From Terriglobia bacterium (GTDB lineage Bacteria > Acidobacteriota > Terriglobia > Acidiferrales > UBA7541): 64,000 nt of DNA. The stretch is from contig JAIQGD010000001.1 of assembly GCA_020072765.1 (NCBI GenBank), forward strand, positions 1-64,000. Reading direction: 5' to 3'. The notes under the pieces were generated by a model. That model was not told where the DNA came from. It made no database searches and was given only the letters and a program-made list of their open reading frames with translations. Of this stretch, positions 1-64,000 are shown in pieces (position 1 is the first letter of the stretch; the number at the start of each line of letters is the position of its first letter). Made by a program: the position numbers and the translations under genes.

Positions 1-1
1 G

Positions 2-541
2 CTGGACCTGACGCTGGAATCATTCGCCTACCTGCGCCTGCCGCTGGCTCTGGCGGGAGTGGCATTTCTGGCGGGCGCGCTGGGGACAATGCGAGCGGCG
101 CGCCAGCGCGCGTTCCTGGCCGCGGCACTGATGATGGTTCTGTTTTTCCATGCCGCGCGTCTGGCGATGGTGGTGTTCGACCCGTTCCTCTCATCGCGGC
201 CGCTGGCGCAGGCCCTGCTGCAAGCCCCGGAGGGAACGCTGATCACGCAGGACTACTATTATCAGTTTTCGTCGGTCTTCTTTTATACCAATCGCACGGG
301 GCTGCTTCTAACGGATCGGCGGGTTAACCTGGAATACGGTTCGCATGCTCCGGGGGCGCCGAACGTCTTTCTCAGTGACACGGATTTCCGGGACTTGTGG
401 CAGAAGCCGGGGCGGTGCTATTTGCTGGCGCCCAAGTCGAATGTGTCGCGGTATGAGAGCTTGGTCGGCGCAGCGCAACTGCACGCTGTGGCGGAACGCG
501 GGGGCAAGCTGCTGCTGACGAACCAGCCCGTTGCCCCCTAG
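2..541 (+). CDS. C-terminal part of a membrane glycosyltransferase-like protein (GT39-like), truncated by window start
   Basis: Frame is open from base 2 (LDLTLESFAYLRLPLALAGVAFLAG...) to the stop at 539-541. Hydrophobic helices are followed by a soluble tail, as in GT39/PMT-like proteins. Confidence 0.5.
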   Translation: MDLTLESFAYLRLPLALAGVAFLAGALGTMRAARQRAFLAAALMMVLFFHAARLAMVVFDPFLSSRPLAQALLQAPEGTLITQDYYYQFSSVFFYTNRTGLLLTDRRVNLEYGSHAPGAPNVFLSDTDFRDLWQKPGRCYLLAPKSNVSRYESLVGAAQLHAVAERGGKLLLTNQPVAP

Positions 542-598
542 GACCGGCCGGCGGGAGGTGCTACCGCCCCACCGGACTGATGTAATACAATAGAACGC

Positions 599-1621
599 AT
601 GGATGAAGAGACACCGCTGTCCTATTCCGTCGTTGTGCCCCTGTACAACGAACAGGAGAACGTCCCGCAGCTCTACGTCAAGATCATTGACGTGATGGAT
701 GCGGTGGGCGAACCCTACGAAATCGTCTTCATCGACGACGGGAGCAAGGACGGCACGTTCCGGCAGCTTTCGGAGATCGCGCGCGACGACGATCGCGTCG
801 TTGTGGTGCAATTGCGGCGGAATTTCGGGCAGACGGCGGCGCTCAAGGCCGGGTTCGATCACTCGCGCGGCGAGATCATCATTTCGATGGACGGCGACCT
901 GCAGCATGACCCCGCGGAGATTCCCCTGTTCATCGAGAAGATGCAGGAAGGCTACGACATCGCCAGCGGCTGGCGCGTGGAGCGGACCGACCACTGGCTG
1001 ATGCGCCGCTTTCCCAGCCGGGTGGCCAACTGGATCATGGCGAAGCTGTCGCGCGTGGAGCTGCACGATTTCGGCACGACCTTCAAGGCCTATCGGCGCG
1101 AAATTCTTTCGGAAATTCATCTCTACGGCGAGTTGCACCGCTTCATTCCCGCGCTGGCCAGCTGGGCCGGCGCTTCGGTGGCGGAAGTGCCGATCACCAA
1201 TGTGCCGCGCAAGAACGGCAAATCGAATTACGGCATTTCGCGCACGATCCGCGTGCTGCTGGATCTGGTCAGCGTCAAGTTCTTGCTGGATTATTCGACC
1301 AAACCGCTGCAACTGTTCGGGCTGGCCGGGCTGACGTGTCTGGCGGGCGGGGGCGGAATCGGGCTGTGGATTTTTGTGCGCAAGGCGCTGTTCGACGAAG
1401 GACTGCTCGCCAATCACGGACCGCTGATCCTGCTGGGGATGGCGCTGGTGATGGGCGGCATCCAGTTCATCTCCATCGGGCTGATCGGCGAGCTGCTGGC
1501 CCGCACGTATTACGAATCGCAGAACAAGCCTGTTTACACGGTGCGCCGGTACATCGGCCGCAACGGAGCGAATACGCCGCGCAACGATCCTCCGCGCGCG
1601 GCCGGAGCGACGGGCCGTTAG
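599..1621 (+). CDS. GT2 family glycosyltransferase (DPM1/ArnC-like, with C-terminal TM helices)
   Basis: SVVVPLYNEQENVPQLY...EIVFIDDGSKDGT...ISMDGDLQHDP...; two C-terminal TM segments and an ARTYYESQNKPVYTVRR tail typical of the family. Confidence 0.9.
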   Translation: MDEETPLSYSVVVPLYNEQENVPQLYVKIIDVMDAVGEPYEIVFIDDGSKDGTFRQLSEIARDDDRVVVVQLRRNFGQTAALKAGFDHSRGEIIISMDGDLQHDPAEIPLFIEKMQEGYDIASGWRVERTDHWLMRRFPSRVANWIMAKLSRVELHDFGTTFKAYRREILSEIHLYGELHRFIPALASWAGASVAEVPITNVPRKNGKSNYGISRTIRVLLDLVSVKFLLDYSTKPLQLFGLAGLTCLAGGGGIGLWIFVRKALFDEGLLANHGPLILLGMALVMGGIQFISIGLIGELLARTYYESQNKPVYTVRRYIGRNGANTPRNDPPRAAGATGR

Positions 1622-1689
1622 CCGGTGTATCCTCCGCGTTCCCGCTGCACAGTCATAGAACGGATGGAATCCCACGGGGTGGTGTTCGC

Positions 1690-2694
1690 ATGCGACGTGA
1701 AGCTCTGAATCTCCTGGCCTGTCCGAACTGCGGCGGGTCCCTCTCCGCCCGGCCGACGGCCGAGGAGGGCGGACACATCATGGCCGGCGAGCTGACCTGC
1801 TCGGGCTGCCATGCGCGGTTTCCGATCCACGAAGGCGTGCCGGTGCTGCTTCCCGGCGACGTGGACAAGGTGAAGACAGAGACCGCGGCGCGGTTTGCCG
1901 AAGAGTGGCTCCACTGGAGCGACCTGCGCGATTATTACGAGCAAGAATTCTTCGCGTGGCTCGCGCCGCTCACGGCAGCGGACTTTGCCGGCCAGCTCGT
2001 GTTTGAAGGAGGCTGCGGCAAGGGCCGGCATACGGCGCTGGCAGCATCGCATGGCGCAAAGGCTGTGGTGTCGATCGACCTGGGGCAGAGCGCTATCGTT
2101 GCTTTCGCGCATACGCGCCATCTTCCCAATGCGCACGTCGTAATCGGCGACTTGATGCGGCCTCCGGTGCGCCCGGTGTTCGATTTGGCGTTTTCGGTGG
2201 GCGTGCTGCACCATTTGCCCGATCCGGCTGCGGGCTTTGCGAGCCTGGCCTCGCGCGTGCGGGAGGGCGGCCGGGTGGCCTTCTGGGTGTACGGGCAGGA
2301 GGGCAATGAGTGGATCACGAAGTACGTGGATCCGGTCCGCACGAGACTGACCTCCCGGCTTCCGGCAGGCTTTCTCCGCGCCGCGTGCCTGGTGCCTTCG
2401 TTGTTCCTTTGGGGCGTGATCAAGCTGTTCTACCGCCCACGAGCCAACGGCAAGGGCCCGGCGAGGCTTCCATACGGAGATTATTTCGCGTCCATGTACG
2501 CGTATCCGTTCGACGAAATCCACGCCAACGTGTTCGATCAACTGGTGACCCCGGTGGCGTATTACCTGCGGGGCGATGAAGTGCGCGCCTGGGTGGCGGA
2601 GGGTTTCCGCGACGCGGCGGTGCGGTCGCACCGGGGCTATAGCTGGAGCGGCCTGGCAACGGTCCGGCGCGAGGCCGCCGCTTCGGCACGGTAG
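1690..2694 (+). CDS. Class I SAM-dependent methyltransferase with N-terminal Trm112-like zinc ribbon
   Basis: LLACPNCGGSL...LTCSGCHARFPIHEGVPVLLP ribbon, then FEGGCGKGRHTALAASHGAK...VGVLHHLPDP. Start at ATG 1690 inside ORF 1336..2694. Confidence 0.85.
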   Translation: MRREALNLLACPNCGGSLSARPTAEEGGHIMAGELTCSGCHARFPIHEGVPVLLPGDVDKVKTETAARFAEEWLHWSDLRDYYEQEFFAWLAPLTAADFAGQLVFEGGCGKGRHTALAASHGAKAVVSIDLGQSAIVAFAHTRHLPNAHVVIGDLMRPPVRPVFDLAFSVGVLHHLPDPAAGFASLASRVREGGRVAFWVYGQEGNEWITKYVDPVRTRLTSRLPAGFLRAACLVPSLFLWGVIKLFYRPRANGKGPARLPYGDYFASMYAYPFDEIHANVFDQLVTPVAYYLRGDEVRAWVAEGFRDAAVRSHRGYSWSGLATVRREAAASAR

Positions 2695-2784
2695 GTGGCC
2701 TGCCCGCGTTTGGGAGTGTGCCATCCTGGATTCGCGAGGCAAAAAGCCGCTTGCGTGTACGGGCATCTAGGCGTAAAAATTTAG

Positions 2785-4086
<1,302 letters not shown>

Positions 4087-4151
4087 GGCCAATAGCCGCT
4101 TGGCCCTGTCTGCAGGGCTGGGCGGCCTATCGGCGGCGCGTGCGATCGGGC

Positions 4152-5189
4152 TCAACTACCCTTGGCAACGCGTTCGCAAACCAGCCGGGCGGCCTTGACG
4201 GCGCTGACGACCTTGCCGGAGAAGATGTGGAGTTCTCGCGGCGAGGGCTCCTGAATGTAGAGAGTTCTTCGGTCTTCCGCGGGATTGTTTTCCACCACGC
4301 GAATCGTGAAGCGCGACCCCAGGTACACCGCGTCCTTTGAGGCAGGCACGGCCAGAGCGGAATCGGTGCGCATGGCCTCGAAACGCGTAAAGGAACAGGG
4401 TTCGAAAGCCGGGCGGTTCAGCAGGCTCGCATAGGGTTCCGGAATCGGCTCGCGAGGGTCGGTGGTGGTCCAATGGTTCGTATTCTTGGCGGAGCCGAAC
4501 AGGGACCGCGGCGAACTGCCATACGGATCGAACGCGGTGAACGGCCCGTCCACCACCACGAGCGATATTCCCCGCAACACGGCCGGGAGTTCAATCAGGA
4601 TTTTCTCGGCCACCTGGTACTTGGCAATCTTGAAAAGACCCCGGCTCGGCCCCAGTCCGTACGTGGCATAGACGACAAAATCGTAGTCCTGGCGCATTTC
4701 GGGAGTAAAGGCGCGCTGCTCGAAGGGGATGCCGAGCGCCTGAATGCGCGCGGCGACGACGTTTTTGAGGACTTCCGGGTCGTAAATTTGCTCGTCCACC
4801 TCGTAACACTTGTCGATAAACCCGAAATTCATCCACTCGGGACGGCAGGACTGGCAATACAAGTTGTATTGGGCCATCACGCGCTCGAACAGCGCGGGCG
4901 GCGTTTGCGAGCCTTCCTGGGGGATGGCGTAGTAGTGCCGGCTATTGCGGACGATCGCGGACGAAAAGGCTTCCATGAACTCACTGCGGGCCTCGAGCGT
5001 CTCGGCAATCGTTTCCGGGCTGCGGGGATAGTGGTATCCGGAATGAATGCGGTATTGGTTGATCACCGACGCCGCGCACATGACGCCGAGGGGATCGAAT
5101 AGATGAACGGTGTGGCCGTGCTCGGCCAGACGAATCGCGATCGTCGATCCGTAAATTCCAGCCCCGGCGATAGCAATTTTGGCGCTCAT
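4152..5189 (-). CDS. FAD-dependent oxidoreductase (DAO family)
   Basis: N-terminal dinucleotide fold IAIAGAGIYGSTIAIRLAEHGHTVHLFD. Overlaps the upstream gene by ATGA, suggesting coupling. Confidence 0.75.
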   Translation of the reverse strand: MSAKIAIAGAGIYGSTIAIRLAEHGHTVHLFDPLGVMCAASVINQYRIHSGYHYPRSPETIAETLEARSEFMEAFSSAIVRNSRHYYAIPQEGSQTPPALFERVMAQYNLYCQSCRPEWMNFGFIDKCYEVDEQIYDPEVLKNVVAARIQALGIPFEQRAFTPEMRQDYDFVVYATYGLGPSRGLFKIAKYQVAEKILIELPAVLRGISLVVVDGPFTAFDPYGSSPRSLFGSAKNTNHWTTTDPREPIPEPYASLLNRPAFEPCSFTRFEAMRTDSALAVPASKDAVYLGSRFTIRVVENNPAEDRRTLYIQEPSPRELHIFSGKVVSAVKAARLVCERVAKGS

Positions 5190-6355
5190 GATCCCTTGGC
5201 GGGGAACGCGGCGACGAGCCGTCCTTCCCGGAGAAAATAATCAACGCCGCGCCAGCGGATCGTCTTGCGTCCAAAACTGACAATCCACATAACAAAAGCC
5301 ATCAGGTCCCACATGGGAATCAGCGGCATCTTCTTCCACAGCCCCTTCTGCTTCATGCCCCACACGCCGATCATCGAGGTGATCATCACGCGGCACGCCG
5401 CATAGCCACCGAGATAGCCGATGGCGACGCCGGCGGAGGGATGCGTGGCAACCGCCAGGAGCGCCCACGGCAATCCCCAGGTAAAGATCAAGCCTAGATG
5501 GCCCCACGGGCGCATGAGACGCTGCACGGTCATCCAGCGCGTGCGCTTGTAGAGAAGGTCGCGGAGCGATTGAAAGTCGGCGACCGACTGGACGACGTAG
5601 GGCAGGAGCTTCACTTCGTACCCCTGCTCGGCCACGAGGCGCCCCGCGTAGACGTCGTCGGCGGGGCGGTCTTCAATCACTTGATAGCCGCCGTAACTCG
5701 CCACGGCCTTGCGCGTGGTCAAAATCGACTGCCCGAAGGTCACTTTGAGATCGTCCAGTTGCCAGGCCACCATGACGGGGGCGAAAAAATCGGAGATCAT
5801 TCCGATGGACTGGAGCTCCTGCACCAGATTCGTTTCCTTGGTCGAAGCGTACAAACAGGTGGCGGCACCAACCTTGGGATCGCGAAAGGGCGCGACCACG
5901 GTGCGGAGGTAATCCGGCTTGACGCGGACGTCGCCGTCGGTGATCACGAAAATGTCGTACTGCGCCTCGGTGGTCAGCCGGACCAGCCTTCCGACCTTGT
6001 CGTTGATGGCGTTGCGGCCTGAACCGAACAGCAGCCGGATCTTGCGCTCGGGAAAATCGCGGACCAGCTTTTCCAGAACCGGCAGCGCGGGATCGCCCGG
6101 ATCCACACAGAATACGATTTCGTACTCCGGGTAATCCTGGCGGCAGAAGCTGGCGTAGTTCTCGTAGGCGTCCTCGTCCAGACCCTTGATGGGCTTCAGG
6201 CAGCTCACCGGGGGCAGGAAGTCGGTGTTGGGCACATTCTCACGCCGGGACACCCGGAAGAACCGAGCCGTGCTGTAAATGGCCAGCAGGTAGTAGATGA
6301 ATGGAATTGCGGCAAAGCCGAGCAAGATATATTCAGCCATCACGAAAATCGTCAC
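5186..6355 (-). CDS. GT21-like glycosyltransferase (ceramide glucosyltransferase / HpnI-like)
   Basis: PPVSCLKPIKGLDEDAYENYASFCRQDYPEYEIVFCVDPGDPA...VITDGDVRVKPDYL...EDRPADDVYAGRLV...KRTRWMTVQR, the GT21 D1,D2,D3,(Q/R)XXRW layout. Confidence 0.85.
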   Translation of the reverse strand: MTIFVMAEYILLGFAAIPFIYYLLAIYSTARFFRVSRRENVPNTDFLPPVSCLKPIKGLDEDAYENYASFCRQDYPEYEIVFCVDPGDPALPVLEKLVRDFPERKIRLLFGSGRNAINDKVGRLVRLTTEAQYDIFVITDGDVRVKPDYLRTVVAPFRDPKVGAATCLYASTKETNLVQELQSIGMISDFFAPVMVAWQLDDLKVTFGQSILTTRKAVASYGGYQVIEDRPADDVYAGRLVAEQGYEVKLLPYVVQSVADFQSLRDLLYKRTRWMTVQRLMRPWGHLGLIFTWGLPWALLAVATHPSAGVAIGYLGGYAACRVMITSMIGVWGMKQKGLWKKMPLIPMWDLMAFVMWIVSFGRKTIRWRGVDYFLREGRLVAAFPAKGS

Positions 6356-6524
6356 ACCTCACGCGCGGCGAGCACCACCGATTCCCTGCTGCGAAAATGC
6401 GGGATGCCGCTGTCGCCTTGTCCGGACACCTGGTGGGATGACACCATTCCGAATCGGGAATTCCTTGATTTCAAAAGCGCGGTCTCGCTGCCGCCAGTCC
6501 CATAAAAGTCTAGCACGAAACGAT

Positions 6525-7565
6525 TCAAATCCTGCGCGCGGCATCTGTGTGCCCGGGAGACTTGGGGCGAATGGTTTGCTCGAGCGCTTCGCGCAGAGGC
6601 ACTTTCGGGGCCCAGCCCGTCTCCTGGCGGATGCGGCGCGTGTCGTACCAGCGATCCTGCAAGGCGCGCCGGATATGGCGTCTCCAGACGCCTCTAGTGC
6701 CAAAGCCCCACGGCAGGAGCCACATCAATACTTCCACGCCAATCGCCGTCAGCATCACCGGCCAGCCGGGAAAGAACCGCGTGGGCGTTTTCTCCACTTG
6801 CTCCCGGACGGCGTGATACTCCCCGAGCGTCAAATGCTCGTCGTCGATGATGATGTACTGCCGCAATCCGCCGCTGGCCCCCTGGCCGACCAACTCAATC
6901 GCATCAACGAGATTCTCGACGTACGTCAGCGGAAAGCGCTGCTCGTGCCTCCCGAATACGACATGCCTCTTATCGAGCCGTAACCCCAGCAGCGCCGTGG
7001 GTAGCGGTCTGCCAGGACCGTACACAATCCCCGGGCGAAGGATCGTCACCCCCAGCTTCGTCTTCCGCCCGATGGCCACGGCGTACTGGTCTGCTTCAAT
7101 CTTCGATTGCGCGTAGGAATCCCGTTTAGCGGGAGAGTCATCGAATGGCGTGTCCTCGTTGATTCGCTCTCCTTGCTGCGCCAACCCATACACCGCGATG
7201 GAACTGATGTGCACCACGTGGCGTACACCCTGCCGTATGCAGGCTTCGAAGACTCGCTGGGTGCCTCCGACGTTCGTTTCGATGAAGTCCTTCCGGCTGC
7301 CCGGCCCCTCAACTTGCGCCGCGGTGTGATAGACGACTTCGGCGCCCGTGACGGCGCGCTCGACCGCTTCGGCATCGTTCAAATCGCCGCGCACAACTTC
7401 GACGCCGCGCGCTGCGAGTTCATCGGCGCGCGCCGAAGGTCGCGCCAATGCGCGCACGGAGGCCCCCACCTGGAGCAGCCGCCGCACCAGCGCAGCGCCG
7501 ATAAATCCCGTGGCTCCTGTCACGCAAACCCGCATGTTCCTCGCATCCGTCTGCGGAAACCGCAC
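6525..7565 (-). CDS. NAD-dependent epimerase/dehydratase (extended SDR)
   Basis: MRVCVTGATGFIGAALVRRLLQVG...; YAQSKIEADQYA active-site YxxxK; GIVYGPG. Confidence 0.88.
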   Translation of the reverse strand: MRFPQTDARNMRVCVTGATGFIGAALVRRLLQVGASVRALARPSARADELAARGVEVVRGDLNDAEAVERAVTGAEVVYHTAAQVEGPGSRKDFIETNVGGTQRVFEACIRQGVRHVVHISSIAVYGLAQQGERINEDTPFDDSPAKRDSYAQSKIEADQYAVAIGRKTKLGVTILRPGIVYGPGRPLPTALLGLRLDKRHVVFGRHEQRFPLTYVENLVDAIELVGQGASGGLRQYIIIDDEHLTLGEYHAVREQVEKTPTRFFPGWPVMLTAIGVEVLMWLLPWGFGTRGVWRRHIRRALQDRWYDTRRIRQETGWAPKVPLREALEQTIRPKSPGHTDAARRI

Positions 7566-7726
7566 CGCCCAAACATCCCGCCGGCGCGCGCCGAAGGCCC
7601 GACCCGCTCAGAAGCCTTCCATGGCCGCCGCTGTTGTTCCACCGAGGGTATCACCGTTGCGTCACGCACAGGGGACCCTCACGAGCCGTTTCGCATCCTA
7701 CAAGAAAAAATGTACGATAGCGGGAG

Positions 7727-9142
7727 ATGATTCGGCGCATACCTTTCATTGCTGTCTTCGCATTTCTCCTGGCTCCGGCGGCCGCTCGGGCGTGCACGTG
7801 CGCGCACGAGCCGCCGGGCAAATGTCCGGGGCTGAAAGAGGACAACACCGTCTTTCTTGGGACGGTCACGGCGATCGAACATCTTGAGTCTCCCGCCGCT
7901 CCCGCGCCTGCGACGGCCGATGCGGCGATGGCGACCGCTCGGCTCACGCATTACCAGTTCCGCGTGGAGGAGCGCTTTGCCGGTCTCGACGCGGGCGAAA
8001 TCGACGTGTACTCGGGCGGCGAGGACGGCGACTGCGGCTATCGCTTCGAAGCGGGCGGGCAGTACGTGGTCTTCACGCACGTGGGCAACGACGGCCGCCT
8101 GCAGGCCACGATTTGCAGCGGGACGCGTCCTGCCGGAGAAGCCCGCGCGCTGCTGCCACAGTTGCGCGCGATGCGCAATGGCGAGCGCGTGGCCTCGGTC
8201 TTCGGCGTGCTGCGGCGCACCAACCCGCCGTTCCTGGCTCCCCCGGATCATCCAGACGATCCGCTGGCGAATGTTTCCTTGAAGCTCCAGTCGAGAGACG
8301 ACCGCTTCGAAACCAGTACCGACGCCAACGGCGTCTACTCCATTTACGACATGCACGCCGGGGAATACGTCTTCACGGCGGGTTTCCGCTCGCGGATGGA
8401 ACTGGCGCAGAGGGTATTTCCGGGAGGGCCTCCGGTTTTCAAACTGCCGAATGGCGCGTGCTATGAATACGATGTCGACGCCGTGCCGACCGGTCACTTA
8501 AGCGGCTCGGTTCTGGGCCCCAAGGGCAAGCCGGTCGCGCTCGCGTCGCTGGAACTGTATCGCGCGGGCAGTTACGGCGATGCGCGGCCCGGCCTGTGGG
8601 GATTTCAGGGTGCCACGGGCGTTTTTGATTTCGACCGCGTCGGGCCGGGCGATTACATTCTCGTCTTCAACCGCACCAACCGCCTCGACCCCGATTCACC
8701 GTTTCCGCGGGCGTTCTATCCCGGCGTGGACGACGCCAGCCACGCGAAACTGATTCATCTCAAGGATGGCCAGGAACGCTTGCATCTGAACCTGCGGCTG
8801 AAGAAGGGCTATCCGACACGGCCGCTCCGCGTGCGCTTGCAATGGTCTGGGGGCAAGGTGCCTGGAAAGGTCACGGTGATGGTGAAGGCGGGGCAGGGTG
8901 AAAATCCCCGTCCGGAAAGACTCAGCGACGAGCTTTACAGGCTCACTCTCCTGGAATCGGCGACCTACACGATCTCGGCCTGGCAGGAACTGGAGGTGCA
9001 GGCACCGGCCTCCCAAACGGATGATTCCCCGTGCGCCTTCCCTGCCCGGATTACAACCGGGAGCATCACGATCTCCGGTTCCGACACCGCCGCCAAAGAG
9101 GTCTTACTGGTTTTTCCCGAACCAGACTGCACCAGCCACTAG
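7727..9142 (+). CDS. Secreted protein with N-terminal NTR/TIMP-like Cys-rich segment and carboxypeptidase-regulatory-like domains
   Basis: Signal peptide AFLLAPAAARACTCAHEPPGKCPG; regulatory-domain repeats (VSLKLQSRDDRFETSTDANGVYSIYDMHAGEYVFTAGF). Confidence 0.6.
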   Translation: MIRRIPFIAVFAFLLAPAAARACTCAHEPPGKCPGLKEDNTVFLGTVTAIEHLESPAAPAPATADAAMATARLTHYQFRVEERFAGLDAGEIDVYSGGEDGDCGYRFEAGGQYVVFTHVGNDGRLQATICSGTRPAGEARALLPQLRAMRNGERVASVFGVLRRTNPPFLAPPDHPDDPLANVSLKLQSRDDRFETSTDANGVYSIYDMHAGEYVFTAGFRSRMELAQRVFPGGPPVFKLPNGACYEYDVDAVPTGHLSGSVLGPKGKPVALASLELYRAGSYGDARPGLWGFQGATGVFDFDRVGPGDYILVFNRTNRLDPDSPFPRAFYPGVDDASHAKLIHLKDGQERLHLNLRLKKGYPTRPLRVRLQWSGGKVPGKVTVMVKAGQGENPRPERLSDELYRLTLLESATYTISAWQELEVQAPASQTDDSPCAFPARITTGSITISGSDTAAKEVLLVFPEPDCTSH

Positions 9143-9174
9143 GATAGGGCCAGTGAGTCCACGCATTGCTACAG

Positions 9175-9205
9175 CAGAGCGGGCACGGCGTGCCGTGCCC
9201 CTACG
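9175..9205. repeat. REP-like palindromic unit, copy 1 (CAGAGCGGGCACGGCGTGCCGTGCCCCTACG)
   Basis: GGGCACGG/CCGTGCCC inverted repeat in intergenic DNA; near-identical copy at 36908-36937. Confidence 0.75.
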
Positions 9206-9328
9206 GGTGCATCGGAAGGCGGCAGGGTGTTGCCGCGGTTCAGCAGCGAATTTTGGCGGCAATTCAGGAGTGGATGAAGTAGAGGCATCGTTTTCGAGAA
9301 TTCTGGCGAGAAGTGGAGGCGGGGCCGT

Positions 9329-10078
9329 TCAGCCACCCAGTTGGGGGAGCCAGGCGGCGGAGCCAGACAGGAAGATGGCGCCGACGATCAAGCTATAGGC
9401 GGCGGTCAGCGCCACGACGAAGCGCATGACGCGGGGGCTGGCCGCGCTGAGGCCGAAGACTCCCACCGCCGAAGCAGTCATCAGCGTGTTCATGGTCAGC
9501 AAGCCCGCGAGAAACATGGCCAAGCCCAGAAAACCGCGGTGCACGCCGCCCAGATTCGCCGCCAGCAGAAACAGAAGCAATTGCGTGGGGGTTTCCGCCC
9601 CGAGACCATGAATCACTCCGATCAAGAGGACCGACCTGGGGCTGTAGCTCTCCGCCACAGCGAGCGGTTTGGCGGCGGGATTGAAGAGTTTCTTGATGTT
9701 CCACACCAGCCAGCGAAACGTTCCGATCAAAAGCGAGGCGCGCGATCTAGGTGCGGCAGTGGATTTGTTTTGCCGCAGCAGCGTGCCGAGGACGTAGACG
9801 CCGAGCAGCACCAGCGTCAGTCCCACGGCGCGTTCCGCCCATCGGTCGACCTGCGGCGGCAGCGAACGCTGAAACACGATGGCCGAACCGCCCAGTGCCG
9901 CGACGGTGGCGCCATGCCCCACGACGTAGAAAAGGCCCATGCGCATGGCTCGCGCCCGGGTCTGTTCCACGCCCGTGATATCCGAGATGGCGGCGATGTG
10001 GTCGTAATCAAAGCCATGCCGGAAGCCCAGCACGGCAGCCGAAAGCAAAGCGAGATCGAGAGTAACCGGTGCCGCCAT
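9329..10078 (-). CDS. Nickel/cobalt transporter-like membrane protein (NicO/NiCoT/HupE-like)
   Basis: Signature RHGFDYDHIAAISD in the first TM region; multiple TM segments; GLGAETPTQLLLFLLA. Confidence 0.75.
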   Translation of the reverse strand: MAAPVTLDLALLSAAVLGFRHGFDYDHIAAISDITGVEQTRARAMRMGLFYVVGHGATVAALGGSAIVFQRSLPPQVDRWAERAVGLTLVLLGVYVLGTLLRQNKSTAAPRSRASLLIGTFRWLVWNIKKLFNPAAKPLAVAESYSPRSVLLIGVIHGLGAETPTQLLLFLLAANLGGVHRGFLGLAMFLAGLLTMNTLMTASAVGVFGLSAASPRVMRFVVALTAAYSLIVGAIFLSGSAAWLPQLGG

Positions 10079-10245
10079 CCTTTGAAGCTATCAAACTCCT
10101 TCGTGCAGGAGCAAATCATTCGCCGACCGGGGCCAGGGGCGCGCCCGCCAGGAACGGGGTTCTCCGTGCCGCATGGCTGGCGAATTGGCGCGCTGGCCCG
10201 TTTCTCGCCGCTGCGCGCGGGCACATTTCTGCTATTCTTTTCGCC

Positions 10246-11061
10246 GTGCGAAAAGCTCCCTTCTTTCTGACATTTTTGCTCAGCGCAGGCATGGTTCCGC
10301 TCGCACCGTTTTCGGCGATGGCGGCGCCGCCATCCCCGCAGCAGGTGACGCCTCCCTCAGCATCCACGTCCCAACCGCCCCCCCAACAGGCGGCGCCTCC
10401 GTCCACGACGGCGGGCCGGCCCGTCATCGTGCTGGATGCGGCTCATGGCGGCACCGACACCGGCGCGCGAGGGGAAACCGGCATTGTCGAAAAGGATATG
10501 GTGCTGCAGATCGCCCGCACGGTGCGCGCGGAACTGGAACGCCAAGGCTATCGCGTGGTGATGAGCCGCAACGATGATTCCAATCCGTCGTACGACGAGC
10601 GCGCGGCGATGGCCAACGCGTATCGCGACGCGATTTTCATCAGCCTGCATATCGGGTCCACCGGGAATCCCGGCACGGTGCGCGCCTTCTACGATCAGCT
10701 TGCGACGCCGGTGGCGCCAACGCCCGTCGCGGCAGCCGCCAACGTGAAGAGTCCGGCGCCAACTGCTTCCGGCTTGCCGCAGTGGGAGCAGGCACAACAA
10801 CCTTATGTCGAAGCCAGCCACCGGGTGGCGGACCTCATCCAAGCCCAACTGGCGCAGTCTTTCTCGGGCTCGCCGGCCACCGCGACTCCCGCGGCGGTGC
10901 GCGGGCTGCGTTCCGTGGCGGCTCCGGGAGTGGCCATTGAGATTTCCAGCGTGTCGGTACCCAGCGCGGATTCGCTGACCGCCGCGGCCACGCCGCTGGC
11001 AACGGCCATCGCCCGCGGCATCGCGGCATCCCGCGCCGCCGGTTCGACGGGAGCCAACTGA
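10246..11061 (+). CDS. N-acetylmuramoyl-L-alanine amidase (Amidase_3)
   Basis: GTG start gives a signal peptide VRKAPFFLTFLLSAGMVPLAPFSAMA; VIVLDAAHGGTDTGARGETGIVEKDMVLQIARTVRAELERQGYRVVMSR...FISLHIGS. Confidence 0.85.
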   Translation: MRKAPFFLTFLLSAGMVPLAPFSAMAAPPSPQQVTPPSASTSQPPPQQAAPPSTTAGRPVIVLDAAHGGTDTGARGETGIVEKDMVLQIARTVRAELERQGYRVVMSRNDDSNPSYDERAAMANAYRDAIFISLHIGSTGNPGTVRAFYDQLATPVAPTPVAAAANVKSPAPTASGLPQWEQAQQPYVEASHRVADLIQAQLAQSFSGSPATATPAAVRGLRSVAAPGVAIEISSVSVPSADSLTAAATPLATAIARGIAASRAAGSTGAN

Positions 11062-11762
11062 TGCCGCGGAACCTGAAGCTTGCTCTGGGACTTCTGGCCG
11101 TGGCGGTGCTGATCGGGTTGATCAGCTTGCGCGAAATGCACCGGCGCATTGCGCGCCTCGGCGAGATGCAAGCGTCCGAAGAGCGGGCGCGGCACGAAGT
11201 GCTGGCGCCGCCGATTTCCACGCCGACCGACGTCACCGTGAAGGCGAGGATTTTCTGGGCGGCCGGGCCCGACCAACTCGCGCCGGCCGAGATCAACCTG
11301 CCGCTCTCGGCTGATCCGGTGCAGCGGTCCAGACAGCTGGTGCGCGCCCTGCTGGCACTCCCCCCGACGCCCGCCCAGCGCACGATGCCCGCCGATGCGG
11401 TGCTGCTCGGCTTCTACATCCTGCCGGACGGCACGGCCGTGGCGGATTTCTCCGATGCCCTGGCGGCGGAAACACCGTCGGGAATCGTGAGCGAGCAGTT
11501 GACGGTGAACTCGCTGGCGCGGACGCTGGAAAGCAACGTGCCTGCCCTGCGCCGATTGAAGATTCTGATCCACGGCCAAGAGGTAGAGACCCTTGCGGGC
11601 AACGTCGATCTGAGCGGTTTTTTCGACCTGCATCCCCCCGTGCAATCACCGGGCACCAACGCTACACCCAGCGCGCCCTCCACGCCCGGTGCCGGCGCAG
11701 CCGCTTCGCCTTCGGGTACGCCTCCGGTGGCGGCCCTCGCTCCGGCAAAACCGCCCCACTGA
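11061..11762 (+). CDS. GerMN-domain lipoprotein/secreted protein
   Basis: [20 protein letters not shown]...[22 protein letters not shown]...[44 protein letters not shown] pattern; start overlaps the amidase stop. Confidence 0.75.
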
Positions 11763-11859
11763 GAAGTCCCGCACCGGCCCGCACGGCGTGTTGACACTTC
11801 CCGCCGCAGTGGGCACACTGGCAGATCGAAGAAGCACAGGCAGTCAAGGGAGAAACTTC

Positions 11860-12597
11860 TTGCGAACCGATGGACGCGCGCCGGATGCTCTGCGGCCAAC
11901 CAAGATGACGCCGGATTTCATTCCCAGCGCCGAGGGAAGCGTGTTGATCGAGACCGGACACACGCGCGTGATAGTCACGGCCACTGTGGCAGACGGTGTG
12001 CCGCAGTTTCTGAAAGGCTCGGGGAAGGGCTGGGTGACCGGTGAATACGGCATGCTGCCGCGCGCGACCGAGGAGCGCACGCCGCGCGAGTCGGCGCGCG
12101 GACGCCAGTCGGGGCGCACGCTGGAGATTCAGCGCATGATCGGGCGGACGCTCCGCGCGGTGACCGACATGAAAGCGCTCGGCGAGAGGACCGTGTGGCT
12201 GGACTGCGATGTGATTCAAGCGGACGGAGGGACGCGCACGGCATCGGTGACAGGCGCGTTTGTGGCGCTCGCGCTGGCGTGCGAGCGCATGGTGGCGGCG
12301 GGCATGCTTCGCTCGGTGCCTCTGACAGACTCCGTGGCAGCCACCAGCGTCGGGATTGTCCGCGACGAGCTTTTGCTGGACCTCAATTACGAGGAAGATT
12401 CCAGCGCGCAAGTGGACATGAATGTGGTGATGACCGGCACAGGCAAATGCGTCGAGGTGCAAGCCACGGCCGAGGGACGCCCGTATTCGACGCACGAATT
12501 ACAGCAGATGCTCGAACTGGCGGCGGGCGGCATTCGCCACCTGACGCGCGTGCAGCAGGAACTGGTCAACATGAACTTCCGTGGCCGTTCGAGGTAA
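11860..12597 (+). CDS. rph: Ribonuclease PH (TTG start proposed)
   Basis: [12 protein letters not shown]...[18 protein letters not shown]...[44 protein letters not shown]...[25 protein letters not shown]. Confidence 0.95.
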
Positions 12598-12622
12598 CGG
12601 CGCTCCGGGCCGGACCCCATCC

Positions 12623-13246
12623 GTGCGAATCCTCGTGGCTTCATCGAATGCCGGCAAATTGCGCGAATATCGCGCGCTGGCGGCGGGTTCCGTCCTCGAC
12701 TTCGGTCTCCTCCCGAATTTCGGTGAGCTTCCACCGTTCGAAGAGTCGGCGCCCACCTTTGCCGAGAATGCCGCGGGCAAGGCCCTGCACTACGGCCGCT
12801 TCACGGGCGAGATCGTTCTCGCCGAAGATTCCGGCCTCGTCGTCCCGGCGCTGGGCGGCGCACCCGGGGTTCTTTCCGCGCGCTATGCGGGCCCGCGTGC
12901 AACGGACGAAGATTGTGTTCGCAAGCTGCTACGCGAGATGGAAGGGCGTACAGGAGATGAACGGCGCGCGCGATTCGTGTGCGTAACGGCCCTGGCGCGA
13001 CAAGGGCGCGTGCTCGCGGTCGTTTCTGATTTTTCAGCGGGAATTCTCACCACCGAGCCGCGCGGGACGGCCGGCTTTGGCTACGACCCGGTATTTCTGA
13101 TTCCGGAGATCGAGCGCACCTACGCCGAAGCATCGCCCGAAGAGAAGAACCGCCACAGCCATCGCGGCAAGGCCTTCCGCAAGGTACGGGAACTTCTCTC
13201 GGGAACCTGGCCCGGCGCCGAGGGGCCTCTCATAACAGCGAGTTAG
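12623..13246 (+). CDS. rdgB: XTP/dITP pyrophosphatase (RdgB/HAM1)
   Basis: ILVASSNAGKLREYRAL...FAENAAGKALHY...AEDSGLVVPALGGAPGVLSARYAG...GFGYDPVFLIPE. Confidence 0.93.
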   Translation: MRILVASSNAGKLREYRALAAGSVLDFGLLPNFGELPPFEESAPTFAENAAGKALHYGRFTGEIVLAEDSGLVVPALGGAPGVLSARYAGPRATDEDCVRKLLREMEGRTGDERRARFVCVTALARQGRVLAVVSDFSAGILTTEPRGTAGFGYDPVFLIPEIERTYAEASPEEKNRHSHRGKAFRKVRELLSGTWPGAEGPLITAS

Positions 13247-13287
13247 GCGCGGGCAGGCTGTGCGCATGTGCTATATTTTTCCGGACC

Positions 13288-14019
13288 ATGAGCAAGAAAC
13301 TCAAAAAGAAATCGGCAGCGAAGAAGCCCGCCGGAGCCCGGCCAGCGAAGAGGCCGGGGCAAGCGCAGGCAGCGGGACGCGGAACCGATCCCGCGCGCGT
13401 GCGGGCGATCCTGGCGAGACTCGAGGAGGCGTATCCGGCCGCCACCTGCGAGCTGCATCATGACAATGCCTTCCAGTTGCTGATTGCCACGATTCTTTCG
13501 GCGCAGTGCACGGACGAACGCGTGAACCAGGTGACGCCCGCGCTGTTCCGCAAGTATCCGAAGCCCGAAGCGTTCGCCTACGCGAACCCACAAGAACTCG
13601 AGCAGGACATTCGCCCGACGGGTTTCTTCCGCAACAAGACGAAATCCATCATGGGAGCCAGCAAGAAGATCGTGGCGGAATTCCACGGGCAGGTGCCGAA
13701 AACCATGGAGCAGCTACTCACGCTGCCGGGCGTGGCGCGCAAGACGGCGAACGTCGTGCTGGGCAATGCTTTCGGCATCGCCGCGGGTGTCGTGGTAGAC
13801 ACGCACGTGCTGCGGCTGGCAGAACGATTGGACCTCTCCCGCAATACCGACCCGAAAAAAGTCGAGCAGGATTTGATGGCGATCCTTCCGGAGGAGAAAT
13901 GGATCGCCTTCTCGCACCAGCTGATCTGGCACGGACGGCGCGTCTGCGCGGCCCGCAAACCAAAATGCACCGAGTGCAACCTCGATGCGCTCTGCTACTC
14001 CAAAGACAAAACAAACTGA
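13288..14019 (+). CDS. nth: Endonuclease III
   Basis: NAFQLLIATILSAQCTDERVNQVTPALF...LPGVARKTANVVLGNAFG..AGVVVDTHVLRLAERL; C-terminal FeS ligands CAARKPKCTECNLDALC. Confidence 0.96.
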   Translation: MSKKLKKKSAAKKPAGARPAKRPGQAQAAGRGTDPARVRAILARLEEAYPAATCELHHDNAFQLLIATILSAQCTDERVNQVTPALFRKYPKPEAFAYANPQELEQDIRPTGFFRNKTKSIMGASKKIVAEFHGQVPKTMEQLLTLPGVARKTANVVLGNAFGIAAGVVVDTHVLRLAERLDLSRNTDPKKVEQDLMAILPEEKWIAFSHQLIWHGRRVCAARKPKCTECNLDALCYSKDKTN

Positions 14020-14089
14020 CGCGCGAATCGCGCGGCGGGCCGCTTGAAGGCGGCGGCCAGCCGCCACACTCCATAAATCAGAAAACAAA

Positions 14090-14118
14090 TTGACACCGGC
14101 CGGAGGGCTACAGATAAT
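14090..14118 (+). promoter_or_regulatory. Sigma-70-like promoter candidate upstream of the formate dehydrogenase operon
   Basis: TTGACA (14090-14095), 17-nt spacer, GATAAT (14113-14118). Confidence 0.6.
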
Positions 14119-14120
14119 GG

Positions 14121-14191
14121 CGCCTGTCAGCTTTGGTCAGCCCTGGGGGTAAGTCATGTCCTTCCGGTCAAAGTGGGCAGCCTGGCAGGCG
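14121..14191 (+). ncRNA. Candidate structured leader RNA element
   Basis: CGCCTGTCAG (14121-14130) pairs with CTGGCAGGCG (14182-14191), 10 bp with one G-U; nested CTTTG/CAAAG (14131-14135/14169-14173). Confidence 0.35.
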
Positions 14192-14397
14192 GGTTCCAAC
14201 AACTTCATTCCTCCCCACACGCAGTTCGTGTTTCATCGTTTCCTTGCAAGGCTTCGCACGGACATGTTTCCGTGCACCTCTCGGTTCTGGACAGGAAAGC
14301 CTGAGCGCATTACCAGGGAGGTTCGAAACACGTAGATCCAACGTCGTTCGAAGGCGGCCCCTCGGTCTGAGATGCGGAAACAAGGAGGCGCAAACGC

Positions 14398-17300
14398 ATG
14401 GACACGACTCGGCGGGATTTTCTGAAGGTAGCGGCAGCCGGCGGAGCAGCCGCCACGGTATTCGGGTTCGATCTGGCTCCCGCGTACGCGCAACTGCGGG
14501 AACTGAAGATCGCCCGCGCCACGGAGACGCGCTCGACCTGCCCGTACTGCTCGGTGAGCTGCGGAGTGATCATCTACACGCTGGGCGACAGGGCCAAAAA
14601 CGTCACGCCGCAAGTGATCCACGTGGAGGGCGACCCGGACCATCCCATTAACCGCGGCACGCTCTGCCCCAAGGGCGCTTCCCTCGAACAGGACATCCTG
14701 AATCCGCGGCGGCTCACGAAGCCACAGGTGCGCCGGCCCGGCAAAACAGAGTGGGAGGACATCTCCTGGGACAACGCGATCGGCGAAATCGCCCAGCGCG
14801 TCAAGAAGACGCGCGACGAAACCTTCGTCGAGAAGGATGCGAGCGGAAGGACGGTCAACCGCTGTGAAGGAATGGCGTTCACCGGCGGCTGCACCGACAC
14901 CAACGAGTTCAACTACCTGGTGGTCAAGGCCATGCGCAGCCTGGGGGTCTGCTACCTGGAAAACCAGGCGCGGGTTTGACACGGCCCCACGGTCTCAAGT
15001 TTGGGACCAACGTTCGGACGCGGGGCGATGACCAACGGCTGGATCGACATCAAGAACACCGACATGATGCTGATCATGGGCGGGAATCCAGCCGAGAACC
15101 ACCCCTGCGGGTTCAAGTGGGCGATCGAAGCGAAACGGAACCGCAATGCCAAGATGATCGTGGTGGATCCGCGGTTCACGCGCACGGCAGCCACCGCCGA
15201 TCTGTTTCTGCAGATTCGGGCGGGCGCGGACATCGCGTTCCTGGGCGGGCTGGTCAACTACGCGATCCAAAACAACCGGCTGGCGAAAGAGTACCTCCTC
15301 AACTACACGAACGCCTCCTTCCTCGTGAAAGAGGGCTTCCAGCTGCCCGAGAACGGCCTCTACTCCGGCTTCGATCCCGCCACCCAGACGTACGACAAGT
15401 CGACCTGGAACTACCAAGAAGGCGGCAACATGGCGGGCAAGGCGGCGCCGATCGACCGGCCCGCCGCAACCGCGGCCCCCGCGCCGGCGGTGCTTCCGCC
15501 AAACGTGGCGTACGATCTGGCGCTCGAACACCCGCGATGCGTTTTTCAGCTTCTGAAGAAGCAGTATGCGCGTTACACGCCCGAAACCGTCGAGCGCATC
15601 ACCGGGATCCCGAAGGACCAGTTCCTGAAGGCCGCCGACCTGTTTACCTCCATCCGCAAGGATGGCGACACCAAGAAAGTCGCCAGCGTGATCTATGCGG
15701 TCGGCTGGACGCAGCACACGGTGGGCACTCAGATCATCCGCACCGCGGCCATCCTCCAGCTGATGTTGGGAAACGTGGGCCGTGCCGGGGGCGGCGTCAA
15801 CGCGCTGCGGGGACACTCCAATATCCAGGGCGCCACCGATATGGCCGGCGTCTTCGATCTCTTGCCGGGCTACCTGAAGATGCCGCGGCCCGAGGACACG
15901 GACCTTGCGGCGTATCTCAAGCGCGTCACGCCGACGGTTTCCAAACCCGGCCCCTGGGACTCTTTTAGCTACTGGTCCAACACGCCGAAGTTCGCCGTGT
16001 CACTTCTCAAGGCGCTGTACGGACCCGCCGCGACAAAACAAGACGACTGGGCGTTCCACTATCTTCCGAAGATCGATCGCCAGTACTCGTGGACGCAGCT
16101 GTGGGACCGGATGTATCGGGGCGAAGTGAAGGGCCTGCTGAGCTTCGGCATGAACGGCGTGATGATTGGTCCCGACACCAAGAAAAACATCGCCGCGCTC
16201 AAGAAGGCCGAATGGCTGGTCGTCGGCGAACTTTATCCCGATGAAACCAGCGAATTCTGGAGGGCACCGGGAACCACGACGGAGCAGATGCGCCAGATCC
16301 AGACCACGGTTTACCGGCTCCCCTGCGCGGGATTTGCGGAAAAGGACGGGTCCTTCACCAACTCGGCTCGCTGGCTGCAATGGAAGAACGCCGCGCTGCC
16401 TCCGCCGGGCGATGCCCGGCTCGACCAGGATATCCTCGCGCAGATCTTCCTGCGGGTGCGCGATCTGTACAAGAAAGAGGGCGGCAAGTTCCCGGACCCG
16501 ATCCTGAACGCGGCGTGGAGCTATACCGATCCGCAGCACCCGTCGCTGTCGGAAGTCACGAAGGAAATCAACGGTAAGGCGCTGGCGGATTTGAAGGACG
16601 AAAAGACGGGGCAAGAAATCAAGACCGGCCAGCAGCTCCCTGGTTTCGCATGGCTGAAGGACGACGGCACAACGGCCGCGGGCAACTGGATTTATTGCGG
16701 AGCGTGGACCGAAGCGGGGCCGCAGCTCGCGCGCCGGGGCACCGAGGATCCCTCGGGCCTGGGCATCTATCCGAACTGGGCCTGGTCCTGGCCGGCGAAT
16801 CGCCGCGTGCTGTACAACCGCGCCTCCTGCGATGTCGAGGGCAAGCCGTGGGATCCCTCGCGGAAACAGGTCTGGTGGAACGAAGCGGCGGGAAGATGGG
16901 TGGGCAATGATGTCCCCGACTTCAAGGCGGATTCGCCTCCCAAGGACCACATGGGACCCTTCATCATGAATCCGGAGGGCGTGGGGCGCATCTTCGCCCC
17001 GCTGGCCGCCTTTGCCGAGGGTCCGTTCCCGGAACACTACGAGCCGATGGAAAGCCCGGTCAAGAATCCGCTGCATCCCAACCAGTCGAATAATCCGGTC
17101 GTGAAGAAATTCACGACGGCGGAGGATGTGTATGGGACGGTGGAGCAGGGCTTCACCGTCATCTGCACGACCTACCGGCTGACCGAGCACTATCACTATT
17201 GGACAAAGCACAATCCCATGAACGTGGAAACCGTGCCCGAGCCGTTCGTGGAGATTTCGGCCGACATGGCCAAGGACTACGGGATCGAGGGCGGCGAGAC

Positions 17301-17553
17301 GATCAAAGTTACGAGCGCGCGCGGCACGTACATTGCGAAGGCGTTCGTCACCCGGCGGATCAAGGCCATGCTGATCGACGGCAAAAAGATGCACCAGATC
17401 GGCATCCCGATTCACTGGGGCTACCGCGGGATCGCGGAGGACGCCGGCAAAACCGCCAACACGCCCGCCAACCTGCTGACTCCCACGGTGATCGACCCCA
17501 ACGCTTTTACCCCTGAATTCAAGGGCTTCCTCGTTAAGGTTGAAAAGGCCTAG
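14398..17553 (+). CDS. fdnG: Formate dehydrogenase catalytic subunit, TAT-exported selenoprotein (in-frame UGA = Sec at 14977-14979)
   Basis: TAT signal TRRDFLKVAAAGGAAA; STCPYCSVSCG FeS ligands; ENQARV-U-HGPTVSSLGPTFGRGAMTNGWIDIKNTD matches remembered E. coli FdnG ENQARI-U-HGPTVASLAPTFGRGAMTN. ORFs 14398..14979 and 15001..17553 are in the same frame with no other stop. Confidence 0.95.
14991..15008 (+). promoter_or_regulatory. bSECIS apical hairpin within fdnG
   Basis: GGTCTCA-AGTT-TGGGACC: 7 bp with one U-G, loop beginning 19 nt after the UGA, the same spacing I recall for the E. coli fdhF SECIS (18 nt before the loop). Confidence 0.8.
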
Positions 17554-17565
17554 GGGGAGACGAAC

Positions 17566-18450
17566 ATGAGCCAGGCGACATTGGAAATTCGAGCGATTTC
17601 AGGGCACGCGGGTTCGGTTCCCGGAGCCGGAGTGAAGCGCGAGCTGGAAGTCTGCAAACTCATCGACACCACCACCTGCATTGGCTGCAAGGCCTGCGAG
17701 GTGGCGTGCCTGGAATGGAACGGCCTCACGTTCAGCGAGACGACCTTCCAGAACTCCTACCAGACCATGCCGGAGACGGCGTGGAACTATTGGAACCTGA
17801 TCAAGTTCAACGAACACGAGCGGGACGACGGCAGCCTGATGCTGCTGATGCGCAAAGACCAGTGCATGCACTGCGAAGAGCCGGGCTGCTTGGCGGCTTG
17901 TCCCGCCGACGGAGCCATCGTTCAATACGCCAACGGCATCGTGGACTTCCAGCAGGACCGATGCATCGGCTGCGGGTACTGCATCACCGGATGTCCGTTT
18001 AACATCCCGAAATTCAGCCCACAGGCGCGCAAGGTGTTCAAATGCACGCTCTGCGCCGATCGCGTGACGCAGGGCCTGGAGCCTGCGTGCATCAAGTCGT
18101 GTCCGACGGGGTGCCTGCACTTCGGGACGAAGGCGGAGATGAAAGAGCTCGCCGACCATCGAGCGACGCAGCTCCGCGAGCATTCCGGCTTTGCTAAGGC
18201 CGGCGTCTACGATCCGTCCGGCGTGGGCGGCACGCATGTGATCTACGTACTGCACGACGCGAGCGACCCCGAAGTCTACGGGGGCTTGCCCGCTGACCCG
18301 CACGTTCCGTGGACCGTGCAACTTTGGAAGAAGCCGCTCAAGTGGCTGGGGAATTTGGCGATCGTGGCGGGGGTCGCCGGAGTGTTCATTCACTATTTGC
18401 GTTACGGCCCCAAAACGGTTCCGGAAGATCTGCAAGGAGGCAAGCCATGA
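17566..18450 (+). CDS. fdnH: Formate dehydrogenase beta subunit (four [4Fe-4S], C-terminal TM helix)
   Basis: CIGCKACEVAC, CMHCEEPGCLAACP, CIGCGYCITGCPFNIPK, CTLCADRV...CIKSCPTGCLHFGTK; C-terminal WLGNLAIVAGVAGVFIHYLRYGP. Confidence 0.95.
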   Translation: MSQATLEIRAISGHAGSVPGAGVKRELEVCKLIDTTTCIGCKACEVACLEWNGLTFSETTFQNSYQTMPETAWNYWNLIKFNEHERDDGSLMLLMRKDQCMHCEEPGCLAACPADGAIVQYANGIVDFQQDRCIGCGYCITGCPFNIPKFSPQARKVFKCTLCADRVTQGLEPACIKSCPTGCLHFGTKAEMKELADHRATQLREHSGFAKAGVYDPSGVGGTHVIYVLHDASDPEVYGGLPADPHVPWTVQLWKKPLKWLGNLAIVAGVAGVFIHYLRYGPKTVPEDLQGGKP

Positions 18451-19103
18451 GCACGCCGCATCTGCTTCCCAATGGGCGAGTCCTCCGCTATTCGTTTCAC
18501 GAGCGCCTCGTTCACTGGATGGCCGGCATTTCCTACGTGTACCTGCTGCTGACAGGACTTGCCTTCTGGTCACCCTGGCTGTTCTGGATAGCGGCGGCGC
18601 TGGGTGGAGCGGCTGTTTCCAGCCAACTGCATCCCTGGGCCGGGCTGGTGTTCGTGCTCGCCGTTGTGCGGATGTATCAGCTGTGGGGCGCGCAGATGAA
18701 AAAGACGCCGGCGGATAAGGCATGGCTGGAAGCGATGCCTCACTACGTGCGCAATGAAGATGAGTCCATGCCGTCGGTGGATCGCTTCAATCCCGGCCAG
18801 AAAATTCTTTTCTGGGGATTCTGGTGGTGCGGCCTGTTGCTGCTGCTGTCGGGCATAATCCTCTGGTTCACGGATGCGATTCCGTGGAGTCTTCGCTTCC
18901 TGCGCTATTTCGCCGTGATCGTTCATCCCGTGGCGGCGCTTCTCACGATCGGTCTGTTCATTATTCACGTGTACATGGGCACCGCAGCCGAGCGCGGGGC
19001 GTTCGGATCGGTGGTTCGCGGGGATGTATCCCGGGCCTGGGCGAAGAGACATCATCAGTCGTGGTATGAAAGCATTGTTGGGGAGTCCTCGGCGAAGAAA
19101 TGA
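18447..19103 (+). CDS. fdnI: Formate dehydrogenase gamma subunit (cytochrome b556)
   Basis: RYSFHERLVHWMAGISYVYLLLTGLAFWSP...NPGQKILFWGFW...HVYMGTAAERGAFGSVVRGDVSRAWAKRHH. Confidence 0.92.
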   Translation: MSTPHLLPNGRVLRYSFHERLVHWMAGISYVYLLLTGLAFWSPWLFWIAAALGGAAVSSQLHPWAGLVFVLAVVRMYQLWGAQMKKTPADKAWLEAMPHYVRNEDESMPSVDRFNPGQKILFWGFWWCGLLLLLSGIILWFTDAIPWSLRFLRYFAVIVHPVAALLTIGLFIIHVYMGTAAERGAFGSVVRGDVSRAWAKRHHQSWYESIVGESSAKK

Positions 19104-19918
19104 CCAACGGGAAGTGGGCTGCCAGACTGGAGCGCGCGGCCGACCTGGCATCGGAACATACGTTCGCCGCCGAGGCGCTGCGTTTTTACATCCGCATCAC
19201 CGAATACCAGCAGACGCTGGCTTCGTTTTTCGACACCCGGTGCGGCGCCGCGAGGAAGTTCCGCGCGCCCGGCACGCTGCGGCAGGAACTGGACCTGTCT
19301 GTCCTGCTGCCACACCTTGGGCCATTCCTTTCGCTGGTCGAGAGTTGCGCCCCGTCCGCGCTGGCGCAGTCCGCGCGCGAGCTGCGCGAAGGCGCGGCAA
19401 CACACCAGGAAGAAATCCTGACAGAGTTTTGGCGAGCCGATGCGGACGCACCCTCGGCGGCTGTAAGTCCCGCGGAACCCCTGCTGTGCCGCATATTCTT
19501 GCAGCCCTACGCGGAATACCTTGCCGAACATACCGAACACCCTCCATTCGACGGCACCTCTTTGCGGTGTCCGCTGTGTTCCGGCAAACCGCAGGCCGGC
19601 ATCCTGCGCCCGGAGGGCGACGGAGCGAAGCGCTGGCTGCTGTGTTCGCTGTGCGCTTCGGAGTGGGAGTTCCGCCGCATCGTGTGCCCCGCGTGCGGAG
19701 AAGAGGACGCGCAAAAGCTCGCTGTGTACACCACCGGAGACATCGGCCACATGCGTGTGGAGGCCTGTGACACGTGCCGGCACTACATCAAGACCGTGGA
19801 TCTCACCCAGAATGGCCGCGCCGTGCCGGTGGTCGACGAACTCGCCATGATTCCCCTGGATCTATGGGCCACCGAGCACGGCTACCGTAAGATTCAAACC
19901 AATGTGCTCGGCCTCTAG
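19100..19918 (+). CDS. fdhE: Formate dehydrogenase accessory protein FdhE
   Basis: CPLCSGKPQAG, CSLCASEW, CPACGEED, CDTCRHYIKTVDLTQNG cysteine pairs; ATGA overlap with fdnI. Confidence 0.92.
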   Translation: MTNGKWAARLERAADLASEHTFAAEALRFYIRITEYQQTLASFFDTRCGAARKFRAPGTLRQELDLSVLLPHLGPFLSLVESCAPSALAQSARELREGAATHQEEILTEFWRADADAPSAAVSPAEPLLCRIFLQPYAEYLAEHTEHPPFDGTSLRCPLCSGKPQAGILRPEGDGAKRWLLCSLCASEWEFRRIVCPACGEEDAQKLAVYTTGDIGHMRVEACDTCRHYIKTVDLTQNGRAVPVVDELAMIPLDLWATEHGYRKIQTNVLGL

Positions 19919-20039
19919 CATGGACGCCCGTCACTTTTTCCTTTCTGGAACAGTTTCGAGACGCCCCCCGGGCGCTGTTTCGAGGCCGTCCATGGGCCGT
20001 CCTGCATCAAGAACGCCATGGAAACAGCCTACAAAGGCG

Positions 20040-20068
20040 TTGACACAGGTGTGTGGCACACTTAGACT
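20040..20068 (+). promoter_or_regulatory. Sigma-70-like promoter candidate for the FecR-like gene
   Basis: TTGACA (20040-20045), 17-nt spacer, TAGACT (20063-20068), 22 nt before the ATG at 20091. Confidence 0.5.
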
Positions 20069-20090
20069 CGCACTGTATCTCTCGGAGGTG

Positions 20091-20789
20091 ATGGTGAGTT
20101 CATTCGTTCGCCGCGGAGCACGTTCTCTTCTGGTAATGATCGTGATCGGCGGCCTGCTGAACTTCTCCACGATGGCCGCAAGCGAAAAACCGCTGGGCAT
20201 GGTGGTCGCGTCCCAGCATGCGCGTCTGGACAATGCCAATGCGGTCGCGGGCGTCGATGTCTATGCCGGCGACACCTTCGCTACCGATGCGGAGGGCTCG
20301 CTGCGCCTGAAGCTCGGAGGGAGCCAGATCTATCTGCTGGCATCCAGCTCGGCGAAACTCCTGCAACAGGAAAACAAAGTGCGCGCCAGCGTAAAGCAAG
20401 GGACCCTGGGTTTCTCCACAACCACGCCCGGCCAGATCGAGATCGAGACGCCGCTGGCCACCATTCGGGGAGTGAACGGCGAGCGCATGTACGGCCAAGT
20501 GGTCGTCCTCGGTGCGGCTAAGATGACGGTGAGCGCCTATCAGGGGACGCTGGTCGTATCGGCGAATGACCAGGAGCAAATCGTCAAGCCCGGCCAATCC
20601 TACGTCGTCAGCTTTGCCGCTGAGGCGGCCGCGGGAGGCCAGGCACCCGAGGGAGCGGTCAAGCCGGGTGTGAACAAGAAAAAGTTGGCGTTCATGCTGA
20701 TCGCGATCGGCGGCGGGGGCGCGGGCGTAGCATTCCTTTGGCACGAGTTCACGGAAAGCTGTTCGACAGCACCCTGCGACCAATTCTGA
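20091..20789 (+). CDS. FecR-domain protein (exported/membrane)
   Basis: DVYAGDTFATDAEGSLRLKLGGSQIYLLASSSAKL...GTLGFST...IEIETPLATIRGVNG...VVSAYQGTLVVS-type FecR fold; C-terminal hydrophobic segment. Confidence 0.7.
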   Translation: MVSSFVRRGARSLLVMIVIGGLLNFSTMAASEKPLGMVVASQHARLDNANAVAGVDVYAGDTFATDAEGSLRLKLGGSQIYLLASSSAKLLQQENKVRASVKQGTLGFSTTTPGQIEIETPLATIRGVNGERMYGQVVVLGAAKMTVSAYQGTLVVSANDQEQIVKPGQSYVVSFAAEAAAGGQAPEGAVKPGVNKKKLAFMLIAIGGGGAGVAFLWHEFTESCSTAPCDQF

Positions 20790-21103
20790 CCTCCCCGTAA
20801 TCTACAAGCTGCTGCATAACCCACTTTGGGAGCCATGGAACCAATACCTTAGCTTGGTTCTGCAGGCTCGTCCTCTCCGATTCGAATGCATGCTGGCAGG
20901 TGCGTGTTACCCGCCTCGTACCTCCGTTCGACTGCGTTCCGCACGACAATCGAGTTTCAACGAGAGCGAAGTGCTCAGCAGGGTCAAAAATGCGGACGCA
21001 CGCTATTGGCTTCGGCGTGTAACGCCGGCGGGAAATATCACGCGAGGAATTGCAGTAGCAGCGGCACGGGAAACTACTTTAGAATCAATGCAGCCATACA
21101 TGT

Positions 21104-21180
21104 CGGGGCGTAGCGCAGCCTGGTAGCGCGCCTGCCTTGGGCGCAGGAGGTCCGCGGTTCAAATCCGCGCGCCCCGACCA
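21104..21180 (+). tRNA. tRNA-Pro (anticodon UGG), CCA encoded
   Basis: CGGGGCG/CGCCCCG acceptor; CCTGC-CTTGGGC-GCAGG anticodon arm (TGG); GCGGTTCAAATCCGC T-arm; ACCA 3' end. Confidence 0.96.
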
Positions 21181-21210
21181 ATCCTTTCAATGAGTTAGCG
21201 GCCTCGCACG

Positions 21211-21924
21211 TCATTGCACTCGCTCCACTGTAGTGACTTTTGTAGTGACTCCCTGAGTTCTGGCTGCCAGTTCCATCGCACTCACCATCTTGAACTTCTC
21301 GATCTTCGCTGCGGCCTCACGTTTGTGCTCCTCAGCCGGATGAACATACCGCATCGTCATCTGGACGCTCGTGTGCCCAAGCAGAGCGGCGAGGGTCGGC
21401 AGGTCCACGCCGGCCATGACGGCCCGCGACGCGTACGTGTGCCTGAGATCGTAGAGCCTGAATCCCGGAACTATCTTTGCCCGACGAACAGCAGCATCGT
21501 GCGCCTTTCGCACGCTACCGATCGGCCTCTCGGGATTATCGGGAGAAGCGAATACGTACGAACTCTTCGACGAGGCGGTGCGCCCCTTCAGGATCGACCA
21601 AACGTCGTCGGTCATGGTGAGCTTGCGCCTGGCGGCTGCCGTCTTGCCAAATGGGTTGAGCATTGTCCGCTGGACGAAATCCAGATTAGCCGTCTCGATG
21701 CGAAAGACCTCCTCAGGGCGCATGCCCGTGTCCAGCATGACTCTGGCTATATCCCGAAGGGGTTGGCTCGTGGCAGCCAAATAGGCCTGCTCTTCCTCTG
21801 GCGAGATGATTCGGGTCCTCCCGGTTTCACGGAAAAACGTGACGTGTTTCAGCGGATTTGAAACTAGGAAGCCGCAGCGTTCGGCGTAATTGTAGATAAG
21901 CCGTAGCGTGCTTAGAGCACGGTT
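21211..21924 (-). pseudogene. N-terminally truncated tyrosine recombinase (integrase)
   Basis: DTGMRPEEVFRIE (Arg I), FGKTAAARRKL, LYDLRHTYASRAVMAGVDLPTLAALLGHTSVQMTMRYVHP (HxxR and Tyr). Frame reads back to ALSTLRLIYNYAERCGFLVSNPLK and then hits a stop at 21925-21927, leaving about 238 codons. Confidence 0.85.
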
Positions 21925-21932
21925 CTAAGGGA

Positions 21933-22289
21933 TTGAAACTCGTCAAGGAAGCAGACGTGAAATGCGCGGCTTATTATCACCTGCGCCGGTATATCGGTGA
22001 AGACCCTCGGTGGCGGGTGCTGGCAAGGAAGCACGTGCCACTGACTGGGCATTATGTCGATCTACTCATCTTCAAGAGGTATCGACCTGTCATTGCAGTC
22101 GAACTCAAATGGGGCCAACTGAATATCGGCAAGAAAGACCGCAAAAGCTTAGACGGAGCATTGGCAAAGCTCGGAGTTAACAAGGCGTACTGGCTCTCGG
22201 TTGTCTCGTCTCAAGGCAGACGGCAACCGTTGTTGAAGGAGGAGGGGGAAAGATACGTGCTGCACCGGGTCATCGTCCGGCTCGGTTAG
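21933..22289 (+). CDS. PD-(D/E)XK-like nuclease-fold hypothetical protein
   Basis: GHYVDLLIFKRYRPVIAVELKWG fits D-x(n)-ExK; TTG start; adjacent to the integrase remnant. Confidence 0.5.
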   Translation: MKLVKEADVKCAAYYHLRRYIGEDPRWRVLARKHVPLTGHYVDLLIFKRYRPVIAVELKWGQLNIGKKDRKSLDGALAKLGVNKAYWLSVVSSQGRRQPLLKEEGERYVLHRVIVRLG

Positions 22290-22893
22290 ACCGGTCGCAA
22301 ACTGCAAGATTGGAAAGAGCGCCGTAGGCGTCTCCGCGGCAACATGGCCCGCGGTCGAGGACGCAAGCTCGTAATACGAAGGTCTAGGACGAAACGACGG
22401 CGTAATTAACCCCAGCCGTCGCAACGTACCCAGAATCCCTGCCTTCGGATCGCTTGCAAGTCGTTGATTCGGCAAGCTAGAAATCTCCAGCATTCCCTGC
22501 CCAGAAACACATGTTTTTTGTCGCACTCTCCTACTTGCAGTCCTCGCCCTCCACGCAGCCCTTCGCCTCAGCTTTCATCTGCCAAAGCATATTGTTCAGG
22601 GAGCACGCTTCGCCTCAGGCGAACGGCATAACCTGGCCCACGACGTACGGGCACCATAGTGCGCTTATCTGGGTGCATGGTATTCTTGCCAACATTGGTG
22701 CGGTTGGCGGCAGAGGCATAAAGTCGGCGAGAGATGCCGAGGTGATGAGGACCGAACGATATTTGCCCTTGGTCATTCTGGAAATACCAACCCAGGGAAT
22801 CTTGCCGCTCCCGGGGCGATGGCAGGCGATACTCAATGCAGTTCGCTGGTGTGTGACGTAAGATGCATCGCAGTGTGACAGTGCTCTGACAAG

Positions 22894-24225
22894 ATGCTGA
22901 ATGCAAACCGACAAATGTTGCCGATGGGCTCCAACCGGCGATGGTTTTGGCTGACACTGGCGCTCTCCAGCGTCACGATTGCCGGCCTAATATTCGGGAT
23001 GTCGGAACTGATCGAAGTGCTCTTCTTTCGGCATGTCGATGAGATCACTCTGCATTACATGTACCTCAGCCGCAGCGTACTCAGTTCGCTTGTCCTCACA
23101 TTCTGGGCGGCATGGTTCGTGTTGCGTGAACGGCGTGCGCACGAACTCCGGTTGCGCCGCTCGAACGAGCGTTACCGCGGAATCCTGGAGACCACCCCAG
23201 GCGCCGTCGTGCTTTACGACAGAGACCTTCGGGTGCGAGAGTGGAATGCATCCGCCGAGCGGCTATACGGTTATACCGCCGAGGAGGCCGTCGGCCAGCC
23301 GCTTCCCCCCGTGACAGTCGAAAGGCGACCGGAAGTCGGGGAGCTGATACGAAGGGTCCAGGAGGGGCGCCCCGTGCTTGACCTCGAAACACAGCGGCAG
23401 GCGAAAGACGGTTGCCTCGTGGATGTTCAGCTCAGCCTCCTGCCTTTCACGGAATACGGGGAAACAATGTTCCTGGAAGTGACTCAGGACATCCGCGAAC
23501 GCATACGGTTGCGCCAGAAACTGCTGGAACTGGAAAAGCTGACTACTATGGGTGAAATGGCGGCCGGCACCGCGCACCACCTGAACACTCCGCTGGCCGC
23601 GATGCTGCTGCGGATGCGAATGGTGCGTGAGCGCGTCACGGACGCCGAGGTTACATCGGATTTGGAGCAATTGGAAACCAGCCTCCGTTTTTGCCAGCAA
23701 TTTGTCCGTCGCCTGCTCGACTTCAGCCGGCGGCCGGAGATTGAGAAGCGCGCCGAGCCGTTGCGCGCCACGCTGGAGTCGGTTATCAGCTTTCTTTCGC
23801 CGCAACTCTTGGAGAAGCGCATCCGCTTCCACGCCGTATTGGAGGGACTGGATGGCATCAAGGTGATAACGGACCGCAACCAGATGGAAGCGCTATTTTT
23901 GGTCTTCCTGAGCAACGCGGTGGATGCGGTGGTGAGCGGGGGCGAAGTTACGATTGCGTGCAGCCGCGTGCCGGACGAGCGCGTCGAACTTCGAATTACC
24001 GACAACGGATGCGGCATCGAAGGCAGCGACCTGGAACACATCTTTGAGCCATTCTTCACCACCAAGCCGCCGGGCAAGGGCACAGGCCTCGGCCTGGCGC
24101 TGGCTCGGAATATTCTTCGTGAGCATGGAGGTGCAGTGCGTTTCGAGAGCGCTCGCGGGCAGGGCACGACGGTATATGTCGTGTTGCCGACGTGTGCCGA
24201 AGTTGTCGCAGGGGCAAATTCATGA
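22894..24225 (+). CDS. PAS-domain sensor histidine kinase (two N-terminal TM helices)
   Basis: RYRGILETTPGAVVLYDRDLRVREWN PAS; H-box MGEMAAGTAHHLNTPLAAM; N-box FLSNAVDAV; DNGCGI; FEPFFTTKPPGKGTGLGLALARNI. Confidence 0.93.
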   Translation: MLNANRQMLPMGSNRRWFWLTLALSSVTIAGLIFGMSELIEVLFFRHVDEITLHYMYLSRSVLSSLVLTFWAAWFVLRERRAHELRLRRSNERYRGILETTPGAVVLYDRDLRVREWNASAERLYGYTAEEAVGQPLPPVTVERRPEVGELIRRVQEGRPVLDLETQRQAKDGCLVDVQLSLLPFTEYGETMFLEVTQDIRERIRLRQKLLELEKLTTMGEMAAGTAHHLNTPLAAMLLRMRMVRERVTDAEVTSDLEQLETSLRFCQQFVRRLLDFSRRPEIEKRAEPLRATLESVISFLSPQLLEKRIRFHAVLEGLDGIKVITDRNQMEALFLVFLSNAVDAVVSGGEVTIACSRVPDERVELRITDNGCGIEGSDLEHIFEPFFTTKPPGKGTGLGLALARNILREHGGAVRFESARGQGTTVYVVLPTCAEVVAGANS

Positions 24226-25601
24226 AACCGGCAGAGAGGTACACCATTCTGGTGGTTGACGACGACGCCACACTGGCGAACGCGCTTCGCGATTTCCTCC
24301 GCAAGGACGGACATCAGGTGGAACTCGCATTATCCGGAGACGAGGCCCTGGCTGTTTATGACCGCACGCCGGGCATTCATCTTGCGCTCATCGACCTCAT
24401 GATGCCGCTGATGGACGGCATCACACTCATGGACAAGTTGCACGAGCGCAATCCAGACCTCGCGGTGATGATCATGACCGGGTACGGCACCATCGAGACG
24501 GCTGTGGAATCGATGCGCCACGGAGCAGAGGACTACCTGACCAAGCCGATTGAACCGGACGTCGTGCGAAAGAAAATCGGCCGCGTGCTTGAGATATTCG
24601 GATTGCGCAATCGCGTGGCGGAACTGGAATCCGCGCGGGGTGACGGATCTCCTGCCTTTGACGCATTGATATTCGTTTCTCCGGCGATGCAAAAAATCGT
24701 GGAGCGAGCGCGCACGGTCGCACAGACCGATGCTTCCGTGCTCCTGCTCGGCGAGACCGGAACGGGGAAGGAGATGCTGGCGCGAGCGATCCACGGCGCC
24801 AGCGAACGCCACGCCAAACCCTTCGTGGCCGTCAACTGCGGTGGCCTGCCGCGCGACTTGGTGGAGAGCGAGTTGTTCGGCTACCGCCGCGGGGCGTTCA
24901 CAGGTGCTTACGCGGATTCGGCCGGCCTGTTCGCCTCCGCGCATGGAGGCACCATCTTCTTCGACGAGATCGGCGAAACGCCGAAGGAAACTCAGGTAAA
25001 GCTGTTGCGCGTATTGCAGGATCACGAATTCCGCCCTGTCGGGGCGACGCGACCTGTTCCGGCAGACGTGCGAGTGATCGCCGCCACGAACCGATCCTTG
25101 GCCGTGCTCCGCGCAGAATTACTGCGTGAAGATTTCTACTTTCGAATCGCCACGGTCGTCCTGGAGATTCCGCCCTTGCGCAGCCGCGCCGAAGACGTAC
25201 TGGTATTGGCGCAACACTTTGTCCGCAACGTCTCGGAACGCTGCGATCGTGAAATCAGTCTCCATCCCAGCGCACTCGATCTCTTGCTCCGCTACTCATT
25301 TCCAGGCAACGTCCGTGAACTCCAGAACCTGATCGAGAGCGTGACGGCGGTTTCGAAAGACGATCCGCAGGCGATCACGGACCGGCAACTGAAACCCCTG
25401 CTACAGTCCGTGCCCGCCGGACCAGCCAGCTCGGTTCTGCAGGAAACGCTTGCCCTCGATCAACTGGAGCGCATGGCCATTGAACGTGCCCTGGAGCTCT
25501 CCCGAGGCAACCGCACGAAGGCCGCTTCGCTGCTGGGCGTTTCGCGCGACACCCTGTACCGCAAGCTGCGCGATTGGAAACTCGAAGTGACAGATTCGTA
25601 A
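24222..25601 (+). CDS. Sigma-54-dependent response regulator (NtrC family)
   Basis: Receiver VVDDDATLANAL...LIDLMMPLMDG; AAA+ GETGTGKE, GAFTGA loop, FFDEIGE; C-terminal Fis-type HTH NRTKAASLLGVSRDTLYRKL. Confidence 0.96.
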   Translation: MKPAERYTILVVDDDATLANALRDFLRKDGHQVELALSGDEALAVYDRTPGIHLALIDLMMPLMDGITLMDKLHERNPDLAVMIMTGYGTIETAVESMRHGAEDYLTKPIEPDVVRKKIGRVLEIFGLRNRVAELESARGDGSPAFDALIFVSPAMQKIVERARTVAQTDASVLLLGETGTGKEMLARAIHGASERHAKPFVAVNCGGLPRDLVESELFGYRRGAFTGAYADSAGLFASAHGGTIFFDEIGETPKETQVKLLRVLQDHEFRPVGATRPVPADVRVIAATNRSLAVLRAELLREDFYFRIATVVLEIPPLRSRAEDVLVLAQHFVRNVSERCDREISLHPSALDLLLRYSFPGNVRELQNLIESVTAVSKDDPQAITDRQLKPLLQSVPAGPASSVLQETLALDQLERMAIERALELSRGNRTKAASLLGVSRDTLYRKLRDWKLEVTDS

Positions 25602-25791
25602 TCGTACGAATATAAGACAATGCGCGAGTCTGCCCAAGCCCATGCCGGAATCCGGCCCGTCCTGGAGTTCGAGCCCGCAGCCGTATGTCACAGTGTTTGC
25701 TGTACGCGAGCACTCGCGCCGACGATTCTGAGATGTTCCGTAGCGCCGCAGTTTTGGGCATCGTCGTGCCAGCATCCCTACGAGAGGTTGT

Positions 25792-27042
25792 ATGGTTGAC
25801 GACCAGAATCGGCGAATACCGATCGCCGTCGTAGTATGGGCGCTGGCGGCATTGGCGGTCGTCGCCGGGGTGTCAGCCCTCCTGATCCACCAACAGCGGC
25901 GAACCGAGAACCGTGGGGCGGAATACCTGTCAGAGAGCCCGGCGGCGGGCAGTGCCGTTTTTCGGAAGAAGGGCTGCGTCAATTGCCACCAGGTCAACGG
26001 CGTTGGCGCGAGCACCGGCTCTGACTTGGCGCACTACGGGTCTGCGGAGCACAGCCTGCCACAACTGGTCACGGCGATGTGGAACCATGCGCCTCGGATG
26101 TGGGAGCAAATGCAAGAGCGGCATCTTCCGTATCCCAGTATGGAAGACCGGGAGATTGCGCAGATCTTCACCTACATCTACATGTCGCGTCACGTGGCTC
26201 TCCCGGGTGACCCTGCAAGCGGTCACACGTTGTTCGAAGAGAAAGGCTGCGTGCACTGTCATGCGGTGGCCGGAGCCGGTGGTGCGGTGGGCCCAGACCT
26301 GGCGCGGATTCCGGAAGCTGTTTCCGGGATGCAGTGGATGAGCGCGCTCTGGAACCATTCTTCGGCGATGCAATCCAAGATGACGGAAATGGGAGTCGCG
26401 TGGCCGAAGTTTGCCGGCCAGGACATCGACGACATCTATGCGTATGTGCGGCAGAACGCTTCGCCCGCAACAATCGTCCATGACCCAAATCCCGACCCGG
26501 AGAACGGCTGGGGGTTGTTCCAAAGCAAGGGTTGTATGTCGTGCCATGGAATCAAAGACGAAGGTGGCCAAGTGGGTTCCAGCCTCGGACCCAATGGTGA
26601 TCTTCCCGCAACCTTCAGCAAGCTGGGCGAACTGATGGTCACCGCTGCACCCGCAATGACGGAGGAGATGCGCAAAGAGGGAATGCAACCGCCGCATTTG
26701 ACAGCTCAAGACATGACGGACATCTTTGCCTTCCTCTACAGCTTGCGTTATGTGGAGCCGTCAGGCTCGGCAGCGGTAGGCCAGAGCGTGTTCTCCTGGC
26801 GCGGTTGCAACCGCTGTCATGGGAGTAGCGCGCAGGGTAGTTCCCGCGGGCCCGCACTGCGCGGCCGGGGCGAGCACTACACGTCCATGGGGCTCGCTTC
26901 CTCTTTTTGGCGACACGGTGCCAAGATGTACGACCGCACGGAAGGCCCCAGAACCGAACGGGCATCACTTCTTGAGAGTGACGTTGGCGATCTCATCGCT
27001 TTTCTCAACTCACCTGTCCAGCCTAATAAAAACTCGCGCTAA
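25792..27042 (+). CDS. Tetraheme c-type cytochrome (tandem mono-heme domains), N-terminal TM anchor
   Basis: CVNCH, CVHCH, CMSCH, CNRCH; N-terminal hydrophobic VVWALAALAVVAGVSALLI. Confidence 0.92.
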   Translation: MVDDQNRRIPIAVVVWALAALAVVAGVSALLIHQQRRTENRGAEYLSESPAAGSAVFRKKGCVNCHQVNGVGASTGSDLAHYGSAEHSLPQLVTAMWNHAPRMWEQMQERHLPYPSMEDREIAQIFTYIYMSRHVALPGDPASGHTLFEEKGCVHCHAVAGAGGAVGPDLARIPEAVSGMQWMSALWNHSSAMQSKMTEMGVAWPKFAGQDIDDIYAYVRQNASPATIVHDPNPDPENGWGLFQSKGCMSCHGIKDEGGQVGSSLGPNGDLPATFSKLGELMVTAAPAMTEEMRKEGMQPPHLTAQDMTDIFAFLYSLRYVEPSGSAAVGQSVFSWRGCNRCHGSSAQGSSRGPALRGRGEHYTSMGLASSFWRHGAKMYDRTEGPRTERASLLESDVGDLIAFLNSPVQPNKNSR

Positions 27043-27193
27043 TTTATCGAATCGTCCGATTTTCTGACACTCGGGCTTTTTCGGACACTGGCCACTCTAC
27101 GACTTAGGACTTCGCGCCCTTCTGCGACCGAATACAAGTGATTGTAAACAGGCGAGGTATTGCGGGCTTGCCGCGTATGTCGAATTGTGGAAA

Positions 27194-27210
27194 TTGGCCA
27201 AACGCGTGCT
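27194..27210 (+). promoter_or_regulatory. Sigma-54 (-24/-12) promoter candidate
   Basis: TTGGCCAAACGCGTGCT: GG (27196-27197), N10, GC (27208-27209), about 105 nt before the cytochrome c start. Confidence 0.5.
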
Positions 27211-27313
27211 TTCTCTGGTCAGGGATGTAAGCGAACCACCCCATCAGAGGGGTCGTTGCTACAGAACCGCCGCAATGAGCCACGCGGATGACGCTGGGGT
27301 TTAGGGAGGAGCA

Positions 27314-27643
27314 ATGAGAACGAAGATGATGTTGGGACTACTTGTGATGGTGACGTTCGCTGGGATCGCCTCGGCGCAGGACGCAGCCGCCGGAAAAGCT
27401 CTCTTTGCTTCCACGTGCGCGGTCTGCCACGGGGCCGACGCCTCGGCGAATACGACCATGGGAAAGACCCTGAAGATTCCCAATTTTCACACGCCAGAAG
27501 TACAGAAGCAGTCCGATGCGGAATTGACGGCCATCATCACCAAAGGCAAAGGGAAGGTGATGCCGGCGTTCGAAGGAAAGCTGACGAGAGAACAAATGTC
27601 GCAGCTCGTGGCATACATCCGCGAGGTCGGCAAACAGCAGTAG
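27314..27643 (+). CDS. Monoheme class I cytochrome c (periplasmic)
   Basis: Signal peptide LVMVTFAGIASAQDA; CAVCHGADASAN; MPAFEGKLTREQMSQLVAYIREVGK. Confidence 0.9.
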   Translation: MRTKMMLGLLVMVTFAGIASAQDAAAGKALFASTCAVCHGADASANTTMGKTLKIPNFHTPEVQKQSDAELTAIITKGKGKVMPAFEGKLTREQMSQLVAYIREVGKQQ

Positions 27644-27710
27644 TGGACCACGATACATAGATACATAGGGTGAGTGAAAAGTACAACTCGGATAAGGAGG
27701 AACTGCAATC

Positions 27711-29171
27711 ATGAGGCAATTCAGAATTGTCATGCTCTCCACGTTGGCTCTGGTCATTCTCCTGGGCGCTGGCACCGCGAACGCGTTGCCGATGTTTGCG
27801 CGCAAGCTCGGCGTTCCTTGCCAAACCTGCCACACAACCATCCCGGTTCTGAACGAGGTCGGTTACAAGTTCCGTGCCGCCGGCTACCGCATGCCGGATC
27901 AGATCGGCAAGGCGCAGGATCAGAAGTTCGAACTGGGCGATTACTTCTCCGCCCGCCTCCAGGCACGCTACGACGCCCAGGTGACCAACCAGCCCAACGG
28001 TGTCGCCGCCGCCAATCTCCTGCCGAGCGGCGCGGCGGGCCCCCGTACCAGCACGAACTCCTTCAACTTCCAGGAGTTTACGCTGTATCCGCTGACTGGC
28101 TCCTGGGGGAAGTACTTCGGCTCCCTGTCGGAGCTGTCGGTTTCCCCGGAAGACTACTTCGAAATTGAGAACGCCTACCTGCGGGTTGTGATGGGCAACG
28201 AGAAGAACTTCTTCACCTCGCGCATCGGCATATTCCACCCCTGGGAAGGCTTTGGAGCCTCGGACCGCCCGTACTCCAACGCGCGCACTTTGTTTCAAAC
28301 CGCTCCGATTTCGGCCTCGTATAAAGGAATTCCCTTCCTGTTCCAGCCGTGGGGCTTGGACGAGGCCGGCGTCGAAATTGGCGGCGACTTCAACAAGCTG
28401 TCGGTGCGGGCGGCGATCCTAGGAGGCACCTTCATGCGCTGGGATGAGGAGGCCCAGGCATTTCTCGCCTTCCCGGCGCAGACCGGACCGTGGAAAGGCG
28501 CGAATCAGGCGGTGGCGGCGCTGGGGAAGTCCGTGAATTCCGCGGCGCATAGCACGCCGGACTTCTCGGCCCAGGCCACTTACATCCTGCATCCCGACGG
28601 CGGCGGCATCTCGCTCCTCTATTACCGGGGCAATATGTCCACGCCGAGTGTCTGCGTGAACGACGCGGGCACACTCACGAAGATCGGGAGTACCGCGGTG
28701 ATCGATGGCAAGAGCCAGCTCTGTGCGGGCAGTCTTGTGGACATGACCGACCGCAGCACGCTGTTCCGCAACAATCTGGACCGCGTGGCAGCGTATGCGT
28801 CGTATCCCATTGGCAAGCACTTCCTGCCCATGGGGGGAGTAAGTTACGGACGCGATAGCACCCCGCTGACGTACGATCTGAGCGGGACCGGGGCTGCGGT
28901 AACGTCCCTGCGCCATTTCGACAGCAAGGGCGCGTTTGCCGAAGGTGTTTACCATGTCGGCCAATACGTCACCACCGGATTTCGGTATGACTGGTTCCAT
29001 CCGAACTTCGACAAACACAACACGCAGTGGGCCGTCACGCCGTACGTGAACATCGCACTGCTGAATGGTTTCCAGGTCATCGCGGAATACCAGCACCGCG
29101 ATTTCCAACTCGATCTGGTTCACCATCGGCAGAACGATACGTTCCAGGCCCGGCTTATCTTCGTCAAGTAA
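27711..29171 (+). CDS. Outer-membrane beta-barrel-like protein with N-terminal c-type heme motif
   Basis: Signal peptide then LPMFARKLGVPCQTCHTTIPVLNEVGYKFRAAGYRMP; long amphipathic strands and C-terminal aromatic FQARLIFVK. Confidence 0.8.
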   Translation: MRQFRIVMLSTLALVILLGAGTANALPMFARKLGVPCQTCHTTIPVLNEVGYKFRAAGYRMPDQIGKAQDQKFELGDYFSARLQARYDAQVTNQPNGVAAANLLPSGAAGPRTSTNSFNFQEFTLYPLTGSWGKYFGSLSELSVSPEDYFEIENAYLRVVMGNEKNFFTSRIGIFHPWEGFGASDRPYSNARTLFQTAPISASYKGIPFLFQPWGLDEAGVEIGGDFNKLSVRAAILGGTFMRWDEEAQAFLAFPAQTGPWKGANQAVAALGKSVNSAAHSTPDFSAQATYILHPDGGGISLLYYRGNMSTPSVCVNDAGTLTKIGSTAVIDGKSQLCAGSLVDMTDRSTLFRNNLDRVAAYASYPIGKHFLPMGGVSYGRDSTPLTYDLSGTGAAVTSLRHFDSKGAFAEGVYHVGQYVTTGFRYDWFHPNFDKHNTQWAVTPYVNIALLNGFQVIAEYQHRDFQLDLVHHRQNDTFQARLIFVK

Positions 29172-29205
29172 GACCTCTTGCGTGGTTGGCTCCTCGCAAG
29201 GAGTT

Positions 29206-29245
29206 GCGGGCAGGACAGTTCACCCCGTCCTGCCCGCGATTGTTT
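29206..29245 (+). terminator. Intrinsic terminator candidate
   Basis: GCGGGCAGGAC / GTCCTGCCCGC 11-bp perfect stem followed by GATTGTTTT. Confidence 0.65.
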
Positions 29246-29293
29246 TGATCTGCTGCCAGGTTCGAAACTGTGGCAGGATTGGCCGATAGCCCT

Positions 29294-30361
29294 ATGGGAA
29301 GATTCCTTTCAGCGATGGCGATAGCGATGTTGTTGGCCGTCTGTGCCGGCAGTGCGTTCGGCCAGACCGATGGCCGAAGCCTGTATATTGCCAAGTGCTC
29401 GGCCTGCCACGCCCGCGATGGCAGTGGCAACGGCATGATCGGGCGCAGCCTGAACCTGGGCGACATTCGTCCCGCGATCAAAAGTATGACGGACGAGCAG
29501 CTCCGGCAGCTTATTCTCCAGGGCCAAGGCAAGATGCCGGCCAACAAGAAGTTCGATGACGAAAAGATCGCCAGCCTGGCTCTCTTCTTACGTGACCTCG
29601 CGGCGGGTAACCCCGACACCGGACGAGCGGTAGCGCAGGCCCAGGCGCAACCGCTGCCGGACGTGGACAGGGTTTATCAGGCCAAATGCTCCGCCTGTCA
29701 CGGTGAGGACGGCACCGGCCGGACCACCATCGGCAAGAGTCTGAGCATTCCCGACCTGATGTCAACAGCAGTCCAAGGCCGGAGCGATGAGGAACTAGCA
29801 CGGATAATTGCCGCGGGCAAAGGCAGGATGCCCAGCTATGCCAAGGTTTTCAATCCCGTGCAAATCGGCGAATTCGTGTCGTACATACGGGTACTTCCCG
29901 AAGGCCCGAGCGCGAGAACACCCGTTGCAAGCCCCAAACCGTCCGCCTCAACGCCACAGCCGCTCGAAATTCCGCCGGGAAAGACCGCGCGGCCGGAAGC
30001 AGTTTCTGCGACTCCTGACCCCGCAGCCAGCGCTGCCCCCAAGAAGGCCGCAGCACCAAGACCGGCCACCGTCCCGGCCGCCACGCCGGGCGTCGTGAAT
30101 GCTCCCGGGAGCGGGCGGCAGATTTACGTCTCCAAATGTACTGCCTGCCACTCGAAGGACGGCTCAGGCACGGGCACTATCGGCAGGAGCATGCGGATTC
30201 CCAGCCTCACCTCGCCGCAGGTGCAAGCGCAGAGCGACGAAAAGCTGGCCAGCGCCATCAGCAACGGCACTGGCAAAATGCCCACCTACAAGAAGAAGTA
30301 CAGCCCGGCGGAGATTCAGCAATTGGTTGCTTACATTCGCGAGCTGGGCAACAAGCATTGA
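29294..30361 (+). CDS. Triheme c-type cytochrome, three tandem cytochrome c domains with Pro/Ala linker
   Basis: KCSACHARDGSGNGMIGRSL, KCSACHGEDGTGRTTIGKSL, KCTACHSKDGSGTGTIGRSM; linker PSASTPQPLEIPPGKTARPEAVSATPDPAAS. Confidence 0.9.
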   Translation: MGRFLSAMAIAMLLAVCAGSAFGQTDGRSLYIAKCSACHARDGSGNGMIGRSLNLGDIRPAIKSMTDEQLRQLILQGQGKMPANKKFDDEKIASLALFLRDLAAGNPDTGRAVAQAQAQPLPDVDRVYQAKCSACHGEDGTGRTTIGKSLSIPDLMSTAVQGRSDEELARIIAAGKGRMPSYAKVFNPVQIGEFVSYIRVLPEGPSARTPVASPKPSASTPQPLEIPPGKTARPEAVSATPDPAASAAPKKAAAPRPATVPAATPGVVNAPGSGRQIYVSKCTACHSKDGSGTGTIGRSMRIPSLTSPQVQAQSDEKLASAISNGTGKMPTYKKKYSPAEIQQLVAYIRELGNKH

Positions 30362-30918
30362 TCGGTGTCGAAGCTTTATCGGCCCCATTCCCCTTACGTA
30401 ATAACAGGAGCCCCCGATTGTGTACGATGTGGCATGACACAGCCTACGCCACAAGAGAGCGAAAATCGTAGCTTGGCCCGCTCCCACTGCGCCCGAATCG
30501 CACCCTATCTAGGCTTGGAGCGCCACGCTCACACGGGCGCCCAGAAACGGTTCTTTGTGAGGCGGGCCGCGGCGCACTTGTGGGCAAGTGACTTTTCAAC
30601 GATTCCGTGACCCTGAGAAATGAGGTTTCTGGGTAGGGAGGATTTTTGGGCAGCCTACAGCACCGTAGGTTTGACACCGTCCCGTTGGGGCCGAGAAACG
30701 CTTCTTGTCTGCGATCCTTCAAGCCGAGGCACTGGATGAGACGCCGACTGCACGGTTATGTGGCGGCTGGTCCGGCGACAAAACCTGAATGCGCACGCTA
30801 GTTTCCGAGTAGGCGACGATTCGCCTACAACCTCAGCTTTTGCTTCCCAGAACGCAGCCTTAATCAGGCGCTAGGCTGACACGGAGACAGAGTTCGGCGT
30901 GCAGACAGCTCGGTTTCG

Positions 30919-30947
30919 TTGACTTATCTCATCTCGCCGCCTAAGAT
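30919..30947 (+). promoter_or_regulatory. Sigma-70-like promoter candidate upstream of the serine hydrolase
   Basis: TTGACT, 17-nt spacer, TAAGAT. Confidence 0.45.
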
Positions 30948-31035
30948 GGCCCCATTGTGTCGGACTCCGGTGCGGTTACCGACCACACCATTTCCCACTA
31001 TTGCATCATCGAAAGCCTAGGCGGCGGGGGGCATC

Positions 31036-32988
31036 ATGAGACCGAAGCATTTCACGATCACAGTGATTCTCGCGGCGCTGTCGTGTGTCGCCGCTGCGGA
31101 GAAGGCGCCCGATACGGGGAGGATGGAGCAGATCGTGCAGTCTTACGTTTCGGCGAAGCAATTCATGGGCAGCGTGCTGGTGGCGCAAGGGAACGACATC
31201 GTGCTCGACAAAGGCTACGGGTTTGCCGACCTCGAGTGGAACGTCCCCAATTCGCCGACGACGAAGTACCGGCTGGGCTCGATCACCAAACAATTCACAG
31301 CGGCTTCCATCATGTTGCTGGAGGAACGCGGGAAGCTCAGCGTGAATGATCCGGTAAAGAAGCACATGCCCGACGCGCCGGGAGCGTGGGACAAGATCAC
31401 GATTTTTCATCTGCTGACGCATACATCCGGGATTCCCAACTTTACGAGCTTTCCGGACTATGCGTCAAAAGAGCCGTTTCCCGCGACGCCCGAGCAACTA
31501 GTGGCGCGGTTTCGCGACAAGCCACTCGATTTCGTGCCGGGCGAGAAGTACAGCTACAGCAACTCGGGCTATGTCTTGCTGGGCTACTTGATCGAGAAGA
31601 TTAGCGGGGAAAGCTACGCAAAGTTCGTACAGGAGAATATTTTCACTCCGCTGGGCATGAAGGACTCGGGCTATGACTCGAATTCCGCGATCATCTTGCG
31701 CCGCGCGCGAGGGTATTCCATGGGGCCCAGCGGAATCGTGAACGCGAGCTACGTGGATATGAGCACGCCGCTATCAGCAGGAGGGCTCTACTCCACGACG
31801 GAAGATCTGTGGCGCTGGGAACAGGCGCTTTTTGGAGGCAAGGTCCTTTCGGCGGCATCGCTTGCGAAGATGACGACCCCAAACACGGGTGATTATGCGT
31901 TTGGTCTGATGGTGCATACCGTACGCGGACGCAAAGTAATCGAGCATAACGGCGGCATCGAGGGATTCAATACCGCCCTGCGGTACTTCCCTGAAGACAA
32001 ACTGACCGTGATTGTCCTAGGAAATCAGAATGGAGGCGTGCCTGATGCTATCGGGGGAAGCCTTGCGTCGGTGGCTCACGGCGAGAAAGTCACGCTGATA
32101 TCAGAGCGGAAGGAGGTTCATCTCGATCCGAAGGTATTTGACGGTTACACGGGAAGGTACCAGCTGACGCCGGATTTCATGATCGCGATTACGCGAGTGG
32201 GAGATAAATTCTTTCTGCAGGCGACAGCGCAGGCACAAGTCGAGATTTTCGCGGAAGGCGAACGCGACTTTTTCTTGAAGGCGGCGGACGCACAGGTCAC
32301 ATTCGCCACCGACGGAACAGGCAGGGCAATCGAGCTGATTCTCCATCAGAATGGCCGGGACCAGCACGGCAAGCGCGTGGGGGATGTGCCGCCGGTGAAA
32401 GAGCACCAGGAAGTGGCGGTGGACCCAAAGCTATTCGATGGTTACGTAGGACAGTATGATTATGCGCCGGGTATGGTGATGAACATTACGCGCGAGGGAG
32501 ATCGTTTGATGGCGCAACTGACCGGCCTGCAGAAGGTCGAGTTGCATGCCGAGGGGGGCCGCGATTACTTTGTGAAGGAGGTGGATGTACAGATTACATT
32601 CGTGCCCGGAACGGACGGGCGTTCCACGGAGATCGTGGTACACCGGAGTGGACTCGATGAAAACGCGAAACGCATCGGCGACGCGTTGCCACCAAAAGAA
32701 GAGAAAGAACAGAAAGTACTGACGATTGATCCGAAAGTATTGGATGGGTACGTGGGCACCTACCAATTGGCCCCGACTTTCGCGATTACGATCTCCCGAG
32801 AAGGAGGTCGCCTGTTCGAGCAGGCGACCAACCAGCCCACATTCGAGATTTTCCCGGCGAGCGAGAAAGAGTTCTTCTTGAAGGTCGTGGACGCGCAAAT
32901 AACGTTCGTCACAGACAGCAGCGGCCGCACCACGAGTTTGATTCTTCATCAGGGCGGTCAAAACGTGCCAGCCCGCCGCATCGAATGA
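31036..32988 (+). CDS. Beta-lactamase-family serine hydrolase with three tandem C-terminal DUF3471-like repeats
   Basis: GSITKQFTAASIMLLEERGKL (SxxK), YSNSGYVLLGYLIEKISG, HNGGIEGFNTALRYFPEDKL; repeats VHLDPKVFDGYTGRYQL..., VAVDPKLFDGYVGQYDY..., LTIDPKVLDGYVGTYQL.... Confidence 0.9.
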   Translation: MRPKHFTITVILAALSCVAAAEKAPDTGRMEQIVQSYVSAKQFMGSVLVAQGNDIVLDKGYGFADLEWNVPNSPTTKYRLGSITKQFTAASIMLLEERGKLSVNDPVKKHMPDAPGAWDKITIFHLLTHTSGIPNFTSFPDYASKEPFPATPEQLVARFRDKPLDFVPGEKYSYSNSGYVLLGYLIEKISGESYAKFVQENIFTPLGMKDSGYDSNSAIILRRARGYSMGPSGIVNASYVDMSTPLSAGGLYSTTEDLWRWEQALFGGKVLSAASLAKMTTPNTGDYAFGLMVHTVRGRKVIEHNGGIEGFNTALRYFPEDKLTVIVLGNQNGGVPDAIGGSLASVAHGEKVTLISERKEVHLDPKVFDGYTGRYQLTPDFMIAITRVGDKFFLQATAQAQVEIFAEGERDFFLKAADAQVTFATDGTGRAIELILHQNGRDQHGKRVGDVPPVKEHQEVAVDPKLFDGYVGQYDYAPGMVMNITREGDRLMAQLTGLQKVELHAEGGRDYFVKEVDVQITFVPGTDGRSTEIVVHRSGLDENAKRIGDALPPKEEKEQKVLTIDPKVLDGYVGTYQLAPTFAITISREGGRLFEQATNQPTFEIFPASEKEFFLKVVDAQITFVTDSSGRTTSLILHQGGQNVPARRIE

Positions 32989-33462
32989 AGGGTTCGACGC
33001 GAAGGTCTTCTGCGACGCCCAATGGCCGTTGCTGGAGACCTGTTTCAGATGGGACCGGCTGTGCCTAGCCAGGCCGTGATCGCATGCCTCGGAACCCGTA
33101 GTGGCTTCGTCAGTGCTTGGTAAGTCGGATTACCGGACATCTCTAACAAAGTCGGCTCTTCATGTATCGACTGCGATTGCGTAGCGTCACTCCGAACCAT
33201 CAGAGATATGTTTTGCCATGCAGTCAGCTTCGAACCACACGGAGTCGCCCACTTGTCGCTCCGCCTTGCGAAACGGCGTCCCGCAGCCAGAACAGACCAG
33301 CACGCTTTCGACGGGCATCCTGCGCCATTCGCCCGGACAGTAGACGATGCGCATGAGACTCCCGTCCTTCATTTCTTGCCACGGATATAAGGTTGGTGGG
33401 AGAACCAGGTCCACCTCAGAGACAGGTCGTCCCTGAGATGGGCGTGCCAGGTGAGCCTCCGG

Positions 33463-34140
33463 CTAACGGTATTCCAAGCCGAGTTCCTTGATTTTGGCGC
33501 GCAGGCCGTAGATGTCCAGACCCAATTCGCCGCGCGCCAGACGTTCCCGCGTCTTCTCTTCCTTCAGGACGCGCTGCTCGGAGGCCGCCGCCACTGCCGC
33601 CGCCTCGGCGCGCCGGACCACGACGACGCCGTCGTCATCGGCGACAATCACGTCGCCCGGATCAATCGAAGCCCCCGCGCATACGATCGGCACGTTCACC
33701 GACCCCAGCGTGGCCTTCACCGTTCCCTGCGAATGCACCGCGCGGCTCCACACCGGGAACTTCATCTCCGTCAGCGGCCCCACGTCCCGGCAACCTGCCT
33801 CGATCACCAGTCCCTTCACCCCATGGGCGCGCAACGAGGTGGCCAGCAACTCCCCGAAATAGCCGTCGGTGCACGGCGACGTCGGCGCCACCACCAGCAC
33901 CGATCCCGGGACGCACACCTCCAGGGCGACGTGGATCATCAGATTGTCGCCCGGGGGCAGCGACACCGTCACCGCCGGCCCGGCAATCGCCGCGCCCGCA
34001 TAGATCGGCCGCATGTAGGAGGCCAGCAGCCCGCAACGCCCCTGCGCCTCGTGCGCCGTTGCCACTCCGTACTTCTCCAGCGCCGCCACCGCATCCGCCG
34101 GCGGCTGTTCGATCCGCCGCACCACCACAGGCTTACTCAT
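33463..34140 (-). CDS. ligK: 4-carboxy-4-hydroxy-2-oxoadipate aldolase-like (RraA/LigK family)
   Basis: [35 protein letters not shown]...[12 protein letters not shown]...[28 protein letters not shown]...[28 protein letters not shown]. Confidence 0.85.
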
Positions 34141-34283
34141 GCCAGCACCTCACTCAGTTGCGGGAATATCCGCTGATACGCCTCTGATCCGTACAACAGG
34201 CGCGATGCAAGTCCTCCGCGACCATGCCACAACATACGTCACGCGGTCGCGATTTCCGGAGTACTCGATGCTTCACACCACCG

Positions 34284-35210
34284 CTACGAGATGAGCGCGG
34301 CGGGGTTCGTGACGGTCATGCGGCGCACATCGGCCGCGCGGAAGCCCGCGTCGAGCATCTTCTGCGCGAACATGGCAAAACCCTCCGCGACGGGCGGATT
34401 GATCGTCTGCCCCAGATCGGTGGAGAGGACCACGCGCTCCGCGCCGACCTTGCGCACGCTTTCGAAATAGACATCCCAGGGCGCCTTGCCGGTGTGCATG
34501 GTGGTGAAGCAATGCTCGATCGTGGCGCCCAGATCCGCCAGTTCCACCTGCTCGGCTGGAGTCAGGCTTTGCGAAGGAAACTCCGCGTGCGTGACCAGCA
34601 CACGCTTCAAGCCCATTTCCTTGCCGGTTTTGACCAGGGCGTGAATTTCCTTCTTTCCCAGGTGGCCGGTGGCGAGGATCATATCGTGCTTTCCGATCAG
34701 CTCCAGGCAGCGGCGCGCCGCTTCGTTCAGCTTGCCGTCGTTGCCCAACACGGTGAGGGGCGGCGGTGCAATCCCGGTGGCCGAAAGCTCGCGCTGGATT
34801 TTCGCCCAAAAGGGCAGCTTGTCGGTGGGACCGTCGGTGCGGCCCGCGGTTTCGTTCACCGCGTCTACGGTGGGCATCCAGACCATCTTGTTGCCGGAGC
34901 GGCCCGCGATTTCCAGCGCCACGGGATTCAGGCCGCCGACGCTGTGGTTCAGAGTGATCGCGCCGAAGGCGGTGATGCCCGGGCTGGCCTTGGTGACCAC
35001 CTTGGCGCGCTCGTAGGTGGGCACGTAGTGCGACTTCAACACGAAACCCTTGAGCTTGCGCGCGAGGAATTCTTTCGCCAGATCCAGATCGTCGATGCGC
35101 CGGGCAATCACGTCGGGCGCGACGTGGACCTGCAAATCGTAGCCGCCCTCAATCGCTTGCCATGCGGCATCGGTCACGTGGATGGGGGCAGCGGCAGTTT
35201 CCGCAGTCAT
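34284..35210 (-). CDS. DUF6282-like metal-dependent hydrolase (amidohydrolase-like)
   Basis: GYDLQVHVAPDVIARRIDDLDLA...KGFVLKSHY...MILATGHLGKKEI...VLVTHAEFP...ERVVLSTDLGQTINPP. Confidence 0.7.
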   Translation of the reverse strand: MTAETAAAPIHVTDAAWQAIEGGYDLQVHVAPDVIARRIDDLDLAKEFLARKLKGFVLKSHYVPTYERAKVVTKASPGITAFGAITLNHSVGGLNPVALEIAGRSGNKMVWMPTVDAVNETAGRTDGPTDKLPFWAKIQRELSATGIAPPPLTVLGNDGKLNEAARRCLELIGKHDMILATGHLGKKEIHALVKTGKEMGLKRVLVTHAEFPSQSLTPAEQVELADLGATIEHCFTTMHTGKAPWDVYFESVRKVGAERVVLSTDLGQTINPPVAEGFAMFAQKMLDAGFRAADVRRMTVTNPAALIS

Positions 35211-35513
35211 AATGGTAGTGTCCTTAGAGTTTCTCGTTTGATTTTACAGGCGGCCAATAATATACACCAGACCAGGGCCACAATACAGATCCGACCCGCG
35301 ATCCGTCCTGCGGTCCGCTGTTCCCGGATCATCGCTGCAGCACTCCTCTCACACTATACGCGTCTCCCTAAAGGCGCGGACCCGGCGCAGCCGGCTTCCG
35401 ATGGGCAGGCGCAGGACGAAGTGCGAGGGAATCGAATTTCGAAGTACAATTCTGGGCCTTGGTACAGGATGCGGCTGCGCAGAATGCCGGTGCCTGGACC
35501 GCGAAAGCCGCCG

Positions 35514-36824
35514 ATGACTACTACGACTGCCGAATCAGAACAATCCGGCCGCCCGAAGCGCTGGTACCGACAGCTCTGGGTTCACGTGCTGGTCGCCATG
35601 GCCGCGGGGATTCTTCTGGGCCAACTGGATCCCCGTCTCGGCGTGCGCATGCAACCGCTCGGAGACGCGTTCATCAAGGCGATCCGCATGTTGATCGCGC
35701 CCATCATCTTTTGCACGGTGGTTCATGGAATCGCGCGCATGGTCGATGTGGCGCGGGTCGGGCGCGTCGCTCTGAAAGCGATCATCTATTTCGAAGTGCT
35801 GACCACCATCGCCTTGGCGATCGGACTCGCCGCGGTCAATCTGTGGAAGCCCGGGCGGGGGATGAACGTCGATCTCACACATATGGACACCTCCGCCGTG
35901 CAGGCCTATGTGACGCACCCAGGAAACGGGAGTGTCACCCAGTTTCTTGCCAACATCATTCCGGGGACATTCCTCGGAGCATTCGCCGAAGGGAACATCC
36001 TTCAGGTGCTATTGCTTTCGGTGCTCCTGGCGTTTGCGCTCACGCAAGCAGGAGACCGCGGCAAACCGGTCGTGGCCGCCATCGAAGCGGCGTCGCGCAT
36101 GCTGTTCTCGGTCGTCGCCATCGTCATGTGGGCCGCGCCTCTGGGGGCTTTCGGGGCGATTGCCTTCACGGTCGGAAAATTCGGCGCTGGATCGCTGGTC
36201 TCGCTGGGCAAGCTGCTCGGAGGATTTTACGCGACCTGCCTGATCTTCGTGTTCGGCGTTCTGTGGCCCATCGCGCATTGGTGCGGCTTCAGCATCTTCC
36301 AGCTGATCCGCTACATTCGCGAGGAGCTTCTGATCGTTTTTGCGACGACCTCCTCGGAAACAGTCCTCCCCCAATTGATCACCAAGCTGGAGAATCTGGG
36401 CTGCGAGGAAAGCCTCGTTGGCCTGGTAATTCCCACCGGCTATTCCTTCAATCTGGATGGGACTTGCCTGTACCTGGCCACGACTGCTGTGTTTTTGGCC
36501 CAGGCCACCAACACACGATTGGATCTCTGGCAGCAACTCGGGCTCCTCGCGGTGTTGTTGCTATCGTCGAAAGGGGCGGCGGGCGTCTCCGGCGCGGCGT
36601 TCGTCGTGCTGGCGGCGACGATTGCTTCGACCGGAACGATCCCGGTGGCGAGCGTGGCGCTCGTGCTGGGAATTCACCGGCTCATGTCGGAAGGCTTGAC
36701 CCCGACCAACGTGATCGGCAATGCGGTCGCCACGATTGTGGTGGCCAAATGGGAGGGCGCGCTGGATGAAGAACGGCTCCACGCCGTTCTCGCAGGCAGG
36801 CGGGAAGTCGCGCCTTTGCGCTAG
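35514..36824 (+). CDS. Dicarboxylate/amino acid:cation symporter (DAACS family)
   Basis: GDAFIKAIRMLIAPIIFCTVVHGIA...ATTSSETVLPQLITKLENLG...IPTGYSFNLDGTCLY...LLSSKGAAGVSGAAFVVLAATI. Internal ATG 35514 in ORF 34224..36824. Confidence 0.92.
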   Translation: MTTTTAESEQSGRPKRWYRQLWVHVLVAMAAGILLGQLDPRLGVRMQPLGDAFIKAIRMLIAPIIFCTVVHGIARMVDVARVGRVALKAIIYFEVLTTIALAIGLAAVNLWKPGRGMNVDLTHMDTSAVQAYVTHPGNGSVTQFLANIIPGTFLGAFAEGNILQVLLLSVLLAFALTQAGDRGKPVVAAIEAASRMLFSVVAIVMWAAPLGAFGAIAFTVGKFGAGSLVSLGKLLGGFYATCLIFVFGVLWPIAHWCGFSIFQLIRYIREELLIVFATTSSETVLPQLITKLENLGCEESLVGLVIPTGYSFNLDGTCLYLATTAVFLAQATNTRLDLWQQLGLLAVLLLSSKGAAGVSGAAFVVLAATIASTGTIPVASVALVLGIHRLMSEGLTPTNVIGNAVATIVVAKWEGALDEERLHAVLAGRREVAPLR

Positions 36825-36907
36825 CCCACAGTTCTTATCCCTATCCTGAAGATGGTGAAACACAGTGGGGGTGGCGGCCCGAACTCGCGACACAGGCGCC
36901 GCCACGG

Positions 36908-36937
36908 CAGAGCGGGCACGGCGGTGCCGTGCCCCTA
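36908..36937. repeat. REP-like palindromic unit, copy 2 (CAGAGCGGGCACGGCGGTGCCGTGCCCCTA)
   Basis: Same sequence as copy 1 with one inserted G in the loop. Confidence 0.75.
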
Positions 36938-36961
36938 TGGTATCGAAAGCGGTCCGCGAAC

Positions 36962-37927
36962 CTAGATCGTGCTGGCTTTCGCCGCGGAGTTGAGGATTTG
37001 TTCGAGCCGGTGCAACACCTGCATGGCGGTGAAACACTGGGCGACGCTGGCGTTGGGTTCGCGCTTTGCCTTGATGGCGGCAAAGAACTCGCGGTCCTGC
37101 AGCTCGATGCCGTTCATCGACACATCCACGTTGGACAAATCGATCTTCTTGTCCTCTCCATCCACCAGGTCGTCGTAGTAGGCCACGTACGTGCCGTTGT
37201 CGCAGATGTAGCGGAAGCGCGTGCCCAGAGGTCCCTTGTTGTTGAACGAAAGCGAAAGCGTGCAGATCGCTCCCGAGGGCACCTTCATCACAATGCCCAT
37301 ATCCATAGCGATCTTCAGCTCCGGGTGCATCGGGCCTTGCACGGCGTAACAGTCGGAAACCAGTTCGCCGGTCTGATATTGGAACAGATCCACCGTGTGA
37401 CAAGCGTGGTGCCACAACAGATGATCGGTCCAGCTGCGGGGCTGCCCGGCGGCGTTCATGTTCGTGCGCCGGAAGAAGTAGGTCTGCACATTCATCTGCT
37501 GGACCTTGAGTTCGCCGGCCTTGATCTTCTTGTGCACGAACTGGTGGCTGGGGTTGAAGCGGCGGGTGTGGCCGCCCATGCAGACGACGCCGGTTTCCTT
37601 CTGCACCTTGACCAGACGCTCGGAATCCGCCAGGGAATCGGCGATGGGAATCTCGATGTGCACGTGCTTGCCGGCGCGCATGCACTGCTCGCCCTGCTTG
37701 GCGTGCATCCCGGTAGGCGTTGCAAGAATCATGGCTTCCAGGCCGGGTTGCTTCAGGCTCTCGGCAAGATCGCACGTCCAATGCGGGATCTTGAACCTCT
37801 TCGCCACTTCCTCAGTGGGAGCTGGGCGCCCGCCTGCCAGGGTGACGACCTCGATGCCCGGAATGTTGGCCAAAGCCTCCAAATGCTTGACGCCAAAAGC
37901 GCCTTGTCCCGCAACGCCGACCTTCAT
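36962..37927 (-). CDS. ligC: 4-carboxy-2-hydroxymuconate-6-semialdehyde dehydrogenase-like (Gfo/Idh/MocA, LigC)
   Basis: MGGHTRRFNPSHQFVHKKIKAGELKVQQMNVQTYFFRRTNMNAAGQPRSWTDHLLWHHACHTVDLF...ICTLSLSFNNKGPLGTRFRYICDNGTYVAYYDDLV...DVSMNGIELQDREF; strong match to remembered LigC sequence. Confidence 0.9.
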   Translation of the reverse strand: MKVGVAGQGAFGVKHLEALANIPGIEVVTLAGGRPAPTEEVAKRFKIPHWTCDLAESLKQPGLEAMILATPTGMHAKQGEQCMRAGKHVHIEIPIADSLADSERLVKVQKETGVVCMGGHTRRFNPSHQFVHKKIKAGELKVQQMNVQTYFFRRTNMNAAGQPRSWTDHLLWHHACHTVDLFQYQTGELVSDCYAVQGPMHPELKIAMDMGIVMKVPSGAICTLSLSFNNKGPLGTRFRYICDNGTYVAYYDDLVDGEDKKIDLSNVDVSMNGIELQDREFFAAIKAKREPNASVAQCFTAMQVLHRLEQILNSAAKASTI

Positions 37928-37990
37928 GTTGTCTTCCTCCGTCAGAAATTCTCGGCAAAGAGTCCTATCAACATCCGCACGTAGCGCGAG

Positions 37991-39175
37991 TTACTGGGCG
38001 GCGCCTGCTTTTCCGCCTTCTGCCTTGGCGGCACGCAGCTTGCGCAACTCGGCATGCATCCGGATCACGGCCATCCACATGCCCAGCGGATGCGCACCCG
38101 CGGTTACGAGCGGATGGACCTGTCCATCCCGGAACTTCTCAATGTCATCGTCCTGGAGAGTCTCCAGCACTTTCGCTTCCTCGGGCGTCATGCCGTACTC
38201 CTTGGCCACGGACGGAAGATCGTGCACCAGCCGGAGCCGGAGTTCGCGATTGAAGCGGCTGTCGTAGAGAACCTTATTCAGCTTGTACGCCGAAGGAGAC
38301 GGGTGCTTGTAGAATTCATACCCACCCTTGAACTCATACTTGGCCACCGCCTCGGCCCCTTCTTTGGAAGGCCCTGTTCCCTTGAGCGGGAGGAAGCGCA
38401 TGACCGCATGGCCGTGGTGCCACGTCGGCTGATAAGTGACCAGCTCGCCCGGCTGATTTCCGATCGCTCCGAACATGATCATCCACGACAGCATTTCCGT
38501 GTTGCCGACCTCATCCAGCTGCTCGTTCGTCAGATTGATGAGCGCCTGATGATTCCCCTTCTCCATTTGGGCTATGGCCCAGTGGTCAAACTCGAAGTCC
38601 GGCTTGGGGTACTTCCACGTGCCGGGAAAGTGCGACATCCCTCCGCTGGCGACAATGGCGACGCGTTCGGGACGGTCCGCGATCACCTTCGCAATCGCCT
38701 TCCCCAGATCCGCGCAGCGCCGCGCCGTCGGCAGGGGTGGGAGGTAGGCATTGACGAAAATCGGGACCACCGGAATGGGACGCTTCTCGATCACCCATTC
38801 GTAGACCGCTGCGAACGCGTGTCCGAGGACGGCATCCTGCGAGTAGCCCAGGTCGAAGCCGGCGTGCATGAGCTTGGCCAGCAAGTCTTCGGTGAGGGCT
38901 TCGTGGATGGGCAGCTCGTATTTCCGGCCGGCAAACTCAGCGTGGGAATACTCGCCGGAGAGAATGGCGAAGGTTGGAACGGAGCTGAGAAAGAATGTCT
39001 CGAGATGATCGCTGGCGATCACGATCACGGCATCGGGTTTCGTTTCCTCGAGTTCGCGCCCGATCTGGCGCATCGCGGCAATATCGGCGTCGAGTTGCTT
39101 GGGGTCCTCACTGGGCGGCCGGTCGAAAAGCTGCGGGGCATGAACGGTAGCATATGCTGCCACGATTTTTCCCAT
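37991..39175 (-). CDS. Extradiol ring-cleavage dioxygenase, fused LigB (N) and LigA (C) domains: protocatechuate 4,5-/gallate dioxygenase
   Basis: LigB part: IVAAYATVHAPQLF...DAVIVIASDHLETFF...RVAIVASGGMSHFPGT; LigA part: YKLNKVLYDSRFNRELRLRLVHDLPSVAKEYGMTPEEAKVL...HPLVTAGAHPLGMWMAVI. Confidence 0.88.
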   Translation of the reverse strand: MGKIVAAYATVHAPQLFDRPPSEDPKQLDADIAAMRQIGRELEETKPDAVIVIASDHLETFFLSSVPTFAILSGEYSHAEFAGRKYELPIHEALTEDLLAKLMHAGFDLGYSQDAVLGHAFAAVYEWVIEKRPIPVVPIFVNAYLPPLPTARRCADLGKAIAKVIADRPERVAIVASGGMSHFPGTWKYPKPDFEFDHWAIAQMEKGNHQALINLTNEQLDEVGNTEMLSWMIMFGAIGNQPGELVTYQPTWHHGHAVMRFLPLKGTGPSKEGAEAVAKYEFKGGYEFYKHPSPSAYKLNKVLYDSRFNRELRLRLVHDLPSVAKEYGMTPEEAKVLETLQDDDIEKFRDGQVHPLVTAGAHPLGMWMAVIRMHAELRKLRAAKAEGGKAGAAQ

Positions 39176-39342
39176 GTCTAGTTACCTCATGATTTCGATT
39201 GGAATGCCTTCAGTCGTTCTTCGGCGTCCACACGTTGTGCTCGGAGCGCAGCGCTCGATCGCGAACCTGATGGTGTAATTGTTGCGAAAACCGCCGGACT
39301 TCGTCAAGAGAAACTGTCCGGCCACGCCGCGCGGGCCGAGCG

Positions 39343-42024
39343 TCACGTCGTGAGTGGATCAGCCTTTTCGACATCGATGTCGAGGTCCCGGATCGCCTGT
39401 TGCACCACGGAAGCCTGAATCTTCCCTTCCTGCTGCAACTCATGGAGAGCGGCTAGCGTGATAAAGCGCGCGTCCACCTCGAAGAAGTCGCGCAGGGACG
39501 CCCGGCTCTCACTGCGGCCGAATCCGTCGGTGCCGAGCGCCGCCAAGCGTCGTGGCATCCAGCGGCTGACGAGATTCGGCAGCGCCTTCAAATAGTCCGT
39601 GGCGGCCACGAGAACGCCCGGCGCTTCAGCCAGGCACTGGGAGAGATACGGCAGGCGCGGCGTTTCGCCCGGATGCAGCAGATTCCAACGCTCCGCCTCA
39701 ATCCCATCGCTGTACAACGCCTTGTAGCTGGTGACACTCCAGACGTCGGCGGCCACGTCGTATTTCTCCGCCAAAATTTCCTGGGCGCGCAGGACCTCGC
39801 GCAGGATGGCCCCGCTGCCGAACAGTTGCGCGCGCAGCTTCGACTTGAGGTTGCCGGCAGGCTTGCAGAGGTACATTCCCTTCAGAATGCCCTCGCGCGA
39901 TCCGGCGGGCATGGGCGGCATGGCGTAGGGTTCGTTCATCACCGTGATGTAGTAGAAAATGCTCTCGCCCTTGTTGTACATCCGGTCGATGCCGTCCTCG
40001 ATGATCACGGCGATTTCGTAGGCAAACGCGGGATCGTAGGCTTGCAGCGTCGGTATGGGAAGCGCCAGCACGTGGCTGTTGCCGTCCTGGTGCTGCAGGC
40101 CTTCCCCTGCCAGCGTGGTGCGCCCGGCCGTGCCTCCCAGCAGGAAGCCGCGGCAACGCGTGTCCGCCGCGGCCCAAATCAAATCGCACACCCGCTGCAG
40201 CCCGAACATCGAGTAGAAAATGAAAAAGGGAATCGTGTTGATTCCGTGCGTGGCATACGCGGAACCGGCCGCAATGAACGAGGACATCGAACCCGCTTCC
40301 GTAATGCCCTCTTCCAGAATTTGGCCGTCCTTGGCCTCTTTGTAATACAGCAGGGTGTTGATATCGACGGGTTCGTAGAGTTGGCCCTGGCTGCTATAGA
40401 TGCCCACCAGCCGGAACAGGGCTTCCATGCCGAACGTGCGCGCTTCATCGGGAACGATCGGGACGATCAGCTTGCCGATTTCGGCATCGCGCAGCATCTT
40501 GCGCAGCATCGCGACAAAGGCCATCGTGGTGGAAACTTCCCGCCCTTCGCTGCCGACCAGAAATTCCTCAAAGAGCTCCTCGCGGCGGCCGACCAGCGGC
40601 TTCGAACGCACGCGGCGACGCGGCATGTAACCACCGAGCTTTTCCCGGCAGGCGCGCAGATATCGAATTTCGGGGCTATCCTCCGGCGGGCGGTAAAAGG
40701 GCACCTCGGCAATTTGATCCTCGCGGATGGCCAGGCCAAAGCGCTCACCGAAGTGCCGCAGCGCGTCTTCATCCACCTTCTTCTGCTGATGGGTGACGTT
40801 CCGCCCCTCGGCCGCTTCCCCGAGGCCGTACCCCTTAATGGTGCGGGCCAAGATCACGGTCGGCGAGCCCTTATGCTCCACCGCCGTCTTATACGCTGCA
40901 TAGACCTTCTTGGGATCATGCCCGCCCTGGCGCAGGGTGCGCAGCTTTTCGTCGGGAATATTCTCGACCATCTTGAGCAGCCGCGGATCGGGCCCAAAGA
41001 CGTGCTCCCGAATATACGCGCCCGACTCGACCACGGCTTTTTGATATTCGCCGTCGACCATTTCGCCCAAGCGCTTCGTCAGCACCCCATCGACGTCCTG
41101 CTCGAAAAGCGGATCCCAGTCGGAACCGAAAATGACCTTGATGACATTCCAACCCGCGCCGCGGAAGGCTGCTTCCAGTTCCTGAATAATGTTGCCGTTG
41201 CCGCGCACCGGCCCATCGAGCCGTTGCAGGTTGCAGTTCACCACGAAGATCAGATTGTCGAGGTGCTCCCGGGAAGCCAGCGTGATGGCGCCCAAGGCCT
41301 CCGGCTCGTCGGTCTCCCCATCCCCCAGGAAGGCCCACACTTTGGCGTCGGTGCGCGGTTTGAGGCCACGATCTTCCAGATAGCGGTTAAAGCGAGCCTG
41401 GTAGATCGCCATGATCGGGCCCAGACCCATGGAAACCGTGGGATATTCCCAGAATTCCGGCATCAGCCACGGATGGGGATAGGACGACAGCCCTCCGTTG
41501 GGTTTCATTTCGCGGCGGAAATTCTCGAGTTTCTCGGCGGAAAGGCGGCCCTCGAGGAACGCGCGCGCATAGATGCCTGGCGCCGCATGGCCCTGGAAAT
41601 AGACGGTGTCGCCCTCAAAATCATCGCTACGTGCACGGAGAAAGTGATTGAGCCCTACCTCGTACAGCGTGGCGGCCGACGCGTAGGTGGAGATGTGACC
41701 GCCGATGTTGTGCTCCACGCGGTTGGCGCGCACGACCATGGCCAGGGCGTTCCAGCGGACCAGGCTCTTGATCTTGCGTTCGAGCTCCTGGTCGCCCGGG
41801 AAAGGCGCTTGTTGGCTGACGTGGATCGAATTCAGGTACGGGGTATTCGCGGTAAACGGCACGCGCACGCCGGTCGCCAGTGCCCGGCTGCGGAGTTCTT
41901 CCAGAATCCGGCTCGCCAGCTGCCGTTTGCCGTCTTTGACGACGGCATCGAATGACTCAATCCATTCAGCGATCTCGTCGAGCTCATCGACTTCCAATGA
42001 ATGGATGGCAGGCTCCGTAACCAT
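39343..42024 (-). CDS. aceE: Pyruvate dehydrogenase E1 component, homodimeric type
   Basis: NIGGHISTYASAATLYEVGLNHFLRARSDDFEGDTVYFQGHAAPGIYARAFLEGRL...FLGDGETDEPEALGAI...NCNLQRLDGPVRGNGNIIQELE...HQQKKVDEDALRHFGERF...GQLYEPVD. Confidence 0.97.
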   Translation of the reverse strand: MVTEPAIHSLEVDELDEIAEWIESFDAVVKDGKRQLASRILEELRSRALATGVRVPFTANTPYLNSIHVSQQAPFPGDQELERKIKSLVRWNALAMVVRANRVEHNIGGHISTYASAATLYEVGLNHFLRARSDDFEGDTVYFQGHAAPGIYARAFLEGRLSAEKLENFRREMKPNGGLSSYPHPWLMPEFWEYPTVSMGLGPIMAIYQARFNRYLEDRGLKPRTDAKVWAFLGDGETDEPEALGAITLASREHLDNLIFVVNCNLQRLDGPVRGNGNIIQELEAAFRGAGWNVIKVIFGSDWDPLFEQDVDGVLTKRLGEMVDGEYQKAVVESGAYIREHVFGPDPRLLKMVENIPDEKLRTLRQGGHDPKKVYAAYKTAVEHKGSPTVILARTIKGYGLGEAAEGRNVTHQQKKVDEDALRHFGERFGLAIREDQIAEVPFYRPPEDSPEIRYLRACREKLGGYMPRRRVRSKPLVGRREELFEEFLVGSEGREVSTTMAFVAMLRKMLRDAEIGKLIVPIVPDEARTFGMEALFRLVGIYSSQGQLYEPVDINTLLYYKEAKDGQILEEGITEAGSMSSFIAAGSAYATHGINTIPFFIFYSMFGLQRVCDLIWAAADTRCRGFLLGGTAGRTTLAGEGLQHQDGNSHVLALPIPTLQAYDPAFAYEIAVIIEDGIDRMYNKGESIFYYITVMNEPYAMPPMPAGSREGILKGMYLCKPAGNLKSKLRAQLFGSGAILREVLRAQEILAEKYDVAADVWSVTSYKALYSDGIEAERWNLLHPGETPRLPYLSQCLAEAPGVLVAATDYLKALPNLVSRWMPRRLAALGTDGFGRSESRASLRDFFEVDARFITLAALHELQQEGKIQASVVQQAIRDLDIDVEKADPLTT

Positions 42025-42454
42025 ATTCTCTAGCTTTCTCCGATTGGATTCTCAGGCGATCCCTTCACAATCCCACTCTATCTAATATACACCTCCTTTT
42101 TACGGTGTGCTTCGCGAATACGCACTCGAATTTCTGATCGCCTCGATATCTTATTGGAATCGGGAGCCTTACGGCGACGAGGCCAGTTACCATGCGAGCA
42201 CCCGAACACGTACAACGCATCAGCGCGGACGCCAGCGCGCCACTCTTTGGGCGCCTCTGCCGGACCGACTCTGCGCGAGCTGCCCGCGCCTACATTTCTG
42301 TTGCAAAGGATGGGATGTTGGCATAGAAACACCCCATGCCAACGCTCGTGCTCCGGGGGTTACGGGGCAGAAACGTCATCCGTCTGGCTTGCAGAGCTAT
42401 GCGGCCCAGCAGCGGACGAAGCTAATCCTGGCAGGTTCGAGGAGGAGTACAGCG

Positions 42455-45400
42455 ATGCGCGGACTCACTCGCCGCTTGGTTGTGATTTCTCTGTGCGTGC
42501 TGGCACTGCCTGGGGCGCGCCGCCTGCCGGCCCAAGTCAACACGGTGAACCTGTCGGGGACGGTGCGGGACCCCCAGGACCTGGCCCTTCCGGGCGCCAA
42601 GCTGACGGTGAAAAGCGTGGCGACCGGCGCCGAACGCACGGTCACCAGTGACGCCAGCGGCCGATACGAAGTCGTCGGCTTGCCGCCGGGCAATTATTCC
42701 CTGTCGGTCGAGGCACAGGGCTTTGCCACTCTCACCATTCCCTCGATCACGCTGACCCTGGGCGCCGCGGCGGAATACAGCCCCCAGTTGCGATTGAAGA
42801 CGGCGGCGGAAGCCGTGACCGTGTCGGCCGCGCCGGAAATGGTGGAGACCAGCAAGACGGATGTGTCGACCACCATCACCGAATCCAAGATCAACAACCT
42901 CCCCATCAACGGGCGCAACTACATCAACTTCACCCTGCTGAACTCGCAAGCGGCGCGCGACAACACGCCCTCGATCGGAGCGGCGCCGACCAGCGGACTG
43001 AACTTCGGCGGGCAGCGCGCCCGGTCGAACGAAGTCTCCGTGGACGGCGCCGATGCCGTGGACAATTCGGTGAACGGCGTGCGCGCTACGGTCTCGCAGG
43101 AGGCGGTGCAGGAATTCCAAGTAATCACGAGCAACTACATGCCCGAATACGGCCGGGCCATGGGCGGCGTGGTCAACATCGTCACGAAGTCGGGATCGAA
43201 TCAAGTGCACGGAGACGTCTTCGGCTTCTTGCGCAACAGCGCGATCCAGTCGCGGAATCCCTTCTCCGTGAATGCGGTTTTCAACCCGGGAAACGGAACG
43301 ACCATCCCGCCGTCGTTCAGCACCGTTCCCGTCAAGCAGTCCTACACGCGCGCTCAGGGCGGCGCGACAATTGGCGGCCCGATTCAGCGCGACAAGACCT
43401 TCTACTTCTTCAGCTACGAAATTACGCGGCGGCACGAGGCCGGATTCACCAATATTGGCGCCAACAATTTCGACTTGCAGCCGTTCTCCTACCCGGCCGG
43501 GGCTTTGGGGTGCGGACTGTCCGCCGGGCTGGTGACGAAAGGCCAGGCCAATTTTCTGACTCTCTTGCCGGCACCGCTGACGGCGGCAGTCGGCGTGCCG
43601 TACTTTTGCGCCGCGGCCGCCAGTTCGTTCACCGCGCTGTTTGGAAACACGCCCTTATACCCGGGCGCGGTCTTCCCCAGCAGCCTGGCTCCGGTGCCGG
43701 CGTCGTTCGCAGGACTGGTCACCACCATTGGAAACTACCCCATCACGGAAGGCACGAGCCTGTGGTCCCTCAAGCTCGACCACATCTGGAATTCGAAGAA
43801 CAGCTCGTTTATCCGCGCGAACGTGGTGCCCTCGACCGTGAACGGCATTCAGGTGAACACCCAGAACCAGACGTTTGGCCAGAACGCCGGATCGCGGACT
43901 TCAGTGCAGCAGACGCGCGATCTCTCCATCGTCGGCCAGCACACCACCTCGCTCCGCGATAACCTGTTCAATGAATTCCGCTTCCAATTCGCGCGGCGCG
44001 GCCTCCATTACGGATTCACCAATCTTCCCGGGGGAAGCCTGCCCGCCGTCAACATCGCCGGGTACGCATTTTTCGGGCGCGAACCTTTCACCACGGAAGA
44101 TCGGACGGAAAAACGCTACGAGTGGACCGACAACCTGACCTGGACGAAGGGCACGCACATGTTCAAGGTGGGTGGCGACTTCAATTTCGTGAACTTGACG
44201 TCCGCGAAGTCCCAGATCTTCACGCTGAATTATGGAGGCGTCTACAATTTCGGCAGTCTGAATGCAACTTCGCTCGGCTTTCCCGCGGCGGTGGGACCGC
44301 TGCCGGTCCCTGGCTTCAACGCTGTGCAAGCCTATGGACTGGGTTTGCCCACAATTTTCTTCCAGGGGATCGGCCAATCTCACCGTCCGTTTGATAACAA
44401 AACGCTGGGCGTATTCGTCCAGGACACCTGGAAGATCAACCGCCATCTGACGCTGAATTACGGCGCGCGGTACGACATCGAATGGCTGCCGACGTTCCCG
44501 CCCAGCGGGAACTTCAACCCGGCGGCCGAAAGCGCGTTCGGCGTGAAAGAGGGAATCCCAGTCGACTCCAACAATGTGGCGCCTCGCATCGGCCTTGCAT
44601 GGGACCCCTGGGGCAATGGCAAGACCGTGATTCGAGCCGGCTACGGCTTCTTCTACGACCATCCGGCACTCGCCCTGGCCTTTCTCTCAACGGCGGAAGA
44701 TGGGGCTCTGTCCGCGCTGCTCGAGTCGGCCGGTGACGTCCCTGGCCCGGGCAACTTCAACGCCAGCTCGATCTTTCAGGGGATCCTGGGAGCACCTTTC
44801 ACCAGTTGCGTGACGGTGGTGCCGACGGCGTGTTACCTCCCCAACGAGCAGCGGTTCAATGCCTTTCAGCCCAATTCCATCTTCACGAATCAGAACTTCA
44901 TGACGGCCGGGTTCCCGATGCCCCTGTTGCCGTTCACCATTCCCATCAAGAAGAATTTCCAATACGCGCTGGCCCAGCAGGCCAACCTGACGGTTGAACG
45001 AGAGATCTCCAAGAATTGGAAGATCAGCGCGGGTTACAACTTCACGCACGGCACGCATCTGGATCGCGCGGTCAACATCAACACGACCAACCCCGCGCTG
45101 CTCATTTCCAATGACAACAATGCGGTGCTTTCCGGCCTTGTTCCTCCGGGCAAGAATCCTCTAACCGTGGCGGTTCCGCTGGGCGCGCCGGGCAGCTGCC
45201 AGCCCACACTGGGTGGCGGCAGCATCTTCCTCATAGCCCCCGGCATCCTGGGAACCGGCTATGCGGCCCCATCCTGCGTGGGACCGGTCGGCTTAGTCGG
45301 CACACCGGCGGTGTTCAACTATTTCCGGCCTTCTGGACCGAATCCCTCGTTTGCGGCGCTCGTTCCGGGCGGATACGCCACTCTGGTCGGGCTGGCTGGC

Positions 45401-46258
45401 GCGGCCGGATTCCCGACCGGTTTCGCGGGCGTGCAGGTCCCCTGGAGCGATGTGATCCCCCAGAGTTCCAGCGGGAACTCGCTCTACAACGCCTTCACGG
45501 TGACGGTCACCAAGCGCTTCTCGCAGCACGTCGAACTGCTTTCCGGTTGGACGTGGTCGCACACGATTGACGACTCGACGGACCTCTCGACGCTTCTGGC
45601 GCCGCAGGACAACAACAATCCGAACGGCGAGCGCGGAAATTCCAGCTTCGACCAACGCCATCGCTGGATCACCAGCGCCGTGTTCGTCAGCCCGCACCAC
45701 CAGGCAGGTTCCGGATTCTGGAACGCCTTTTTCGCGGACTTCACCGTCGCGCCTGTTATCGAAGTGGCTTCCGGACGCCCCTACAACGTCCTGATCGGTT
45801 ACGACTCGAACCTGGACTTTGGCTCGGCCACGGGCCGGCCGTCGTTTGTGGCTCTGCACGGCGGCACGCCGCCACCAGGCTCCACGACGTCACCGTACAT
45901 CAAGGGGGTGGCCTTCACCGTGCCGAACAACTGCGTCGGAAGCCAGGGGCAGACCTTCGGCCCCTTCCCGTCCGTGCCGTCGCCCCCCTACGGCTGCGTC
46001 GGCACGCTGGGGCGGAACGCGTTCACGCGCCCGGGCTTTTTCCAGACGGACCTGCGCATTTCGCGCACCATCCCCATCCATGAAGGCTGGAATCTGCAAG
46101 TCATCGCGGATGGCTTCAACATGCTGAACCGCTTCAACCCCAGCGATGTGAATCCGGTCTGCGATCCGACGGCCGGCTCCCCCACGTGTTCGGCGGGGCA
46201 ACCTACGGCGGCGTCCGACCCGCGGACGTTCCAGTTCGCGCTGAAGATCACCTTCTAG
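42455..46258 (+). CDS. Oar-type TonB-dependent receptor with N-terminal carboxypeptidase-regulatory-like domain
   Basis: Signal peptide; NTVNLSGTVRDPQDLALPGAKLTVKS...GRYEVVGLPPGNYSLSVEAQGF; plug-like NNLPINGRNYINFTLL; SVDGADAVDNSVNGVRATVSQEAVQEFQV; C-terminal FQFALKITF. Confidence 0.92.
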   Translation: MRGLTRRLVVISLCVLALPGARRLPAQVNTVNLSGTVRDPQDLALPGAKLTVKSVATGAERTVTSDASGRYEVVGLPPGNYSLSVEAQGFATLTIPSITLTLGAAAEYSPQLRLKTAAEAVTVSAAPEMVETSKTDVSTTITESKINNLPINGRNYINFTLLNSQAARDNTPSIGAAPTSGLNFGGQRARSNEVSVDGADAVDNSVNGVRATVSQEAVQEFQVITSNYMPEYGRAMGGVVNIVTKSGSNQVHGDVFGFLRNSAIQSRNPFSVNAVFNPGNGTTIPPSFSTVPVKQSYTRAQGGATIGGPIQRDKTFYFFSYEITRRHEAGFTNIGANNFDLQPFSYPAGALGCGLSAGLVTKGQANFLTLLPAPLTAAVGVPYFCAAAASSFTALFGNTPLYPGAVFPSSLAPVPASFAGLVTTIGNYPITEGTSLWSLKLDHIWNSKNSSFIRANVVPSTVNGIQVNTQNQTFGQNAGSRTSVQQTRDLSIVGQHTTSLRDNLFNEFRFQFARRGLHYGFTNLPGGSLPAVNIAGYAFFGREPFTTEDRTEKRYEWTDNLTWTKGTHMFKVGGDFNFVNLTSAKSQIFTLNYGGVYNFGSLNATSLGFPAAVGPLPVPGFNAVQAYGLGLPTIFFQGIGQSHRPFDNKTLGVFVQDTWKINRHLTLNYGARYDIEWLPTFPPSGNFNPAAESAFGVKEGIPVDSNNVAPRIGLAWDPWGNGKTVIRAGYGFFYDHPALALAFLSTAEDGALSALLESAGDVPGPGNFNASSIFQGILGAPFTSCVTVVPTACYLPNEQRFNAFQPNSIFTNQNFMTAGFPMPLLPFTIPIKKNFQYALAQQANLTVEREISKNWKISAGYNFTHGTHLDRAVNINTTNPALLISNDNNAVLSGLVPPGKNPLTVAVPLGAPGSCQPTLGGGSIFLIAPGILGTGYAAPSCVGPVGLVGTPAVFNYFRPSGPNPSFAALVPGGYATLVGLAGAAGFPTGFAGVQVPWSDVIPQSSSGNSLYNAFTVTVTKRFSQHVELLSGWTWSHTIDDSTDLSTLLAPQDNNNPNGERGNSSFDQRHRWITSAVFVSPHHQAGSGFWNAFFADFTVAPVIEVASGRPYNVLIGYDSNLDFGSATGRPSFVALHGGTPPPGSTTSPYIKGVAFTVPNNCVGSQGQTFGPFPSVPSPPYGCVGTLGRNAFTRPGFFQTDLRISRTIPIHEGWNLQVIADGFNMLNRFNPSDVNPVCDPTAGSPTCSAGQPTAASDPRTFQFALKITF

Positions 46259-46426
46259 GCGGTCCGCAACGGCCGCGCCCGACGCGGCGCGCCCGCTCTC
46301 CGGAAACTTTTGGGAAGCGGGCGCGAAAAAAAACCCGCACCCTTACAGGCCCGCAGAATCCGTAAGAGTATTGCTTGACAAAATGACGATTATGGATTAA
46401 AAGGTACGAAATGCTTCTATTGGGCG

Positions 46427-46684
46427 ATGGCGGGCCCAAGGCATGAGGCACGGCTTCGGGAATGCAGGCGGCCGTGCTGCGGAAGCTGCGGTGTCGGTAG
46501 GCTTCCCCGGATTCCTGCGGAGACGCGATACATGCGACCAGTCCTCATAAAGACCTCTTACGCGCAGATCGGCAAGGGCACCACGCCTCCGTTCGGATCC
46601 AGCCTGAACCAGACACAAATCAATCAAGTGATCGCGTACATCCGGGAGTTGGACAAGAAACACGCCACCATGAACCCGCATTGA
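46427..46684 (+). pseudogene. Remnant of a cytochrome c C-terminus
   Basis: LNQTQINQVIAYIRELDKKH resembles the C-terminal helix of cytochromes here (SPAEIQQLVAYIRELGNKH at 30361), but no heme motif precedes it. Confidence 0.45.
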
Positions 46685-46691
46685 TGCGGCG

Positions 46692-47414
46692 GTGACGCGC
46701 AGGTCCGAGGTGAACGGCGCTCGCGGGAAGGCGGGTGATCCTTTGCACACGAAACAGAACGGGCAGTGGCGGAATCTTCGCGCATGGAGAGGCTGGTCGG
46801 CCGTTTTGATGGCGGCCGCACTCGTCATCGTCGCCAGCTTGTGCGGCGTCCGTGCAGTAAGAGGACAAACTTTCCTGATTCTGGCAGCGGGCGCGGAGCC
46901 TGGCGCCGGGCCCGGAGTCCCGCCGGACTCCTCGGTTTTCACGCCCGCCCACCGCTCCTTTCTGGATGCCGTGAAGGAATACTTCGGTATCCAATCCACA
47001 CCGGTGCAGCCGATTGCCTTCACCCACAAGATTCACCTCCAGAACGGCCTGCAGTGCACGAATTGCCATGCGGGCGTCACGCAGGGCCCCAATGCCGGAT
47101 ACCCCAGCATCACCTTCTGCATGGCCTGCCACCAAGCCATCGCCGCGGACAAGCCTGAAATCAAGAAACTGACCGCGTACGCCGCGAATGGCCAGGAACC
47201 GCCCTGGCAACGCGTCTACTGGTTTTATCCCACGGCACACGTCCGGTTCCAGCATGCCCCCCACATCCGCAATGACATTGCCTGCGAGCAATGCCACGGC
47301 GATCTGGCCCAGCAGACCGTGGCGGTAAAAACCAAGAATCTCAACATGAACTTTTGCCTGACCTGCCACAAGGCCAAGGGAGTTTCAGTGGACTGCATGA
47401 CGTGTCACTACTAG
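46692..47414 (+). CDS. Pentaheme c-type cytochrome (class III / Qrc-A or ActA-like)
   Basis: CTNCH, CMACH, CEQCH, CLTCH, CMTCH; FTHKIHLQNGLQC; N-terminal TM anchor. Confidence 0.88.
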   Translation: MTRRSEVNGARGKAGDPLHTKQNGQWRNLRAWRGWSAVLMAAALVIVASLCGVRAVRGQTFLILAAGAEPGAGPGVPPDSSVFTPAHRSFLDAVKEYFGIQSTPVQPIAFTHKIHLQNGLQCTNCHAGVTQGPNAGYPSITFCMACHQAIAADKPEIKKLTAYAANGQEPPWQRVYWFYPTAHVRFQHAPHIRNDIACEQCHGDLAQQTVAVKTKNLNMNFCLTCHKAKGVSVDCMTCHY

Positions 47415-47477
47415 CGCCTCGCTGCAACGCTGGCGCTTACGACGCTCGACACGAACGAGCCGAGGAGATCTGAACCG

Positions 47478-49766
47478 ATGAAACGCCGAACGTTCCTGAA
47501 ACTTTCCACAGTGGGCGGTGCTGGCGCCGCGCTGGCCGGGTGCGGCGAACAGACGAATCAGCTGATTCGTTTCATCCCGGACGAAACGCTGGTGCCGGGC
47601 GTGGCCACATGGAGACCCGGCATCTGCACGCTATGCCCCGCGGGTTGCGGCCTGCAAGTGCGGATCATGGAAGGCGACGCCGAGGTGATCCGGAACGGCC
47701 AAGCCGGCGTTGTGAAAATGGGACTGGCCAAGAAACTGGAAGGCAACCCGCAGCATCCCGTGAATCACGGCACGTTGTGCGCTCGTGGCCAGGCCGGTCT
47801 GCAAGTCACCTTCAATCCCGATCGTGTGCGGCATCCCCTGAAGCGCGTGGGACCGCGCGGCTCGGGAAAATTTGCCGAGATCAGCTGGGACGAAGCCCTT
47901 CAGGAACTTCTCACCCATCTCTCCCCGCTGGCTTCCCCCGGCTCCGCTCATTCGATGGCCTTCCTGGCGGGCCCGCTCCGGGGACAACGGCGCGTGTTGA
48001 TCGAGCGATTTCTCTCCGCGTTTGGCGCCGCGCAGTTTGTTCCTTTCGAGTTGTTCGACGATTCGGTGTTGCGGGCGGCCAACCAGCTCAGCTTCGGCCG
48101 CGACCAACTGCCGACATTTGACCTCGCCGAGTCCAATTTCGTGATGTCGTTTGGCGCGGACTTCCTGGGCACATGGAATTCCCCGATGGCCCAAAGTGTC
48201 GCGTACGGGATCATGCGCCGGAATCGTCCGGGCGCCCGCGGAAAATTCGTGCAGGTCGAATCGCGCATGTCCCAGACCGGAGCGAACGCAGACGAGTGGA
48301 TCCCGGCCCATCCCGGCACCGAGGGTCAACTGGCCCTGGGGATCGCTCACATCATCCTGAGCGAGCACCACCGGTCGCCAGAGGCCGCCGGCGCCGCCGG
48401 ATCACGCATCGAAGGATGGCACAACGGTTTGCCGGAGTATTCCCCCGAGGCGGTTGCATGGAAGACGGGAGTTCCTCCGCAAACGATCATGCGGTTGGCG
48501 CGCGAGATGGCCGTGCAAACACCGGCTGTCGCCATCGTGGGAGGCGCCCCTCTCGCCCAGACCAATGGATTGTTCACCGCGCTCGCAATCAACGCTCTCA
48601 ATGCCCTCCTGGGCGGCGTCGGAAAGCCTGGTGGCCTTCAGTTCACGCCTCGGCCTCCGTTGCCCGGCCATGGATCGTCCGAGACGAATTCGAAGGGACT
48701 GACTGGCACTTCGGTTCGTTCGCTGGCGCAACATATTCTCTCCGGCCAGGCGCGCACGGTCGAATCGCTCCTGCTGTACGAGGCGAATCCCGTGTTCGCC
48801 ACACCAGCGACGTGGCACGTGAAGGAGGCTCTGGAAAGCGTCCCCTTCATCGCCAGCTTGGGCCACTTCATTGATGAAACGAGCGTTCTCGCCGACCTGA
48901 TTCTCCCCGACCATTCCTACCTGGAGTCGTGGATGGATGACGTCCCGGAATCCGGGACCACCGCGGCCGTGGTGAGTGTGGCGCCACCGGCCATGCACCC
49001 TTTGCACAACACGCGCGCGATGCCGGACGTCCTTCTCGACGTCGCCCACCGCCTGGGGGGACGGGCAAGCCAGGCACTGCCGTGGAAGAGCTATGAAGAG
49101 ATGCTGCAGGCGGCGCTCGCTCCTCTCGCGCATTCTCCTAGCTCGATCACCGCCAGCAGCCCGGACGACTTCTGGACAAAAGTAAAAGACCAGGGCGGCT
49201 GGTGGAGCGCGAAAGGCAGCGCTGCACCCGAACGAGAGAGTGCCGCCCATGCCGTCCCTGCGCTGAAGAACGAAGAGGCACAGTTCGATGGACCGGCTCC
49301 TGGGTATCCGTTCTACTTTCTGCCTTACGCTTCGCAACAGTTCTTCGACGGGCGGCACGCCAATCTTCCCTGGATGCAGGAACTGCCGGAAGTTCTTTCG
49401 ACCGGAATGTGGGGCACCTGGGTGGAGATCAACCCGCAGACCGCGGCGACGCTGAAAATCGAACAGGGCGACCTTCTGGAAGTGGCGTCGCGGCACGGCT
49501 CGGTCCGCGCGCCCGCTCTGCTGTCGCCGGGCATTGCACCGGACGTCGTCGCCATGCCGGTCGGCCAGGGACACGTGGAATACGGCCGCTATGCCAGCGG
49601 CCGCGGCGCGAACCCGATCAAGATCCTCGCGCCGGACGTTGAACGTACCACAGGCTCATTGGCCTGGGCGGGAACCCGCGTGAGTGTCGCAAAGGCAGGG
49701 ACCGGCGAGCTAATTCTGCTGTCGGGCGGCCCCACCAAGTGGAGCCAGGAGAGAGTGAGGCGGTAA
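47478..49766 (+). CDS. Molybdopterin oxidoreductase-family subunit of a CISM complex (QrcB/ActB1-like)
   Basis: KRRTFLKLSTVGGAGAALAGC TAT/lipo-like; CTLCPAGCGLQVRIMEGDAEVIRNG...NHGTLCARGQAGLQ; ISWDEALQELL; GTWVEINPQTAATLKIEQGDLLEVASRHGSVRAPALLSPGIAPDVVAMPVGQGH. Confidence 0.88.
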   Translation: MKRRTFLKLSTVGGAGAALAGCGEQTNQLIRFIPDETLVPGVATWRPGICTLCPAGCGLQVRIMEGDAEVIRNGQAGVVKMGLAKKLEGNPQHPVNHGTLCARGQAGLQVTFNPDRVRHPLKRVGPRGSGKFAEISWDEALQELLTHLSPLASPGSAHSMAFLAGPLRGQRRVLIERFLSAFGAAQFVPFELFDDSVLRAANQLSFGRDQLPTFDLAESNFVMSFGADFLGTWNSPMAQSVAYGIMRRNRPGARGKFVQVESRMSQTGANADEWIPAHPGTEGQLALGIAHIILSEHHRSPEAAGAAGSRIEGWHNGLPEYSPEAVAWKTGVPPQTIMRLAREMAVQTPAVAIVGGAPLAQTNGLFTALAINALNALLGGVGKPGGLQFTPRPPLPGHGSSETNSKGLTGTSVRSLAQHILSGQARTVESLLLYEANPVFATPATWHVKEALESVPFIASLGHFIDETSVLADLILPDHSYLESWMDDVPESGTTAAVVSVAPPAMHPLHNTRAMPDVLLDVAHRLGGRASQALPWKSYEEMLQAALAPLAHSPSSITASSPDDFWTKVKDQGGWWSAKGSAAPERESAAHAVPALKNEEAQFDGPAPGYPFYFLPYASQQFFDGRHANLPWMQELPEVLSTGMWGTWVEINPQTAATLKIEQGDLLEVASRHGSVRAPALLSPGIAPDVVAMPVGQGHVEYGRYASGRGANPIKILAPDVERTTGSLAWAGTRVSVAKAGTGELILLSGGPTKWSQERVRR

Positions 49767-49805
49767 TCAGGAACCGCGCACAAACGGCCATGAGGAGAAA
49801 CGCTG

Positions 49806-50507
49806 ATGGCGCATAGATGGGGAATGGTAATCGACCTCGACCGCTGCACCGGCTGCGAGGCATGTGTGGCGGCGTGCCACGCCGAAAACAACATCGCCAC
49901 CGTTGACGCGGCGCAGGCCGCCAACGGCCGGACCATGCACTGGATCCATGTGGAGCGCTATTGGGAAGGCGAGTTCCCGAACGTGCGCGCGAGGTTTCAA
50001 CCGGTCCTCTGCCAGCAGTGCGATGCGGCTCCCTGTGAGCCGGTCTGCCCCACGTATGCGAGTTATCACAACTCGGACGGTCTCAACGCCCAGGTTTACA
50101 ACCGGTGTATCGGCACTTTTTATTGCGCCGATGCCTGTCCTTATACGGCGCGGTACTTCAACTGGTTTAATCCGGTTTGGGACAAGCCGCTGAATCTCCA
50201 GCTCAATCCCGATGTCTCGGTCCGCGGGGTCGGCGTGATGGAAAAATGCACGTTTTGCATCCAGCGCATCACTGCGGCAGAGATCCAGGCGAAGGCAGAG
50301 AACCGCGACGTGAAGGACGGGGAGGTCAAACCGGCCTGCGTGCAGTCCTGTCCCACGGCGGCCATGGTTTTCGGGGATCTGGAGGATCCGAGCAGCCAGG
50401 TCTCTCGCCTGGCGGGTTCGATGCGAGCCACCACGCTGCTTGCCGAAGTAGGCACGTTTCCCAAAGTCATCTATCTCGAAAGAGAGTCTTCGCATGCCAA
50501 CGAATAG
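49806..50507 (+). CDS. 4Fe-4S ferredoxin-type electron-transfer subunit (QrcC/DmsB-like)
   Basis: MVIDLDRCTGCEACVAACHAEN; CQQCDAAPCEPVCPTYA; CIGTFYCADACPYTARYFNW; CTFCIQRI...CVQSCPTAAMVFGDLEDPSSQVSRL. Confidence 0.92.
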   Translation: MAHRWGMVIDLDRCTGCEACVAACHAENNIATVDAAQAANGRTMHWIHVERYWEGEFPNVRARFQPVLCQQCDAAPCEPVCPTYASYHNSDGLNAQVYNRCIGTFYCADACPYTARYFNWFNPVWDKPLNLQLNPDVSVRGVGVMEKCTFCIQRITAAEIQAKAENRDVKDGEVKPACVQSCPTAAMVFGDLEDPSSQVSRLAGSMRATTLLAEVGTFPKVIYLERESSHANE

Positions 50508-51903
50508 CATGGCGCAGGCCAATGTGATTGATATTAAAGACGAACAGGTCCGCGAGGATCTGCTGCGGCCGTTATTCCATACGTCTCGGCGATTCTACGT
50601 CCTCGTATTTCTCCTGGTGGCCATTGGCCTTCCCGGCATCGTGACCTTTGTATATCAGATCTACACGGGGATGGGCGTGTCGGGGCTTACGCGCCCTATT
50701 TTCTGGGGCTTCTATGTCACGAACTTTGTTTTCTGGATCGGTATCAGTCACGCGGGAACGCTGATTTCCGCCATTCTTCGCCTGGTCAACGCCACTTGGC
50801 GGCGTCCGGTCACTCGCTGCGCCGAAGCGATCACCGTTTTTGCCCTGGCGATCGGCGCTCAGTACCCGATCATTCACCTTGGCCGCTCCTGGTTGTTTTT
50901 CTGGCTGGTGCCGTATCCCAGCGAACGCGGCATCTGGCCGAATTTCCGATCTCCTCTGGTTTGGGACTTCTTCGCCATCAGCACGTACATCACGGGCAGC
51001 TTGACTTTTTTGCTTCTCCCGATCATTCCGGATTGGGCCATGGTGCGGGATCGGGCGACGGGGTTGCGCAAACGAATCTACACCGTCCTTGCCTTCGGCT
51101 GGCGAGGCACGCCTCGGGAATGGCATCGGCTCGAAATGGCCATGAAAATCATGGCCGTCACCATCCTTCCTGTCGCGGTCTCCGTTCACACGATTGTGTC
51201 GTGGGACTTCGCCATGGCGCCCGTCCCCATGTGGCACTCCACCGTCTTCGGCCCGTACTTCGTGGCGGGAGCCATCTTCAGCGGGATTGCGGCCCTGATT
51301 ATCGCCATGGCCCTGTTGCGCAAGACCCTGCATCTGGAGGCTTACCTGAAACCCAGCCACTTCAGCAATCTGGGGAAGCTTCTGCTGGTGATGAGCCTGC
51401 TGTGGATCTACTTCATCTTCGCCGAACGGCTGACCGTGTGGTACGGCAACCAGCCGGCCGAGATGGCTGCCTTCTGGTCCATTCAAAGCGGGAGATTCGC
51501 AATTCTGTTCTGGACGATGGTCACCTGCAATTTCCTGATTCCGTTTCCGATTCTCGCGATCAAAAAACTGCGGACCATCACTGGCACCGTGATTGCGGCC
51601 TCGACGATCGTCGTGGGAATGTGGCTGGAGCGCTTTTTAATCGTGGTTCCTCCCCTGGAGCACAAATACCTCCCCTACGACTGGGGAAGATATCACCCGA
51701 GTTGGGTCGAGATCATGATTACAGTCGGGACAGCGTCGGGCATGGTCCTGCTGTACGTTCTATTCGCAAAGTTCGTGCCGCTGATTTCGATTTGGGAATT
51801 GAAAGGCGGGCAGCACACGAATCCCGTTCCGCATCAGGCGCAGCCCGCGGTGGCCGGGACCCAGGTTCGCCTGGACCCCACTTTGCCGGCAGCCAATAGC
51901 TAA
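50494..51903 (+). CDS. NrfD/PsrC-family integral membrane subunit (QrcD/ActC-like)
   Basis: Long polytopic protein; GFYVTNFVFWIGISHAGTLISAILRL; SVHTIVSWDFAMAPVPMWHSTVFGPYFVAGAIFSG. Confidence 0.9.
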   Translation: MPTNSMAQANVIDIKDEQVREDLLRPLFHTSRRFYVLVFLLVAIGLPGIVTFVYQIYTGMGVSGLTRPIFWGFYVTNFVFWIGISHAGTLISAILRLVNATWRRPVTRCAEAITVFALAIGAQYPIIHLGRSWLFFWLVPYPSERGIWPNFRSPLVWDFFAISTYITGSLTFLLLPIIPDWAMVRDRATGLRKRIYTVLAFGWRGTPREWHRLEMAMKIMAVTILPVAVSVHTIVSWDFAMAPVPMWHSTVFGPYFVAGAIFSGIAALIIAMALLRKTLHLEAYLKPSHFSNLGKLLLVMSLLWIYFIFAERLTVWYGNQPAEMAAFWSIQSGRFAILFWTMVTCNFLIPFPILAIKKLRTITGTVIAASTIVVGMWLERFLIVVPPLEHKYLPYDWGRYHPSWVEIMITVGTASGMVLLYVLFAKFVPLISIWELKGGQHTNPVPHQAQPAVAGTQVRLDPTLPAANS

Positions 51904-51909
51904 GGATGG

Positions 51910-52443
51910 ATGGACTTTATGAATGCTATCTATGGGCTCTTTCCTGATTCACAGAGTGCACGACGCGCGGTCGCAACTCTCCGTGCGGAGAGCTCTCGCC
52001 TCCACTTCGTCCCCGAGGCCATCGTCATTATTTCTGCCGCGCCACTCGAGGAAGAAGGCTTCGGTTGGGAGGAGCAACACTCAATCATGCCCTGGCTCGC
52101 CCCGCTGGGCGCCATTGTGGGAGGCACATGCGGGTACCTGCTTTCGGCTTTTACCCAACGCACCTATCCCCTGCCCACCGGCGGCATGCCCATCGTGGCG
52201 ATGTGGCCCACGGGAATCATCATGTACGAACTGACGATGCTGGGAGCCATTCTCACGACAATCGTGGCGTTTCTGGTCAGTGCGCAGCTGCCTCACTATG
52301 GAAAGCACGTCTATGATCCGGAAGTGACCAACGGAAAAATTCTGGTGGGCGTGGCCGATCCGGACCCCAATTGCCGGGGCGAAATCGAGAAACACCTTCA
52401 CGCAAGCGGTGCCGCGCAAGTTAAGGAATTCTCGAAGGAGTAG
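51910..52443 (+). CDS. DUF3341 protein (ActD-like)
   Basis: IYGLFPDSQSARRAVATLR...PLGAIVGGTCGYLLSAFTQRTYPLPTGGMPIVAMWPTGIIMYELTMLGAILTTI...LVGVADPDP. Confidence 0.88.
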   Translation: MDFMNAIYGLFPDSQSARRAVATLRAESSRLHFVPEAIVIISAAPLEEEGFGWEEQHSIMPWLAPLGAIVGGTCGYLLSAFTQRTYPLPTGGMPIVAMWPTGIIMYELTMLGAILTTIVAFLVSAQLPHYGKHVYDPEVTNGKILVGVADPDPNCRGEIEKHLHASGAAQVKEFSKE

Positions 52444-52581
52444 GCCGGAATCGCAGGGCTGGCTGCGCGATTACGAATCTCCAGACGTTTGCACGTCCTC
52501 GATGGCATCCGCTGCCGGCGGTCCCTCACGTTCAATTCGTACGCCGTTCGAGCTGCTTTGATCGAAGGAAACTGCCGTCCG

Positions 52582-53034
52582 CTATTGATTCAGCAGCGGG
52601 ATGTTCTTGGCCTGCGGTGGCGGGGGCAAGGTTTTCAGAAACGCGTAGATATCCGCGAGATCCTGGTCCGACGCAACCTTGGCGGTATAGGGAGGCATCG
52701 TGCCCGCCGGATGGCGGACATATTGCAAGAACGCTGCAAACGGAATCGCGTCCGGGCCCAGACGCGGGCCCACGCCGCCGTGAGCGGCGCGGCCGTGGCA
52801 TTCGTAGCATCCATAGGTGGTGAAAAGCTTTTTGCCCGCCTCGGTGTTCCCGGCCGGCGCGGAAACGGATGGCGAAGGCTTCCCCGCCTTCTGCGCCTCC
52901 ACGCGAAAGCACACCAGAAGCAGCGTCACGGCCATCGCCGCGAGGGAGATGAATCGCACGACGCTGAATGCCAGCAATCGAGTGGCCCCCATTCCCTGCG
53001 AAGCGGTCTTCTCGGCCCGGCGGCCTGCAAGCAT
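52582..53034 (-). CDS. Monoheme cytochrome c (periplasmic/anchored)
   Basis: GNTEAGKKLFTTYGCYECHGRAAHGGVGPRLGPDAIPFAAFLQYVRHPAGTMPPYTAKVASDQDLADIYAFLKTLPPPP; start ATG at 53034 follows the ThDP gene. Confidence 0.88.
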   Translation of the reverse strand: MLAGRRAEKTASQGMGATRLLAFSVVRFISLAAMAVTLLLVCFRVEAQKAGKPSPSVSAPAGNTEAGKKLFTTYGCYECHGRAAHGGVGPRLGPDAIPFAAFLQYVRHPAGTMPPYTAKVASDQDLADIYAFLKTLPPPPQAKNIPLLNQ

Positions 53035-53056
53035 ATTTTTCACCTGCCTATCCTCC

Positions 53057-55024
53057 TCAGCGCGGCTGCGTGAGCACATCGACGAGCGCCGGTTCCCCGC
53101 GCTTGACCACTTCGATCGCTCGCCGGATGGCCGGCGCGAGATCCTTGGGATCGCTGATGGGGCCTTGCCCGAAGATGCCCATGCTCGCCGCCAGCTTGGA
53201 ATAATCAATGGGCGGATCGGTCAGCGTGGATCCGATGGGCCCGCGCGTGATGCCGCGATTGTGCTGGCTGGCCATGCGCTGCACTTCCATCACTTCCTGA
53301 TGGTAGGCGCGATTGTTGTGCATCATGATCAAGATCGGGATGCGATGGTGCGCCGCGGTCCAGAGCACGCCGGGGGCAAACATCATGTCGCCGTCGTTCT
53401 GAATACTGACAGTCAAGCGGCCGTGCTTGCGGTTGCCCAGCGCGGCCCCAATCGACGCCGGCGCGCCATACCCGACGCCGTACGCACCCTCGCCGCCGAT
53501 ATACTGATAGTGCTTGTCGAAATTCCACAGGCGCAGCGGCCAGCGGTTGACGAACTGGCAGTTCGACACCAGCGACCAGTCTTCGTCCTTGAGCTGCGCC
53601 CACAGCTCCGCGGACATCCGCGCGGTGCTGATCGGGCTGGCGTCCCATCCCGAGGCCGCAGCCTCGCGCGCCTGCTGCATGGCCTGCTCGTGGACGCGGG
53701 CCAGCTTGGCGCCTCGGTCCGCGAACGTCCGTTTGCGGTCATCGGTCAGCTGGCGCTTCACGGCTTCCAGGAGTGACGGCAACGTGGCTTCCGCATCCGC
53801 CGCAATCGCCAGATCCAGCGGCTGATACCTTTGCACCTCCTGATAGTTGCTCTTCATATACAAATCGTTGGCCGTGATGCTGAGGAGCTTGGTCCCGGGT
53901 TTGGTGACCACTTCCCCACTGCGGTAGACCTGCCCGCGAACTCGGTGGACGGTGCCCCAGAAATCGGTGAGTTCGAGGCCGGCAATCACGTCCGCCCCGG
54001 CGATGGCCGCGCCGCCGCGTTCGGTCTGGTTGAGGGGATGCCGCGTGGGGAAATTCATGCGGTTGTTGCGGTCGATCACGGCTGCTTGCAATGTTTCGGC
54101 GAGTTCGATGGTGAGGGCCAGGCCCGCCGGGGTGCGCGCGGAACGGTCGAGAACGAGTACTGGGTTTTCAGCCGCCACCAGCAAACGAGCGGCCTCCGCC
54201 ACAGCGTCGGGATCACCCGCGGGAGGCGACGTCATCGTCAGCTTCGGGACCGCCGGATCCGGCCATTCTGGAATGGGCCGCTCCTGCAGTTCGTGATCAG
54301 CGACCAGGGCCACCGGCATGGTCGGCGGAGTCATGGCGATCTTGTACGCCCGCACCGTGGACTCGGCGAAATGCGTGAGCGAGACCGGCTGGTCGTCCCA
54401 TTTCACGAAATCCCGAATCGTGGCGGCGGGGTCCTGCGCGCTATGGACCCAGTCCACGAACCCGAAGCGCGCGGCGGCATCGCCAAAATTGCCCAGCATC
54501 AGAACCACCGGCACGCGGTCGCAATACGCGTCGTAGATGGCCATGGCGGCGTGTTGCAGCCCCACCGTGCCGTGGACGCAGACCAGCAGGGGCTTGCCCT
54601 CGATCTTGGCGTAACCGTGCCCCATGGCCACGGCCGACTCTTCGTGGCAACAGGTGATGAATTCGGGGCTCTGGTTGCCGCCGTAATTGATGAGCGATTC
54701 GTGCAGGCTGCGAAACGTATTGCCGGGATTGGCGCACATGTATTCGAAACCGAGCGACTTGATGACGTCCACCATGAAGTCCGAGCCGGGCCGCTCGACG
54801 ATCTGCAGATCGAGGTTCGCAATCGCGGCCGCCTCGGGAGTTCTCGACGCGGGGGGCGCCAGAGGCGCGGTGGCGTTGCGGCTTTCGGCGGACGCTTGCG
54901 CCTGTGGGGTCTCTTGTGCGTTTCCGGCCAGAGGACTCGCCACCAGGGCGGCCGCCCCGACGGTTGCATTCCTCAGGAAATCACGGCGATCAACGGAGAT
55001 TTTCTTTGGCTTCTTCATGCTCAT
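53057..55024 (-). CDS. TAT-signal-bearing thiamine-diphosphate-dependent enzyme (acetolactate synthase/benzoylformate decarboxylase superfamily)
   Basis: VDRRDFLRNATVGAAALVASPLAGNAQ twin-arginine signal; CCHEESAVAMGHGYAKIEGKPLLVCVHGTVGLQHAAMAIYDA with catalytic Glu; NDGDMMFAPGVLWTAAHHRIPILIMMHNNRAYHQE (GD...NN ThDP motif). Confidence 0.88.
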   Translation of the reverse strand: MSMKKPKKISVDRRDFLRNATVGAAALVASPLAGNAQETPQAQASAESRNATAPLAPPASRTPEAAAIANLDLQIVERPGSDFMVDVIKSLGFEYMCANPGNTFRSLHESLINYGGNQSPEFITCCHEESAVAMGHGYAKIEGKPLLVCVHGTVGLQHAAMAIYDAYCDRVPVVLMLGNFGDAAARFGFVDWVHSAQDPAATIRDFVKWDDQPVSLTHFAESTVRAYKIAMTPPTMPVALVADHELQERPIPEWPDPAVPKLTMTSPPAGDPDAVAEAARLLVAAENPVLVLDRSARTPAGLALTIELAETLQAAVIDRNNRMNFPTRHPLNQTERGGAAIAGADVIAGLELTDFWGTVHRVRGQVYRSGEVVTKPGTKLLSITANDLYMKSNYQEVQRYQPLDLAIAADAEATLPSLLEAVKRQLTDDRKRTFADRGAKLARVHEQAMQQAREAAASGWDASPISTARMSAELWAQLKDEDWSLVSNCQFVNRWPLRLWNFDKHYQYIGGEGAYGVGYGAPASIGAALGNRKHGRLTVSIQNDGDMMFAPGVLWTAAHHRIPILIMMHNNRAYHQEVMEVQRMASQHNRGITRGPIGSTLTDPPIDYSKLAASMGIFGQGPISDPKDLAPAIRRAIEVVKRGEPALVDVLTQPR

Positions 55025-55143
55025 CTAGGCAACCTCGGCATGGGCACACAACCAGTCGTCCGGCCCGCAGTATACGACGAATACGATGAAGCGCAAGCCG
55101 CCGGACCGATGCAAAATGCAAGCACCGGCCCGGCAGCCGCGAA

Positions 55144-58100
55144 TCAGAAGATCAACTTCAGCGCGAATTGAATCTGCCGCGAGGTAGTGGCGGCAGTGGA
55201 AATCAGGCCAGCACTCGCGCTGGCGAATGTATTGGAAGTAGTCCGAAGAGCCGCGGTAGGGGCTGTCGTGGCAAACACGCTCCCCGATGGCAGCCCTAAA
55301 TTCGTGTGATTGATAACGTTGAAGAATTCCGCCCGGAACTGGGCGCTCACGGCCTCCGTAATTTTGGTGTCCTTGACTATGGAGAAGTCCACATCCAAGA
55401 GGCCGGGACCGATGACTGAATTCCTTCCCACGTTACCAAGCGTATTCAACGGCTGAAACGCATAACAGGCTGGGTCGAACCACTCCACGAACGGGCCAAC
55501 GACCTTATCCACTATATGACCGGGGTGGCATCCCGCTGCACCGGAGTAATTCGGGCGATCCGATGTGATCCCTCCCGTGTTCGCCTGCTGCGGAAGTAGT
55601 CCGTTCGTCACGTTGACGGGATAGCCGGTATTCGTGCTTAGAATTTCCCCGATCTGCCAGCCCGAAACCAACCGGTTGCCACGGAACGGCAATCTATAGA
55701 TGCCGTTGACTCGCAAGGAGTGGGTAACATTAAAGGTGGACGGCCCGCGATCATAACGCTGGTTGTAGGCATCCACGATTTCGGCGGTGGCTTGCTCGAG
55801 ACCCGAACTGCCGGAACCATCGTCAATCGATCTCGAGTACGTGTAGGACACCTGACCTTGCAAATTCTTGCTGATCTGCCGCGCGAGGCTAGCCACCAGG
55901 CCATTGTAGGTCGAATGGGCGGTGGGGGCTGCGTCGTCTAAACCGAGCAAGGTCGGGTTCGGCTTGGCACCCGTAAAGAAGCACGCCGAGTTGGTACAGA
56001 TAGTGCTGGTGGGGACGGGATTCCCCAAGCCGTTGACTGGAGCCGGAGTGTTCAGATTTCGTGGGGAATACAAGTGGACGCCTTGCGCCCCCACATATCC
56101 CAGCGAGGCAACCATGCCGCGCCCGAGGTCACGCTGTATCGTCAGATTGTACTGCATGACGTAAGGAGAAACGTTCGAGCGATAATCGAGCCCATAGACC
56201 GTGCCGAACGGTGGATTCAGGCACGGTGCAGGCGGTGGCCCAGCCGGTCCACACGCTGCCGGATGCGGGAAGAGCAGGAAAGAGGTAGGAGGAGTAACCA
56301 CCACGGTTTGAGAGGGGGGATTCTGCGAGTACGCGTTGAGGTACGTGCGCGCGGCCAGTGGCTCGTGGAAGATTCCGAAGCCGGCGCGGACGGAAGTCTT
56401 GTGATCGTTGAACGGGTCCCAAGCGATGCCGATCCGGGGATCGAAATTAAACGCGTTCGGGTTCGCGTGGAGAACATGATGGACCTGCGTAAACGTCGGC
56501 GAAGACAAAGGGTCGAGGAGCATGAAGCATGGTTGAGATACGCAGACGGGATTGGTCTCAAAGTCGTACCGCAGACCGATGTTGACGGTCAGGTTGGACC
56601 TCACCTTCCAGTCATCCTGGATGTAGGGGAAGTACTGCATCTCGCGAGAGTAGCGCGTCCTGGTGAAACCCGGATGGGGATTAACCTCGCCTTGGAATTG
56701 GACCGGGGTAGCTGCGAGAAAACCTGAGAGGCTGCCGAAAACGAATATCCCGCCCTCCCGGCCCACGGCGATATTGTTTTGAACTCTGGCTACAGTGACA
56801 CCGACCTTGAAACTGTGGGCCCCGTGGCTCCAAAAAATATCATCCCCTCCGATAAACTTGTTCTGAATCAGGTGCCACCGTGCTGTCGCGCCCGGACCGA
56901 CGTTGGAGGTGCCGCCACTGACGATGAGGTTGCCGTCCTCGCGATCGCCAGGACTGTAAGCCGGCGATCCGTTGTAAAGTGCTCCCAGGTAGAACTGCAA
57001 CGGATCCGTGGCCGGATCCGACAGGAATTGCTGATCCGAGCGCTCATTGGTTCGTGAGAAGCTGAAGCGGATCTGGTTGATCGACGTCGCCGAAACAATG
57101 TGCTTTTCTTCGATCGTGAAAAACTGGTCGCCCCCGTGAAACCCTGCCGGCCAATAGGCGAAGTTCGAGAAAGGCATGGGCAGGAGCATCTCGGCCGTGT
57201 CGGAAATGTACCGGCCGAACAACGAGTCTTTCGAGCCGAGCGTATAATCGATGTGCCCCAGAAGGTAGTTCTCGCTCGTCGGCTGGCTCGCAATCTTCGT
57301 CATGAGCTGGTTGCCGGACAGTAGGCCCTGGAACGGTCCCGCAGGCACTTTCTGTTCGTTTGCCGTTGCCGAGGGAACGTCGGCATAGAGATTCCCCGGT
57401 AGATACGGGAGGATTTTCGGGCTAATCGCCACCGATACCTGAGTGTAATTTGGGTTGACGGCGTGGATGGCTGTGCATGCCGCGAGTGAAACAGTGTTAC
57501 AGGGAACGCACCCAAATACGTAGGCCGCTTCTGGCTGGAGCGTCGATGGACTCGCAAGAACCGAGCAGCTGTTGCTGGTATTCAAGCCGATCGCATCGCG
57601 GTCCGGAACGTATTGATTTCCCGTAACGCCCAAGGCTGCTCGAAGACCCTCGTAGTTCACGAAAAAGAAGGCCTTGTCCTTCTTGACCGGGCCGCCCACG
57701 CTGCCTCCAAACTGGTTCCTGCGGAAGGGCGGAATCTTCGGTCCATCGAAGAAATCGCGCGCGTCCAGAGCACTGTTGCGCAAATATTCGTACGCGGAGC
57801 CGTGAAAAGCATTCGTGCCCGATTTGCTGACGGCATTCATCGCCGCGCCAGTTCCACCGAACTGCGCGCTATAGGTGTTGGTCAGCAACTGAAACTCCTG
57901 GATGGCCTCGACGCCCAGCGAATTGCCGGTAATCGACGCGCCCGCTCCCTTCTGCCAGTAGCCCTGCAAATCCTGGTTATCGAGCAGGAACACTTGTCCC
58001 ACGGGTCTCGATCCGGCAACCGAGTAGGTGTCCGATGGCCCGTAGAATCCCGAAGAGATCCCGCCGCCGCCGCCGCCGGTGATGAAAGCCTGTTTTATGG

Positions 58101-58623
58101 TCAGAACACCGGGCGCGAGCGACAGAAGTTGCTGGAAATTCCGGCCATTCAAGGGTAACTGGCTTATCTGCTGCGAGCTCACCAGAGAGGAAACCGCAGC
58201 GGTTTGCGTCTCCACGCGCGAGACTTCGCTCTCTACGTTGACCGTCTGCGTGATTTGCCCGACGGGCAGCGACAAATCGACGACGAGGTGGGCGCCCACC
58301 GTCAGGGTAATGCCCTTGTGGACCACCGTCTGGAAACCCGACATCGAGGCGCGTACTTCGTAGTCGCCCACGGGCAGGTTGGGAATCCGGTATCGACCTT
58401 GAGTGTCGCTCACGGTCGATTGCGCAATGTTCGTTCCGACGTTCTTTGCCTCAATGTTTGCGCCGACCAGCGCCGCGCCCGAGCTGTCAGTGGCCGTGCC
58501 GGAGATCGTGGCCGTCTCCACCTGCGCCGCAACGCGAGTCACACCCGCCACCGCCACCAGGATCAGCGCGCAGAGCGCGCACGCAAAGATATCCGTAACT
58601 CTTTTTACGAAAGTAGTTTTCAT
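55144..58623 (-). CDS. Oar-type TonB-dependent receptor with N-terminal carboxypeptidase-regulatory-like domain
   Basis: ETATISGTATDSSGAALVGANIEAKNVGTN...GRYRIPNLPVGDYEVRASMSGFQT; SQLPLNGRNFQQLLSLAPGV; C-terminal IQFALKLIF. Confidence 0.92.
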   Translation of the reverse strand: MKTTFVKRVTDIFACALCALILVAVAGVTRVAAQVETATISGTATDSSGAALVGANIEAKNVGTNIAQSTVSDTQGRYRIPNLPVGDYEVRASMSGFQTVVHKGITLTVGAHLVVDLSLPVGQITQTVNVESEVSRVETQTAAVSSLVSSQQISQLPLNGRNFQQLLSLAPGVLTIKQAFITGGGGGGISSGFYGPSDTYSVAGSRPVGQVFLLDNQDLQGYWQKGAGASITGNSLGVEAIQEFQLLTNTYSAQFGGTGAAMNAVSKSGTNAFHGSAYEYLRNSALDARDFFDGPKIPPFRRNQFGGSVGGPVKKDKAFFFVNYEGLRAALGVTGNQYVPDRDAIGLNTSNSCSVLASPSTLQPEAAYVFGCVPCNTVSLAACTAIHAVNPNYTQVSVAISPKILPYLPGNLYADVPSATANEQKVPAGPFQGLLSGNQLMTKIASQPTSENYLLGHIDYTLGSKDSLFGRYISDTAEMLLPMPFSNFAYWPAGFHGGDQFFTIEEKHIVSATSINQIRFSFSRTNERSDQQFLSDPATDPLQFYLGALYNGSPAYSPGDREDGNLIVSGGTSNVGPGATARWHLIQNKFIGGDDIFWSHGAHSFKVGVTVARVQNNIAVGREGGIFVFGSLSGFLAATPVQFQGEVNPHPGFTRTRYSREMQYFPYIQDDWKVRSNLTVNIGLRYDFETNPVCVSQPCFMLLDPLSSPTFTQVHHVLHANPNAFNFDPRIGIAWDPFNDHKTSVRAGFGIFHEPLAARTYLNAYSQNPPSQTVVVTPPTSFLLFPHPAACGPAGPPPAPCLNPPFGTVYGLDYRSNVSPYVMQYNLTIQRDLGRGMVASLGYVGAQGVHLYSPRNLNTPAPVNGLGNPVPTSTICTNSACFFTGAKPNPTLLGLDDAAPTAHSTYNGLVASLARQISKNLQGQVSYTYSRSIDDGSGSSGLEQATAEIVDAYNQRYDRGPSTFNVTHSLRVNGIYRLPFRGNRLVSGWQIGEILSTNTGYPVNVTNGLLPQQANTGGITSDRPNYSGAAGCHPGHIVDKVVGPFVEWFDPACYAFQPLNTLGNVGRNSVIGPGLLDVDFSIVKDTKITEAVSAQFRAEFFNVINHTNLGLPSGSVFATTAPTAALRTTSNTFASASAGLISTAATTSRQIQFALKLIF

Positions 58624-58825
58624 GGCCCTCTCCCTCTCACCCACGATTCGCACAGCCTTTGCGGGTCCAAGTTAGACGTTACTTATTGCAATCGGGAATC
58701 CCCTGTCAAGACAAAACTCATCGTTCAATTAGTTGCAATGGGTACGATGCGGGAATTACGGGCGAGTGGGATACGCCGCGACCTGGATTTCGAGGTGCGA
58801 GACTTCCGTTGTTCAGAGGCTTGCG

Positions 58826-60115
58826 CTAGGACGAAGCAAGGCGGTCCTCGCCCGCGATGGCCTTAGGTTGAGGCATCGTGGCGAAGGCCAGCGTGGCCAT
58901 GGCCACGATTGTGACCACGCCAATCAGTTCAAACGCCGGCGCGTAGCTGCCGTACGCGTCAAATAACTTTCCGCCGATCGCGCTCGAAGGCGCCGCAGCC
59001 ACCGAGCTGATGAGCGCCATCATCCCGCTCAGCTTCGGATAGGCCGCCGGGCCATAGAAATGGCCCACCACGGTATAGACAGCGATGAACGTCCATCCGA
59101 AGCCGAGCCCGAACAAAACCGCCGCCGCGTCCGCCACCAGCAAGGCGTGGGCGCTGACTCGCAGTGCCAGGCCAACAGCTATCAGGTAGCAACAGAACCC
59201 CAACATGAGCGCGTAGCGGGCCGCCATCTTGTCCATCAGCCATCCGCCCAGTAATCGCCCGCTGAGCCCTCCCAACGTGAACAGACCCAGAGCCATCGCG
59301 GCATTGGCCGCACTGATCCCCGCGCCTTTCAAATGTAGTACCCAATGGGCGGTGATGAAAAAGTATGGATACTTGCACGCGATGCCGCTGATGCACACGA
59401 TCCAATACGGCCGCGTCCGATAGGCCTCGGAGGAGGTCCACAAGTGGCTGGTGACCAGCGACTGCACGCCGGGCGCGAGTTGCGCCGAAGCCGTGTCCGA
59501 TGCTCCGTCGACGGCCTGTCCCACATCTTCCGGGCGCTCCCGGACGAACAGGAGAGCCACAATCCCGGCGGCAAGAGTGATGACGGACATGATCTCCCAG
59601 GCTTGGCGCCAATTCCCGCCGTTCGCCGCCAAAATTCGATTGACCACGGGCGAGCACAGAAATCCGGCCATCCCCGAAGCACTCAGGGCAATGCCCATCG
59701 CTCTTCCGCGGTAGCGCTTGAACCAGCGCGTTACCGCCGTGGCCACGGGAATGTTCGTGGCGAAAGCAAGGCCCGTGCCGATCAGCACGCCGAAACTCGC
59801 CAGATAGTGCCACGGTTGAGACGCGAAGAAGGACAGCCACACCGTTCCGGCCAGGAGCAATGCCGCGCCGATGCCGAAACTCGTCTTCAGGCCCCACCGG
59901 AGGATGACGACCGCAACGAGCGTCGAAGGCAATCCGACGAACAGGTTGGTCAAGCTGAACCCCAGGCCGTAGACGCTGCGGCTCATGGGGATCTGCTTCA
60001 GCATGTAGGTGTTGATTACCGAGCCGCCGTAGAAGTTGAACCCCATGAACGAAAAATCGAGCGAAAAAAGCACGGCGACCAGCGTCCATCCGTAGAAGCC
60101 TGCTTTTTTCGTCAT
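58826..60115 (-). CDS. MFS transporter (OFA/MCT-like)
   Basis: Twelve-TM pattern; GFYGWTLVAVLFSLDFSFMGFNFYGGSVIN, RYRGRAMGIALSASGMAGFLCSPVV, GGLSGRLLGGWLMDKMAARYALMLG. Confidence 0.88.
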   Translation of the reverse strand: MTKKAGFYGWTLVAVLFSLDFSFMGFNFYGGSVINTYMLKQIPMSRSVYGLGFSLTNLFVGLPSTLVAVVILRWGLKTSFGIGAALLLAGTVWLSFFASQPWHYLASFGVLIGTGLAFATNIPVATAVTRWFKRYRGRAMGIALSASGMAGFLCSPVVNRILAANGGNWRQAWEIMSVITLAAGIVALLFVRERPEDVGQAVDGASDTASAQLAPGVQSLVTSHLWTSSEAYRTRPYWIVCISGIACKYPYFFITAHWVLHLKGAGISAANAAMALGLFTLGGLSGRLLGGWLMDKMAARYALMLGFCCYLIAVGLALRVSAHALLVADAAAVLFGLGFGWTFIAVYTVVGHFYGPAAYPKLSGMMALISSVAAAPSSAIGGKLFDAYGSYAPAFELIGVVTIVAMATLAFATMPQPKAIAGEDRLASS

Positions 60116-60261
60116 TGTCTGGGACCCGAGCCGCCGGTCGTCCCGCTCCGTTCGATCTTGGTTCGCGCCGGAATATGGAACACGCGTTCGGCGTTTCCGT
60201 GAAAGATTTTCTCTTTCTCCTCGTCCGCAATCGGCGCCGTGTTCATCATCCTCCAAGGGAG
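60112..60261 (-). pseudogene. C-terminal remnant of an amidohydrolase_2-family gene
   Basis: Frame LPWRMMNTAPIADEEKEKIFHGNAERVFHIPARTK...GPRQ-stop; the DxxKxKIxxGNAxRVF motif is the typical amidohydrolase_2 C-terminus. Its stop overlaps the MFS start (ATGA). Confidence 0.55.
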
Positions 60262-60425
60262 TCAAGCGAAACCGGTCAACACATCAGGAAAGATGCTGAT
60301 CGTGACGGCTGCGAGGCGACGTTGGCGCGACGATCATGGCCGAAGTGATCCGCGTTGGTCAATTGAAAATACGTGCGGAGGCAGGAAGCATCGCTAAAAG
60401 AAGCGTCCTCGAAGACCGCGGCAAA

Positions 60426-61661
60426 TCAATCGCCGGCTGCGCCCTCTGGAGGTTGGGTGGGGGAAGATTCCTTCCAGGGCGGAAGCAGTTTCACAAAAAT
60501 GTAGAGCAGGACGAAGGGCACCGCCAGTAACACGACCGACACAAACAGCCCTTCCATCCCCGTCAGCGCCATCTTGTACACCGTCAGCCCACGCAGGCTC
60601 TTGGAGAACAACTGGCCGCCGATCACCACGTTCCACCGCGTGCTGAAGATGCCGATCTGGATCAGGACGGCGCTGCCCAGATAGACAAGTCGCCGCAACT
60701 CCTCTGGAAACCGCACCAGAGGGCGGCCAAACGCGGGGCTCACGAACGCAAGGCAGAGTAGCGGTAACACCGTCCCGGTCAGCGCCTGTAACACAATCAA
60801 GCTGAGAAATAAACGCGTCGAGATCAGCGTAGACAATATCTTGATGGATTCTTCAGCTTCGTAGAGCCGGTGAATGAAATCCAGGATCTCCAGCGAGAAA
60901 TCCAGGATCAAGGCGTAGAACAGAAACGATGCCAGCTTGTCCAGGCAAGCCATCTCGAACCCGCGGCGAACCAATCCAGTCAGCAGATACAGGATCAGCA
61001 CCAGGGCAATACCGGAGACAATGGCGGAGAACAGAAAGACGATGGGAATCAGCACGCTGCTCCACCACGGATTCGCTTTGACGGAGCCGAAAATAAAGCC
61101 CACGTAGCCATGCAGCAGGAAGGCCGAAGGAATGCCGATGATGGTGATGAAGCGCACGGCCTTGCGATCGAACTCCACCGCTGCTTCGGAGATATCCGTG
61201 GCTCCCAGCGTCAGGATCAAATGAATCCATCTGCGCAGCCCGTGCTCGTTCCGCGCCCACAGAACCAAGTCCCGCCGGTAGTCGAACCAGATCTCCAGCA
61301 GGAGCACCACGGCCAGATACCACGCATAGATGAAGCCGAACATCGCCATCGCCGAATGCGTGTTCGGAGTGAGGAAAATCTCCAGGGAGCGCTCCGGATG
61401 CCCGAGGTGGAGCAGGAGCGGGAGAGGCGCAATCAGCAGGAATGCCAGCGCCGTCAACAGCGCCAGCCGGTACGTGGGCTCCACTTCCTTGACGTTGAAG
61501 ACGCGCTCGAGCGAAGCCAGAATGAACGCTCCCGCCACGAGCCCCGTGATGTAGGGATATACTACGATTAGCAAGCTCCATTGCAGCTCGACTTCGTTGG
61601 GATAGATGTAGCCAGACACCTGCTGCAGCACGTTGTTCAATTGCTCAGTGAGCCCCTGCAC
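60426..61661 (-). CDS. NrfD/PsrC-family integral membrane subunit
   Basis: QWSLLIVVYPYITGLVAGAFILASLERVF...PLPLLLHLGHPERSLEIFLTPNTHSAMAMFGFIYAWYLAVVLLLEIWFDYR. Confidence 0.9.
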   Translation of the reverse strand: MQGLTEQLNNVLQQVSGYIYPNEVELQWSLLIVVYPYITGLVAGAFILASLERVFNVKEVEPTYRLALLTALAFLLIAPLPLLLHLGHPERSLEIFLTPNTHSAMAMFGFIYAWYLAVVLLLEIWFDYRRDLVLWARNEHGLRRWIHLILTLGATDISEAAVEFDRKAVRFITIIGIPSAFLLHGYVGFIFGSVKANPWWSSVLIPIVFLFSAIVSGIALVLILYLLTGLVRRGFEMACLDKLASFLFYALILDFSLEILDFIHRLYEAEESIKILSTLISTRLFLSLIVLQALTGTVLPLLCLAFVSPAFGRPLVRFPEELRRLVYLGSAVLIQIGIFSTRWNVVIGGQLFSKSLRGLTVYKMALTGMEGLFVSVVLLAVPFVLLYIFVKLLPPWKESSPTQPPEGAAGD

Positions 61662-61663
61662 GG

Positions 61664-62467
61664 CTAGCGTACCTCCCCGTCCAGATTCGCGTAGTAGACT
61701 TTGGGCTCGGTATTGAGCTGCGGCTTGAGCACCTGAATTTCGTTGAAGCGCACAAAGCGGGCCAGCGGACTGCTACGCGCCGTCACATCTCCAAACACTC
61801 GCGCCCCGGTGGGGCATACCTCCACACAGGCCGGGACTTTCCCCTGCACCACGCGGTGATAGCAGAAGGTGCACTTCTCGGCCGTGCGCGTGACGGGATT
61901 CAGGAAGCGCGCCCCGTACGGACAGGCCTGGATGCAGTAGCGGCATCCAATGCAATAGTCCTTATCCACGAGCACGACACCATCACGGGTGAGGAAGGTG
62001 GCGCCGACCGGACACACCTGCACACAGGGAGGGTTGGCGCAGTGGTTGCAGAGCTTGGGCACAAAGAAGGTGCGCAGGATGCCCTTTTCGCTGACCGTGG
62101 AGGGAAACCCTTCGATTCCGCCATTGGGACTGGTTACCACGGTTTGTCCGTCCGTCGTGATCACGTAGCGCTCCACCCAGGTGCGGAAGTAGAACGGCTC
62201 GCGCGGGACATTGTTCTCGGTCTTGCAAGCATCCACGCAACGGCCGCAGCCGATGCACTTGTTCACACTGATGCCCATCCCGTAGTAGTGCTCTTCCGGC
62301 TTGTAGTTCGGCTCCTCGGCGCCTGCAGCCACGCCTTCCGCCACGGCGATGGTCGCCAGCAGTAACGGAGCCGCCGCCGCGCACTGCTTCAAAAATTCCC
62401 GCCGCTCCTGGGAGACTTGCTCCGGTGCGCCGGCAATAGCTTGAGGAGGCTTCGCTTCAGGGGTCAT
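61664..62467 (-). CDS. Tat-type 4Fe-4S ferredoxin subunit (NrfC/DsrO-like)
   Basis: QERREFLKQCAAAAPLLLATIAVAEG; CIGCGRCVDACKTEN; CNHCANPPCVQVCPVGATF; CIGCRYCIQACPYGARF; CTFCYHRV...CVEVCPTGARVFGD. Confidence 0.92.
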   Translation of the reverse strand: MTPEAKPPQAIAGAPEQVSQERREFLKQCAAAAPLLLATIAVAEGVAAGAEEPNYKPEEHYYGMGISVNKCIGCGRCVDACKTENNVPREPFYFRTWVERYVITTDGQTVVTSPNGGIEGFPSTVSEKGILRTFFVPKLCNHCANPPCVQVCPVGATFLTRDGVVLVDKDYCIGCRYCIQACPYGARFLNPVTRTAEKCTFCYHRVVQGKVPACVEVCPTGARVFGDVTARSSPLARFVRFNEIQVLKPQLNTEPKVYYANLDGEVR

Positions 62468-63192
62468 GGGACCTCCGGAAAATGGGCGTAGTGGCATTGC
62501 CAGCAGACGTAGCGCTCCCCATGAGTACTTAGGTCCACGCGCGCAACGTCGGGAGCTCCCTTCGCTCCCTGGGCATGGCACTGCCCGCAGAATTCACGGG
62601 TCTGCGGCTTCGTGGGGGTGCTCAACAACGGATTGATCTTGTGCGTTTCCTCGACGTGGTGGCACGTGGTGCAAGGAACCGTGGTGTGCTTCGACAGAGC
62701 CTTGGTTCTGGCGATTTCACCGTGGCAGGCGCTGCACTCCTGGGGCGTGTGCGGAGGAACCGGCGCGTGCGGGTTGTGGCAGGTGATGCAGGGCCGCCCG
62801 GGGTTGTGGCTGACGGGATCAATTTGCGGAAAGCCGGTCGGCCGCGACGGGTCATAGCCATGGCACAGCGGGCAAAAACCACGCTGGCGAGGGGCCGGGG
62901 GCTTGTGATCCGCGGGGGATTCCACATGCGCCGCCTGAGCGCCATGGCAGACCTCGCACGCCACGCTCCGGTGCCGCGCCTCGTCGTGAACCTTGGCGAT
63001 ATCCGGATGGCATAACGCACACGCTTCGTGCCCCGCATAGACTTCGGGCTTGGAAGCATTGGCATCAATCGCGGCGGCTCGGTAATGACCCAAAGCGCCG
63101 AAGGTCTTGGGGACCATGTAATGCCGGGCAACGGTCAAGCTCCCACCCAGGATCAGGAAGACAACCACCAGACGATTCACCTGTTGGGGCAT
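62464..63192 (-). CDS. Octaheme c-type cytochrome
   Basis: Eight CxxCH: CALCH, CEVCH, CPLCH, CITCH, CSACH, CTTCH, CGQCH, CWQCH; N-terminal TM helix. Confidence 0.9.
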   Translation of the reverse strand: MPQQVNRLVVVFLILGGSLTVARHYMVPKTFGALGHYRAAAIDANASKPEVYAGHEACALCHPDIAKVHDEARHRSVACEVCHGAQAAHVESPADHKPPAPRQRGFCPLCHGYDPSRPTGFPQIDPVSHNPGRPCITCHNPHAPVPPHTPQECSACHGEIARTKALSKHTTVPCTTCHHVEETHKINPLLSTPTKPQTREFCGQCHAQGAKGAPDVARVDLSTHGERYVCWQCHYAHFPEVP

Positions 63193-63403
63193 CGCGTTCG
63201 CCGCCTCGGCAGCATCTCGCGAGCATTTTAGGAGGGTTACGGCCGGCCTTCCGTGATGCCGGTCACAGAAAGAACGTGAGCTTTATCACAGCGGTGCCAT
63301 GGTTCGATCGTACGGCGAAGAATAGTCGTAACCGTGGCAGTTATAGGTACCTGTGCCGGAGTCGTGCTCTGAGCACCAACATGACATCTACGGGGTTTTC
63401 TTC

Positions 63404-64000
63404 TTATTTCGTTTCGCCCGGCTTGGGGGCCTCGATCTTCCGGATCAGGAATGCCAGAGCGATCAGCACGAGCACGATGGCCACGATGGAAGCCACCAGC
63501 CCCTGACGGCGGTACTTCAGCTCCTTCATGGCGGCCAGTCCGGCCTGCCAGGTCTTGTCCGTGACCTTCAGCCCCGCCTGGATATTCTGGTCCACGGCGT
63601 CGGGGCGGGCGGAATGAATCGCGACGCGCGCCTTGGTCAGATCATCCTGCGCTTCGGTCAAGGCCATGGCGGTCTGACCGACTTCGACGCCCGAAACCTG
63701 CGCGCGTTTCAGAATCTCCTCCGAGCGCTGGATCTCCCCGTCCAACTTCACCAGCCCGGCGTGCATGCCAGCAGCTGCCGTGTAGCCCGCGTCTCCTTCC
63801 ACATGGCATCGCACGCAAAACGCGGTGTTTCCGGTCCCGATCGAGCCGTCGCTGGGGTGCTGGATGGCGTGGTTGCTATGGCAGGTGATGCAGCCCGGAA
63901 ACCCCATGGCGCCAAAAGCGGCCTTGTGCGGGCCGGAATCGAACAATTGCTGCTGAAAAACATGACAGGTCGAGCAGACCCGCTCGACCGAAGCCACCCC
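63404..64000 (-). CDS. Multiheme cytochrome c, partial (N-terminus beyond window), C-terminal TM anchor
   Basis: CSTCH, CITCH, CVRCH visible; C-terminal LVASIVAIVLVLIALAFLIRKIE; frame is still open at the window edge. Confidence 0.85.
   Translation of the reverse strand, partial: GVASVERVCSTCHVFQQQLFDSGPHKAAFGAMGFPGCITCHSNHAIQHPSDGSIGTGNTAFCVRCHVEGDAGYTAAAGMHAGLVKLDGEIQRSEEILKRAQVSGVEVGQTAMALTEAQDDLTKARVAIHSARPDAVDQNIQAGLKVTDKTWQAGLAAMKELKYRRQGLVASIVAIVLVLIALAFLIRKIEAPKPGETK

Follow-up and report, generated by a model that had tools for sequence, protein, structure and literature searches.

Introduction

Pyruvate oxidase and PoxB are the known redox branch of the BFD/ALS/PDC superfamily of thiamine diphosphate (ThDP)-dependent enzymes. 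To our knowledge, the characterised members of this superfamily reside in the cytoplasm or in an organelle. Breslow intermediates formed on ThDP give electrons to FAD, to FeS clusters and to artificial one-electron acceptors such as ferricyanide, and a c-type haem is therefore a chemically reasonable acceptor as well. Haem c forms only outside the cytoplasm, and the Tat system exports folded, cofactor-bearing proteins. A first-pass annotation of the 64,000-nucleotide stretch of Terriglobia bacterium DNA analysed here (the window) described a ThDP protein with a twin-arginine signal followed by a cytochrome c gene, and proposed that the two couple 2-oxoacid or aldehyde chemistry to the respiratory chain outside the cytoplasm.

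Results

The window encodes a BFD-like ThDP enzyme

The ThDP reading frame was re-read in the window and opens with ATG at the expected coordinates (Table 1). Pfam detects TPP_enzyme_N (1.2e-18) and TPP_enzyme_C (1.3e-22), and the central domain, TPP_enzyme_M, is recognisable but weak and under the cut-off. An N-terminal Tat signal of ~36 residues leads into a low-complexity linker that extends to approximately residue 75. The AlphaFold2 model has a mean pLDDT of 85.8, and its best fold matches are BFD-type enzymes, 2-hydroxyacyl-CoA lyase, benzaldehyde lyase and glyoxylate carboligase. The two terminal TPP domains are accompanied by the catalytic Glu and the GDG...NN motif (as NDGD...NN) that typify the BFD/ALS/PDC enzymes, and the ThDP protein is a member of the BFD-like superfamily, as first annotated.

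Table 1. Coordinates of the ThDP enzyme and cytochrome c features in the window.
Feature	Position	Strand	Basis
Monohaem cytochrome c gene with export signal	52582..53034	-	Pfam, profile, alignment
NDGD...NN, residues 543-571, Mg/ThDP-binding motif	53312..53398	-	alignment
ThDP-dependent enzyme gene, BFD-like, 655 aa	53057..55024	-	ORF list, Pfam, alignment, model
Codon of H151 (VHGTVGLQH), BFD His70 position	54572..54574	-	alignment
Codon of catalytic Glu E128 (CCHEESAV)	54641..54643	-	invariant column; aligned to BFD catalytic Glu
Predicted Tat signal peptide, VDRRDFLRNATVGAAALVASPLAGNA, cleaved before Q	54917..55024	-	sequence, alignment; cleavage site predicted by eye

An alignment of 48 relatives 47-73% identical to the window protein was used to locate conserved residues. 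Invariant positions are R13, R14, F16, E128, H151, H158, D544, G545, D546, N570 and N571. E128 aligns with the catalytic Glu of BFD and H151 with its His70, two residues of established role. The cofactor motif is NDGD(543-546)...NN(570-571) with D544 as the Mg-binding Asp; both this motif and the catalytic Glu are thus retained as the first-pass annotation stated, with the refinement that the usual GDG reads NDG. Replacement of this first Gly favours a catalytically altered protein acting as a sensor or scavenger (of thiamine, for example), or a cytochrome with a structural or regulatory role. The invariance of E128, H151, D544, N570 and N571 across the 48 sequences makes such a role very improbable. 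Residues specific to the exported clade described below include M84, E109, D198, E351, N393, E577 and M579.

The scores against NCBIfam/PRK models are 240 bits for PRK08327, 151 bits for BFD, 69 bits for pyruvate oxidase and 61 bits for PoxB-type pyruvate dehydrogenase. Every model matched scores below its own cut-off, including the BFD (150.8 versus 493 bits) and pyruvate oxidase (69 versus 742 bits) equivalogs. These values bear on whether FAD bound in the middle domain, as in pyruvate oxidase, relays electrons to the cytochrome. This arrangement has a redox precedent in pyruvate oxidase and PoxB, and a middle domain is discernible; against it, both oxidase-type models score far lower than those for BFD and PRK08327, most of the top fold matches are to BFD, lyases and carboligases, and the sequence gives FAD no support. 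An FAD relay is accordingly judged improbable. Loss of the FAD site, raised in the first-pass annotation, is consistent with these data because the best homologue match is the FAD-free BFD.

The ThDP enzyme carries a conserved Tat signal

The N-terminus of the ThDP protein (VDRRDFLRNATVGAAALVASPLAGNAQ) is a canonical Tat signal. The signal, MSMKKPKKISVDRRDFLRNATVGAAALVASPLAGNAQ, has an (S/T)RRxFLK-type motif, a hydrophobic stretch and an AxA-like site, all kept in relatives. Its RR and F are invariant in the 48 relatives, which span several phyla, and a Tat motif is present in 73 of the 76 homologues at least 47% identical that have a visible N-terminus. The motif occurs in 1/19 homologues at 37-44% identity, where the one hit (L100) comes from a spurious RRR string. 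The export signal is well supported by this conservation, and we infer a periplasmic location in vivo.

The proposal that the RR motif is fortuitous and the protein stays in the cytoplasm draws on one observation, the failure to find TatC in this draft assembly (96.6% complete). TatC was found in 12/12 congeners and in 18/18 other carriers searched; complete absence of a Tat system is unlikely and the draft state of the assembly best explains the gap. Cytochrome c assembly proteins are encoded in the genome. A cytoplasmic enzyme is also hard to reconcile with RR-x-F invariance over several phyla, with a sister clade whose non-exported proteins simply begin at the catalytic domain, and with a partner whose haem is attached outside the cytoplasm, and this reading is the least credible of those considered.

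RR motifs also occur in distant Acidobacteriota ThDP proteins at 25-30% identity (L024-L026, L028, L029, L033-L038), and in the 1.5 kb fetched no cytochrome gene adjoins theirs. ThDP enzymes may thus have acquired Tat export more than once. The genome under study has a third RR-bearing ThDP enzyme from another subfamily (L007:1384-3375, minus strand, G000 contig C78), and no cytochrome was noticed alongside it.

A dedicated cytochrome c gene recurs beside the enzyme gene

The cytochrome gene starts with an ATG located 22 nt past the ThDP gene on the same strand, the spacing reported at first; an alternative GTG at 53043 leaves 13 nt. The protein matches PF13442 (Cytochrome_CBB3; 1.3e-11) and has a CYECH haem site, a Met in GTMPPY and a C-terminal NIPLLNQ. 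C76, C79, H80 and M113 are invariant in 40 partner cytochromes, which provides the CxxCH and distal Met of a class I cytochrome c. Remote sequence relatives include the p-cresol methylhydroxylase cytochrome subunit and respiratory cytochrome domains.

Co-location was measured in homologues with enough downstream sequence, and the control was drawn from the same fetched loci. A CxxCH gene lies directly downstream on the same strand in 59/72 loci of homologues at least 47% identical, compared with 4/263 for the other genes of these loci and 2/21 for homologues at 37-44% identity. Recurrence in dozens of loci against this control rules out chance adjacency. The predicted intergenic gap is between -23 and 26 nt in 48/56 pairs, mostly 2-14 nt and sometimes overlapping, with starts picked by rule and single values possibly off. 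The cytochrome gene is near but rearranged in some loci (~50 nt upstream in L085, upstream in L068, on the opposite strand in L083 and L086), and other enzyme copies lie apart from it (L011, L045-L047, L055, L060, L070). No fusion of the two proteins was seen. A paralogue 66% identical on contig C97 of the same genome likewise combines a Tat signal with its own cytochrome, as do 7/7 intact copies in congeners (L125-L131).

Searched against 396 phylum genomes, a profile built from the 40 partner cytochromes gives 21 places scoring >100 bits, and 20 of them adjoin a ThDP gene of the exported clade. The next-best match drops to 90 bits, and the weaker ones are mostly in longer open frames. The genomes bearing the enzyme and those bearing the cytochrome subfamily are the identical 15/396, a co-occurrence that arises partly by construction, since paired copies, some of them from these phylum genomes, went into the profile. 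Both genes are present in 24/24 further genomes, nine of which were chosen because the first locus seen lacked the standard order. In three genomes (G396-G398) an enzyme gene lacks a neighbouring cytochrome gene, and an unpaired cytochrome gene is present at another site. The ThDP enzyme-cytochrome pairing is well supported by these comparisons. Neither of the refuting outcomes named in the first-pass annotation that sequence comparison can address, an unconserved signal or a cytochrome not co-located in relatives, was borne out.

In a tree of 102 ThDP homologues, the exported, cytochrome-linked proteins all fall into one clade (67 rows, SH-aLRT 99). The sister clade (17 rows) has no signal and, except for L113, no cytochrome. 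Because the exported clade has both features and its sister essentially neither, the signal and the partner appear to have been gained at the base of the exported clade. The structural reading, a predicted exported ThDP enzyme with a dedicated cytochrome in a single clade, is supported.

The pair extends to soil bacteria of several phyla and reaches Bradyrhizobium, Caballeronia and Novosphingobium. A Caballeronia zhejiangensis RefSeq plasmid (NZ_CP084287) encodes a 'thiamine pyrophosphate-binding protein' with a Tat signal and a 'c-type cytochrome' 8 nt apart, and a Novosphingobium plasmid holds the same pair. RefSeq annotation of the pair is generic only. The literature search found no description of a Tat-exported ThDP enzyme paired with a cytochrome, in keeping with the first-pass annotation; its coverage of subscription journals was poor and an earlier account is possible. 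As far as the search reached, this two-gene unit has been overlooked.

The cytochrome is the sole recurrent neighbour

Neither clustering nor Pfam counts of the flanking genes revealed a conserved third gene. Flanks of 1.5-8 kb around L125-L131 contained none of the other window neighbours apart from one outer-membrane protein match. An alternative complex III-like operon at 46692-52443 on the plus strand, convergent with the pair, contains a multihaem cytochrome, a Tat-type Mo/FeS-like protein, an FeS protein, NrfD and ActD. A link between the pair and these genes was dropped as the association is not kept in relatives or congeners. A second electron-transfer module with a Tat-type FeS protein and NrfD, preceded by multihaem cytochromes and cytochrome b, is located at 60426-62581 (minus strand) and from contig C114 of the same genome onward (L120).

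A dihaem cytochrome gene follows the pair in the close relatives L040, L041 and L044, and then a PQQ dehydrogenase-like gene where the contig continues (L041, L044). The L041 PQQ dehydrogenase-like protein also matches the 'acido-empty-quinoprotein' model under its cut-off. Such neighbours, together with the small iron-sulphur subunit and Mo-type aldehyde dehydrogenase-like gene that follow the pair in L090, fit a periplasmic non-oxidative lyase, decarboxylase or carboligase whose product is an aldehyde, the cytochrome then serving a separate dehydrogenase (a Mo-type aldehyde oxidase or PQQ alcohol dehydrogenase) that oxidises the product. The BFD-type active site is in line with this scheme. 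The cytochrome alone recurs, its subfamily is seldom found away from a ThDP gene, and in L041 and L044 a dihaem cytochrome already accompanies the PQQ-like neighbour, so a separate dehydrogenase is unlikely, yet it is the alternative to be taken most seriously.

Substrate hints are weak and mixed. The window has an MFS gene of the monocarboxylate type. Around the C97 paralogue lie an E1 pair and genes for an aldehyde dehydrogenase and a hydroxyisobutyrate-dehydrogenase-like protein, Caballeronia has aromatic catabolism genes, and some proteobacterial copies have extracellular solute-binding proteins nearby. The gene after the paralogous pair (L119:11663-12706, minus strand) has no Pfam match and resembles the 4,5-dihydroxyphthalate decarboxylase/substrate-binding family.

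Discussion

An enzyme-acceptor pair is the simplest reading of the locus because haem c is extracytoplasmic, Tat carries proteins already folded around their cofactors, and no neighbour other than the cytochrome is conserved. Redox coupling of the enzyme to the cytochrome is likely, and the pair probably forms a periplasmic ThDP-dependent oxidoreductase whose cytochrome draws electrons from the Breslow intermediate. In this mechanism the BFD-like enzyme would fold with ThDP/Mg2+ in the cytoplasm and be exported by Tat, and the co-expressed monohaem cytochrome c would be secreted separately and receive its haem in the periplasm. The Breslow (enamine/carbanion) intermediate would arise when E128-activated ThDP attacks an aldehyde, an acyloin or a 2-oxoacid, the last losing CO2. 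The cytochrome would accept the two electrons singly, hydrolysis of acyl-ThDP would release a carboxylic acid, and the reduced cytochrome would pass electrons on to a terminal oxidase. The oxidation of the ThDP intermediate, the direct flow of electrons from ThDP to haem and the substrate class are inferred. Counted against this mechanism is the normally non-oxidative character of BFD-type enzymes, one of which could make an aldehyde while the cytochrome serves something else. The first-pass proposal is supported as to an exported enzyme with a cytochrome partner, and its chemistry is plausible and preferred. The stricter claim of a new redox enzyme class, a flavin-free extracytoplasmic ThDP dehydrogenase with a c-type haem as the direct oxidant of the Breslow intermediate, is put forward tentatively, with slightly less than an even chance of being correct; such an enzyme would spare bacteria the import of the 2-oxoacids, aldehydes or acyloins that they respire.

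The pair suggests that electrons from vitamin B1 chemistry can enter the respiratory chain directly, outside the cytoplasm. With an exported ThDP enzyme that has a cytochrome of its own, thiamine chemistry would take place in the periplasm. If electrons go straight to haem, the pair would add an oxidation route for the ThDP intermediate beside FAD, lipoamide/NAD and FeS clusters. Common soil bacteria (Acidobacteriota, Bradyrhizobium) and cultured isolates carry the pair, which makes direct testing feasible.

Comparison with known systems

The best whole-length model, NCBIfam NF006203/PRK08327 ('thiamine pyrophosphate-requiring protein'; 240 bits versus a cut-off of 456), has no assigned function, and the non-exported sister proteins tested likewise score under its cut-off. 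BFD (PDB 4q9d, 1bfd) shares the fold, the catalytic Glu, the His70 position, the Mg/ThDP motif and the lack of any sign of FAD, at ~20-23% identity in structure alignments. Ser26 of BFD corresponds to Asn102 in the window protein, a position that is Ser in most relatives and variable across the family. BFD differs in being cytoplasmic, releasing its aldehyde and having no cytochrome. Pyruvate oxidase and PoxB resemble the proposed system in oxidising the ThDP intermediate, PoxB into the respiratory chain, but they work on the cytoplasmic side with FAD and a quinone or O2 as acceptor, and their models score much lower on the window protein. In 2-oxoacid:ferredoxin oxidoreductase a metal centre takes electrons singly from the ThDP intermediate, as proposed here, whereas that enzyme is cytoplasmic, uses FeS clusters and a CoA acceptor, and has another domain order. 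The flavocytochrome c p-cresol methylhydroxylase shares an extracytoplasmic arrangement in which the catalytic enzyme has a small monohaem cytochrome c subunit of its own; its catalytic subunit, in contrast, is a flavoprotein unrelated to ThDP enzymes.
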